Part shown: positions 1 to 34,132 of the stretch, piece by piece
How positions within the stretch are numbered: the first letter of the stretch is position 1
How the letters are laid out: each line of letters begins with the position of its first letter
IMG/VR virus record: IMGVR_UViG_3300025120_000250
Span: 1 to 34,132 of that record
From: a virus
Direction: 5' to 3' (one strand)
DNA: 34,132 nucleotides
Notes under the pieces: generated by a model
Told to the model about the DNA's origin: nothing
Database searches by the model: none
The model's input: the letters and a program-made list of their open reading frames with translations, nothing else
Position numbers and translations under genes: made by a program

Positions 1-594
1 TTAGCTAAAGAGAATATTCTTAACAACACCGTAACTGTACTCAAAGGCAGAGCAGGATCTGGAAAATCACTTTTAGCAGCAAATGTAGCGTTAGATCTTT
101 TATTCAGAAAAGAGGTAGAGAAGGTTATTATAACAAGACCTCCCGTTGGAGCAGGTCCTGATATAGGATTCCTTCCAGGCGACATTAACCAAAAACTAGC
201 CCCATTCACAGCACCGGTGTATGAAAACATGTATAGGCTGTACAACAAAGAAGCTATTGAGAAGTGTGTCGAAGAGGGAAAGATAGAGATACTTCCGGTA
301 AACTTCATGAGAGGTCGAAACTTCACTAATTGTTTAGTGGTAGCTGATGAATCACAGAACCTTACCGATACACAGACCGAGCTAATCCTAACAAGAATAT
401 GCTCAGGAAGTAAAGTTGTATTTTGTGGAGACAACGCTCAAATTGACTTACAGATAAAGAAAGACTCAGGATTTGACTTTATGTGTAAACATCTTGTAAA
501 CATTAAAAGCTTCAACGTAATACAACTAGCCAAAAGCCATAGGCACGGAATTGTGGATTCAATCATAGACGTCTATAAAAACTTCCGCGCTTAA
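1..594 (+). CDS. phoH: PhoH-like ATPase, 5' end missing
   Basis: The reading frame is open from base 1, so the N-terminus lies outside the window; 197 residues remain. A Walker A loop GRAGSGKS is at visible residues 16-23 (bases 46-69). It is followed by the PhoH-type stretch ITRPPVGAG and by a Walker B-like VVADESQNL, where PhoH proteins usually read LDEAQN. This identifies a P-loop ATPase/helicase-like domain of the PhoH family, common in marine T4-like phages and of unsettled phage function. The usual Walker B acid-Glu-Ala order is here Asp-Glu-Ser, a mild variation. The gene ends 50 bases before the gp13-like gene, and a TATTTATA promoter lies in that gap, so it appears to close a preceding transcription unit. 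The family call is firm; the role is not. Confidence 0.88.
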   Translation, partial: LAKENILNNTVTVLKGRAGSGKSLLAANVALDLLFRKEVEKVIITRPPVGAGPDIGFLPGDINQKLAPFTAPVYENMYRLYNKEAIEKCVEEGKIEILPVNFMRGRNFTNCLVVADESQNLTDTQTELILTRICSGSKVVFCGDNAQIDLQIKKDSGFDFMCKHLVNIKSFNVIQLAKSHRHGIVDSIIDVYKNFRA

Positions 595-618
595 TCCACT
601 TCAAACTAAATTGGCAAC

Positions 619-626
619 TATTTATA
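619..626 (+). promoter_or_regulatory. Probable late promoter, TATTTATA
   Basis: The octamer TATTTATA is preceded by AAC and lies 18 bases before the ATG at 645. It is one of about twelve copies or near-copies found in front of genes. It is probably the -10-like element of the phage late promoter for the neck operon. Confidence 0.6.
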
Positions 627-644
627 GGTAAAAGCTAGTAACCT

Positions 645-1826
645 ATGAGTAGTGTACCAATATGGCCAGGATCGAGCTCGTTCTCAACAGTCTCAGCATC
701 TTATTATAATACCCCTTCGACTGGATCGAAGCCAACTCCTTTTGGTTTCTACGATAACGATCCAACATTTAAAACACAAGCAGATGGTGTAGCAGACTAT
801 TGCGCAAAAAGTCTTGGATATCCTATTATGGATGTTGAACTTCAAGACATCAACTTCTTTGCAGCCTTCGAGGAGTCTGTGACAAAGTTTAGCTCAATGG
901 TCAATATGTATAATGCTAAAGATTATATACTGACTTTACAAGGCACATCTACAGCATCTAATGCTAGCAGCAGAACTGTAACACCCAACCTAGGTCGTAC
1001 GATTGCAATGGCAAAGACGTATGGTACAGAGATTGGATCAGGTGGAGATGTTGATTGGAAGCGTGGTCACATAGCAGTTAGCTCAGCAACACAGAGCTAC
1101 GATTTAGATGCACTGTGGTCAGAGGTTAGTGAGTCTGGAAAGAAGATAGAAATTAAGCGTGTGTTCCACAACCCAACACCAGCTATTAGCAGATACTTTG
1201 ACCCTCAAACAAACACTGGAGCGGGATCACAAAATATGCTAGATGGTTTTGGATGGGGATCATACTCACCAGCTGTATCATTTTTAGTGATGCCTATATA
1301 TGCAGATCTTCTTAGAATGCAAGCAATTGAGATGAATGATCAAATACGAAAATCAGGATACTCATTTGAAATACAAAACAACAAACTACAAGTCTTCCCA
1401 ATTCCTGAGTCACCTTACACCTTATTCTTTGACTATGTGTTAGTTGAAGATCGAGATAATCCACTCAAAGAACCTACTGGATCCGTTAGCGATTTAGCAA
1501 ATGTGCCTTACGATCGAATCCAGTTTGGTGACATTAGAGACGTAGGTGTACAATGGATATATGAGTATACTTTAGGATCTTCACTAACTACATTAGGATT
1601 GGTTAGAGGAAAATACACAACTGTACCTATTCCTGGATCAGAAACAACACTTAACGGTGCTGATCTTATATCGCAAGGTACAGAAAGAAAGACACAACTT
1701 ATAACAGACTTAAAAGAAATACTATTAGCAATGGGTCGCGAAACTTCGATGCAAGCAGAAGCAACGATTGCTACAGCAATGTCAACTACATTAGCAAAGG
1801 TTCCAAATCACATTTATATAAAATAA
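645..1826 (+). CDS. Neck protein, gp13-like
   Basis: A 393-residue soluble protein with no signal peptide or membrane segment. Early features are a GFYDNDPTF stretch (about residues 34-42) and a GYPIMDVELQDINFFAAFEE region (about 58-77), which I associate with T4-type gp13 neck proteins of marine myoviruses. T4 gp13 is about 309 residues, so this version is longer. gp13 and gp14 form the neck that seals the head-tail connector and receives the tail. The gp14-like gene starts one base after this stop and the gp15-like gene follows, the same neck order as in T4. That order is the best support for the call. Recognition is by remembered pattern rather than alignment, so the exact neck assignment could be off by one protein. 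Confidence 0.62.
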   Translation: MSSVPIWPGSSSFSTVSASYYNTPSTGSKPTPFGFYDNDPTFKTQADGVADYCAKSLGYPIMDVELQDINFFAAFEESVTKFSSMVNMYNAKDYILTLQGTSTASNASSRTVTPNLGRTIAMAKTYGTEIGSGGDVDWKRGHIAVSSATQSYDLDALWSEVSESGKKIEIKRVFHNPTPAISRYFDPQTNTGAGSQNMLDGFGWGSYSPAVSFLVMPIYADLLRMQAIEMNDQIRKSGYSFEIQNNKLQVFPIPESPYTLFFDYVLVEDRDNPLKEPTGSVSDLANVPYDRIQFGDIRDVGVQWIYEYTLGSSLTTLGLVRGKYTTVPIPGSETTLNGADLISQGTERKTQLITDLKEILLAMGRETSMQAEATIATAMSTTLAKVPNHIYIK

Positions 1827-1827
1827 T

Positions 1828-2331
1828 ATGGCTTTATTTGGAAGACAGAGAGATATCGATATGTTGGTCGGAATTAACCGCGAACTACTTAATGATGTGA
1901 TAGAGCAGCAAGTAGATTTCTATAAACCATATCTACCAGATACAAAATCTAAAGATACCGCTAATCTGTATGGAGAAGCGTCATCTCAAAAAACATGGCA
2001 TCGTCCAGTTAGACTAAACACTCTAATAACGTATGAGGCAGATACACCAATACAAGACGATCAATTTTTAGATTTTAACAGACCAGTAACCTTTGCTTTC
2101 TTGAGAGATGATCTAGTACCATTTAACCTCGTAATGGAATTAGGAGACATTATAGAATATAGAAATAAGTTTTTTGAAATTGATGACATTAATGAGGGTC
2201 AGTTTGTAATGGGGAAAGATAAGAATCATCCAAAGAGTGTTGGTACAGAGTTTGGTAGAAGTATTTCTATCATATGTGTTACGCATCAAACTAACCAAGG
2301 AAGATTACAAATAGCTAAAGCAAGATTATAA
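1828..2331 (+). CDS. Neck protein, gp14-like
   Basis: A 167-residue protein, shorter than T4 gp14 (about 256). It has an acidic first half, a NLYGEASSQKTWHRP segment (residues about 47-61) and a GDIIEYRNKFFEID beta region near 107-120, typical of gp14-like neck proteins of marine T4-like phages. Its role would be to complete the neck with gp13 after DNA packaging. It starts with ATG one base after the gp13-like stop, and its TAA shares its last A with the ATG of the next gene. This suggests translational coupling across the neck cassette. There is no Shine-Dalgarno sequence. Confidence 0.6.
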   Translation: MALFGRQRDIDMLVGINRELLNDVIEQQVDFYKPYLPDTKSKDTANLYGEASSQKTWHRPVRLNTLITYEADTPIQDDQFLDFNRPVTFAFLRDDLVPFNLVMELGDIIEYRNKFFEIDDINEGQFVMGKDKNHPKSVGTEFGRSISIICVTHQTNQGRLQIAKARL

Positions 2332-3539
2332 TGTACACAAGAAAAAACCTACCTACATCACAATACGAATTGTCAAAAGGAGTTGAGAATAAAGCATTTG
2401 GACGCTCTAATGATACCCGTAGAGATGATGACAAGATAAAGGATCTTGAGATAGGTTTGTATGATTTAGATTATTGTATAAAGTGGTATTTTGATAATAC
2501 CATTAAGCCTCGTGTTGACGATTTTGGACGAGTAGCTGAAGTGCCGGTTGTATATGGTGGTGGAGAGAAGTGGAAACAAATACAAGAAGATGGTTACTTG
2601 AGAGATGTTGGTGGGAAAGTGCTTAAGCCAATTATATCATACAGAAGAACAAGCATCTTAAAGAATAGAAATCTTGGAAACAAGATAGATGCCAACTTCC
2701 CACAACTATACAGATCTCAAGAAGTTAAATATACATCTCAAAATAAATACGATCAGTTTAGTAAGATAACAAACATAAAACCAGCAAGCACTTTTATAAA
2801 CACAATCATTCCAGAATATGTAGACTTAACATATGAAGTCGTAATATGGTCCGACTTTATTGAACACATGAATAGTATTGTAGAATCTGTAATATACTCT
2901 GAAGGTGCATACTGGGGAGAACCAGAACGATTTAAGTTCAGAACAAAGATAGACGATTTCCAAAATACTACTGATCAGATGGCTGATGCTGATAGGGTAA
3001 TTCGTACTTCATTCACATTAACATTATTTGGATACATTGTACCAGATGTATTAATCAAACACCTCAGTAAAAAAGTTGCAGACAAGACAAGCTCAACACA
3101 ACAACTCAATGTTGGACTTAATGTGGATGCTGACGAGTCAGTGTTTGAAGATACGCTGAGTGAAGGATTAGGTGCTGCGTCAGAACTTACAGATGGAGTA
3201 CAAATAGAATCTTCTCCAGTACCGTTGAGTGTAGACTCTCAAATCCCCGCTGCAACACTAACATTCTTAGGAACAAACGTAAGTGTACTTGCTACAAGTC
3301 AGACTTCAGACACCGCTACATTCCCAGGCAGCTTCTTAACTGCTCCAAGTGGATTACCAGCAACTAGTAAGAACGACTTTATATTCTTTGTGAATGGTCA
3401 AAACTGCGAACCAGCAGCTATATCAAACTTCACTGATAACGGAAACGGTACATGCACAGTTACATTTAACACTTCTGAACTAGGATTTACAATCGCAGCA
3501 ACTGATGAAGTAGTAGGAACCGGAAAGTTTAATACCTAA
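2331..3539 (+). CDS. Tail sheath terminator, gp15-like, with extra C-terminal domain
   Basis: A 402-residue protein. Residues 1-250 resemble gp15, the proximal tail sheath stabiliser that caps the tail and joins it to the neck. A conserved-looking core includes RVAEVPVVYGGGEKW (about 63-77), the KPIISYRRTS stretch and a long DLTYEVVIWSDFIEHMNS segment ahead of the tail-interacting region. T4 gp15 is about 272 residues. The additional 130 residues form a Ser/Thr-rich linker and a predicted beta-rich domain with FFVNGQNCEP and GNGTCTVTF strands (about 345-385). That domain looks like the small beta modules used as add-ons in marine phage structural proteins. Gene order (gp13, gp14, gp15) supports the call. 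Confidence 0.66.
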   Translation: MYTRKNLPTSQYELSKGVENKAFGRSNDTRRDDDKIKDLEIGLYDLDYCIKWYFDNTIKPRVDDFGRVAEVPVVYGGGEKWKQIQEDGYLRDVGGKVLKPIISYRRTSILKNRNLGNKIDANFPQLYRSQEVKYTSQNKYDQFSKITNIKPASTFINTIIPEYVDLTYEVVIWSDFIEHMNSIVESVIYSEGAYWGEPERFKFRTKIDDFQNTTDQMADADRVIRTSFTLTLFGYIVPDVLIKHLSKKVADKTSSTQQLNVGLNVDADESVFEDTLSEGLGAASELTDGVQIESSPVPLSVDSQIPAATLTFLGTNVSVLATSQTSDTATFPGSFLTAPSGLPATSKNDFIFFVNGQNCEPAAISNFTDNGNGTCTVTFNTSELGFTIAATDEVVGTGKFNT

Positions 3540-3541
3540 AT

Positions 3542-3943
3542 ATGGCAATAATACAACCAGGACAGTTAGCGACGGGATCATATAACATCAGCGGATCATT
3601 CTCTGGATCTTTCCAAGGAGATGGTAGCTCACTGTCTGGAGTGGGATCAAGCTTTGCATTAGTATCCGGAAGTGTCACAGCAAGCGTAGATATTCAAAAT
3701 ACGATATTCCTCATTAAGTCTGGAAGTAGTACCTTATTTACAATAGACAAGGAAGGATCAACCACAATATCAGGAAGTGCAGAAACCTTGTTATTAATAA
3801 AGAATCAAAACAGCACAGAAGTATTAAGTGTTAGTCAGAGTGGAGTGGTAGTTTTATCTACTCAATCCGCCGAACTCACAACAACAGCACCAAACGGAGG
3901 CATTTACTTTACTTCTTCATCGTTTTTTGTCGGTTTAGACTAA
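3542..3943 (+). CDS. Fibre-type virion protein, short
   Basis: A 133-residue Ser/Gly-rich protein without cysteine, signal peptide or membrane segments. Residues about 17-34 carry a GSFSGSFQGDGSSLSG motif that recurs in the 5779-6477 product as GSFSGSYVGDGSQLSG. After it come short alternating hydrophobic strands (LFTIDKEGSTTISG, VLSVSQSGVVVLS), as in beta-structured trimeric fibre shafts. It starts two bases after the gp15-like stop and ends just before a promoter, so it belongs with the neck operon. It is probably a small fibre or whisker component; no specific family is recognised. Confidence 0.55.
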   Translation: MAIIQPGQLATGSYNISGSFSGSFQGDGSSLSGVGSSFALVSGSVTASVDIQNTIFLIKSGSSTLFTIDKEGSTTISGSAETLLLIKNQNSTEVLSVSQSGVVVLSTQSAELTTTAPNGGIYFTSSSFFVGLD

Positions 3944-3950
3944 ACCTAGA

Positions 3951-3958
3951 TATTTATA
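3951..3958 (+). promoter_or_regulatory. Probable late promoter, TATTTATA
   Basis: A TATTTATA copy 46 bases before the ATG at 4005. The leader after it is very A-rich (repeated AATAAA/AAAATAAA) and has no Shine-Dalgarno sequence. Confidence 0.55.
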
Positions 3959-4004
3959 TAAAAGGTCATATTAAAAAAGAAATACACACAATAAATAAAA
4001 TAAA

Positions 4005-5309
4005 ATGGCAGATTGGAAAAAAGTAGTAGTCTCAGGATCAGCGGTATCGCAACTGAATAACGATGCAGGTTACTTGACCGCTGGAACAATAGGTGTACCT
4101 AATAGCTATTCAACAGCTTCTTTTAACGGAACACATCTAATAGCGAATACAACAACATCATCGTTGTCTTTTGCTTCTGCGTCAGGAGAGGGATTAAACA
4201 TAGCAGCAAACGCTACTTCAGATACGCTAACTTTTAGCTTAGATGCAATACCAAATGCTAGTTTAGCAAACGGGACTTTTAACGTAGGAGCTGGTGATGG
4301 TTTGACTGGAGGAGGCTCAACTGCATTAGGTGGCACAGCTACTGTTAATGTAGGAGCTGGTACACATATCACAGCCAACGCTAACGACATTGCTGTTAAC
4401 ACTAGCACATTAATAACAGCAATATCAGGATCTATTATAGATATAATTGCTGGAGACGTTAATGTTGATGCTGTTGGTGTTTCAACCATACAATCAACCG
4501 CTGTAGAAGGTAGTATGTTAAACACCAATACTGCCGATGGATCTACTATCGAAGTATCTAGTACCACATTATCGGTACTTAAAGTGCCAAATGCATTGAC
4601 AGTAGATAATGCTACCATACAATTAAATACTGGAACTACTTTTGATGGCGCTGCTGCTAGAACAATTAGTGTAAAAGATGGTGGAATTGATGCCGATGCG
4701 TTAGCATCAGGTGTTGCAGGCACCGGTCTTTCTGGTGGAGGTGGATCAGCACTATCTGTAGATTATGGCTCAAGTGCAGGTGATGCAGTAGAGGGTAACA
4801 CAACTATCACACTAACTCAAACGTCTGGTGAAATTGATATTACAGGTACCGCAGCACAAGCATTAGGAGGAGGACCTTCTTATACTATAGGTCTTGCCGA
4901 TACAATTTCTGGTAATAGAACATTCTCTAATGATGTTACCATAGGAGGTGATATGACAGTGAATGGTACAGCTTCATTCGCAAACACTGAAAACTTATTA
5001 GTAGCAGATAGATTTGTACTGTTTGCTTCTGGATCAGGTGCAGCAGGAGATGGTGGTATCGTAGTACAACAAGGTACTCAAGACGTAGGTGAATTATATG
5101 GCTTTGAAAATGGCATAGGAAGATGGGGATTCAAAACTGGGTTCAATGCATCAGCTTCAGCATTTACAGCACAAGCTTACGCTGGTGTCGTACAAGTAGG
5201 TACTGGACAAACGGGAGGCAGCACAGCACCAATATTTGGTGGATCTTCTAACGGTCACGGTACAATACACGTCGATACCGATGACGGTGAAATATGGATT
5301 TACTCATAA
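4005..5309 (+). CDS. Large fibre-type virion protein
   Basis: A 434-residue protein rich in Gly, Ser, Thr and Ala, with many short beta repeats such as GDGLTGGGSTALGGTATVNV (about 98-117) and GTGLSGGGGSALSVDYG (about 238-254). These repeats are typical of trimeric phage fibre shafts and knobs. The N-terminus MADWKKVVVSGS matches the start of the 5779-6477 product (MPNWKKVIVSGS). That shared start is probably a common virion-attachment or assembly module carrying different distal parts. It begins a promoter-led unit within the adhesin island. Function is inferred from composition and position: host-surface attachment or a side fibre. Confidence 0.62.
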   Translation: MADWKKVVVSGSAVSQLNNDAGYLTAGTIGVPNSYSTASFNGTHLIANTTTSSLSFASASGEGLNIAANATSDTLTFSLDAIPNASLANGTFNVGAGDGLTGGGSTALGGTATVNVGAGTHITANANDIAVNTSTLITAISGSIIDIIAGDVNVDAVGVSTIQSTAVEGSMLNTNTADGSTIEVSSTTLSVLKVPNALTVDNATIQLNTGTTFDGAAARTISVKDGGIDADALASGVAGTGLSGGGGSALSVDYGSSAGDAVEGNTTITLTQTSGEIDITGTAAQALGGGPSYTIGLADTISGNRTFSNDVTIGGDMTVNGTASFANTENLLVADRFVLFASGSGAAGDGGIVVQQGTQDVGELYGFENGIGRWGFKTGFNASASAFTAQAYAGVVQVGTGQTGGSTAPIFGGSSNGHGTIHVDTDDGEIWIYS

Positions 5310-5327
5310 ACAAAATGAGCTTAGGTT

Positions 5328-5516
5328 ATGGGACTACGAGACAGACTAACAAACTCGAACAAAAATAATATAACACAAGACTCCAGCCTATCAAAACAAG
5401 AGCTGGAGTTTTTGTTAGTTTTAATCAAACAAGTCTCCTTTAAAGGAGAGAACGTTGAAATACTATACAATATAGTTAGTAAGATTCAGCAACAATATAT
5501 AAACCAAGACAAATAA
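5328..5516 (+). CDS. Small helical protein, unknown, related to the next gene
   Basis: A 62-residue protein of unknown function. After a polar N-terminus, residues 22-58 form an amphipathic helical segment (SKQELEFLLVLIKQVSFKG then VEILYNIVSKIQQQ). The second half aligns with the neighbouring 49-residue product by eye: a Q, V/I, S/T, F/I, K/R, G core followed by a leucine-containing helix ending in K-I/L-Q/E. That similarity supports translation even though the gene is tiny. It lies 18 bases after a fibre gene. An intrinsic-terminator-like hairpin sits inside its coding sequence at 5382-5413. Confidence 0.55.
   Translation: MGLRDRLTNSNKNNITQDSSLSKQELEFLLVLIKQVSFKGENVEILYNIVSKIQQQYINQDK
5382..5413 (+). 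terminator. Terminator-like hairpin inside a small gene
   Basis: An 8-bp perfect stem (ACTCCAGC pairs with GCTGGAGT), a 12-base loop, and a T run beginning in the stem and running to 5413. It has the shape of a rho-independent terminator but lies within the 62-codon gene, so it could act as partial attenuation of the fibre transcript. Confidence 0.45.
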
Positions 5517-5524
5517 CAGTTACA

Positions 5525-5674
5525 ATGTACGATTTAAGAGAAACACAATTAATCAGAGAATCCTTAGACCAGATTACAATCAGAGGAGCAGACGCTCAAT
5601 TTTTAGCAAAGCTACAACTTAAACTAGAGAAGCAACTTCAAAAACTTTCCGCTCCCCCTAAAGCTTCAAAATAG
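5525..5674 (+). CDS. Tiny helical protein, unknown, paralogue-like of the previous gene
   Basis: An ATG at 5525 opens a 49-residue frame ending in TAG at 5672-5674, eight bases after the previous stop. The product (start MYDLRETQLIRESLDQ) has a core LDQITIRGADAQFLAKLQLK, residues about 14-33, that parallels the IKQVSFKG...LYNIVSKIQQ region of the preceding 62-residue protein. It is basic and helical, ends in a Pro/Lys/Ser tail, and has no membrane segment. Its regular helix, position and similarity to its neighbour support it as real. Function is unknown; a small virion or assembly factor is possible given the surrounding fibre genes. Confidence 0.5.
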   Translation: MYDLRETQLIRESLDQITIRGADAQFLAKLQLKLEKQLQKLSAPPKASK

Positions 5675-5681
5675 ACAGCCC

Positions 5682-5689
5682 TATTTATA
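5682..5689 (+). promoter_or_regulatory. Probable late promoter, TATTTATA
   Basis: TATTTATA immediately after the 49-codon gene and 89 bases before the ATG at 5779. The long leader between them holds no gene or clear structure that I can see. Confidence 0.55.
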
Positions 5690-5778
5690 TAGGATAAACA
5701 GTATTGTTGGCCTGAAAAGGAAGTAGACTTATATACGGCATGTATATGTAGCTAACCACAATACATAACTTAAGTAAT

Positions 5779-6477
5779 ATGCCAAATTGGAAAAAAGTGA
5801 TTGTATCCGGATCGGATGCATCATTAAACATAGTAAGCGCAAACCAAATCTCCGGTTCCTTTTCTGGATCATACGTAGGAGATGGTTCACAATTATCAGG
5901 AATATCCACTACACCATTCCCATTCGTCGGAGATGCTCAAATAAGTGGATCGTTAATAGTATCTGCTTCTGCAACATCACAATCATTGTCTGTAATAGGA
6001 AGTGGTTCAACGGTATTTGATGTAATAGGAAGTGTAGGTACTCTATTTTCTGTCGATGACGATCTATCCGAAACACTATTTTCAGCTAATGACTTATCAG
6101 GATTTCCAGTATTACAAGCATCTGCTAGTGGTGATGTGTTTATAGGTAAAACACCTCAGTCATTGTATACTACTGCCGTAATAAGTAGCACAATTGGATC
6201 TACAACCACCGAATCAATATGCTCTTTAAGCACGAGCTCATATGATGGGGCATTTTTTGAATACACTGCTAGAGAAGTTGGAAATAGCAACTCACGAGCT
6301 GGAAGCATAATGGCAGTATGGAATGGTGCAAATATCAGCTTTACAGATACATCTACCAGAGATATAGGAAGCACATCTCTTCTCATAATAAAACCAATAA
6401 TATCAGGAAGTACAGCAAGATTGGTTGTTTATGGAGATAGCGGATTTAAAGTTAAAACAATAATCAAGGCAATATAG
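5779..6477 (+). CDS. Fibre-type virion protein with shared N-terminal module
   Basis: A 232-residue protein starting MPNWKKVIVSGSDAS, nearly the same as the start of the 4005-5309 product. It is followed by a GSFSGSYVGDGSQLSG motif (about 27-42) that matches the 3542-3943 product. It therefore combines two modules found separately in its neighbours. The middle is built of short Ser/Gly beta repeats (ISGSLIVSASATSQSLSVIG). The C-terminal 90 residues look like a compact beta domain (FFEYTAREVGNSNSRAGSIM) that could be a distal tip. Its stop codon shares its G with the GTG start of the first lectin gene. Likely part of a fibre; the partner is unknown. Confidence 0.6.
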   Translation: MPNWKKVIVSGSDASLNIVSANQISGSFSGSYVGDGSQLSGISTTPFPFVGDAQISGSLIVSASATSQSLSVIGSGSTVFDVIGSVGTLFSVDDDLSETLFSANDLSGFPVLQASASGDVFIGKTPQSLYTTAVISSTIGSTTTESICSLSTSSYDGAFFEYTAREVGNSNSRAGSIMAVWNGANISFTDTSTRDIGSTSLLIIKPIISGSTARLVVYGDSGFKVKTIIKAI

Positions 6478-7166
6478 TGGGTATAAGGAGAGGCTCCATA
6501 ACGACACCGGTGATAGCAGATGGGCTGATCATTAATCATGATGCAGCTAATAGAGCAAGCTATATTCCCAACGCTACTACAACATACAATACAATCGACT
6601 TGTCTCAAACAGGAACTTTCGTAAACTCACCCACATTTGTAAGCTCTACACCCTCATGGGATTTTGATGGAACAGATACATCTATTAATTGTGGTGATTA
6701 TGAAATGAACGCATTCCGCGGATTTGCTGTTGAAGCTTGGTTCAAATCAGATTCAACAAATAATCAAAGTAGAAGAATAGTCTCAAAAGATCAAGTAGGA
6801 GTTGCAGGTGCATGGATATTATGGACCAACTCATCAGATCTGAAATTTCAAGCATATGATGGAGGATGGGTAACTGCTACATATTCAGCTTACTCAGAAG
6901 ACAGCAATTGGCATCATGTAATAGCAAATGTATCTGGCGGTAGAGTTGGACTTTTTTTAGATGGTGTAAATGTTGCAACTACCTCTGGATTTTCATCACT
7001 TGATGATGCTGATAACGAAGTAATAGCAATAGGAGCAGATAGTGATCCTTCTTCTCCAGAGCATGTATGGAATGGCCAAATTGCAAACGTAAGAGTATAT
7101 AATAGAGGATTAGAAGAAAGCGAAATATTACACAACTACAATGCACTTAAAGGGAGATTTGAATAA
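6477..7166 (+). CDS. LamG/concanavalin-like lectin-fold protein, copy 1
   Basis: A 229-residue protein with a GTG start overlapping the previous TAG by one base. The N-terminus GSITTPVIADGLIINHDAAN (about 6-25) leads into a LamG-type jelly-roll: FAVEAWFKSD (about 82-91), SNWHHVIANVSGGRVGLFLD (about 143-162) and IANVRVYNRGLEESEILHNY (about 204-223). W-H-H-V followed by a G-x-x-x-x-L-x-x-D/NG strand and the final VYNR-x-L strand are hallmarks of laminin-G/concanavalin-like domains, which bind glycans or other surface ligands. It is the first of three tandem paralogues sharing both ends and differing in the middle. The lectin role on the virion is an inference. Confidence 0.75.
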   Translation: MGIRRGSITTPVIADGLIINHDAANRASYIPNATTTYNTIDLSQTGTFVNSPTFVSSTPSWDFDGTDTSINCGDYEMNAFRGFAVEAWFKSDSTNNQSRRIVSKDQVGVAGAWILWTNSSDLKFQAYDGGWVTATYSAYSEDSNWHHVIANVSGGRVGLFLDGVNVATTSGFSSLDDADNEVIAIGADSDPSSPEHVWNGQIANVRVYNRGLEESEILHNYNALKGRFE

Positions 7167-7852
7167 TGAAGTTTGGCAGCATAACAACTCCTATAATAAC
7201 TGATGGATTGGTATTCAATATGGATGCTGCAAATAGAGCAAGCTATCCTAGAACTGGTACTACTGCTACAGATACAGTTGGTAATAAAACTGGAACTATT
7301 TCTGGAGCAACATTTGTTAGTGCTGGACAAGGAGGATTTGATTTTGACGGGTCTGATGATGTGATAACCACAAATTTAGTATATAGCTTATCCTCTACGA
7401 CTACAGAATTTAGTTGTGGATGTTGGTTTAAAGCAGGAACACAGAGTGAAAATACATTATTAGTTTCTAACTATAATTTTACTCCAATACCATTTAACTT
7501 ATATTTGAAAAGTGATGGTACGTGTCAAGGAACCAGTAGAAATTCATCTAATACTACTATCAGTGTAGGATCTGGTGATACTTATGATGATAATGAATAT
7601 CACAATTTTTATTATCAACGAGATGCAAATAATACATATTACACCTACGTAGATGGAATACTAAAAAATACTGGTACTGCAACTTTAGGTGCTATAGCAA
7701 CAACTAATGCTATTCTAATAGGAAAACTTGGGCAATATACACAAGGTTATTTTGATGGTATCATTAACACAGTTCAAATATACAATCGCGCCTTATCCTC
7801 AACAGAAGTACTACACAACTACAATGCATTAAAATCAAGGTTCGGATTATGA
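7166..7852 (+). CDS. LamG/concanavalin-like lectin-fold protein, copy 2
   Basis: A 228-residue paralogue of copy 1. The ATG overlaps the previous TAA by one base. It starts MKFGSITTPIITDGLVFNMD and ends QIYNRALSSTEVLHNYNALK plus five residues. The middle has the LamG strands TEFSCGCWFKAG (about 75-86), YHNFYYQRDANNTYYTYVDG (about 143-162) and GYFDGIINTVQIYNRAL (about 194-210). A 39-base stretch near its start (7192-7230) is identical to copy 3 at 7881-7919. The likely role is a surface-ligand-binding head on a fibre or baseplate. It differs from copy 1 mainly in the loops that would form the binding face. Confidence 0.75.
   Translation: MKFGSITTPIITDGLVFNMDAANRASYPRTGTTATDTVGNKTGTISGATFVSAGQGGFDFDGSDDVITTNLVYSLSSTTTEFSCGCWFKAGTQSENTLLVSNYNFTPIPFNLYLKSDGTCQGTSRNSSNTTISVGSGDTYDDNEYHNFYYQRDANNTYYTYVDGILKNTGTATLGAIATTNAILIGKLGQYTQGYFDGIINTVQIYNRALSSTEVLHNYNALKSRFGL
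7192..7230 (+). repeat. 39-base exact direct repeat, unit 1
   Basis: Identical base for base to 7881-7919. It encodes the shared N-terminal segment of lectin copies 2 and 3 and could be a substrate for recombination between them. Confidence 0.85.
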
Positions 7853-8538
7853 GTGGAAGAGTAGGTAGCATAACGACGGGTATAATAACTGATGGATTGG
7901 TATTCAATATGGATGCTGCTAATAGGGCATCATATCCTAAAAGTGGTACTAATGCTTTTAATACTATTGATACATCAAATTCCGGAAGTTTAGAAAATGG
8001 AATAGAATATTTTCCTGATAGACATAGTGGAGGATTCAAATGGGATGCTACAGATAGTTATATTATATTAGATAGTAACTTTTTTTCACAAAATTATACA
8101 TCATTTACACATTGTGCTTTCGTAGAATTTTACAGCGTTGCTGGTTCTTCTATAATACTAGATGCTAGAGATAGCAGCGGCGATGGTGTTAGTTTTTTAA
8201 TGTCATCTCCTAGTGGTGACGTATTATATGCAGCTTTAGATTCAGGAAATGTTACAGGAGGTACTACAATATCTATTGATCAAGTTTATCATACAACACT
8301 AACTTATGATGGACAAACTGCTAAACTTTATTTGAATGGTGTGCCCGACGGAAGCTCTTCTACATCACAAGCATTTAACACTACAGCTAAACCCACAATT
8401 GGAATACGATCATTTAATATAGGATCTGCAACACCGTCTAGTATTTATTTATATCATATATGTTCATATAATCGCGCCTTATCAGCCACAGAAGTACTAC
8501 ATAACTACGACGCATTAAAGGGTAGATTTAACTTATAA
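7849..8538 (+). CDS. LamG/concanavalin-like lectin-fold protein, copy 3
   Basis: A 229-residue paralogue starting MSGRVGSITTGIITDGLVFN; the ATG overlaps the preceding TGA (ATGA, four bases). LamG-like strands are visible at VYHTTLTYDGQTAKLYLNG (about 145-163), and the C-terminus HICSYNRALSATEVLHNYDA parallels copies 1 and 2. The central part differs from both. It ends 17 bases before the next ATG. Together the three genes look like a family made by tandem duplication, with constant termini and variable cores. A TATTTATA copy also occurs inside this gene at 8446-8453. Confidence 0.74.
   Translation: MSGRVGSITTGIITDGLVFNMDAANRASYPKSGTNAFNTIDTSNSGSLENGIEYFPDRHSGGFKWDATDSYIILDSNFFSQNYTSFTHCAFVEFYSVAGSSIILDARDSSGDGVSFLMSSPSGDVLYAALDSGNVTGGTTISIDQVYHTTLTYDGQTAKLYLNGVPDGSSSTSQAFNTTAKPTIGIRSFNIGSATPSSIYLYHICSYNRALSATEVLHNYDALKGRFNL
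7881..7919 (+). repeat. 39-base exact direct repeat, unit 2
   Basis: Second copy of the repeat at 7192-7230, at the equivalent position in lectin copy 3. Confidence 0.85.
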
Positions 8539-8543
8539 CAACA

Positions 8544-8551
8544 TATTTATA
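8544..8551 (+). promoter_or_regulatory. Probable late promoter abutting an ATG
   Basis: TATTTATA followed after only four bases (TAAA) by the ATG at 8556. If this is the -10-like element, transcription would start at or just beside the start codon, giving a leaderless mRNA. Confidence 0.55.
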
Positions 8552-8555
8552 TAAA

Positions 8556-8813
8556 ATGGATTACACAAACAGAACATATGCATTTGCAAACACATCCGAT
8601 ACTGGAAGTGTAGATTTTACACAAGTAATGGAAACTTCTTCCGAAACAGTTAGAAAATCGGTCGATGGATCCCAATTCATAATGAAATGGTACACAGTCA
8701 ATGAACCGACCTTTATTGCAGATGAAAGCGTGTCTTTAACATGGAGTGGTAGTCATGCAGATTGTTTAATAGAGTTGAGTAGTGAGTTTTGGACACCAAC
8801 TGGATCCATCTAA
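8556..8813 (+). CDS. Small beta-rich virion protein, unknown
   Basis: An 85-residue protein with no recognised family. It is acidic and rich in Ser/Thr and aromatic residues. Predicted strands include QFIMKWYTVNEPTFI (about 41-55) and SVSLTWSGSHADCLIELSSE (about 59-78), with a single cysteine and no membrane segment. It sits between the lectin genes and another structural gene under its own promoter, so a small virion or fibre-associated component is the reasonable guess. Confidence 0.5.
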   Translation: MDYTNRTYAFANTSDTGSVDFTQVMETSSETVRKSVDGSQFIMKWYTVNEPTFIADESVSLTWSGSHADCLIELSSEFWTPTGSI

Positions 8814-8833
8814 TTTAAAAGTAAAATAGACTT

Positions 8834-9400
8834 ATGGCAAATGATAGACTTATATTAAGAAATGGAGCTGTTACAGAAAGCACAATACTTGCGGTAGAAG
8901 GAGGCGGCGCTCAAGGTTTACCAAATGCATCCGAAGATAATTTACATGTCGGTACAACCTCAGCTCCTAGGCCTGCAAGAGTTCTAGAATATGGTTTCAC
9001 CGGAGATGTATTAGCATCTCAAACTGCAGGAACTAGCTTAACTATTGGAAATATTTGTTATTTAAGAACAAATGGTCAATGGTTTCAGGCTAATGCATCA
9101 CAAGTTTCAACTGGAGATGGTATGCTAGGAATAGCACTCAATACCGCTAGCTCAAGTGGTGGAGTTGATATACTCATAAGAGGAGTGGTAGGTACTAATA
9201 TCGATATGCTTACATCAGTTTCTTCCGGTGTTGGTCAACCAATATATTTAGCCACTACCTCCGGTACCATGTCCCAAACTGCACCATCAAGTGAAAACAA
9301 CATAGTCAGAATCCTAGGACATTATTTGAATTTAGTAAACGGACAAACAGAAAAATATGTAATATCATTTAACCCAGACAGTATCTGGTTAGAATTGTAA
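8834..9400 (+). CDS. Virion structural protein, probable fibre or decoration type
   Basis: A 188-residue protein beginning MANDRLILRNGAVTES, followed by GGGAQGLPNASEDNLHVG. The middle has paired beta motifs: GNICYLRTNGQWFQANAS (about 73-90), GMLGIAL, then GQPIYLATTSGTMSQTAPS (about 137-155) and VRILGHYLN. This pattern of an indicator-like strand, a short NGQW turn and a G-x-x-L-x-x-x-G-x-x-S/T-x-x-x-P strand is common in uncharacterised marine phage fibre-end or decoration proteins. It ends with ISFNPDSIWLEL, a typical closing strand. Its position 20 bases after another small structural gene supports virion function; the specific role is unknown. Confidence 0.52.
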   Translation: MANDRLILRNGAVTESTILAVEGGGAQGLPNASEDNLHVGTTSAPRPARVLEYGFTGDVLASQTAGTSLTIGNICYLRTNGQWFQANASQVSTGDGMLGIALNTASSSGGVDILIRGVVGTNIDMLTSVSSGVGQPIYLATTSGTMSQTAPSSENNIVRILGHYLNLVNGQTEKYVISFNPDSIWLEL

Positions 9401-9403
9401 GCC

Positions 9404-9829
9404 ATGGCAGATATAACAAAAGTAATGGTTGTTGAGATTGGTGATATAGCAAAGCTAGGTCCAAAAGAAAAAAGTGTTGTAGAAAAGCTAGGTCCAAGAG
9501 ATAAACCAACAGCAGGTGGACACATATTTAGTAGTGGAGAATACGTACTAAGCGAAGCGAGCGCAACACATACCGGAGTCTTAGTACTTGTCACAACATC
9601 AGGAGTAAACAGCTTGGAACAACCAAGTGGTGGTATTCCTAAATACCGAATAAATACAATTACAGTTACTCCAAACTCAAGCACTGCGAATACATTTGAT
9701 ATTGCAATCAACGGCGGAAATAGGGGCGTTCCACAAGTTTCTGCAGCAGCATTTAGTGGCACTGGTAATGGATCAACACTGAGCTTTTCAGTATCTACCT
9801 ACAATTTTATAATAACATATACTGCTTAA
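9404..9829 (+). CDS. Structural protein of unknown function
   Basis: A 141-residue protein, unrecognised. A short internal near-repeat occurs near the N-terminus: AKLGPKEKSVV then EKLGPRDKPTA (about residues 17-39). The rest is beta-rich (YVLSEASATHTGVLVLV, about 46-62; STLSFSVSTYNFIITYTA at the C-terminus). It starts three bases after the preceding gene and closes the adhesin island before a new promoter. Probably a virion component by context only. Confidence 0.45.
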   Translation: MADITKVMVVEIGDIAKLGPKEKSVVEKLGPRDKPTAGGHIFSSGEYVLSEASATHTGVLVLVTTSGVNSLEQPSGGIPKYRINTITVTPNSSTANTFDIAINGGNRGVPQVSAAAFSGTGNGSTLSFSVSTYNFIITYTA

Positions 9830-9843
9830 CAAAAAAAACTGCA

Positions 9844-9851
9844 TATTTATA
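9844..9851 (+). promoter_or_regulatory. Probable late promoter, TATTTATA
   Basis: TATTTATA 18 bases before the ATG at 9870. The short leader contains no Shine-Dalgarno sequence. Confidence 0.58.
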
Positions 9852-9869
9852 TGTAAAGAAATATAAGTT

Positions 9870-10130
9870 ATGAAGATTACAGAAGAAGAGATGCAAAACA
9901 TCAAAACGATTCAAGAAGAGTATACACAGATGGGTGTTCAACTTGTTCAACTAAAATTAGCTCAAAAATCGAGCCAAGAATATTTAGAAAAATTAAACGA
10001 ACAAGAAGAATCGCTCAACACTAGTATTGTAGAGATTAACGAGAGAGAAAAGAAGTTGGCTGATGGTTTGAATGAAAAATACGGAGTAGGTTCTTTGGAC
10101 ATGAACACTGGAGAATTTACACCAAATTAA
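9870..10130 (+). CDS. Small coiled-coil protein ahead of the sheath gene
   Basis: An 86-residue highly charged protein, almost entirely helical. Residues about 3-68 have a heptad-like pattern (EEEMQNIKTIQEEYTQMG, then LEKLNEQEESLNTSIVEINE) indicating a coiled coil. The C-terminus is a polar tail with GSLDMNTGEFTP. No enzyme motif or membrane segment. Expressed from its own promoter immediately before the tail sheath gene, it may be a chaperone or scaffold used in tail building. That is an inference; the family is not recognised. Confidence 0.5.
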   Translation: MKITEEEMQNIKTIQEEYTQMGVQLVQLKLAQKSSQEYLEKLNEQEESLNTSIVEINEREKKLADGLNEKYGVGSLDMNTGEFTPN

Positions 10131-10164
10131 CATCTCAAAACTAGGTTTCGGGTTATAGTTGACA

Positions 10165-10172
10165 TATTTATT
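10165..10172 (+). promoter_or_regulatory. Variant late promoter, TATTTATT
   Basis: A one-mismatch copy of the octamer, 32 bases before the tail sheath ATG at 10205. The leader is A/T-rich (ATATATAATATAATAT). Confidence 0.48.
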
Positions 10173-10204
10173 AAAAACAAAGAAATATATAATATAATAT
10201 CACT

Positions 10205-12613
10205 ATGGCCGAGAAAATTGTTAGCCCCGGAGTATTTACTAACGAAAAGGATCTTTCCTTTTTACCAGCAGGTATCGCTGCCATTGGAGCAGCTATCGTA
10301 GGACCTACCAAAAAAGGCCCAGCCTTTGTTCCTACAATTGTAGAAAATTTTGACGAATTTATTGCTAAGTTTGGAGGACTAAGTGAAGAGACTTATGTCC
10401 CTTACGCTGTTAAGAGCTACTTGAACGCAGCATCTACCGTAACTATTGTAAGAGTATTACAAGAAGGAGGATACGATGCAAAAGTTGTTCACATCATCGC
10501 TTCTGGATCAGGAGCTGATAAGTTTTTAGTTGGAGCTATATTCCCAACAAAAAACACTGCAGACGGAGCATCTACCGGTAATGGATTTACTGGATCAGTA
10601 ATTCCAAACGGACAAAGCGCTACAAGCTCTATTAACTTCACACTAGAAGGAACTGGAGTATCTGCTCAAACATTAACTGCATCAGCAGATCCAGCTAACG
10701 TAAGTAACTTCAAAAACGTATTAGGAACATCTCCACAAGGAGCTAAGAAAGGATATGTGTACACTTACTATGACAACTTCATGAAGTCTGACATAGGTAC
10801 TGGTTCATTTATTTATTTTGAAACTGGTTCAGTAGATGCTTTGGCAAACTTCTCAAGCTCAGATGCAGGTAATCCTGCACCAGCAGCTACTCCATATATT
10901 GTATCACAAACAATTGGTGGAGCTAAGTTAGATCTTTTTAAAGTGAAAACAATAGCTGACGGAACAGACACAAACACTTCAATTAAAGTTAGTATAATCA
11001 ACAACGTATTGCCAGGAGGGAATCCAGCAAGCGATTATGGTTCGTTTACAATCCTAGTAAGAGATTACGAAGATACAGATAAACGACCAGTAGTATTAGA
11101 ATCTTTCTCTAACCTAAACTTAGACCCAGACTCTTCTAATTACATTGCTCGAAGAATTGGAGATAAGTTCAAATCCGTATCAGATGCTGGAATTGTAACA
11201 GATAATGGAGATTATGATAACGTATCTCAGTATGTATATGTTGAGTGTGTTGACGATGTAACAAACAAAGCTATCTCAGCAAATGTTAAACCATTTGGAT
11301 TTGATGCTTACGTACAACCATTAGCAGGTGCCTACGCAGGAGCTGCAGTATCAGTACCAACTGCTTCTTTTATTATAGAGACCACAGAGATTAACGGAGC
11401 ATTTAACAAAAAGAAATACTACGGACACGATTTTGCAACTACAAACGACGCAAGCCAATTGCTTAAGCCATTACCAAACGGAGCAACAGCTTTAGCAAAT
11501 AACGACTTTAACCTTGACGACTCTTTTATACATCCAAGTGCATCAGCAGTAGATGCTAACTCATCTATAACTGCAGGAGCAAGTATATCAGGATCAACAT
11601 TCGCAGGAGTTGATATATCAAACTTCTTGAAATTCACAGTAGGATTACAAGGAGGGTTTGATGGAGATGATCCAGCTATAACTAAGAAGACGGGAGCTAA
11701 CATTACTCCAGGAAACTTGTTTGGAATGGATTGTACAACTGCTAACTCTGCAGGAGCCAAAGCATATATCAAAGCATTAAACACAGTAAACAATCCAGAC
11801 GAATTAGATGTGAATCTAGTTGTTGCACCTGGAGCTACGATAGCTGATCACTCAGCAATCACCAATAAGATGATTGAAGTAGCTGAAGATAGAGGAGATT
11901 GTTTTGCACTACTTGATTGTGTAGTACAAGGAAACACAATAGGAGCTGCAGTATCAGCAGTAGCTAACGGATCAATTGACACCAACTACGCAGGAGTTTA
12001 TTGGCCATGGGTTAAGATCCTAGACACTGACAAGAATAAGCCAGTATGGGTTCCACCATCAGTAGTACTTCCAAGAGTGTTTGCTAACTCAGACAATGTA
12101 GCATACGAATGGTTCGCACCAGCTGGATTGAATAGAGGTGGAATTAGTGAAGCAATTGATATTGAAAAGAAACTACAACAATCAGATAGAGATGATCTTT
12201 ATGAAAACAGAATCAACCCAATCGCAACATTCCCTAACCAAGGAGTATGTGTATGGGGTCAGAAGACACTACAAGCCACACCAAGTGCACTTGATAGAGT
12301 AAATGTCCGAAGACTGTTAATAACATTGAAGAAGTTTATTGCAAGCTCATCAAGATATTTAGTGTTCGAAAACAACACAACACAAACTCGTCAGAGATTC
12401 TTAAACATTGTTAATCCATACTTAGAGACTGTAAAGTCAAGACAAGGATTATTTGCTTACAGAGTTGTAATGGACGAAACTAACAACACTCCTGACGTAA
12501 TCGACAGAAACCAAATGTACGGTCAGATATTTATTCAACCAGCAAAAGCTGCAGAATTTATCGTACTTGACTTCAACATTTTACCAACTGGAGCAACATT
12601 TGATAACGCATAA
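10205..12613 (+). CDS. Contractile tail sheath protein, gp18-like
   Basis: An 802-residue protein, longer than T4 gp18 (about 659). The N-terminus EKIVSPGVFTNEKDLSFLPA (residues 3-22) and the strand GAAIVGPTKKGPAFVP (about 28-43) are characteristic of phage sheath proteins. The C-terminal part includes KKFIASSSRYLVFENNTTQT (about 710-729), the TRQRFLN and SRQGLFAYRVVMDETNN stretches, and a final IFIQPAKAAEFIVLDFNIL, matching the conserved sheath core that forms the extended beta handshake. It polymerises around the tail tube and contracts to drive injection. Extra length lies in the middle, probably as surface-exposed inserted domains (about 100-480). The tail tube gene follows 36 bases later, behind its own promoter. 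Confidence 0.93.
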   Translation: MAEKIVSPGVFTNEKDLSFLPAGIAAIGAAIVGPTKKGPAFVPTIVENFDEFIAKFGGLSEETYVPYAVKSYLNAASTVTIVRVLQEGGYDAKVVHIIASGSGADKFLVGAIFPTKNTADGASTGNGFTGSVIPNGQSATSSINFTLEGTGVSAQTLTASADPANVSNFKNVLGTSPQGAKKGYVYTYYDNFMKSDIGTGSFIYFETGSVDALANFSSSDAGNPAPAATPYIVSQTIGGAKLDLFKVKTIADGTDTNTSIKVSIINNVLPGGNPASDYGSFTILVRDYEDTDKRPVVLESFSNLNLDPDSSNYIARRIGDKFKSVSDAGIVTDNGDYDNVSQYVYVECVDDVTNKAISANVKPFGFDAYVQPLAGAYAGAAVSVPTASFIIETTEINGAFNKKKYYGHDFATTNDASQLLKPLPNGATALANNDFNLDDSFIHPSASAVDANSSITAGASISGSTFAGVDISNFLKFTVGLQGGFDGDDPAITKKTGANITPGNLFGMDCTTANSAGAKAYIKALNTVNNPDELDVNLVVAPGATIADHSAITNKMIEVAEDRGDCFALLDCVVQGNTIGAAVSAVANGSIDTNYAGVYWPWVKILDTDKNKPVWVPPSVVLPRVFANSDNVAYEWFAPAGLNRGGISEAIDIEKKLQQSDRDDLYENRINPIATFPNQGVCVWGQKTLQATPSALDRVNVRRLLITLKKFIASSSRYLVFENNTTQTRQRFLNIVNPYLETVKSRQGLFAYRVVMDETNNTPDVIDRNQMYGQIFIQPAKAAEFIVLDFNILPTGATFDNA

Positions 12614-12628
12614 AATTAGTACAACGAC

Positions 12629-12636
12629 TATTTATA
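12629..12636 (+). promoter_or_regulatory. Probable late promoter, TATTTATA
   Basis: TATTTATA preceded by CGAC, 13 bases before the tail tube ATG at 12650. A separate promoter would allow the tube protein to be made in large amounts. Confidence 0.62.
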
Positions 12637-12649
12637 ATAAAGAACAATT

Positions 12650-13138
12650 ATGGCAAATTTAATAGAAAATGATAAAATGTTTTACACCAACTATGAGCCC
12701 AAGGTGCAAAACAGATTCATCCTCGAAGTTGATGGGTTACCATCTTACTTATGTAAAAAAGTATCTCGACCTCAATTAGAGTGCGGAGAGGTTGTACTAG
12801 ATCATATTAACATCATCAGAAAGATGAAAGGTAAGTGTAAGTGGGGCGACATTACAATTACCATGTATGATGCAATCGTACCATCCGGAGCACAAGCTGT
12901 AATGGAGTGGGTTCGTACATCACACGAATCAGTAACTGGACGAGATGGATATGCAGATTTCTACAAGAAAGATTTTGATATCTTCGTATTAGGACCAGTA
13001 GGTGATAAGATTGAGAACTGGAGTGTAAAAGGTGCTTACATTAAGACAGCACAATTTGGAGACATGGATTGGTCTACAGAAACACCAGTTGAAATTGCAC
13101 TTACATTAGGAGTAGACTACTGCGTATTAGAGTATTAA
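12650..13138 (+). CDS. Tail tube protein, gp19-like
   Basis: A 162-residue protein, almost the same length as T4 gp19 (163). The N-terminus includes NDKMFYTNYEPKVQNRFILE (about 7-26), and a later VKGAYIKTAQFGDMDWSTET stretch (about 125-144) matches the conserved tail tube fold of contractile phages. EIALTLGVDYCVLEY at the end forms the last strand. Hexameric rings stack to make the inner tube under the sheath. It lies directly after the sheath gene and is followed by a strong intrinsic terminator, as expected for a highly expressed single-gene unit. Confidence 0.92.
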   Translation: MANLIENDKMFYTNYEPKVQNRFILEVDGLPSYLCKKVSRPQLECGEVVLDHINIIRKMKGKCKWGDITITMYDAIVPSGAQAVMEWVRTSHESVTGRDGYADFYKKDFDIFVLGPVGDKIENWSVKGAYIKTAQFGDMDWSTETPVEIALTLGVDYCVLEY

Positions 13139-13171
13139 TTACCCGACCCTTACCCAACACCAATAAAAGAG

Positions 13172-13199
13172 GCCAACTATAAAAAGTTGGCTTTTTTTT
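13172..13199 (+). terminator. Intrinsic terminator after the tail tube gene
   Basis: A 7-bp perfect stem (GCCAACT with AGTTGGC), 6-base loop, followed by eight T. It is a clear rho-independent terminator 34 bases after the tail tube stop. Confidence 0.88.
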
Positions 13200-13208
13200 A
13201 TTCACGAC

Positions 13209-13216
13209 TATTTATA
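13209..13216 (+). promoter_or_regulatory. Probable late promoter, TATTTATA
   Basis: TATTTATA preceded by CGAC, ten bases after the terminator T run and 34 bases before the ATG at 13251. Terminator followed by promoter marks a new transcription unit. Confidence 0.65.
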
Positions 13217-13250
13217 GTCATAAGACATTGAGTTACTAAATAAAAATAAA

Positions 13251-14141
13251 ATGAGCAAAGTTGTAAACGACGATTATCCAAATAATCAAAAAAATCCCTT
13301 AAGCGACGAACAATTAAAGCAGATGGTGATGGCAGATCATGTCAATTCCGCTTCTAACGACGTAGCACTTACTAAGGGTGAATCCGTAAACGTACCTACT
13401 GAAATAATCGCATTACCAAGTAAGGGTAAGTTTTATCCAGAAGGACATCCACTAAGATCTGGAAAAATTGAAATGAAGTATATGACCGCTAAAGAAGAAG
13501 ACATCTTAGCGTCTCAGAACTTAATTAAGCAAGGAGTAGTGATAGATAAGCTACTACAATCTCTTATTGTAACAAAGATCAATTACAACGATATATTGAC
13601 AGTTGATAAGAATGCGATCTTTATTGCAGCTAGAATTCTAGCATACGGAGAAGATTACGAAGTAGAGATCACTTGTCCGGATTGTGGTGAGAAGAGTAAG
13701 CATGTTATTGATCTTCAGCAATTTGAAGAAAAAGCAATCGATTGGAGCATATTCAAAGAAGGAGAAGCAACACACAAGTTTTCACTTCCAGCAGCTAAAA
13801 GCGAGTTGACATTAAAGATGCTAACTCATGGAGACGAAAAAGCAATTGAACAAGCAGCAAAAGCAAACAAGAAGAGATCAAAAGCTTCTGGAGTTGATAG
13901 AGATTTAACGACAAGAATGAAGCAAGTAATTGCTGCAGTCGATGGTAACGAAGATCGAGGATTTATTAACAGCTACGTTGACAACATGTTATCAAGAGAT
14001 TCGCTAGCTCTACGTAAGCACTTGAAAGAAGTAACACCAGATATCGATACTACAATATATTTTGAATGTCCACATTGTGGTCATGAGGCGTCTAACATGC
14101 AACTTCCGATTGACGTCGGGTTTTTTTGGCCTGGGGTCTAG
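13251..14141 (+). CDS. gp26-like baseplate/tail assembly protein with zinc-finger cysteines
   Basis: A 296-residue protein I assign to the T4 gp26-type baseplate family, using IIALPSKGKFYPEGHPLRSG (about 52-71) and a helical core AKEEDILASQNLIKQGVVID (about 80-99). Two CxxC pairs, CPDC (142-145) and CPHC (273-276), are positioned to bind one zinc ion. T4 gp26 is about 208 residues. The gene sits between the tail tube and tape measure genes, where contractile and siphophage tails carry their tail assembly chaperone pair. Its end overlaps another frame at a T7 run, so a longer product of about 361 residues is likely. It may therefore act as a tape-measure chaperone rather than only a baseplate part. 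Confidence 0.7.
   Translation: MSKVVNDDYPNNQKNPLSDEQLKQMVMADHVNSASNDVALTKGESVNVPTEIIALPSKGKFYPEGHPLRSGKIEMKYMTAKEEDILASQNLIKQGVVIDKLLQSLIVTKINYNDILTVDKNAIFIAARILAYGEDYEVEITCPDCGEKSKHVIDLQQFEEKAIDWSIFKEGEATHKFSLPAAKSELTLKMLTHGDEKAIEQAAKANKKRSKASGVDRDLTTRMKQVIAAVDGNEDRGFINSYVDNMLSRDSLALRKHLKEVTPDIDTTIYFECPHCGHEASNMQLPIDVGFFWPGV
14121..14127 (+). other. Candidate programmed frameshift site (T7 run)
   Basis: In the gp26-like frame the codons are GGG TTT TTT TGG CCT GGG GTC TAG. Skipping one T (+1), or slipping back two, enters a frame that continues for 69 codons into a well-formed helical extension. The run of seven T after GGG allows tRNA-Phe to re-pair. Tail assembly chaperone genes in this genomic position are well known for programmed frameshifts. 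Confidence 0.6.
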
Positions 14142-14337
14142 CTATAAGGCCCGCCTATACGACCAACTGTTTGAACTCATGTATTATGGAAAAATGGGAT
14201 GGTCATGGACAGAACTCTATCAACTACCGGTACACATACGAGCATACTACTACCGTAAGCTTGCCGATATTAGAGAAAAAGAAAATGAAGCAGAGAAGGC
14301 TCAATACGATAAAATTCAGAGCCAAGCACGAAGATAG
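14128..14337 (+). CDS. Frameshift extension of the gp26-like protein
   Basis: The frame entered after the T7 run encodes GLGSSYKARLYDQLFELMYY, then GKMGWSWTELYQLPVHIRAY and a basic helical tail (YYRKLADIREKENEAEKAQY), 69 residues in all. The sequence is protein-like: a YYGK-x-G-W-S-W-x-E-L-Y-x-L-P-V-x-x-R core followed by a charged helix. It resembles C-terminal parts of T4-like baseplate/chaperone proteins. No ATG with a usable leader starts this frame near its beginning. The longest open stretch begins with a TTG at 14062 deep inside the upstream gene, and one internal ATG lies at 14083. A frameshift fusion of about 361 residues (+1) is therefore the simplest reading. Separate initiation remains possible. 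Confidence 0.6.
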   Translation, partial: GLGSSYKARLYDQLFELMYYGKMGWSWTELYQLPVHIRAYYYRKLADIREKENEAEKAQYDKIQSQARR

Positions 14338-14342
14338 TGTGA

Positions 14343-14370
14343 AGCCATCCTAATAAGGGTGGCTTTTTTT
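14343..14370 (+). terminator. Intrinsic terminator after the frameshift frame
   Basis: Stem AGCCATCC with GGGTGGCT (8 bp, one G-U pair), 6-base loop TAATAA, then a run of six T following the stem. It starts six bases after the 14337 stop, which supports the extension frame as the true gene end. Confidence 0.85.
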
Positions 14371-14382
14371 ATTATTCCAAAC

Positions 14383-14390
14383 TATTTATA
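14383..14390 (+). promoter_or_regulatory. Probable late promoter, TATTTATA
   Basis: TATTTATA 12 bases after the terminator T run and 14 bases before the ATG at 14405; it drives the tape measure unit. Confidence 0.63.
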
Positions 14391-14404
14391 AGAAAGCATA
14401 ACAT

Positions 14405-14746
14405 ATGGACTCAAGAGAGAAAGAACTACGCGAAAACATTCGAGAATATCTTAAAGAAGCACCAAAGCATTTAGATGAAGCTGGATTGACTGGATGGGTC
14501 GTTGATAAGATTGCAGGCGGTATGAAGTGGGCTACCAACCGAAAAGCTGATTACCAGTATGACTTCTTACTTAAACACAGAGACTTCAAAGGTCTCGCTA
14601 AAAAGTTTAAGATGTCAGATGCAAACTGGGAGCGTACAGCTAAAGGATGGTTAGCTAAAGATCCAAAAGGCTTTGCTAAGGTGTTGAGATATAATATGGG
14701 CAACTCTCGTATCAATAACTTATTAAAAAAACATAAGCTAAGCTAA
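14405..14746 (+). CDS. Small basic protein before the tape measure, unknown
   Basis: A 113-residue basic, helical protein. The N-terminal 20 residues are a charged helix (REKELRENIREYLKEAPKHL). A GLTGWVVDKIAGGMKWATNR stretch follows (about 27-46), then a C-terminal domain with many Lys and Trp residues (KFKMSDANWERTAKGWLAKD, about 67-86). No signal peptide, clear membrane segment or enzyme motif. The tape measure GTG comes six bases after its stop, so the two are co-expressed. It could be a tape-measure partner. Family not recognised. Confidence 0.5.
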   Translation: MDSREKELRENIREYLKEAPKHLDEAGLTGWVVDKIAGGMKWATNRKADYQYDFLLKHRDFKGLAKKFKMSDANWERTAKGWLAKDPKGFAKVLRYNMGNSRINNLLKKHKLS

Positions 14747-14752
14747 TAGTCT

Positions 14753-17700
14753 GTGGCTGATAAAAAAGACGACATATCAAAAGACGCAGCTGCGAATCTA
14801 CAGCAGGCTGCACAAACTCTTGCTACAGTTAGCAAGCAGCTTGAAAAATCATTCGCTAAGAGCACTGACTATGCTAAAGCATTAACTAGTGAAGTCAAGC
14901 AAGCTAATCGTGAACAACAGAAGGGTGGTGATATTTTAGGAAGTATTAGAGATCTCAACAAAGACCTCAAAGCAAGTGCTGCTGAAAGAGTGCAAGAACA
15001 AAAAATTCAAAACTTAGCTTTAAAGACAGGCCAATCTACAGAAATGGTTACCCTACGATTGAACCAATTGCAAGCGGTACAAAAAGCTAAAGCAGCAGGA
15101 GCATCGGAAGAGATAATTCAGAAAATTAATCAAGAGTATGCAGTTGCCAAACAACTCACGCAAGAGTATGAAGACCAATTAAAAGAGCAAGAAGCAGCTG
15201 CTGACTTAGCAGCGGAAAACGAAAAGCACACAGAAGCATTAAAAGATAAACTCAAAGAGATTACTGGATACCAAGGAGTATTCAAAGACATATTTACAGA
15301 TGGAAGAGTAGCAGCTGGTATATTCTTAAACCAAGTTAACAAGGGTATGAAGAATATGACGGGTCTGTTCGATCATGCTCGTAAGGAAGGAATGACTGTG
15401 TCACAAGCATTCCATGAAACTGGAGTAGCAATAAGCGATTCATTCTCACTAACTGGAGCAAGTGCCAAGGACTCAATGGAGGTCATGAGTGGTATGCGTG
15501 CAGAGATGGGTAACCTAGAAGGAGTAACTCGAGAGGCAAGATTAGAAGCAGCATCACTAGCTAAGACATATGGAATTAGTAATGAGGAGGCTGGAAAGTT
15601 AACAGCTCAAATGGCAATGATGCCAGGCGCCTCATTAGAGACTGCTAACAACAATTTGAAGTTTGCAGGAAGCATGGCTAAAGCTGCTGGTGTAGCTCCA
15701 GGCGAGGTGATGAAAGACATGGCCAAGAATGGTGAAAATGTCGCTAAGTTTGGTAAGGATGGTGGTAAGAATATGGCTGTAATGGCTGTAGCTGCCAAGA
15801 AGGTAGGTGTTGAGATGGGTGTAATGGCTGCAGCAGCTGAAGGATTATTAGACTTTGAAAATTCTATTGAGAAGCAAATGGAAGCTTCTGTGTTATTGGG
15901 TAGAGAAATTAATCTTGACAAAGCTCGACAAGCAGCTTTGAATGGTGATTTAGTTGGAGCTACAAAAGAGATGTTAGCCAATGTAGGTGGTGAGGCAGAA
16001 TTCAATAAGATGAATGTTGTACAACGTAAAGCGTTAGCTGACTCTATGGGAGTATCTGTACAAGATCTATCTAAGATGGTTAAAAACCAAGACAAGCTAA
16101 ACGACTTAACCGAAGATCAGCAAGCAGCACTAGCAAACGGTGAGGTTACTATGGATGAACTGATGGCTAATGCAGGAGGTTTATTTGATAAAATGAAAGG
16201 AGTAGCTGTCACAACCTTCTCCTTAGTAAAAGGATTTAGTACCCTTTCACAGGGTGCAAAGGACATCGCTGCGTTTGGTAAGACGATTGGCGTCCAAAGT
16301 TTCAAACAACTTAAAGACACTATTAAAATTGGTATAGAAAAGACAAGACAATTTGCAGCTAACAAAGCTGCTTTGATCTATGAATTTCTCATGGGGAAAA
16401 AGTTATCCGAACAAGCACAAAATAGAATTGCTGGAGCTCAGAGTTTGACTAAAAAAGGCAAAGAAGCTGCTACAAGTGCAGCCCCAAAACTGAAAAAGGA
16501 TGGTACTAAAGATATGCGCTTCAAGGATAACAAAGAGGCAGACAAAGCATTGAAGGGTGCTGAGAAGAGTACGGATAAAGCTGGCGACATGAACAAGACA
16601 GCAGCCAAACAAAAACCACTTGCAGGATTTAGGACGGCAATGAAAAATCTTAGAATGGGACTTGCGGAGTTTGGAAAGCAGCCAGGAAAGACATTAAAGG
16701 GTGTTGGAGTATTAATAATAGCAGGAGCCATGCTCGGAATAGGACTTGCAGCAATTGCAGCAGGTGTGACATCAGTAGGTAGTGCAAAAGACATGGTCGA
16801 CGTTGGATTAGCATTAGTATTGTTTGCTGGATCTATGTTCTTAATGTCTAAATCATTAGGCAAAGTGAGTCCAACCGCTGTAATCAAAGGAGCATTAGCA
16901 ATGGTAGTGTTGGGTGCAGCCTTGATACCAGCAGCCTTAGGATTTAGCCTACTAAAAGGAGTAGATGTTGGAAGTATAATAGCATTTAGTATAGCGTTAC
17001 CTTTATTAGCACTAGCAGCAGCAGGCCTAGGATTTCTAATCATACCAATTGGATTAGGAGCTATAGCATTGGGAATGTTGGGTGGTGCTTTAATTCTCAT
17101 AGCTGGATCCATGATGATGTTTGCAGCAGCAGAAGGTGGCACAACAGCACTACAAGAATTCCTAGGTACATTTATAGAGAATCCAGGAATAGGCTTCTCT
17201 TTGATTGGAGCAGCTGCTGGCATGCTTGTATTTGGAGCAGCATTAATGGTATTAGCAATAGCATCCTTCTTTGGAGCACCAGCCCTAATAGCATTAGGAG
17301 CAGGTATGCTTATGCTAGGTATTGGAGTGAACTTTGCAGCAGCAGGTTTGACAGCAATATCAGAAGCATTACCACAAATGGCAGATGGAGTAGGAGCTTT
17401 AGGAAAATCAGTAGGCGTATTAGCAATAGCATCAGGATTCATAATGGGATTAGGTATATCATCCCTTATTGCAGCGCCTGGAATATTTATTGGTGCAGCA
17501 GCCTTAGGATTTATGGCAATCTCAATGGGTGCATTTGCAGCAGCCGTAACAGCAGCCATTCCTGGAGTATCATTGCTATTACAATTAGGCTCTATGGCTG
17601 ACTCATTTGCAATGATTGCTGAATCTCTTTTTGCCATGTCGGCTGGAATTGCAGCATTTGCAACAGCAGGATTGTTAACATTACCAACCATTATGGGATT

Positions 17701-17938
17701 AATTGCATTAGCATTTGTGGCACCAATCTTAACATTATTAGGAGATTCAATCAACTACGACTTGAACGGAGGAGGCTCTTCTGTAGAAGCAAAACCAGAA
17801 GACTCTAAGATGGATGTTTTAATTGAAGAGATAAGACAATTAAGAGCAGCATTCCAAACTCCAGGCGTAATAAACATGGATGGTCAAAAAGTAGGGGACG
17901 TTATAGGGTTAGCAGTATCAACATCAGGAGTATCGTAG
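14753..17938 (+). CDS. Tail tape measure protein
   Basis: A 1061-residue protein starting with GTG. Residues about 1-170 are coiled-coil (KDAAANLQQAAQTLATVSKQ; later LTQEYEDQLKEQEAAADLAA). A middle helical Ala/Met/Gly-rich region follows (about 170-520). Residues about 640-1000 are very hydrophobic, with many Gly/Ala-rich membrane-like segments such as GVLIIAGAMLGIGLAAIAAG. The C-terminus is polar and ends with a short helix (MDVLIEEIRQLRAAFQ). Coiled coil plus a hydrophobic block, at this size and place after the tube and chaperone genes, identifies the tape measure, which sets tail length and may help DNA cross the inner membrane. T4 gp29 is about 590 residues, so the tail here may be longer. 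Confidence 0.85.
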   Translation: MADKKDDISKDAAANLQQAAQTLATVSKQLEKSFAKSTDYAKALTSEVKQANREQQKGGDILGSIRDLNKDLKASAAERVQEQKIQNLALKTGQSTEMVTLRLNQLQAVQKAKAAGASEEIIQKINQEYAVAKQLTQEYEDQLKEQEAAADLAAENEKHTEALKDKLKEITGYQGVFKDIFTDGRVAAGIFLNQVNKGMKNMTGLFDHARKEGMTVSQAFHETGVAISDSFSLTGASAKDSMEVMSGMRAEMGNLEGVTREARLEAASLAKTYGISNEEAGKLTAQMAMMPGASLETANNNLKFAGSMAKAAGVAPGEVMKDMAKNGENVAKFGKDGGKNMAVMAVAAKKVGVEMGVMAAAAEGLLDFENSIEKQMEASVLLGREINLDKARQAALNGDLVGATKEMLANVGGEAEFNKMNVVQRKALADSMGVSVQDLSKMVKNQDKLNDLTEDQQAALANGEVTMDELMANAGGLFDKMKGVAVTTFSLVKGFSTLSQGAKDIAAFGKTIGVQSFKQLKDTIKIGIEKTRQFAANKAALIYEFLMGKKLSEQAQNRIAGAQSLTKKGKEAATSAAPKLKKDGTKDMRFKDNKEADKALKGAEKSTDKAGDMNKTAAKQKPLAGFRTAMKNLRMGLAEFGKQPGKTLKGVGVLIIAGAMLGIGLAAIAAGVTSVGSAKDMVDVGLALVLFAGSMFLMSKSLGKVSPTAVIKGALAMVVLGAALIPAALGFSLLKGVDVGSIIAFSIALPLLALAAAGLGFLIIPIGLGAIALGMLGGALILIAGSMMMFAAAEGGTTALQEFLGTFIENPGIGFSLIGAAAGMLVFGAALMVLAIASFFGAPALIALGAGMLMLGIGVNFAAAGLTAISEALPQMADGVGALGKSVGVLAIASGFIMGLGISSLIAAPGIFIGAAALGFMAISMGAFAAAVTAAIPGVSLLLQLGSMADSFAMIAESLFAMSAGIAAFATAGLLTLPTIMGLIALAFVAPILTLLGDSINYDLNGGGSSVEAKPEDSKMDVLIEEIRQLRAAFQTPGVINMDGQKVGDVIGLAVSTSGVS

Positions 17939-17939
17939 C

Positions 17940-19754
17940 ATGGAAGAACAAAAACAAATAAAGCCCTTCAAAACGATTAGCTTAGTAGATAAGCTAAAAG
18001 GATCAATCTACGATAAAGATCCTAAGACTGTTGTACCAAGTAATAAGATAGAAGGATCTCCTGCAATCAATACAATACCAAAAACGCAAGACAAAGAAAA
18101 TAAAGGAATAATCCTTCCTCTATCGCAAAAGACTCTACCAAGAGAAGGTGCTATTCTTAAAAGCCTAATCGAAGGTCCACCGTCAAATTTGCCCGAAGCT
18201 AGAACGAGGTTTGCTTCAACATTAAGTTTAGCTAATAGACTGAGACAGCCAATAAGCGAAGTCGGAAACCCTCCAAACACAACCGCATTACCATCATATT
18301 TTCTTTCAGACCTATACACTGGATACATTGATATATCAAAGTTTCTAACATCGCCAATAGATTCGACACAGAACCCAACAACAACAGACCTTCCAATTTC
18401 TGTGAGTAACATATTGGCAATACAAAATCCTAACATCCAATTAACTACACCGACAGGAGACGGTACAATCTTAATTGAACAAGGTACAATATTTAAGAAC
18501 GGTAGCTTTGAGTCTTTGATCCAAAAAGAGGAGCGTGAGAGTAACGATAAGATTCTACAACTACAAGGAACCTTTTTCACAAATGAACAATTCCTATCAC
18601 TGACACAAACAGAAACGCCAGTTGTAATTGTCAACCAAGGAGAAGTAGACTTACCGATATGGAACTACGTAACTAATCAAGGTGAGACATTATCCTTAGA
18701 AACTCCGAATAGCGATATTCAAATAGCAGTGTTACAAGGTATGTTAGAGTCAAACGGTATTATACTTGGTAGTGTAATAGAGCCTTCCGAATTGGAAACT
18801 CTTAGTTTAGAAAATAGCACAATACCATCACTCGATATTGTGGCTTACGAAACAGACAGATTATTAGCATTTGCATCTCCTAAGATAAAACACGGATCAG
18901 GAATTATTGAAGTAACACGTCATGATGGAGATAAGCTACAATCGCAAGAGAATCCAGAAACAAAGCAAGGCGTTACTGAGACACTTAATAACCCATCTGC
19001 TCCAAAAACAATAGACAACATTGCGGAGGGTAACAATAAAGCACTCATCAACAAGCCTGCGCCAGGAGAGCGTATTGATGCTGAAGCAGGACAAGAACCA
19101 ATACCTTTTCCTAAAATAACCGGTGACACAAACATAACACTACAACAATTCAGTCCTCAGAAGTACGATGTAAACCCAGGCGATGAAGGTAACTTAAAGC
19201 AGTTCGGAATTACAGCATTCACAACGAGCGAATCTAACTTACCCATATCTCACTACACAAACGCCTTACCGATCATATTCACACCAGAAGGAGGATCACC
19301 AATAAAAGTACCATGCTATCTAACGAGTTTCTCAGATGGATTTGGAGCTAGTTGGAATGATGTAACTTATGTTGGAAGACAAGACACATTAAAACAATTC
19401 AAGGGTGTAACAAGAGCCGTTTCATTTGGAATATTAGTGCCATCGTTTAGTCGAAATGATTTGAAGAGAAATATGGCAATGATAAACAAACTAGCTGATG
19501 CTACTGTGATTGGAAACATGTCAGGTAGATACGTAAAAGGACCGTTGTGTAAGTTGAAAATAGGAAACTTAATAAACTCATACTGTGCATTCTCTAGTCT
19601 TAAATGGGAGTACGATCCAGCAGAAGCAACTACCGATATTGATGCAGGCTTACCACATCTATTAAAAGTCAGCTTTGATGCAGCAGTATTAGCAGATCGT
19701 AACGATAAATTATTAGGCAGCAAATCAGGTGATTACTTTGGATCAAGATATTAA
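17940..19754 (+). CDS. Probable baseplate/tail-tube initiator protein
   Basis: A 604-residue protein one base after the tape measure stop. Residues 1-130 are polar and probably disordered. Residues about 165-290 contain imperfect repeats around GTIFKNGSFESL, GTFFTNEQFLSL and GMLESNGIILGS. The C-terminal 180 residues are a compact domain: GSPIKVPCYLTSFSDGFGAS (about 450-469), GVTRAVSFGILVPSFSRNDL and LCKLKIGNLINSYCAFSSLK, ending LLKVSFDAAVLADR. This resembles the tube-initiator/cap fold of contractile tails (T4 gp48/gp54; gpU-type in other myophages). The order tape measure, this gene, LysM gene, hub matches the usual contractile baseplate cluster. The exact family is uncertain. Confidence 0.55.
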   Translation: MEEQKQIKPFKTISLVDKLKGSIYDKDPKTVVPSNKIEGSPAINTIPKTQDKENKGIILPLSQKTLPREGAILKSLIEGPPSNLPEARTRFASTLSLANRLRQPISEVGNPPNTTALPSYFLSDLYTGYIDISKFLTSPIDSTQNPTTTDLPISVSNILAIQNPNIQLTTPTGDGTILIEQGTIFKNGSFESLIQKEERESNDKILQLQGTFFTNEQFLSLTQTETPVVIVNQGEVDLPIWNYVTNQGETLSLETPNSDIQIAVLQGMLESNGIILGSVIEPSELETLSLENSTIPSLDIVAYETDRLLAFASPKIKHGSGIIEVTRHDGDKLQSQENPETKQGVTETLNNPSAPKTIDNIAEGNNKALINKPAPGERIDAEAGQEPIPFPKITGDTNITLQQFSPQKYDVNPGDEGNLKQFGITAFTTSESNLPISHYTNALPIIFTPEGGSPIKVPCYLTSFSDGFGASWNDVTYVGRQDTLKQFKGVTRAVSFGILVPSFSRNDLKRNMAMINKLADATVIGNMSGRYVKGPLCKLKIGNLINSYCAFSSLKWEYDPAEATTDIDAGLPHLLKVSFDAAVLADRNDKLLGSKSGDYFGSRY

Positions 19755-19756
19755 CA

Positions 19757-20071
19757 ATGGCATATAGCAGATATACAAACATACCAGAAAAAAGAGATTC
19801 GTATAACACAAGAGTTGTACGCTCTACAATCTATCCTCCAATAAAGCGCCACGATAGCGATCTATATGTGATCACAGTGGTTGGAGATACCTTATACGCA
19901 TTAGCTGAAAAGTATTATGGCAGCGTCAACTATTACTGGATTATAGGCGAAGCAAATGAGAAGGTGTCCAAAAAAACACAAAATATACCTCCAGGACTTC
20001 AATTGAGGATTCCCAACCAACTAGACAAGATCTTACGAGACTACGATGATATAAACGAACAAGCAATATAA
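19757..20071 (+). CDS. LysM-domain baseplate protein, gp53-like
   Basis: A 104-residue protein. After a basic N-terminus, residues about 36-88 form a LysM-type domain: LYVITVVGDTLYALAEKYYG, then YYWIIGEAN and an IPPGLQLRIP closing strand. LysM-like domains of this kind occur in T4 gp53 and in the gpX/XkdP-type proteins of contractile tails, where they join the hub to wedges or the tube rather than binding peptidoglycan. It lies three bases after the probable tube initiator and three before the probable hub, which fits that role. T4 gp53 is about 196 residues, so this is a compact version. Confidence 0.72.
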   Translation: MAYSRYTNIPEKRDSYNTRVVRSTIYPPIKRHDSDLYVITVVGDTLYALAEKYYGSVNYYWIIGEANEKVSKKTQNIPPGLQLRIPNQLDKILRDYDDINEQAI

Positions 20072-20074
20072 GTT

Positions 20075-22099
20075 ATGGCAAATCCTTTCCGCTCCAGACA
20101 AGTACCAAGTTCTGTGAAGACCGAGTTTAGTGCTCGAAGTAATGAAACAAAATTAATGAAATGGACAGCACAACGCTTTCCATGGATTCACGTATTAAGT
20201 TGTGCTGGAGGGAGTTGTTCAGAAAAATATAATGAGTTAGGAAACGACCCTGATATATCAGGTAAACCGCTCAGCTTATTAGGAGGCAATGGATCCGTCT
20301 CAGCTTACAACTCAGAAACACAACTACCTTTCCCGACAGTAACAGGATTGAGTGTAAAGGCAATGGGATCGCTTGGCACAACTCGCAAAGCTACACTAAA
20401 GCTAAGCTGCTACACAGATGAGGAGTTACTAGAATTGCAAAAGTGCTTTTTTGTTCCAGGACTAAATGTAAGAGTGCAGTGGGGATGGAATGTTGATTGT
20501 AGTGGTAATCCTTCACCTCCTAGGTTTATAAACCCAAGCGACAACCTTACACATGTCCAGTGTGAGATTAATAAGCGCAGAAAAGATTATGCGAGTTATG
20601 ATGGATTTCAAGGCATTGTAGGAAACTTTGGTTACAGCTTAAACGCTGATAACGTGTGGGACTGCGATATAGAAATAATCTCACCAGCTGATCCTTTCAC
20701 AGATAGTAAGGTTAGCAATTCAGATTGTGGATGCCCAAGAGAAGTTGAAACGGATGGTGGAGAAAAAGTGAAGTCATTTGGTCCTATATACGCGGCTCTT
20801 GCAGATATGTACGAGGATGGAGTAGACGCAGCAGCAAGAGTGTTTCGCAAATGCCCAAATCCCATAACCGGAAGACGGTTTCATTATGCTTCAGTGAATG
20901 AGTTTAGCTGTGTAGAACGAACAGAAGTTGGTGGAGAGAAAGATGGAAGCTGGTATGATGGTTTACTTTTTGGTGGAGAAGATACTACAGAGACTTGGAT
21001 AAGTTTTGGAGCGTTTATAGACATATTAAACCACATGTCCATTCCCCACGATGGAAGTAAGTTTCCACTAGGAAGCATTGATACTAGCGATATACTCCTA
21101 CCAAAACCTCTATGGTGTATGTCAGCAGATCCACGCGTTTGTATAATAGGTGGGGGTGATCTTGATGTATATGATGACTTAGACTTTGATCACGAAGGAG
21201 GAAGCAAAATGCCAAACTGTATTGAATACGACTCCGCAGATGGTAACAAGGTACGTCTCAACTTAATTATGTGCAATGTGATAATGCTGTTGAAAAACTA
21301 CAAACAAGTTTATGACGGGGATGGTAAATTGAAAACACTACTCGATAATGTTTTGAATGAAATTAACAGAGCATGCGGAACTCCTTGGCAATTTGTAACT
21401 ATAGCATCTCAAGAAACGTGCAACAGCGCTACTGGTCCAATATTACAAATACTAGACGAAAGACAAAAAATGGCGGCATTGCAACCGTTTGATATTCCAA
21501 GCGAAGTAGGAGACTCAACTCTCAAAAGTTTTGGATTAAAACTAAAAATGACAGGAGCTATGAAAACTAATGCACTCTACTCTGGCAATAACCAAAGCGC
21601 AAGAGGTGGAGCTGACGATTCAGGATGTTCCGATGTTGCCGGAGGCGCATTCTTCCTTGCAAACAACGTTATAGATAAAGCCAAACCTAAACCTAAAACC
21701 CTATATACAGAGTGTGGAGATTGTGACGACGCAGACAATGCAGTCGAAGAACCAACACTTGAAGATATATTTGAAGATATGGAGTCTGAAATTAATGATC
21801 AAACAGTAGGTGCTCTACAAACCTTCATAGACGAGAGAGTGAATAAACCAGATCCGGGAAAGTGCGCTGGAACACCACTACCCTTTGATTTCAACTTTGA
21901 AGTAGATGGTATTGGGGGTTTTGAATTTGGACAAATGGTATCTTCAACAAGAATACCTGATGGTGTTCGTAAAGAGTTTAGATGGCAAATAACCAAGGTG
22001 GAGCAGGAAGTCTCCGCAAACGATTGGGTAACCAAAGTATCAACTGTGTGTAGAGCTAATCCTTTTGGTGACAAAGAAGGACAAGGCTTTGCCTTCTAA
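20075..22099 (+). CDS. Probable baseplate hub protein, cysteine-rich
   Basis: A 674-residue protein. Near residues 85-140 there is a beta region, PTVTGLSVKAMGSLGTTRKA followed by LSCYTDEELLELQKCFFVPG and VRVQWGW. The C-terminus GFEFGQMVSSTRIPDGVRKE, then FRWQITKVEQEVSANDWVTK, has the F-x-W-x-I-T-x-V strand and W-x-T ending typical of hub or late-control-type (gp27/gpD-like) proteins. Position after tape measure, initiator and LysM genes supports a hub role. It has more than twenty cysteines, including DCGC and ECGDC clusters, which is odd for a cytoplasmically assembled hub and suggests metal binding. The assignment is mainly from context. Confidence 0.55.
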   Translation: MANPFRSRQVPSSVKTEFSARSNETKLMKWTAQRFPWIHVLSCAGGSCSEKYNELGNDPDISGKPLSLLGGNGSVSAYNSETQLPFPTVTGLSVKAMGSLGTTRKATLKLSCYTDEELLELQKCFFVPGLNVRVQWGWNVDCSGNPSPPRFINPSDNLTHVQCEINKRRKDYASYDGFQGIVGNFGYSLNADNVWDCDIEIISPADPFTDSKVSNSDCGCPREVETDGGEKVKSFGPIYAALADMYEDGVDAAARVFRKCPNPITGRRFHYASVNEFSCVERTEVGGEKDGSWYDGLLFGGEDTTETWISFGAFIDILNHMSIPHDGSKFPLGSIDTSDILLPKPLWCMSADPRVCIIGGGDLDVYDDLDFDHEGGSKMPNCIEYDSADGNKVRLNLIMCNVIMLLKNYKQVYDGDGKLKTLLDNVLNEINRACGTPWQFVTIASQETCNSATGPILQILDERQKMAALQPFDIPSEVGDSTLKSFGLKLKMTGAMKTNALYSGNNQSARGGADDSGCSDVAGGAFFLANNVIDKAKPKPKTLYTECGDCDDADNAVEEPTLEDIFEDMESEINDQTVGALQTFIDERVNKPDPGKCAGTPLPFDFNFEVDGIGGFEFGQMVSSTRIPDGVRKEFRWQITKVEQEVSANDWVTKVSTVCRANPFGDKEGQGFAF

Positions 22100-22110
22100 T
22101 ACATATACAT

Positions 22111-22866
22111 ATGGGAACATCGGGAAGTAAAAAGAATAGCAAGAAAACAAAAAGGTTCAAAAGACCAACTCCAGAACAGTTATTAAAAAATAGCCAAATA
22201 CACAAGTATACTAAGGGCGGTGAATTTACAACCACAAATGGAGAAGAATATATAGGTGAATATCATATACGAGATGGCAAGACTTACACAGGTCCCACAC
22301 CCAACTCTCAGGGTGTAGATATGAGTCTTCAACTACTACCGTTCTATAGTAATACTAACAATTTTACATATGATAGATTGCATAAATTTGTCACACCAAT
22401 AAAAGATCACACCGAACCCACTCCCTACACATACCAAACTAGACCTTCTGAAGGTGTTTATGATTTAGGTTTTGATACAAGGTTTTTTGTACAAAGACGC
22501 GGATTAGGTAATTTTGCTATCGAAATAACTAGTGATCAGAGAAATCGCTTTGGAAGTGATTTTGGAATTGATGATAGTATATATGATGTAGTTGATGTTA
22601 TGTGGCAACTTACCGGAACTATTGAATATATTGAGATGACAAATAAAGATCGAATCCGCCAAGCATCCTTCATTGTTCCGGACATCGCATCTCTCATTAC
22701 CAACTATACTCAGTTTGCAGTCCCAACCGACCAAACAGAATTTGGTAATCCAGAAGCTTTAATGACAAGAAGCATGCTTACAGCTGGAAAAAAAGCAACA
22801 CGTAAAATAACCTTTGATCAAAAAACAGGCAAAATTATAACTCCTAAACCTTTGAGTAAACGATAA
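22111..22866 (+). CDS. Probable baseplate/virion protein, unknown
   Basis: A 251-residue protein with a very basic N-terminus (SKKNSKKTKRFKRP) and then GGEFTTTNGEEYIGEYHIRD (about 36-55), followed by GKTYTGPTPNSQG. The E-Y-x-G-x-Y-x-x-x-x-G-x-x-Y-T-G pattern recurs in uncharacterised structural proteins of marine phages. A C-terminal segment TGTIEYIEMTNKDRIRQASF lies near 166-185. It starts 11 bases after the probable hub gene and ends the virion cluster; the replication genes begin 20 bases later behind a different type of promoter. A role at the baseplate is likely from position only. Confidence 0.5.
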   Translation: MGTSGSKKNSKKTKRFKRPTPEQLLKNSQIHKYTKGGEFTTTNGEEYIGEYHIRDGKTYTGPTPNSQGVDMSLQLLPFYSNTNNFTYDRLHKFVTPIKDHTEPTPYTYQTRPSEGVYDLGFDTRFFVQRRGLGNFAIEITSDQRNRFGSDFGIDDSIYDVVDVMWQLTGTIEYIEMTNKDRIRQASFIVPDIASLITNYTQFAVPTDQTEFGNPEALMTRSMLTAGKKATRKITFDQKTGKIITPKPLSKR

Positions 22867-22881
22867 AAAAGCGTATAGTTA
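22852..22881 (+). promoter_or_regulatory. Sigma70/Bacteroidetes-type promoter for the polymerase gene
   Basis: TTGAGT, 16-base spacer, TATAGT (22874-22879); read as TTTGAG the spacer is 17. The sequence TATAGTTA also approximates the Bacteroidetes -7 box TAnnTTTG. The hexamer ends six bases before the ATG at 22886, so +1 would fall on or near the start codon. Confidence 0.55.
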
Positions 22882-22885
22882 CATT

Positions 22886-24214
22886 ATGGTTATAGACAAC
22901 GAGCAACAGTTACTAGAGTTGAAAGATAAGGTATTATTCATCGTACCAATTCCAGAAGACGATCGAGTACATTCTACACAGAATAAGATTATTGCGTTAG
23001 CAATTAAAGAAGGCCACTTAGGTCCATCCTATATTGTAGGAGTAGATCATCCAGAGGCTATTTACAATATGTCACTATCTCTATTAAGTGAGTTTTCTAA
23101 TCTACTATTCTGTACAGATATTCATCTTTTTAAAAATCATATGATTGAATTAGTATCAGAACCGACACTTATGGATCTAGATATGATTCACTATCTTAAA
23201 ACTAGACAAAAGCTAGAAAAAGAATCAGGTGTGATGGTTACACGATATAATCGTAGCATGTCGGGATGTAAGAAAACAAACTCACTTATATCATTACTCA
23301 AACTACAAGAGCGAGTGGATCGTATATGTAATCAATTCACAGACATTAATGTTCCTAGTGGTTATGATTTTTATGCAAACAAACTTCGAGGAGTATTTAA
23401 TTGGATTGAGTCGAGTGGATTACGTGTAGATAAAGAGAAGTATAAAGAACGATTTGGAAAAACATTTAGCCGAGTTGGTGACAAATGCTACACACAATAC
23501 AACTATTACACAACGACGGGAAGACCAAGTAATCGCTTTGGAGGAGTGAACTATGCAGCATTACCTAAAGATGAAACTCGTGAATGTTTTGTTAGTAGGT
23601 ATGGTGATGATGGATGTTTAGTAGAGTTAGACTTTAATTCATACCATCCTAGGATTATAGCAACACTAATTGATTACGATTTTGGTAAAGATAATGTTTA
23701 CGAGCATTTAGCTAAGCACTATCACAATACAGATACACCAACACAAGATCAAATATCCAAAGCTAAAGAGGACACATTCAGACAATTGTATGGAGGAATA
23801 CGAAAGGATTATTTACATATACCATTCTTTGCAAAGACAGATGCCTTCGTAAAGGATTTGTGGGAGCGGAAAGAGTTAGATGCATATGTTGAGAGTCCAA
23901 TATCTTACAGACGACTTGAATGGCAAAACTACAAAGATGTAACTCCTTATACCTTTTTCAACTACTACATTCAGATGATGGAGACTGAGTATAACGTAGA
24001 GATGTTAATTGCAATGAGTGAACATTTTGCACAATCTGGAATCAAGAGCGAGCCAGTACTGTACACATATGATAGTGTATTGTTTGATGTACACAAAGAA
24101 CACAAAGACCTACTAATCAAAGAAATCATACCAGCATCAATCGATTTGTATAAGTTTCCAATCAAAGTTAAGAGTGGAAAAGATTACGCAAATTTGGATT
24201 TTTGTACAACTTAG
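22886..24214 (+). CDS. DNA polymerase, family A, compact and divergent
   Basis: A 442-residue polymerase. The family A order is clear: YYTTTGRPSN (207-216), motif A LDFNSYHPRII (248-258), motif B KEDTFRQLYGG (294-304) and motif C YTYDSVLFDV (393-402). Catalytic D249 and D396 are present, as are the O-helix K294, F298 and Y302-G303. Two usual residues differ: the motif A Glu that acts as steric gate is H254, and motif C HDE reads YDS. Residues 1-150 align only loosely with a 3'-5' exonuclease fold and lack its acidic motifs, so proofreading is probably absent. It has no 5' nuclease domain, but a separate one lies at 26978. T4 itself uses a family B enzyme. Confidence 0.85.
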   Translation: MVIDNEQQLLELKDKVLFIVPIPEDDRVHSTQNKIIALAIKEGHLGPSYIVGVDHPEAIYNMSLSLLSEFSNLLFCTDIHLFKNHMIELVSEPTLMDLDMIHYLKTRQKLEKESGVMVTRYNRSMSGCKKTNSLISLLKLQERVDRICNQFTDINVPSGYDFYANKLRGVFNWIESSGLRVDKEKYKERFGKTFSRVGDKCYTQYNYYTTTGRPSNRFGGVNYAALPKDETRECFVSRYGDDGCLVELDFNSYHPRIIATLIDYDFGKDNVYEHLAKHYHNTDTPTQDQISKAKEDTFRQLYGGIRKDYLHIPFFAKTDAFVKDLWERKELDAYVESPISYRRLEWQNYKDVTPYTFFNYYIQMMETEYNVEMLIAMSEHFAQSGIKSEPVLYTYDSVLFDVHKEHKDLLIKEIIPASIDLYKFPIKVKSGKDYANLDFCTT

Positions 24215-24217
24215 TCC

Positions 24218-24225
24218 TATTTATA
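24218..24225 (+). promoter_or_regulatory. Probable late promoter abutting an ATG
   Basis: TATTTATA just after the polymerase stop, ending three bases before the ATG at 24229. It is a late-type signal amid replication genes and predicts a leaderless mRNA. Confidence 0.55.
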
Positions 24226-24228
24226 AGC

Positions 24229-24489
24229 ATGAGAGATCACAAGAGAATAGTATTGAAAGAGAAAGTCCGACGTAAGTTGGAGAGTTATCTCAAGCAAAAC
24301 AATATCAAGTTTTCGAAAACAATCTTGTCGGAAAAAACTCAAGGAGAGATTGACGCGGAGAAGAAGGAACTTGACCAAAGAATTAAAACCAAGGAGGAGC
24401 AGATAAAAGCTCTACAAGATCAGATCGCTGTATTGAAGCAAGCACAAGGTAAAGCTGCATCTGAGAAGCCAGACGAAACATCAGGATAA
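24229..24489 (+). CDS. Small basic coiled-coil protein, unknown
   Basis: An 86-residue protein starting MRDHKRIVLKEKVRRKLESY. I prefer this ATG to an in-frame TTG 27 bases upstream, because the TATTTATA box lies between them. The N-terminal half is basic. Residues about 40-75 are a coiled coil (EIDAEKKELDQRIKTKEEQI, then KALQDQIAVLKQAQG). The C-terminus is polar. A DNA-associated or virion role would fit the charge and the late-type promoter, but no family is recognised. Confidence 0.55.
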   Translation: MRDHKRIVLKEKVRRKLESYLKQNNIKFSKTILSEKTQGEIDAEKKELDQRIKTKEEQIKALQDQIAVLKQAQGKAASEKPDETSG

Positions 24490-24494
24490 GATAG

Positions 24495-24869
24495 ATGAGA
24501 TCACAGTTACTTTGCACCTTTACGACAGTGTCGGACCTCCCGTCATGTATTACTAGAATCCATAAAACATACCAAGTTGAACATGTTTCTAATATGAGAT
24601 GCTACCAATACACGGATGAGTCTTCTGTAGTGTGTATATATAATACAACCAACACACAGAGCCGAATGTCAGATACAATCACAATAAACAGAAAAAAAGA
24701 GTCAGAAACCTTATACAGCATCAACGCACTCAATGCACTAATTCGTGAACAAAACAATGGTGTGCTTGATAAAACGTATCGTGTTGACTGGACTCAATTT
24801 GCTAATCGCATACTGCTTACTAATCGAGATGGATCTTTTAGAAGCGTAGAAATAAAACATCTTCAATGA
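24495..24869 (+). CDS. Unknown protein
   Basis: A 124-residue protein not recognised. It has four cysteines scattered in the first 50 residues, beta-rich stretches (SSVVCIYNTTNTQ, about 43-55) and a helical middle SETLYSINALNALIREQNNG. It ends TNRDGSFRSVEIKHLQ. No signal peptide or membrane segment. It starts five bases after the preceding stop, so the two are probably co-transcribed, and it is followed by the ssb promoter. Confidence 0.42.
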   Translation: MRSQLLCTFTTVSDLPSCITRIHKTYQVEHVSNMRCYQYTDESSVVCIYNTTNTQSRMSDTITINRKKESETLYSINALNALIREQNNGVLDKTYRVDWTQFANRILLTNRDGSFRSVEIKHLQ

Positions 24870-24882
24870 AATAAAATAAAAG

Positions 24883-24911
24883 TTGCAAATACGGTAGAAA
24901 AGCAGTATAGT
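24883..24911 (+). promoter_or_regulatory. Sigma70-like promoter for the ssb gene
   Basis: TTGCAA, 17-base spacer, TATAGT (24906-24911). Unlike the other members of this class it lies far from the start codon, leaving a leader of about 130 bases before the ATG at 25048. Confidence 0.6.
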
Positions 24912-24917
24912 TAGTCT

Positions 24918-25047
24918 AATGTATTAAGTCAGAGGTACAACAAGAGCATAATTAAAGTACACAGAAATAAAAAGAAACAGCTCAACAAGATACCCGATAC
25001 TTAATAAGACAGTAAATATAAATTAATAACCAAAAACAAAACAAAAA
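24918..25047 (+). promoter_or_regulatory. Long A-rich leader of the ssb gene
   Basis: The region between the putative start site and the ATG is rich in A with few G, ending AACCAAAAACAAAACAAAAA. I see no strong hairpin and no open frame. T4 gene 32 protein represses its own translation by binding an unstructured leader; a similar loop is plausible here but not shown. Confidence 0.35.
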
Positions 25048-25815
25048 ATGGCACTAGATTTAGATGCAATCAAAGCGAAGCTTACAGAGCTTCAAACAAG
25101 TAGCGGTGGAAACAGAAACTCAGATGTATTCTGGAAACCACCAACTGGGAAATCCCAAATTAGAATCGTACCATACGCATTCGACAAATCAAACCCTTTT
25201 CAAGAACTTTACTTTCACTACGACATAGGTAAGAAGACTATGATATCTCCAAGCTCATTTGGAAGACCTGATCCCGTACTCGAGTTTGCAGAGCAACTTA
25301 AAAGTACTGGAGACAAAGAAGATTGGAAGATGGGAAGAAAGATGGAACCAAAGTTCAGATGCTATGCTCCAGTCATTGTGAGAGGACAAGAATCAGAAGG
25401 AGTTAAGTTTTATGCTTTCGGAAAGAAGATCTACTCTGAATTGTTAGGAGTAATTACAGATCCAGACTACGGAGATATTACAGATCTCAGTGGTGGTAGA
25501 GATGTTACCATCGAAAGAATCGAACCAGACAAAGAGGGTGGTTACCCGTCTTACAATGTTAGAGTTAAGCCTAACACTACACCAGCTACAGAGGATAAGA
25601 ATATCGCAGATATGATTGTCAACCAACAGCCAGAATTGACAAAGATGTTTACTGAATTATCTTATGAAGATATGAAGGTATCATTGGAGGAGTGGTTGAA
25701 GCCAGGTGAAGGTGCTCAAGCTACTACAACAACCAAAGCCCCGATCACTGGAGCTAAGACAGCTAACACAACAGACGATATCTCAACAGCATTCGGAGAT
25801 TTATTTAATTCATAA
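25048..25815 (+). CDS. Single-stranded DNA-binding protein, gp32-like
   Basis: A 255-residue protein. The core begins FWKPPTGKSQIRIVPYAFDK (about 28-47) and PFQELYFHYDIG, which is the gp32-type OB-fold start of T4-like phages. Aromatic and basic residues suited to ssDNA binding continue to about 180. The C-terminus is an acidic, aromatic-ended tail (DDISTAFGDLFNS), as in gp32, where it recruits replication and recombination partners. T4 gp32 is about 301 residues. The zinc-binding cysteine/histidine cluster of T4 gp32 is not evident. UvsX follows five bases downstream, giving the expected ssb-recombinase pair. Confidence 0.85.
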   Translation: MALDLDAIKAKLTELQTSSGGNRNSDVFWKPPTGKSQIRIVPYAFDKSNPFQELYFHYDIGKKTMISPSSFGRPDPVLEFAEQLKSTGDKEDWKMGRKMEPKFRCYAPVIVRGQESEGVKFYAFGKKIYSELLGVITDPDYGDITDLSGGRDVTIERIEPDKEGGYPSYNVRVKPNTTPATEDKNIADMIVNQQPELTKMFTELSYEDMKVSLEEWLKPGEGAQATTTTKAPITGAKTANTTDDISTAFGDLFNS

Positions 25816-25820
25816 TAATT

Positions 25821-26981
25821 ATGGCAAAAGCAAAAGTTACACCCGATGAAATAGCGGGAAGGGACGAGCTGGCTCAAGAGTTAGCATCAAGTCTAAATAA
25901 GAAGTTTAAGGACTTCAAAGCTGTTCATTTTTTAGGAGAGGAGAAAACACAAACCGATCTTTCGGATTGGGTGTCAACCGGATCAACTGATCTAGACCTT
26001 GCCATATCAAATCGACCTGATGGAGGATTACCAGTAGGAAGAATCGCAGAATTTACCGGGCTTGAAGCGTCCGGTAAATCTCTGATTGCAGCTCACCTAT
26101 TAGCTAATACTCAGAAGAAAGGTGGTATAGCAGTTTACATTGATACTGAGAATGCACTAAGTGAAGAGTTTCTTACTGCAATTGGTGTTGATGTAAAGAA
26201 CATGCTATATCTACCAATGGATACAATTGAAGACATATTTGAAGCAATAGAGAACCTGATACTTGATATTCGTAAGAATAGTAAAGACAGACTCGTAACG
26301 ATTGTTGTAGATTCAGTAGCAGCTGCTACTACGAAGATAGAGCAAGATGCTGACTATGATAAAGATGGATGGGCTACCTCCAAGGCTATCATTATGTCAA
26401 AAGCGTTGAGAAAGATAACTAACCTTATTGGGAAAGAGAAAGTAATCTTAGCGTTCACAAATCAGTTGAGAGAAAAGTTAGGTGCCATGTTTGGAGACAA
26501 ATACACTACAAGTGGAGGAAAGGCTTTGCCATTCCATGCAAGCTGTAGAGTTAGACTTCAAGCTGTTGGTAAGATTAAAGATAGTGATGGTGAAATAATT
26601 GGCGTAAACACTCAAGCCACGATTGTAAAGAATAGATACGGACCTCCTTTCAAGAAAGCGAAGTTTAGTATCTACTTTGATTCTGGTATAGATGATGACG
26701 CTAGTTGGTTAGACACACTCAAAAAGTTTAAAGTTATAACGGTGGGAGGATCTTGGTACACTCTTGTGATGGAAGACACTGGAGAGGTAGTCAAATTCCA
26801 ATCTAAGGAATGGAGAGACATACTCAAAAGACCAGATGTTAGAGCGTATTGTAAAAATGCCATTGAGCAGAATAGCATATCGCATTATAAAACACAGATA
26901 GAGATAGATCCAGATGAGTTAACAATTGACACATCTAACATGGAAGGAATTGATACACCACTAAACCAAGACGAGGAATGA
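25821..26981 (+). CDS. uvsX: UvsX/RecA-like recombinase
   Basis: A 386-residue protein close in length to T4 UvsX (about 391). Walker A GLEASGKS at 80-87, catalytic Glu in YIDTENA (E110) and Walker B VTIVVDSVAA (D164) are intact. A loop region FTNQLREKLGAMFGDKYTTS (about 214-233), then GGKALPFHAS, matches the RecA/UvsX DNA-binding loop and glutamine switch area (NQ). The C-terminus is acidic (DTPLNQDEE). It catalyses strand exchange for recombination-dependent replication and repair together with the ssDNA-binding protein encoded upstream. Its TGA overlaps the next ATG (ATGA), so it is translationally coupled to the 5' nuclease. Confidence 0.93.
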   Translation: MAKAKVTPDEIAGRDELAQELASSLNKKFKDFKAVHFLGEEKTQTDLSDWVSTGSTDLDLAISNRPDGGLPVGRIAEFTGLEASGKSLIAAHLLANTQKKGGIAVYIDTENALSEEFLTAIGVDVKNMLYLPMDTIEDIFEAIENLILDIRKNSKDRLVTIVVDSVAAATTKIEQDADYDKDGWATSKAIIMSKALRKITNLIGKEKVILAFTNQLREKLGAMFGDKYTTSGGKALPFHASCRVRLQAVGKIKDSDGEIIGVNTQATIVKNRYGPPFKKAKFSIYFDSGIDDDASWLDTLKKFKVITVGGSWYTLVMEDTGEVVKFQSKEWRDILKRPDVRAYCKNAIEQNSISHYKTQIEIDPDELTIDTSNMEGIDTPLNQDEE

Positions 26982-28021
26982 AAAATAAGTATGCTAAATT
27001 GCTAAATCAATTAAAGTTGCGTGAGACAGAGGAGCCTAAACATAGAGATGATCGAGTATTGATCGTAGATGGATTAAACACATTCATACGAGCTTACTCA
27101 GCAACACCCACTCTAAACGCTAATGGCGAACATTGTGGTGGGATCTCAGGTTTCTTATCTAGTATGGGTCACGCCATCAAAACAATTAACCCAACACGAG
27201 TGGTAGTTGTATTCGATGGTAAAAATGGATCAGCTACTAGAAGAAAACTGTATCCAGGATATAAGGCTACACGTAAGGTCAGCATCCGACTTAACAGAGC
27301 TCAATCTGTTGACAAGGAAGACAATCAGTTAGAACAATTAATCAGATTGATTGACTATCTTGAGACTTTACCAATCACCGTAATAACTTTAGACGGAGCA
27401 GAAGCTGATGATATAATTGCTTATATCACAAATAGCATACTTACACCGAAAGACTCTCACTCATTTATCATGTCTTCCGATAAAGACTTCTTACAATTGG
27501 TATCCAACAAAACACACGTTTGGAGTCCAACAAAAAAGAAGCTATATTATGAAGATGATGTGTATAGTGAGTATGGAGTTATTCCTCAGAACTTTGCGGT
27601 ATACCGTGCTTTAGAAGGGGACTCCTCGGATAATATTCCAGGAGCTCCCGGTCTAAAGTTGAAGACGATCCTAAAGAGATGGCCAAAAATGGCAGAACAG
27701 ACAACAACATCTCTTGAAGAGTTTTTCTCGTACAATGAAGAGTTGGTGAAAGACTCTAAGATCAAAGCGTATCAAGTAGTTGAAGAGAGTGTAGAAGACA
27801 TTAAACTGTATCATAAGATAATGCAATTAGATGAGACTATACTTAACTCAACAACTCAACTCCGCATACACGATCACATGGACGATGAGGGACGCACCTT
27901 AGCAAAGATGACCTTTCATAGACTATTGATTGAGGATGGAATGACAAACGCCATACGTAATCCAGAAATGTGGTTGCGAGACGTTACCACTAAACTAAAT
28001 CAATACACAAATTTGTTGTAA
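26978..28021 (+). CDS. 5'-3' exonuclease / flap nuclease (Pol I N-domain, T4 RNase H type)
   Basis: A 347-residue nuclease with the complete acidic site of the FEN/5' nuclease family: D31 in VLIVDGLN, D80 in VVVVFDG, E142/D144/D145 in GAEADDIIAY, D168/D170 in SSDKDF, and D215/D218 in EGDSSDNIPGAPG, which begins the helix-hairpin-helix DNA-binding motif. It would remove RNA primers and flaps from Okazaki fragments, complementing the polymerase at 22886 that lacks this domain. In effect the two halves of a bacterial Pol I are encoded separately. T4 RNase H is about 305 residues. Confidence 0.9.
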   Translation: MKNKYAKLLNQLKLRETEEPKHRDDRVLIVDGLNTFIRAYSATPTLNANGEHCGGISGFLSSMGHAIKTINPTRVVVVFDGKNGSATRRKLYPGYKATRKVSIRLNRAQSVDKEDNQLEQLIRLIDYLETLPITVITLDGAEADDIIAYITNSILTPKDSHSFIMSSDKDFLQLVSNKTHVWSPTKKKLYYEDDVYSEYGVIPQNFAVYRALEGDSSDNIPGAPGLKLKTILKRWPKMAEQTTTSLEEFFSYNEELVKDSKIKAYQVVEESVEDIKLYHKIMQLDETILNSTTQLRIHDHMDDEGRTLAKMTFHRLLIEDGMTNAIRNPEMWLRDVTTKLNQYTNLL

Positions 28022-28044
28022 GTTACATTAATAAACCGTATATT
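28016..28044 (+). promoter_or_regulatory. Sigma70-like promoter for the helicase gene
   Basis: TTGTAA, 17-base spacer, TATATT (28039-28044). The hexamer ends seven bases before the ATG at 28052, so transcription should begin one base before or at the start codon. The -35 box overlaps the end of the nuclease gene. Confidence 0.6.
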
Positions 28045-28051
28045 CATCCAC

Positions 28052-29422
28052 ATGGGAACACAAGATACTTTTCAATTATACGGAGCTGGTTTTCAAAGTA
28101 AGCTGTTAGCGGTCCTAATTAAAGACCGAATTTTTCTACAACAGATACACGATATCCTTGATCCGACATACTTTTCCTCAGAATCATCACAATGGATTGC
28201 AAAGACGATTGCAAAGTATTTTGACGAATATAAGACCACACCTACATTAGAAGTAATGAAGGTTGAGATTGACAGTGTCGAACAAGACGTTCTAAAGACT
28301 ACTGTAATTGATAATCTAAAAGATGTGATGAAACACATTGACTCTTTGGATTCAGAGTACATAAAAGATAAGACTTTAGATTTTTGTAAGAATCAAAAAC
28401 TTAAAGGAGCTATTTTAGAATCTGTACAACTACTACAGCAAGGAAAATATGATGCTATCAAGAGCACAGTAGATGAGGCTATGAAGGCCGGATCAGATAA
28501 GGACATTGGGCATGAGTATATTGAAAACGTTGAAGCAAGGTTTGATGCAAATAGCAGAAAGACAGTCCCAACTCCATGGGAAGTGATTAACGACATAACC
28601 GATGGAGGATTAGGTCCAGGAGAGATGGGAGTGTTTGTTGCACCTGCTGGTATTGGTAAGTCAATGGCATTGGTTAATGCAGCAGCTCACTGCGCCAAGC
28701 AAGGATTGAATGTAGTTTATTATACGCTAGAACTTTCTGACACTTATGTAGGTGGACGGTTTGATAGCTACTACACAGGTATCCCAACCTCAGATTTAAA
28801 GTATCATCGAGAGGAGGTTGAAGAAGCAATGCAAAAGCTTCCAGGCAAATTAATTATTAAGTACTATCCAACAAAGACCGCTACTGTAAATACGATAGCA
28901 GCTCACCTCGATAAGTGTGCAATCCAAGGAGCTACCCCTGACATAGTGTTTTTAGATTATGCTGATCTACTAAGAGATGCAGGAACAAATAAGAATGCTC
29001 GACATGATCAAGTATTGGGAGGCATCTATGAGGAGTTGAGAGGGCTAGCTGGACTACATAAAATACCTATATGGACTGCATCACAAGCAAACAGAAGCGC
29101 TGCTGAGATGGAAGTAATAGAGGCAGATAAGATTGCTGAATCATACACTAAAGTAATGGTAGCTGATTTTATTGTATCGCTATCCAGAAAGACTGCAGAT
29201 AAGATTAGTGGTACTGGAAGATGGCACATAATAAAGAATCGGTTCGGACCAGATGGGTTGACTTTCCCAAGCAAGATGAATATGGCAGTTTGTGGTATTG
29301 AGATATATGAAGAGAACACAATCTTAGGACAGCAAACTAAAAAAGTTATGAACAATGACGACACGGTAATCAGGAATGCCTTGGCAAATAAATTTGAAGA
29401 ATTAAACAAATTAATCGACTAA
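28052..29422 (+). CDS. Replicative DNA helicase, DnaB/gp41-like
   Basis: A 456-residue protein, near T4 gp41 (about 475). The N-terminal 150 residues are helical, with FLQQIHDILDPTYFSSESSQ near 28-47 as in DnaB-type N-domains. The RecA-like motor has Walker A APAGIGKS (197-204), YYTLELSD containing the catalytic Glu (E227), Walker B PDIVFLDYADLL (D302) and a TASQANRS motif (Q345). A KNRFGPDGLTF stretch near the C-terminus (about 395-405) contains the arginine-finger region. It unwinds DNA as a hexamer on the lagging strand. No primase is visible in the window. Confidence 0.92.
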   Translation: MGTQDTFQLYGAGFQSKLLAVLIKDRIFLQQIHDILDPTYFSSESSQWIAKTIAKYFDEYKTTPTLEVMKVEIDSVEQDVLKTTVIDNLKDVMKHIDSLDSEYIKDKTLDFCKNQKLKGAILESVQLLQQGKYDAIKSTVDEAMKAGSDKDIGHEYIENVEARFDANSRKTVPTPWEVINDITDGGLGPGEMGVFVAPAGIGKSMALVNAAAHCAKQGLNVVYYTLELSDTYVGGRFDSYYTGIPTSDLKYHREEVEEAMQKLPGKLIIKYYPTKTATVNTIAAHLDKCAIQGATPDIVFLDYADLLRDAGTNKNARHDQVLGGIYEELRGLAGLHKIPIWTASQANRSAAEMEVIEADKIAESYTKVMVADFIVSLSRKTADKISGTGRWHIIKNRFGPDGLTFPSKMNMAVCGIEIYEENTILGQQTKKVMNNDDTVIRNALANKFEELNKLID

Positions 29423-29449
29423 AACGACGATTTCAATGTACAAAACACC

Positions 29450-29457
29450 TATTTATA
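29450..29457 (+). promoter_or_regulatory. Probable late promoter before the RNR gene
   Basis: TATTTATA 56 bases before the ATG at 29514, in a 91-base gap after the helicase gene. It is unusual to find the virion-type box before a nucleotide-metabolism gene. Confidence 0.5.
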
Positions 29458-29513
29458 TCCATAGCGGCCGATTACAAATTAATACTAATCATTTATAAAA
29501 CAAACAATTTACA

Positions 29514-31370
29514 ATGACAATATCTAATCAGATCTTGAGCGACATCACTGTCTTCACAAAATACGCCAAATACCTTCCCGAACTGCAAAGACGTGAGACG
29601 TGGGAAGAACTTGTTACTCGAAACAAAGCAATGCATTTAAAAAAGTATCCACACCTCACAGAAGACATAGACGCAGCGTACAAGTTTGTATATGACAAAA
29701 AAGTTTTACCTTCAATGCGTTCTATGCAGTTTGCTGGTAAGCCAATTGAGATATCTCCTAACAGAGTTTACAATTGTGCATATCTACCGATTGACGACGT
29801 AAGAGCGTTTGGCGAAACAATGTTCCTATTATTAGGAGGAACCGGAGTAGGATACTCTGTACAAAAACACCACGTAGAAAAGCTACCAGAAATCCATAAG
29901 CCAAATCCAAACAGAAAGCGAAGGTTTGTAATTGCAGACTCTATCGAAGGATGGGCTGATGCAGTAAAGGTGCTTATGAAAACTTATTTCAATAGCGGAT
30001 CAACACTGCAGTTTGACTTCTCTGACATTAGACCAAAAGGAGCAAGATTAGTAACGTCAGGAGGAAAGGCTCCAGGCCCTCAACCACTTAAAGAGTGTTT
30101 GATAAAAGTAAGAGGAATTTTAGATGCAAAAGAGAATGGAGACCAGCTACAACCAATCGAAGTACACGATATTGTATGTCACATTGCAGATGCAGTCTTG
30201 GCCGGTGGGATTCGTAGAGCAGCCCTTATTAGCTTATTCAGCACTGACGACAATGCTATGATGGGATGTAAGTCAGGCAACTGGTGGGAAACAAATCCAC
30301 AACGAGGTAGAGCAAACAACTCTGCATGCTTGATGAGACATAAGATTACAAAAGAAGTGTTTATGGATCTTTGGGAACGTACTAAGTTAAGTGGAGCAGG
30401 CGAACCTGGAATCTACTTATCTAACGATAAAGATTGGGGAACTAATCCATGTTGTGAGATCGCATTGAGACCGTTTCAGTTTTGTAACCTATGTGAGGTG
30501 AATGTTTCTAATATTGTAGATCAAGAGGATCTTGAAGCTAGAGTAAAAGCTGCAACACTCATTGGTACACTACAAGCTGGATATACAGAGTTTCATTACC
30601 TAAGACCGGTATGGCAAAGAACAACAGAAAAAGATGCTTTGATAGGAGTGTCAATGACAGGAATTGGATCTGGTACTGTATTAGGATATGATATGAAGTC
30701 TGCTGCTAAATTAGTGAAAGAAGAGAACGCAAGAGTAGCAGAGTTGATTAACATTAAGAAGGCTGCAAGATGTACAACAGTTAAGCCTGCTGGAACAACG
30801 TCACTAACACTAGGAACATCGTCAGGTATTCACGCATGGCACAACGACTATTACGTGAGAAGAATGCGAGTTGGAAAGAATGAAGCAATCTACCAATACT
30901 TAGTTAATGCATGTCCAGCCTTGGTTGAGGATGAGTATTTCAGACCACACGATACAGCAGTAATCTCAGTACCACAGAAAGCACCAGAAGGAGCAATTCT
31001 TAGAACTGAGTCACCATTCCAGTTGTTAGAGAGAATCAAGAAAGTACATCAAGAGTGGATTAAGCCTGGACATAGAGGAGGTAACAATGCACACAACGTA
31101 TCAGCTACAGTTTCTTTGAAAGAAGAGGATTGGGAATTGGCTGGTGAGTGGATGTGGGATAACAAAAACCACTACAATGGATTATCTGTACTTCCATATG
31201 ATGGAGGAACATACACTCAAGCACCTTTTGAAGACATCACCGAAGAAAAGTACAACGAGATGATGGAAGTGTTGACTGACATAGATTTAACTCAAGTTGT
31301 AGAGGTAAATGATGAAACAGACTTGAAAGGAGAAATTGCTTGCGCAGGAGGAGCGTGTGAAGTAAAGTGA
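29514..31370 (+). CDS. nrdJ: Class II (B12-dependent) ribonucleotide reductase, monomeric
   Basis: A 618-residue enzyme that converts ribonucleotides to deoxyribonucleotides. The active site is intact: NPCCE at 311-315 gives N311, thiyl C313 and E315, and the redox pair is C88 (YNCAYLP) with C324 (FQFCN). The C-terminal CAGGAC (C610, C615) matches the thioredoxin-reducible pair at the end of the Lactobacillus RTPR family. PGHRGGNNAHNVSATV and VKPAGTTSLTLGTSSG are further conserved stretches. No separate beta subunit is needed because adenosylcobalamin supplies the radical. It is shorter than the 739-residue Lactobacillus enzyme, mainly at the N-terminus and internally. It supplies dNTPs for phage replication. 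The stop overlaps the next ATG by one base. Confidence 0.9.
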   Translation: MTISNQILSDITVFTKYAKYLPELQRRETWEELVTRNKAMHLKKYPHLTEDIDAAYKFVYDKKVLPSMRSMQFAGKPIEISPNRVYNCAYLPIDDVRAFGETMFLLLGGTGVGYSVQKHHVEKLPEIHKPNPNRKRRFVIADSIEGWADAVKVLMKTYFNSGSTLQFDFSDIRPKGARLVTSGGKAPGPQPLKECLIKVRGILDAKENGDQLQPIEVHDIVCHIADAVLAGGIRRAALISLFSTDDNAMMGCKSGNWWETNPQRGRANNSACLMRHKITKEVFMDLWERTKLSGAGEPGIYLSNDKDWGTNPCCEIALRPFQFCNLCEVNVSNIVDQEDLEARVKAATLIGTLQAGYTEFHYLRPVWQRTTEKDALIGVSMTGIGSGTVLGYDMKSAAKLVKEENARVAELINIKKAARCTTVKPAGTTSLTLGTSSGIHAWHNDYYVRRMRVGKNEAIYQYLVNACPALVEDEYFRPHDTAVISVPQKAPEGAILRTESPFQLLERIKKVHQEWIKPGHRGGNNAHNVSATVSLKEEDWELAGEWMWDNKNHYNGLSVLPYDGGTYTQAPFEDITEEKYNEMMEVLTDIDLTQVVEVNDETDLKGEIACAGGACEVK

Positions 31371-31498
31371 TGAAAGACTGGATATACGATTTGTATGTCA
31401 AAGAACATACACCAAAAGCAAAGAAGAATATAAACCGTGCAGATCAAAAAGATCTGCCTAAAAACCAGAAAAATGGAAAAAGTAAAAGCGATCGTTAA
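31370..31498 (+). CDS. Tiny basic protein after the RNR gene
   Basis: The RNR stop TGA shares its A with an ATG that opens a 42-residue frame (MKDWIYDLYVKEHTPKAKKN then a Lys/Asn-rich tail), ending in TAA at 31496-31498. The stop/start overlap is the same coupling arrangement used elsewhere in the window. The product is strongly basic. Its last 26 bases overlap the start of the membrane-protein gene in another frame. Function unknown; reality moderately supported. Confidence 0.4.
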   Translation: MKDWIYDLYVKEHTPKAKKNINRADQKDLPKNQKNGKSKSDR

Positions 31499-31628
31499 CT
31501 CATCGTGGTTCAAAGCTGCTCTTGCAGGAGCTGTAGGTGCCGCGTTGTTGATTAAAGGTGAGATACTTTATGCAGGTATTGCATTCGGTATCGGAGTGAG
31601 AGAATTTATGCTCGCCTTTAAAGCGTAA
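31473..31628 (+). CDS. Small membrane protein, possibly holin-like
   Basis: A 51-residue protein beginning MEKVKAIVNSSWFK. Residues about 14-48 form two short hydrophobic segments (AALAGAVGAALLI and LYAGIAFGIGV) separated by KGEI, giving a predicted hairpin across the membrane. I choose the ATG at 31473; an in-frame upstream GTG at 31437 would add a basic stretch and reads less naturally. Holin-type pore formation is one possibility, since a peptidoglycan-binding-domain gene follows, but size and sequence alone do not settle it. A strong terminator follows. Confidence 0.52.
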   Translation: MEKVKAIVNSSWFKAALAGAVGAALLIKGEILYAGIAFGIGVREFMLAFKA

Positions 31629-31650
31629 CAAACATTCCAAAAACAATAAG

Positions 31651-31674
31651 AGCAGGCCATTAGGCCTGCTTTTT
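31651..31674 (+). terminator. Intrinsic terminator
   Basis: Perfect 8-bp stem AGCAGGCC with GGCCTGCT, 4-base loop ATTA, followed by TTTT. It ends the RNR transcription unit. Confidence 0.88.
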
Positions 31675-31687
31675 ATTATCTGAGAAC

Positions 31688-31695
31688 TATTTATA
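31688..31695 (+). promoter_or_regulatory. Probable late promoter, TATTTATA
   Basis: TATTTATA 13 bases after the terminator T run and 42 bases before the ATG at 31738. A different ATG, opening an 8-codon frame, lies only four bases downstream at 31700. Confidence 0.6.
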
Positions 31696-31699
31696 TTAA

Positions 31700-31726
31700 A
31701 TGGCTTTACAATTACAAACAACTTAA
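31700..31726 (+). other. Possible 8-codon leader ORF
   Basis: ATG GCT ... ACT TAA encodes MALQLQTT. Its ATG stands at the same short distance from TATTTATA as the leaderless starts at 8556 and 24229. It may be a translated leader peptide or simply chance. Confidence 0.25.
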
Positions 31727-31737
31727 TAGTTACTAAT

Positions 31738-32037
31738 ATGTTAATAAAAAGAGGATCATCAGGAGCTGTCGTAAGACAAGTACAAGAAAGAGTAGGTGCA
31801 TTAATCACTGGAGTATGGGATACAGCAACACAAAGAAAGGTGTTGGAATTTCAAAAGCAGAATGGATTACATCAAACTGCTGAAGTAAATGACGAAACAT
31901 ACAATGTACTGTTTCCACCTAAAGTTAAGCCAAAAGCTAAGCCAAAGGCTAAACCAAAGGTTGAGCCAGAGGTTGTAGAGACAAAACCAGCTCCAAAAAA
32001 AGTACCACCTAAATCAGCACAGAATGGAGATAAGTGA
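31738..32037 (+). CDS. Peptidoglycan-binding-domain protein with Lys/Pro tail
   Basis: A 99-residue protein. Residues about 3-60 match a PG_binding_1-type domain: IKRGSSGAVVRQVQERVG, then a GVWDTATQRKVLEFQKQNGL segment with the usual G-x-W/F-x-x-x-T-x-x-A/K-V-x-x-F-Q pattern. From about 61 onward the chain is a Lys/Pro/Val linker with repeats of the type PKAKPKAK. No signal peptide, and no muramidase or amidase catalytic domain is attached. It may anchor a lysis or virion enzyme to peptidoglycan in trans, or be a fragment of an endolysin. Its last 14 bases overlap the next gene. Confidence 0.7.
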   Translation: MLIKRGSSGAVVRQVQERVGALITGVWDTATQRKVLEFQKQNGLHQTAEVNDETYNVLFPPKVKPKAKPKAKPKVEPEVVETKPAPKKVPPKSAQNGDK

Positions 32038-33274
32038 TATACTATTAGAGTGGTCATATAGACTCAAGAAAGGTTATCCTACAATGGAGGATGGCAAGTT
32101 TACTGATCCAAATGAATTAAAAGTGTTACACGAGATACTTAAAGAGAATGGTATCAATGAGATGCCTAGCTTTGTGAAGAGCAAAACTCCTATATCAGAT
32201 AACACAATTTCAGAAGAAAGAGTAAACAAAGATGCTATTATTGACTTGATAAAGAAGTTAGATACAGATGCAATGAGCGATAACGCTATCCAAAAACTAT
32301 ACAATAGAATCAAATCGTTTACAATATTTAAACCAATCCGAACAGCTCTGAAAGCAAAGGGATTTGCAGTTGATGAAAAGACTGGAAAATTTGATATTCC
32401 AAAACAAATATCAAACACACTACAAGGCTTCTTAGAAGATCTACCTCCAGAGTCTTACAACACGTTTATCAACTACATTCAAGATCCTAACCAACAAGCA
32501 TCGTTCCCTGCTAAAGTAGGTTGGGGACAATTAAAGAAAGACATTCCCGACGAATTAGATCGTAACGTACTGCAAGCAATTGCACTCTATACTGGACAAG
32601 ACGAAAGAAAGAGAGGAGTTGGTATGGGTGAAATACTAATGGCATTGGTGTTTGATAACATAACAAAACCAGGTAAAGGTGATTTGTATTTGAATGATGG
32701 CGAGTTTGAAGTCAAAGGAGCCGGAGCAATCCTAGGAGGATTAGGATCTATTTCACCCGCAGATGTAGACTCAATTTTAGAGCCAATCGGCATTACAAAT
32801 GCTAACAAAAAGCCAATGTATAAAGATGCAAAATTTGACAAAGGCAAACTGTCATTAGCGCTTCAAGCAGCAGCAGCGGATGGTAATGGAGATGAGGTAA
32901 AAGAGGTTACTATACAATTAATGTCGGAGTCCGGAATTGCTCCAAATCATGCCAACGCAGCAGCAGACTTAGTTAGCGATTGGAACAATGCAGATAGTGG
33001 AGATATTAATCGTGTATTTGGTTTAGGAAATTTCTTGCAGTATGCTGAAAAAGAAAAGTTTACAAGATTTATTGCTATAGATTACGGAAGTGGAGGACGA
33101 GGTGATGGGCAATATGCTTATGCCCAAGGATCACCAGAACAGATGGCAAAACAATTAATGGATCAGAAAGTTGGTTTCCAAGGTGCCTCTGTAAGCTCAT
33201 TGTGGCCAAGAATAGATGCAACCGGTGGACCTACCAATACACTAAAAGAATCAGAAGAAGAGTTGGATTACTAA
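32024..33274 (+). CDS. Candidate PD-(D/E)XK-type protein, otherwise unknown
   Basis: A 416-residue protein. The N-terminus MEISDILLEWSYRLKKGYPT followed by a leucine-rich helix is a motif seen at the start of uncharacterised marine phage proteins. Near residues 200-240 there is GVGMGEILMALVFDN, then KGDLYLNDGEFEVKGAGAIL. The G-x-G-E, G-D-L ... E-V-K-G arrangement fits the D ... (D/E)-x-K active site of restriction-endonuclease-like nucleases, with D and E/K about 8-10 residues apart. The rest is helical with no recognised domain, ending in an acidic tail. A nuclease acting on host or phage DNA is a hypothesis; a virion role cannot be excluded. Confidence 0.5.
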   Translation: MEISDILLEWSYRLKKGYPTMEDGKFTDPNELKVLHEILKENGINEMPSFVKSKTPISDNTISEERVNKDAIIDLIKKLDTDAMSDNAIQKLYNRIKSFTIFKPIRTALKAKGFAVDEKTGKFDIPKQISNTLQGFLEDLPPESYNTFINYIQDPNQQASFPAKVGWGQLKKDIPDELDRNVLQAIALYTGQDERKRGVGMGEILMALVFDNITKPGKGDLYLNDGEFEVKGAGAILGGLGSISPADVDSILEPIGITNANKKPMYKDAKFDKGKLSLALQAAAADGNGDEVKEVTIQLMSESGIAPNHANAAADLVSDWNNADSGDINRVFGLGNFLQYAEKEKFTRFIAIDYGSGGRGDGQYAYAQGSPEQMAKQLMDQKVGFQGASVSSLWPRIDATGGPTNTLKESEEELDY

Positions 33275-33291
33275 TAAATATTCCGTATATT
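33263..33291 (+). promoter_or_regulatory. Sigma70/Bacteroidetes-type promoter before 33297
   Basis: TTGGAT, 17-base spacer, TATATT (33286-33291). With the following bases it reads TATATTTA, close to TAnnTTTG. Only five bases separate the hexamer from the ATG at 33297. Confidence 0.58.
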
Positions 33292-33296
33292 TAGGT

Positions 33297-33488
33297 ATGT
33301 TTAACAAAGAGGTTATAAAGTACAAAGGGGAACTATACATAGTGAAGCGAAAGTTCACTGATCACCCCGACTTTCCATCAGCAGAAATGAAAGAACATTT
33401 GCTGTGCAATCTAGTGTTGCGCAAGGAGGGAAAACTATACTTCTGTGAACATGTACCGGACGCTGAAATTATAGAAGAATATGAGTAG
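33297..33488 (+). CDS. Small unknown protein
   Basis: A 63-residue charged protein: MFNKEVIKYKGELYIVKRKF, then a central AEMKEHLLCNLVLRKEGKLY, ending in an acidic EIIEEYE. The pattern suggests a small beta-rich domain (YKGELYIVKRKF and GKLYFCEH strands) with two cysteines. It is the first gene after a sigma70-like promoter, overlaps the next gene by eight bases, and may be an early-expressed takeover-type protein. No family recognised. Confidence 0.48.
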   Translation: MFNKEVIKYKGELYIVKRKFTDHPDFPSAEMKEHLLCNLVLRKEGKLYFCEHVPDAEIIEEYE

Positions 33489-33936
33489 ATATTATTGGTG
33501 GAGAAGAAATCCACACAGACCAAAACTAAAACGTAGTCAAGCTAGCAAAACAAAACCATTCATCATTCAACAGATTGAGCATGGAGACTTTGATCATTCA
33601 GATTACGAACGTCAAGCTAAGGAAGAATTAGAGATGTCCAAAAAAGATCTCAAGGCTTTTTGTAAAGCATACAAAGGCAGAGATCCAGAACAAGATCATA
33701 GGTATCTGGATATCGAACGTAAGTATCGTAAACGCTACAATAAGCTGATGGAAGATTATTATTGGGATGAATCAAATCGTCTTGTGGATTTCAAACAAGC
33801 TTTGATAAAACACTTTGAGATCGACCTATGGGAAGAGTGTGTGACGGAAGCATTTAAACAAGACACAGACGGTGCTAAATCGTTTTTTTATTTGTATAGT
33901 AAGTTAATTAGAAACAAAACAGAACAATATGCCTAA
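33481..33936 (+). CDS. Unknown basic, tyrosine-rich protein
   Basis: A 151-residue protein with a strongly basic, aromatic start (MSRYYWWRRNPHRPKLKRSQ) and long charged helices thereafter (KKDLKAFCKAYKGRDPEQDH; later YRKRYNKLMEDYYWDESNRL). No membrane segment or catalytic motif. The start overlaps the preceding gene, and the end overlaps the QueD-like gene by eight bases, so the three are probably co-translated. Nucleic-acid contact is plausible from the charge only. Confidence 0.45.
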   Translation: MSRYYWWRRNPHRPKLKRSQASKTKPFIIQQIEHGDFDHSDYERQAKEELEMSKKDLKAFCKAYKGRDPEQDHRYLDIERKYRKRYNKLMEDYYWDESNRLVDFKQALIKHFEIDLWEECVTEAFKQDTDGAKSFFYLYSKLIRNKTEQYA

Positions 33937-34132
33937 ATTTCAATCAACAAAAATCTTTGACGGATTCAGTACAGTGTTCCGTCAATGGCAAGCAACAACA
34001 ACACACTGTCAATATCTACATGGATATGCAATAGAATTCAAAGTAACCTTTGAAGGTGAATTAGATCATCGCAATTGGGTGTGGGACTTTGGAGGTATGA
34101 AAAGATCCAAGACTTTGATCGATGGAATGTCT
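33929..34132 (+). CDS. QueD/6-pyruvoyl-tetrahydropterin synthase-like protein, 3' end missing
   Basis: The first 68 residues of a PTPS/QueD-family protein, cut off by the window end. FRQWQATTTHCQYLHGYAIE aligns with the QueD region F-x-A-A-H ... C-x-x-L-H-G-H; the catalytic-type Cys and the first His of HGH are kept. WVWDFGGMKR matches the W-x-x-D-F-x-x-L-K strand. The other two zinc-ligand positions appear to be Gln and Tyr instead of His. Canonical QueD makes 6-carboxytetrahydropterin for 7-deazaguanine (queuosine/preQ0) synthesis, which in phages can feed DNA or tRNA modification. Whether this variant is active is unclear. Confidence 0.72.
   Translation, partial: MPKFQSTKIFDGFSTVFRQWQATTTHCQYLHGYAIEFKVTFEGELDHRNWVWDFGGMKRSKTLIDGMS

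Follow-up and report, generated by a model that had tools for sequence, protein, structure and literature searches.

A predicted programmed +1 frameshift at UUU_Y joins a gp26-like protein to a conserved extension in diverse contractile-tailed phages

Tail chaperones of the lambda type bind the tape measure protein with their N-terminal part and the tail tube protein with their C-terminal part (PMC5009743). Systems of the lambda G/GT kind rely mostly on -1 frameshifting at tandem slippery heptamers (Xu, Hendrix and Duda; reviewed in PMC5009743), whereas the locus described here combines a predicted +1 shift at a single UUU_Y with an N-part that is a T4 gp26-type (PF12322) protein. T4 figures in a standard review as the exception to the rule that tail chaperones are made by frameshifting (PMC5009743). 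The tail chaperones of T4-like phages were later identified and, going by the title of that paper, reportedly arise by a non-frameshift mechanism (Vladimirov, Gautam and Davidson, 2022). T4 genes 26 and 51 are separate and lie on opposite strands. The T4 chaperones named by Vladimirov et al. in 2022 are said to be gp26 and gp51, and the standing of gp26 and gp51 as T4 chaperones is already published. Frameshifting by +1 is also found in the tail or capsid genes of Bacillus phage SPP1. Here, we followed up a sequence-only reading of a phage genome fragment of 34,132 nucleotides (IMG/VR record IMGVR_UViG_3300025120_000250, hereafter the window), which had pointed to a frameshift at a run of seven T in a gp26-like gene. 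We propose, with a probability of roughly 90%, that a programmed +1 shift at UUU_Y in this gene gives rise to a tail assembly chaperone in two forms, one short and one long.

The gp26-like gene and its overlapping extension

The gp26-like gene (Table 1) scores 65.6 bits against PF12322, above the curated cut-off of 24.5, and its short product, which carries two zinc-ribbon-like CxxC pairs and ends in ...DVGFFWPGV, is predicted with confidence by AlphaFold2 (pLDDT 82). Foldseek placed the SP-15 baseplate hub subunit first among the viral matches (E 1e-19) and found structural likenesses of the short form in the predicted gp26-type proteins of many phages; against the PDB it returned nothing significant, with the HK97 TAC (2ob9) at E 2.1. 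A search of the genome contigs with SP-15 gp26 as the query gave no match. In the window and in annotated relatives, the gp26-like gene is preceded by the tail tube gene and followed by a long gene where a tape measure would be expected; the product of this long gene has no family match of its own in the window. Such an order is typical of tail assembly chaperones, and the gp26-like gene and its extension are therefore most likely a chaperone pair of this kind. The earlier suggestion that the gp26-type protein works as the short form of such a pair remains the best-supported reading, with the overlap conserved and a fusion of the two parts found in one relative. Elsewhere in the window, three adjacent ORFs (6477-7166, 7166-7852 and 7849-8538) look like tandem paralogues, sharing a GSITT...DGL...N.DAANRASY start and a ...EVLHNYDALKGRF end, and are probably LamG-like tail proteins.

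The 3' end of the gp26-like gene reads GTC GGG TTT TTT TGG CCT GGG GTC TAG, and the overlapping-frame arrangement that had been noticed there is confirmed as real. GGG at 14118-14120 is followed by seven T (14121-14127), the original-frame stop begins at 14139, and the overlapping 69-residue protein-like extension is borne out by its coordinates, its conservation and a dN/dS of 0.187. The +1 frame is open from before the T run to the TAG at 14335-14337, with exactly 69 codons from GGC at 14128 to 14334, and the last 0-frame Phe codon is either 14121-14123 or 14124-14126, the product being identical either way. The structure prediction gives the extension, folded apart from the short form, three helices (pLDDT 86). 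A terminator had been placed six bases beyond the stop of the extension, and the hairpin scan recovered it at 14341-14366, with a stem GCCATCC...GGGTGGC followed by T7. An Rfam Phe_leader match at 14284-14371 was below threshold and probably reflects the terminator signal.

Table 1. Features of the tail chaperone locus in the window.
Feature	Position	Strand	Basis
Tail tube protein, gp19-like, upstream neighbour	12650..13138	+	phrog_4542 E 1.9e-26; PF06841 E 4.7e-5
gp26-like gene, short form (TAC-N, 296 aa)	13251..14141	+	PF12322 T4_baseplate E 6.8e-18; phrog_150 baseplate hub E 2.7e-21
Shift site TTT TTT T(GG)	14121..14127	+	TTTTTT 90, TTTCTT 9, TTTCTA 2, CTTTTT 1 of 102 loci
Predicted +1-frame extension, 69 codons + stop, TAC-C ('T') domain, GLGSSYKARLYDQLFELMYYGKMGWSWTELYQLPVHIRAYYYRKL...	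14128..14337	+	conserved in relatives; dN/dS 0.187
Candidate downstream hairpin, GGGUCU (14134-14139), loop (14140-14146), AGGCCC (14147-14152)	14134..14152	+	covariation
0-frame stop TAG, end of short form	14139..14141	+	sequence read directly
Intrinsic terminator-like hairpin and T tract, 3' of extension	14341..14373	+	11 pairs, 5 GC, then T run
Small ORF between chaperone gene and tape measure, without convincing family match	14405..14746	+	profile searches
Presumed tape measure protein, 1061 aa	14753..17938	+	position and length; same-position genes annotated tape measure in relatives

Conservation of the +1 frame and the question of a separate start

Relatives were collected by two IMG/VR scans, one with the gene and one with the extension, together with a search of phage records, which yielded about 135 loci; once duplicates and truncated contigs were removed, 102 loci had a complete extension and a recognisable shift codon. 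Wherever the extension could be placed among the roughly 135 loci it lay in the +1 frame, with the exception of one locus (L039). Beyond the gp26 stop, the +1 frame continues for 61-98 codons without a stop in 102/102 non-redundant loci, while just 20 of them have a -1 frame that extends to 60 codons. Across 44 codons in a clade of 52 loci, we counted 0 stops in the +1 frame versus 198 and 75 in the other two frames, and the median dN/dS was 0.187 in the +1 frame versus 1.9 and 1.2 elsewhere (NG86, ungapped; with synonymous sites near saturation, these values are approximate). Judged by these substitution patterns, the comparison shows protein-level selection on the +1 extension. The arrangement first seen in the window, a short ORF with an extension overlapping it at the slip site, is thereby found to be conserved in its relatives. 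These include Flavobacterium phages and Flavobacteriales MAGs, and further +1 members are 14 loci of a Streptomyces-phage family, 7 MAG contigs and the distant phages GXN1, RM378, SP-15 and LIS04. More than 100 independent contigs carry the extension and purifying selection acts on its +1 frame; to regard it as a relic or as an error of sequencing is scarcely credible. The same module was also observed on two small contigs (L172 and L178) binned into Alphaproteobacteria and Thaumarchaeota MAGs, which are probably mis-binned phage contigs.

The extension might instead be a separate gene, expressed by re-initiation or from a weak start near the gp26 stop. This is how the homologous domain is annotated in T4-like cyanophages: in cyanophage-type gp26 loci (L182-L261) it lies at -1 after N TTT TTC, with an ATG following the gp26 stop by 5 nt in 44/44 non-redundant loci, so that in these phages either a separate gene or a -1 product is possible. 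Moreover, 45 of the 102 relatives have an internal ATG in the extension, 58 nt downstream of the shift codon. However, initiation at this inner ATG would lose the first conserved helix, the position of potential starts varies between clades, and the two parts are fused in L039. The stretch of open +1 frame ahead of the shift codon is at most 12 nt long in 39/102 loci, and 35 of those 39 lack ATG, GTG and TTG alike between the point of opening and the fourth codon beyond the shift. A start codon is missing in these 35 loci and would hardly find space there, and the +1 frame must therefore be entered within about 20-30 nt around the Phe codons. The sequence-only reading had found no good start leading into the extension, which holds in the window, where the in-frame TTG, GTG and ATG codons all lie inside the zinc-finger region and none is conserved. 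It had also named a separate, well-initiated downstream gene in related genomes as evidence against a frameshift; no such gene is conserved in the window's group (102 relatives), and no start position is kept across clades. We therefore consider a separate gene very unlikely, and favor entry into the extension by frameshifting.

The exceptional locus, L039 (IMG/VR 3300025030_000361), is the one genome found to fuse the two frames, a possibility that had been raised from the window alone. It carries a tandem duplication of the gp26-like gene (2501-4349), in which the short copy (2501-3358) ends in ...VNFFWPGN and has no conserved extension, and a diverged second copy follows directly and runs to 4349, with N-part and extension in one frame. 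The junction of this fused copy is ...NFFGITADYGPILHTEIFDL... (NFFGITADYGPILHTEIFDLVFHGQGGFTYDAVYNMPIWIRRFY, with TTC TTC instead of the T run), and it aligns without a gap at the junction with the predicted +1 products of the window and other loci. The alignment supports the view that the long form is a real protein.

The analysis also has a practical side, in that several deposited genomes either leave out the extension or show it as a small, truncated ORF. Among the deposited annotations (L004, L002, L147, L005 and L001), a late start reduces the extension to a truncated small ORF in SP-15, immuto and LuckySocke, Mel-JY01 has it as a separate overlapping ORF, and LIS04 omits it.

Direction of the shift and candidate signals

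The sequence-only reading had left the direction as +1 (or -2), and of these only +1 stands. Of the two conserved codons, the first is TTT with a pyrimidine after it in 101/102 loci and CTT with a T after it in the remaining one; a P-site codon able to re-pair one base forward (UUU_Y or CUU_U) is present in 102/102. The shift region reads TTT TTT TGG in Rhodothermus phage RM378, TTT TTT CAC in Bacillus phage SP-15, TTT TTT AGT in Listeria phage LIS04 and TTC TTT CGT in Streptococcus phage GXN1, and the Streptomyces LuckySocke family (14 loci and the isolate) always has CTR TTT C, as CTR TTT CAG or CGN. The sites without a T run (TTT CTT, TTT CTA, TTT CAG and TTT CGN) share with all others only a UUU followed by a pyrimidine. 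The T run that had drawn attention in the window is thus only partly conserved, being kept as TTTTTT in 90/102 loci and replaced by other UUU_Y sites in the rest; as far as these variants indicate, the T run is dispensable and a UUU followed by C or U is essential.

We read the shift as +1 because only re-pairing of tRNA-Phe from UUU to UUU or UUC fits every site variant. A -2 shift of the ribosome along the T run, of the kind seen in phage Mu, and RNA polymerase slippage at the T7/A7 tract, which would create +1-frame mRNAs, both fail because they need a T run, which is missing in some lineages. The -2 shift would be permitted by the T7 run of the window and would lead into the identical frame, but the sites TTT CTT TGG, TTT CTA TGG, CTG TTT CAG and CTA TTT CGT re-pair poorly at -2 and can do so at +1. 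The natural fusion in L039 has FFG, not FFFG, and its junction agrees with a +1 rather than a -2 product, which together make a -2 shift highly improbable. Polymerase slippage, for which the window offers a homopolymer of seven, should yield both frames, yet the -1 frame is unconserved, and several lineages keep the arrangement without a homopolymer of at least four T (TTTCTTTGG, CTGTTTCAG); we regard slippage as more improbable still. A +1 shift of tRNA-Phe thus remains our preferred reading. Work by Schwartz and Curran in 1997 is said to have found UUU-Y sites prone to +1 shifting in E. coli constructs. UUU-UGG was also proposed as the +1 site in yopN-tyeA, where its mutation failed to abolish the fusion (PMC3789692), a result that counts against the UUU_Y +1 reading.

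An upstream SD-like stimulator is not apparent, as an SD-like 4-mer occurs in 14/102 loci and is unconserved, and the A-site codons of the 102 loci are all sense codons, with no stop or obvious rare codon among them, which sets these loci apart from classical +1 sites. The candidate signal lies downstream, in a hairpin of 6 bp with a 7-nt loop, located 7-10 nt 3' of the shift codon and including the first base of the 0-frame stop. In the window's clade it takes the form GGGUCU(A/G) with (U/C)AGRCCC, from 10 nt after the first UUU. Across 29 relatives 97.5% of cells are paired, with changes on both sides in 4/7 pairs; none of 500 shuffles matched this and slid controls gave 12-54%. Compensatory replacements are seen in two loci (L010, GCCUCUA/UAGAGGC; L031, GGGCUUA/UAAGCCC), and where the protein has K-A instead of R-P, AGGCCC is shifted by one base yet retained. 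The 3' arm shows unusual synonymous conservation (P as CCC in 31/33, A as GCC in 18/18). Measured against shuffles, the fold is of ordinary stability in the window (z -0.15), with z values of about -1 to -2.6 in several relatives. The hairpin is absent from several other clades with the same frame arrangement and is therefore not universally required; it is at most a clade-specific stimulator, which probably raises the shift rate in the window's clade. Two other structures were set aside: a stem GGCCU/AGGCC, dropped in favor of the 14134-14152 hairpin, which persists when AGGCCC moves by one base, and a terminator-like hairpin at 14105-14120 just 5' of the T run, which is unconserved, with varying preceding codons (GGG, AAC, GAC and TCC). 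Over the whole window, SD-like 4-mers stand upstream of 3/30 genes and leaders are A-rich, which suggests a Bacteroidota-type host.

Proposed mechanism and relation to known systems

We propose that most ribosomes would terminate at 14139 and release the short form (TAC-N), while a minority at UUU UUU, with tRNA-Phe (anticodon GAA) in the P site, would slip one base forward. With a pyrimidine after UUU, the tRNA could re-pair one base on with UUU or UUC, and the ribosome would then read the +1 frame as far as 14337, giving a predicted long form of 361 residues (TAC-NC) whose C-terminal domain is helical. If the analogy with lambda G/GT holds, both forms may coat the tape measure protein and bring in the tail tube protein. 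The sequence-only reading had the extended form bind the tape measure; the same analogy would reverse these roles, with the N-part binding the tape measure and the extension the tail tube protein. We infer the shifting in the cell, its rate, its stimulation by the hairpin and the chaperone function. Members of the extension family gave weak matches to phrog_634 'baseplate hub assembly catalyst' (the gp51 name), to PF20546 (DUF6760; 12/44 extensions) and to phrog_32580 'tail assembly chaperone' (E 0.045; 2/44 extensions). The long form is collinear full-length with the T4 gp51 family profile, albeit weakly (hhalign E 4.6e-4, probability 33%), with the extension falling on the gp51 C-terminus (extension alone against the gp51 profile, E 0.015, also weak); T4 gp51 as a single sequence gave no match. 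In a phage-like tail module of the Amycolatopsis plasmid pAmyja1 (L138:7528-8637), we observed an ORF (7995-8171) that resembles the extension (40% over 55 residues) and is placed between tail tube and tape measure.

Compared with known +1 systems, the window gene resembles prfB (RF2), in which the P-site tRNA re-pairs one base forward as it would here; prfB has an A-site stop and an upstream SD-like stimulator, whereas the window gene has neither and carries a downstream hairpin instead. Listeria phage PSA and archaeal HSTV-2 likewise have +1 shifts in virion or tail assembly genes, but the PSA shift involves a proline codon before a stop or a pseudoknot (PMC5009743), in contrast to the UUU before a sense pyrimidine codon here. 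The tail chaperones of Vandenendeviridae and Andersonviridae, with GTTTTT (PMC12846349), resemble the present case in their poly-T site, contractile tail and evidence from comparison, but differ in shifting by -1, and a hairpin goes unmentioned in the relevant passages of that source. The UUU_Y +1 recoding, the hairpin and the breadth of the family are apparently new: the +1 form is undescribed in the literature searched, although subscription papers lay largely outside its scope and priority is therefore uncertain. The family provides a large natural data set for UUU_Y +1 recoding, which is otherwise known mainly from constructs, and a candidate hairpin stimulator in phages with scarce Shine-Dalgarno use.

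With T4, the window gene shares the PF12322 N-part, and the gp51 C-terminus is weakly collinear with the extension. T4 has two separate genes and no frameshift, whereas the window has one gene with a predicted +1 shift, and a two-gene layout like T4 gp26 and gp51 appears inside the frameshifting family only in L039, as a short gene and a fused long one. In Rhizobium phage IC12, Xanthomonas phage XacN1, Pseudomonas phage Paride and one jumbo phage the extension is found at -1, and from a comparison of these sites the same Phe-Phe codons bear different solutions in different lineages. We think it fairly likely that a +1 frameshift at a lone UUU_Y, without help from a stop or SD and aided by a hairpin in one clade, is a widespread route to T4-type chaperones in phages of Bacteroidota, cyanobacteria, Bacillota, Rhodothermus and Streptomyces, with the two genes of T4 and the -1 shift or re-initiation of cyanophages as alternative solutions at the same Phe-Phe codons. 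With the +1 shift, the -1 or separate start of cyanophages and the fused second gene of L039, changes in the system can be traced in sequence, and the family thereby bridges the T4 exception of the standard review and the later proposal of separate genes.

Follow-up and report, generated by a model that had tools for sequence, protein, structure and literature searches.

In the cultured Flavobacterium phage vB_FspM_immuto (immuto) and related phages, an extra divergent family A DNA polymerase (PolA), named divPolA1, was described by Yutin et al. (2024, Virol J 21:200; PMC11348598). According to the main text of that article, which covers 14 genomes of 155–190 kb, divPolA1 is found in a conserved replication context and has a truncated thumb and an inactivated exonuclease domain, with the palm residues kept. 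The same phages also hold a regular PolA, PolB or PolC near GroEL/ES. From the replication-gene context the authors conclude that divPolA1 takes part in replication, whereas the role of the regular polymerases is called "less obvious". The name divPolA1 was found only in this article and its preprint in the literature searched, which contained no biochemistry for any member of the family. A second type, divPolA2 of the barbaviruses (AUR84708), is described in the same main text as another divergent PolA that, like divPolA1, accompanies a regular PolB and has no homologous thumb; it has no exonuclease and carries an unrelated N-terminal domain (PMC11348598).

Identity of the polymerase gene

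The stretch of DNA analyzed here (the window) comprises the whole of an IMG/VR record, 34,132 bases long, and is most likely a genome fragment. It encodes a compact, divPolA1-type family A polymerase of 442 amino acids (positions 22886–24214), which was recognized from the open reading frame, Pfam and PHROG matches, alignment, a structural model and homology to the immuto protein. This gene and the five genes that follow it, described below, are on the forward strand. The coordinates are exactly those of a preliminary description of the locus made from the sequence alone. The strand opposite the open frame is rich in stops. The match to the Pfam DNA_pol_A profile is below the curated cut-off of 34.3 (20.4 bits, E = 2.8e-4), and a match at 3.4e-12 was obtained to the "DNA polymerase" family of PHROG. 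The gene product thus matches family A, and no DNA_pol_B domain was detected within the 34 kb window.

A protein search against named phages gave matches in immuto, in Microcystis phage Mel-JY01 and in the 484 kb record LR756508. The immuto homologue (MW353175-7/NC_055915) aligned over 76% of the query with an identity of 30% and an E-value of 9e-41, and close IMG/VR copies were 86–100% identical to the window polymerase. A profile scan of IMG/VR identified at least 570 relatives among the 600 candidate stretches listed, and a plasmid search returned none. The 14 genomes covered in the main text of Yutin et al. are thus joined by hundreds of relatives from metagenomes and by the 484 kb record. 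The ratio dN/dS against close relatives was 0.08–0.12, which indicates that the gene is under constraint. Together with the number of relatives and the residues D249, H254, F298, Y302, Y395 and D396, which are fixed in 81 aligned sequences, this ratio shows that the gene is real and not a chance reading frame. The window protein is a member of divPolA1, since it is homologous to the immuto protein, retains the palm residues, has a truncated thumb and an inactivated exonuclease domain, and is followed by the same replication genes.

The phylogenetic tree contains very long branches and is usable for two groupings only: the compact polymerases form a single clade, and the regular PolAs of the same phages form a separate grouping, both with a support of 100/100. 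The compact enzymes are thus not recent duplicates of the regular PolAs.

Two other systems were compared. AUR84708 scored 1.7 bits against the divPolA1 profile, which is not significant and provided no homologous palm alignment; its apparent motifs A (DFKAFE) and C (FDE), located by eye, retain the Glu, unlike the window protein. Rhodothermus phage RM378, an isolate of the Far-T4 group, shares the T4-type backbone, an unusual set of replication genes and a separate 5' nuclease. Its polymerase, unlike that of the window, appears by eye to be a split family B enzyme, with DFTSLYPS in gp092 and the exonuclease motifs in gp024. These two proteins (gp024 and gp092; L044 21996–22937, L123 29587–31155) look like the two halves of a PolB, and a split family A polymerase in RM378 was rejected because the motifs identified by eye are those of family B.

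Predicted fold and active site

The AlphaFold2 model, for which the input was 51 relatives with the rows from the phage collection left out, had a pLDDT of 91.5 and aligned with the large fragment of Bst Pol I over its whole length (Z 26.5, rmsd 3.9 Å, 408 aligned residues, 1–438 on 302–876). The fold is thus shared with the Bst and Klenow fragments, whereas the window polymerase falls short of the Bst fragment by about 140 residues, has no thumb, and has other residues at the positions equivalent to E710, R754 and H881. The exonuclease domain of Bst is likewise inactive.

When the N-terminal third was compared with exonuclease domains through sequence profiles alone, the similarity was weak, and residues 1–159 (22886–23362) were therefore predicted on their own. 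The resulting model (pLDDT 85.8) matched residues 331–511 of Klenow with Z 10.9 and rmsd 3.2 Å over 148 aligned residues. In a register taken from the secondary structure, neither a D-x-E at the first strand nor a Y-x3-D was observed. The match and the absence of these motifs indicate that the domain is a Klenow-type 3'-5' exonuclease fold without its catalytic acids. The absence of the acids had been noted in the preliminary description; the domain is not featureless, being a degenerate exonuclease fold. The lack of a palm, fingers and thumb fold, which that description had named as evidence against its reading, was borne out by half, with palm and fingers present and the thumb absent. The place of the thumb is taken by a short linker (residues 178–205; 23417–23500). 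The interval from G178 to Y205 measures 11–29 residues in the 81 relatives, as compared to 115 in E. coli Pol I and 188–225 in the phage PolAs measured (115–225 in canonical PolAs overall), and the model contains no long thumb helices. We conclude from these spacings that the thumb has been lost.

All four family A motifs noted initially were confirmed, and residue counts were taken from the 81 aligned compact polymerases. The TTGRPSN motif (residues 210–216; 23513–23533) corresponds to the "TGRLS" motif, with R213 equivalent to Pol I R668; R213, P214, S215 and N216 are fixed as aligned. Motif A, DFNSYHPR (residues 249–256; 23630–23653), contains the catalytic, metal-binding D249 (D705) and, at the position of the steric-gate residue E710, H254. 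The O helix (23753–23794) contains K294-x3-F298-x3-Y302-G, equivalent to K758, F762 and Y766, with I290 at the position of R754. Motif C, YTYDSVLFD (residues 393–401; 24062–24088), contains Y395 (H881), the second metal-binding Asp, D396 (D882), and S397 (E883). D249, H254, F298, Y302, Q363 (Q849), Y395 and D396 did not vary among the 81 sequences, K294 was fixed apart from one unreadable residue, and N359 (N845) was Asn in 80 of the 81. E710, R754 and H881 were invariant in six diverse canonical PolAs, and the window protein has His, Ile and Tyr at these positions.

The exchange of the gate Glu for His, which was recognized from the window alone, thus extends to 81 of 81 relatives, and it is no artefact of the scan, since H254 lies outside the search patterns. 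The R754 position is occupied by Ile (40 sequences), Tyr (32), Val (4), Leu (4) and Arg (1). The single Arg belongs to L118 (282–1601), where it lies within the clean stretch DEQRAESKQITF and looks real, so that the loss of R754, seen in 80 of 81 sequences, is not absolute. Tyr and Asp of motif C were found in 81 of 81 sequences each, followed by Ser in 75 and Ala in 6, a count biased towards itself because YD[SA] belonged to one of the two search patterns. The YDS sequence is present as first described, but its Ser is not unusual, since HDS is found in the HMO-2011-, CRP-235-, SPO1-like and Kayvirus polymerases, and the characterized Tt72 polymerase also has Ser at the position of E883 (PMC9324360).

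In the Tt72 polymerase, mutant E389A, in which the gate Glu is exchanged, retains 35% and mutant S616A 76% of the activity (PMC9324360), and exclusion of rNTPs is weakened in the Bst mutant E658A (PMC7200780). By analogy with these mutants, it is plausible that the compact polymerase is an active enzyme with altered nucleotide handling. A change in sugar discrimination is possible as judged from the residues, and the bulky H254 may still serve as a gate. The terms "steric" and "histidine" do not occur in the main text of Yutin et al. (PMC11348598); the His gate, the loss of R754 and the Tyr at position 881 thus go beyond that main text, although the figure alignments of the article may display them.

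Replication module and second polymerase

The polymerase gene is followed by an open frame of 124 amino acids (24495–24869), which is kept in nearly all loci, has a weak match to phrog_1000 and may encode a partner of either the polymerase or the single-strand DNA-binding protein (SSB). Next are genes for a gp32-like SSB (25048–25815; phrog_1192, 2.7e-25), a UvsX-like recombinase (25821–26981; phrog_97, 9.5e-70), a stand-alone 5'-3' exonuclease of the FEN type (26978–28021; phrog_107, 6.3e-41) and a DnaB-like replicative helicase (28052–29422; phrog_19, 3.4e-81). The assignments of the SSB, recombinase and helicase are also supported by synteny, and the immuto homologue of the exonuclease is annotated as a 5'-3' exonuclease, in agreement with the earlier suggestion that the 5' nuclease is encoded separately. 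This gene order, from the polymerase to the helicase, was observed in nearly all of 87 loci, often followed by ribonucleotide reductase and in some loci interrupted by additional genes. The order in immuto is the same. Upstream of the polymerase, an open frame of 251 amino acids (22111–22866) has no PHROG match and is kept in many relatives. Elsewhere in the window, a PhoH-like gene (217–594) adjoins structural genes, an arrangement reported for Far-T4 phage contigs (PMC4360716), and three consecutive open frames of 228–229 amino acids (6477–8538), which belong to the same families (phrog_24074, phrog_8510), appear to be paralogues of a virion protein arranged in tandem.

No second polymerase was found within the 34 kb of the window. 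The closest long relative, G001 (165.6 kb), encodes a compact polymerase 90% identical to that of the window and, in addition, a regular PolA of 748 amino acids (50553–52799) with a DTET exonuclease motif, a Glu gate, an R..K O helix and HDE. The latter gene is located near GroES/GroEL, in agreement with the main text of the divPolA1 report (PMC11348598). The window is 83.6% identical to G001 over 68% of its length, and its end maps to position 62143 of G001, roughly 9 kb short of the regular PolA. Of the IMG/VR contigs, seven reach more than 30 kb downstream from the compact gene, and all of them have a second polymerase, as do all three named phage records (immuto, Mel-JY01 and LR756508). 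A second polymerase was absent from each of the five contigs with less than 19 kb downstream, and a search of the contigs lacking a second polymerase, which end within 19 kb downstream, for a family C polymerase (PF07733) was negative. The regular enzyme is a full-length PolA in G001, G009 and immuto and a PolB in G005–G008, G010, Mel-JY01 and LR756508; in Mel-JY01, the PolB gene adjoins clamp-loader genes. In LR756508.1 (260623–266900; L011–L013), PolB matches extend over two open frames of 1022 and 625 amino acids. The PolB match in G007 is split over open frames of 598 and 316 amino acids (L137 and L138), by either an insertion, an intron or a frameshift.

The preliminary description had correctly recognized that a phage with a T4-type backbone encodes a family A polymerase that lacks proofreading. 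It had further suggested that the enzyme has replaced the T4 family B replicase as the only polymerase of the phage, and had named another replicase in the genome as an observation that speaks against this. The lack of a family B polymerase in the window agrees with such a replacement. However, G001 and every other relative with enough downstream sequence carry a regular polymerase too, and divPolA1 is already presented as an additional polymerase in the main text of Yutin et al. (PMC11348598). The replacement thus fails for the group, with the reservation that the genome of the window itself is incomplete, and we regard it as very improbable for the window.

Proposed role and alternatives

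Based on the sequences and the structural model, the protein is probably an accessory divPolA1 polymerase of Far-T4/immuto-like myophages, which would act beside a regular proofreading polymerase as an active, non-proofreading enzyme of low processivity within the SSB, UvsX, exonuclease and DnaB module. It would carry out ordinary two-metal, template-directed DNA synthesis. With no thumb to grip the duplex, synthesis is expected to be distributive, and it would lack proofreading and bind nucleotides more weakly, for which reason we infer that the enzyme is held at its substrate by the SSB, UvsX and helicase module. Anatomy and gene context point to a role in short patches, which might be recombination-primed starts, gaps left by the 5' exonuclease after primer removal, or sites of lesion bypass, and which the regular polymerase would then extend. 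Without R754 and the thumb, the compact polymerase could also retain little activity.

The roles might instead be reversed, with the compact enzyme as the main replicase and the regular polymerase as the accessory. In nearly all loci, the compact gene is part of the core SSB-UvsX-exonuclease-DnaB cluster, the regular polymerase differs between phages in both family and distance, and the main text of Yutin et al. favours a role in replication (PMC11348598). We nevertheless consider this reversal unlikely, given that the compact enzyme has neither a thumb nor exonuclease acids and has almost always lost R754, that the co-resident PolAs examined are full length with a DTET exonuclease and a canonical gate, and that the PolB of Mel-JY01 lies beside clamp-loader genes. 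A relic, catalytically dead or serving as a scaffold, would be consistent with an exonuclease domain that is already dead and with the replacement of three residues invariant in canonical PolAs. Both catalytic Asp and the equivalents of F762, Y766 and Q849 are, however, fixed in 81 diverse members, the equivalent of K758 is fixed wherever readable, that of N845 is retained in all but one, and the low dN/dS also argues against loss of function, which makes a relic highly unlikely.

A changed choice of sugar, by which the enzyme would use rNTPs or make or extend RNA, for example as a primer-making or primer-extending enzyme, is suggested by the His gate in all 81 relatives, by the ribonucleotides admitted by Bst E658A (PMC7200780) and by the origin of the RNA polymerases of T7-like phages from family A enzymes, as given in the main text of Yutin et al. 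(PMC11348598). Against it, the bulky His may still exclude the 2'-OH, and the divPolA1 profile matches DNA polymerases, with T7 RNA polymerase not among the matches, although T7 DNA polymerase scores poorly too. A DnaG-type primase is, moreover, annotated in immuto and encoded by G001 and G002, and a replacement of the primase by this gene was rejected on these grounds. We therefore judge a changed sugar choice to be improbable. A more speculative view, for which we see a small chance, takes the fixed His gate, the almost universal loss of the R754 equivalent and the lack of a thumb as marks of a clade-wide switch in nucleotide and primer binding, for example towards ribonucleotides or RNA/DNA hybrid ends. 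In T4-like phages, the enzyme would then be a hand-over polymerase, placed between the replicase and either the primase or the recombinase.

Many T4-like phages thus have two DNA polymerases, of which the regular one varies between families A and B whereas the thumbless one stays. The job of the compact polymerase, if found, would explain why these phages need a second, apparently crippled polymerase, and its clade-wide His gate is a natural experiment on a residue that has so far mainly been probed by mutagenesis.
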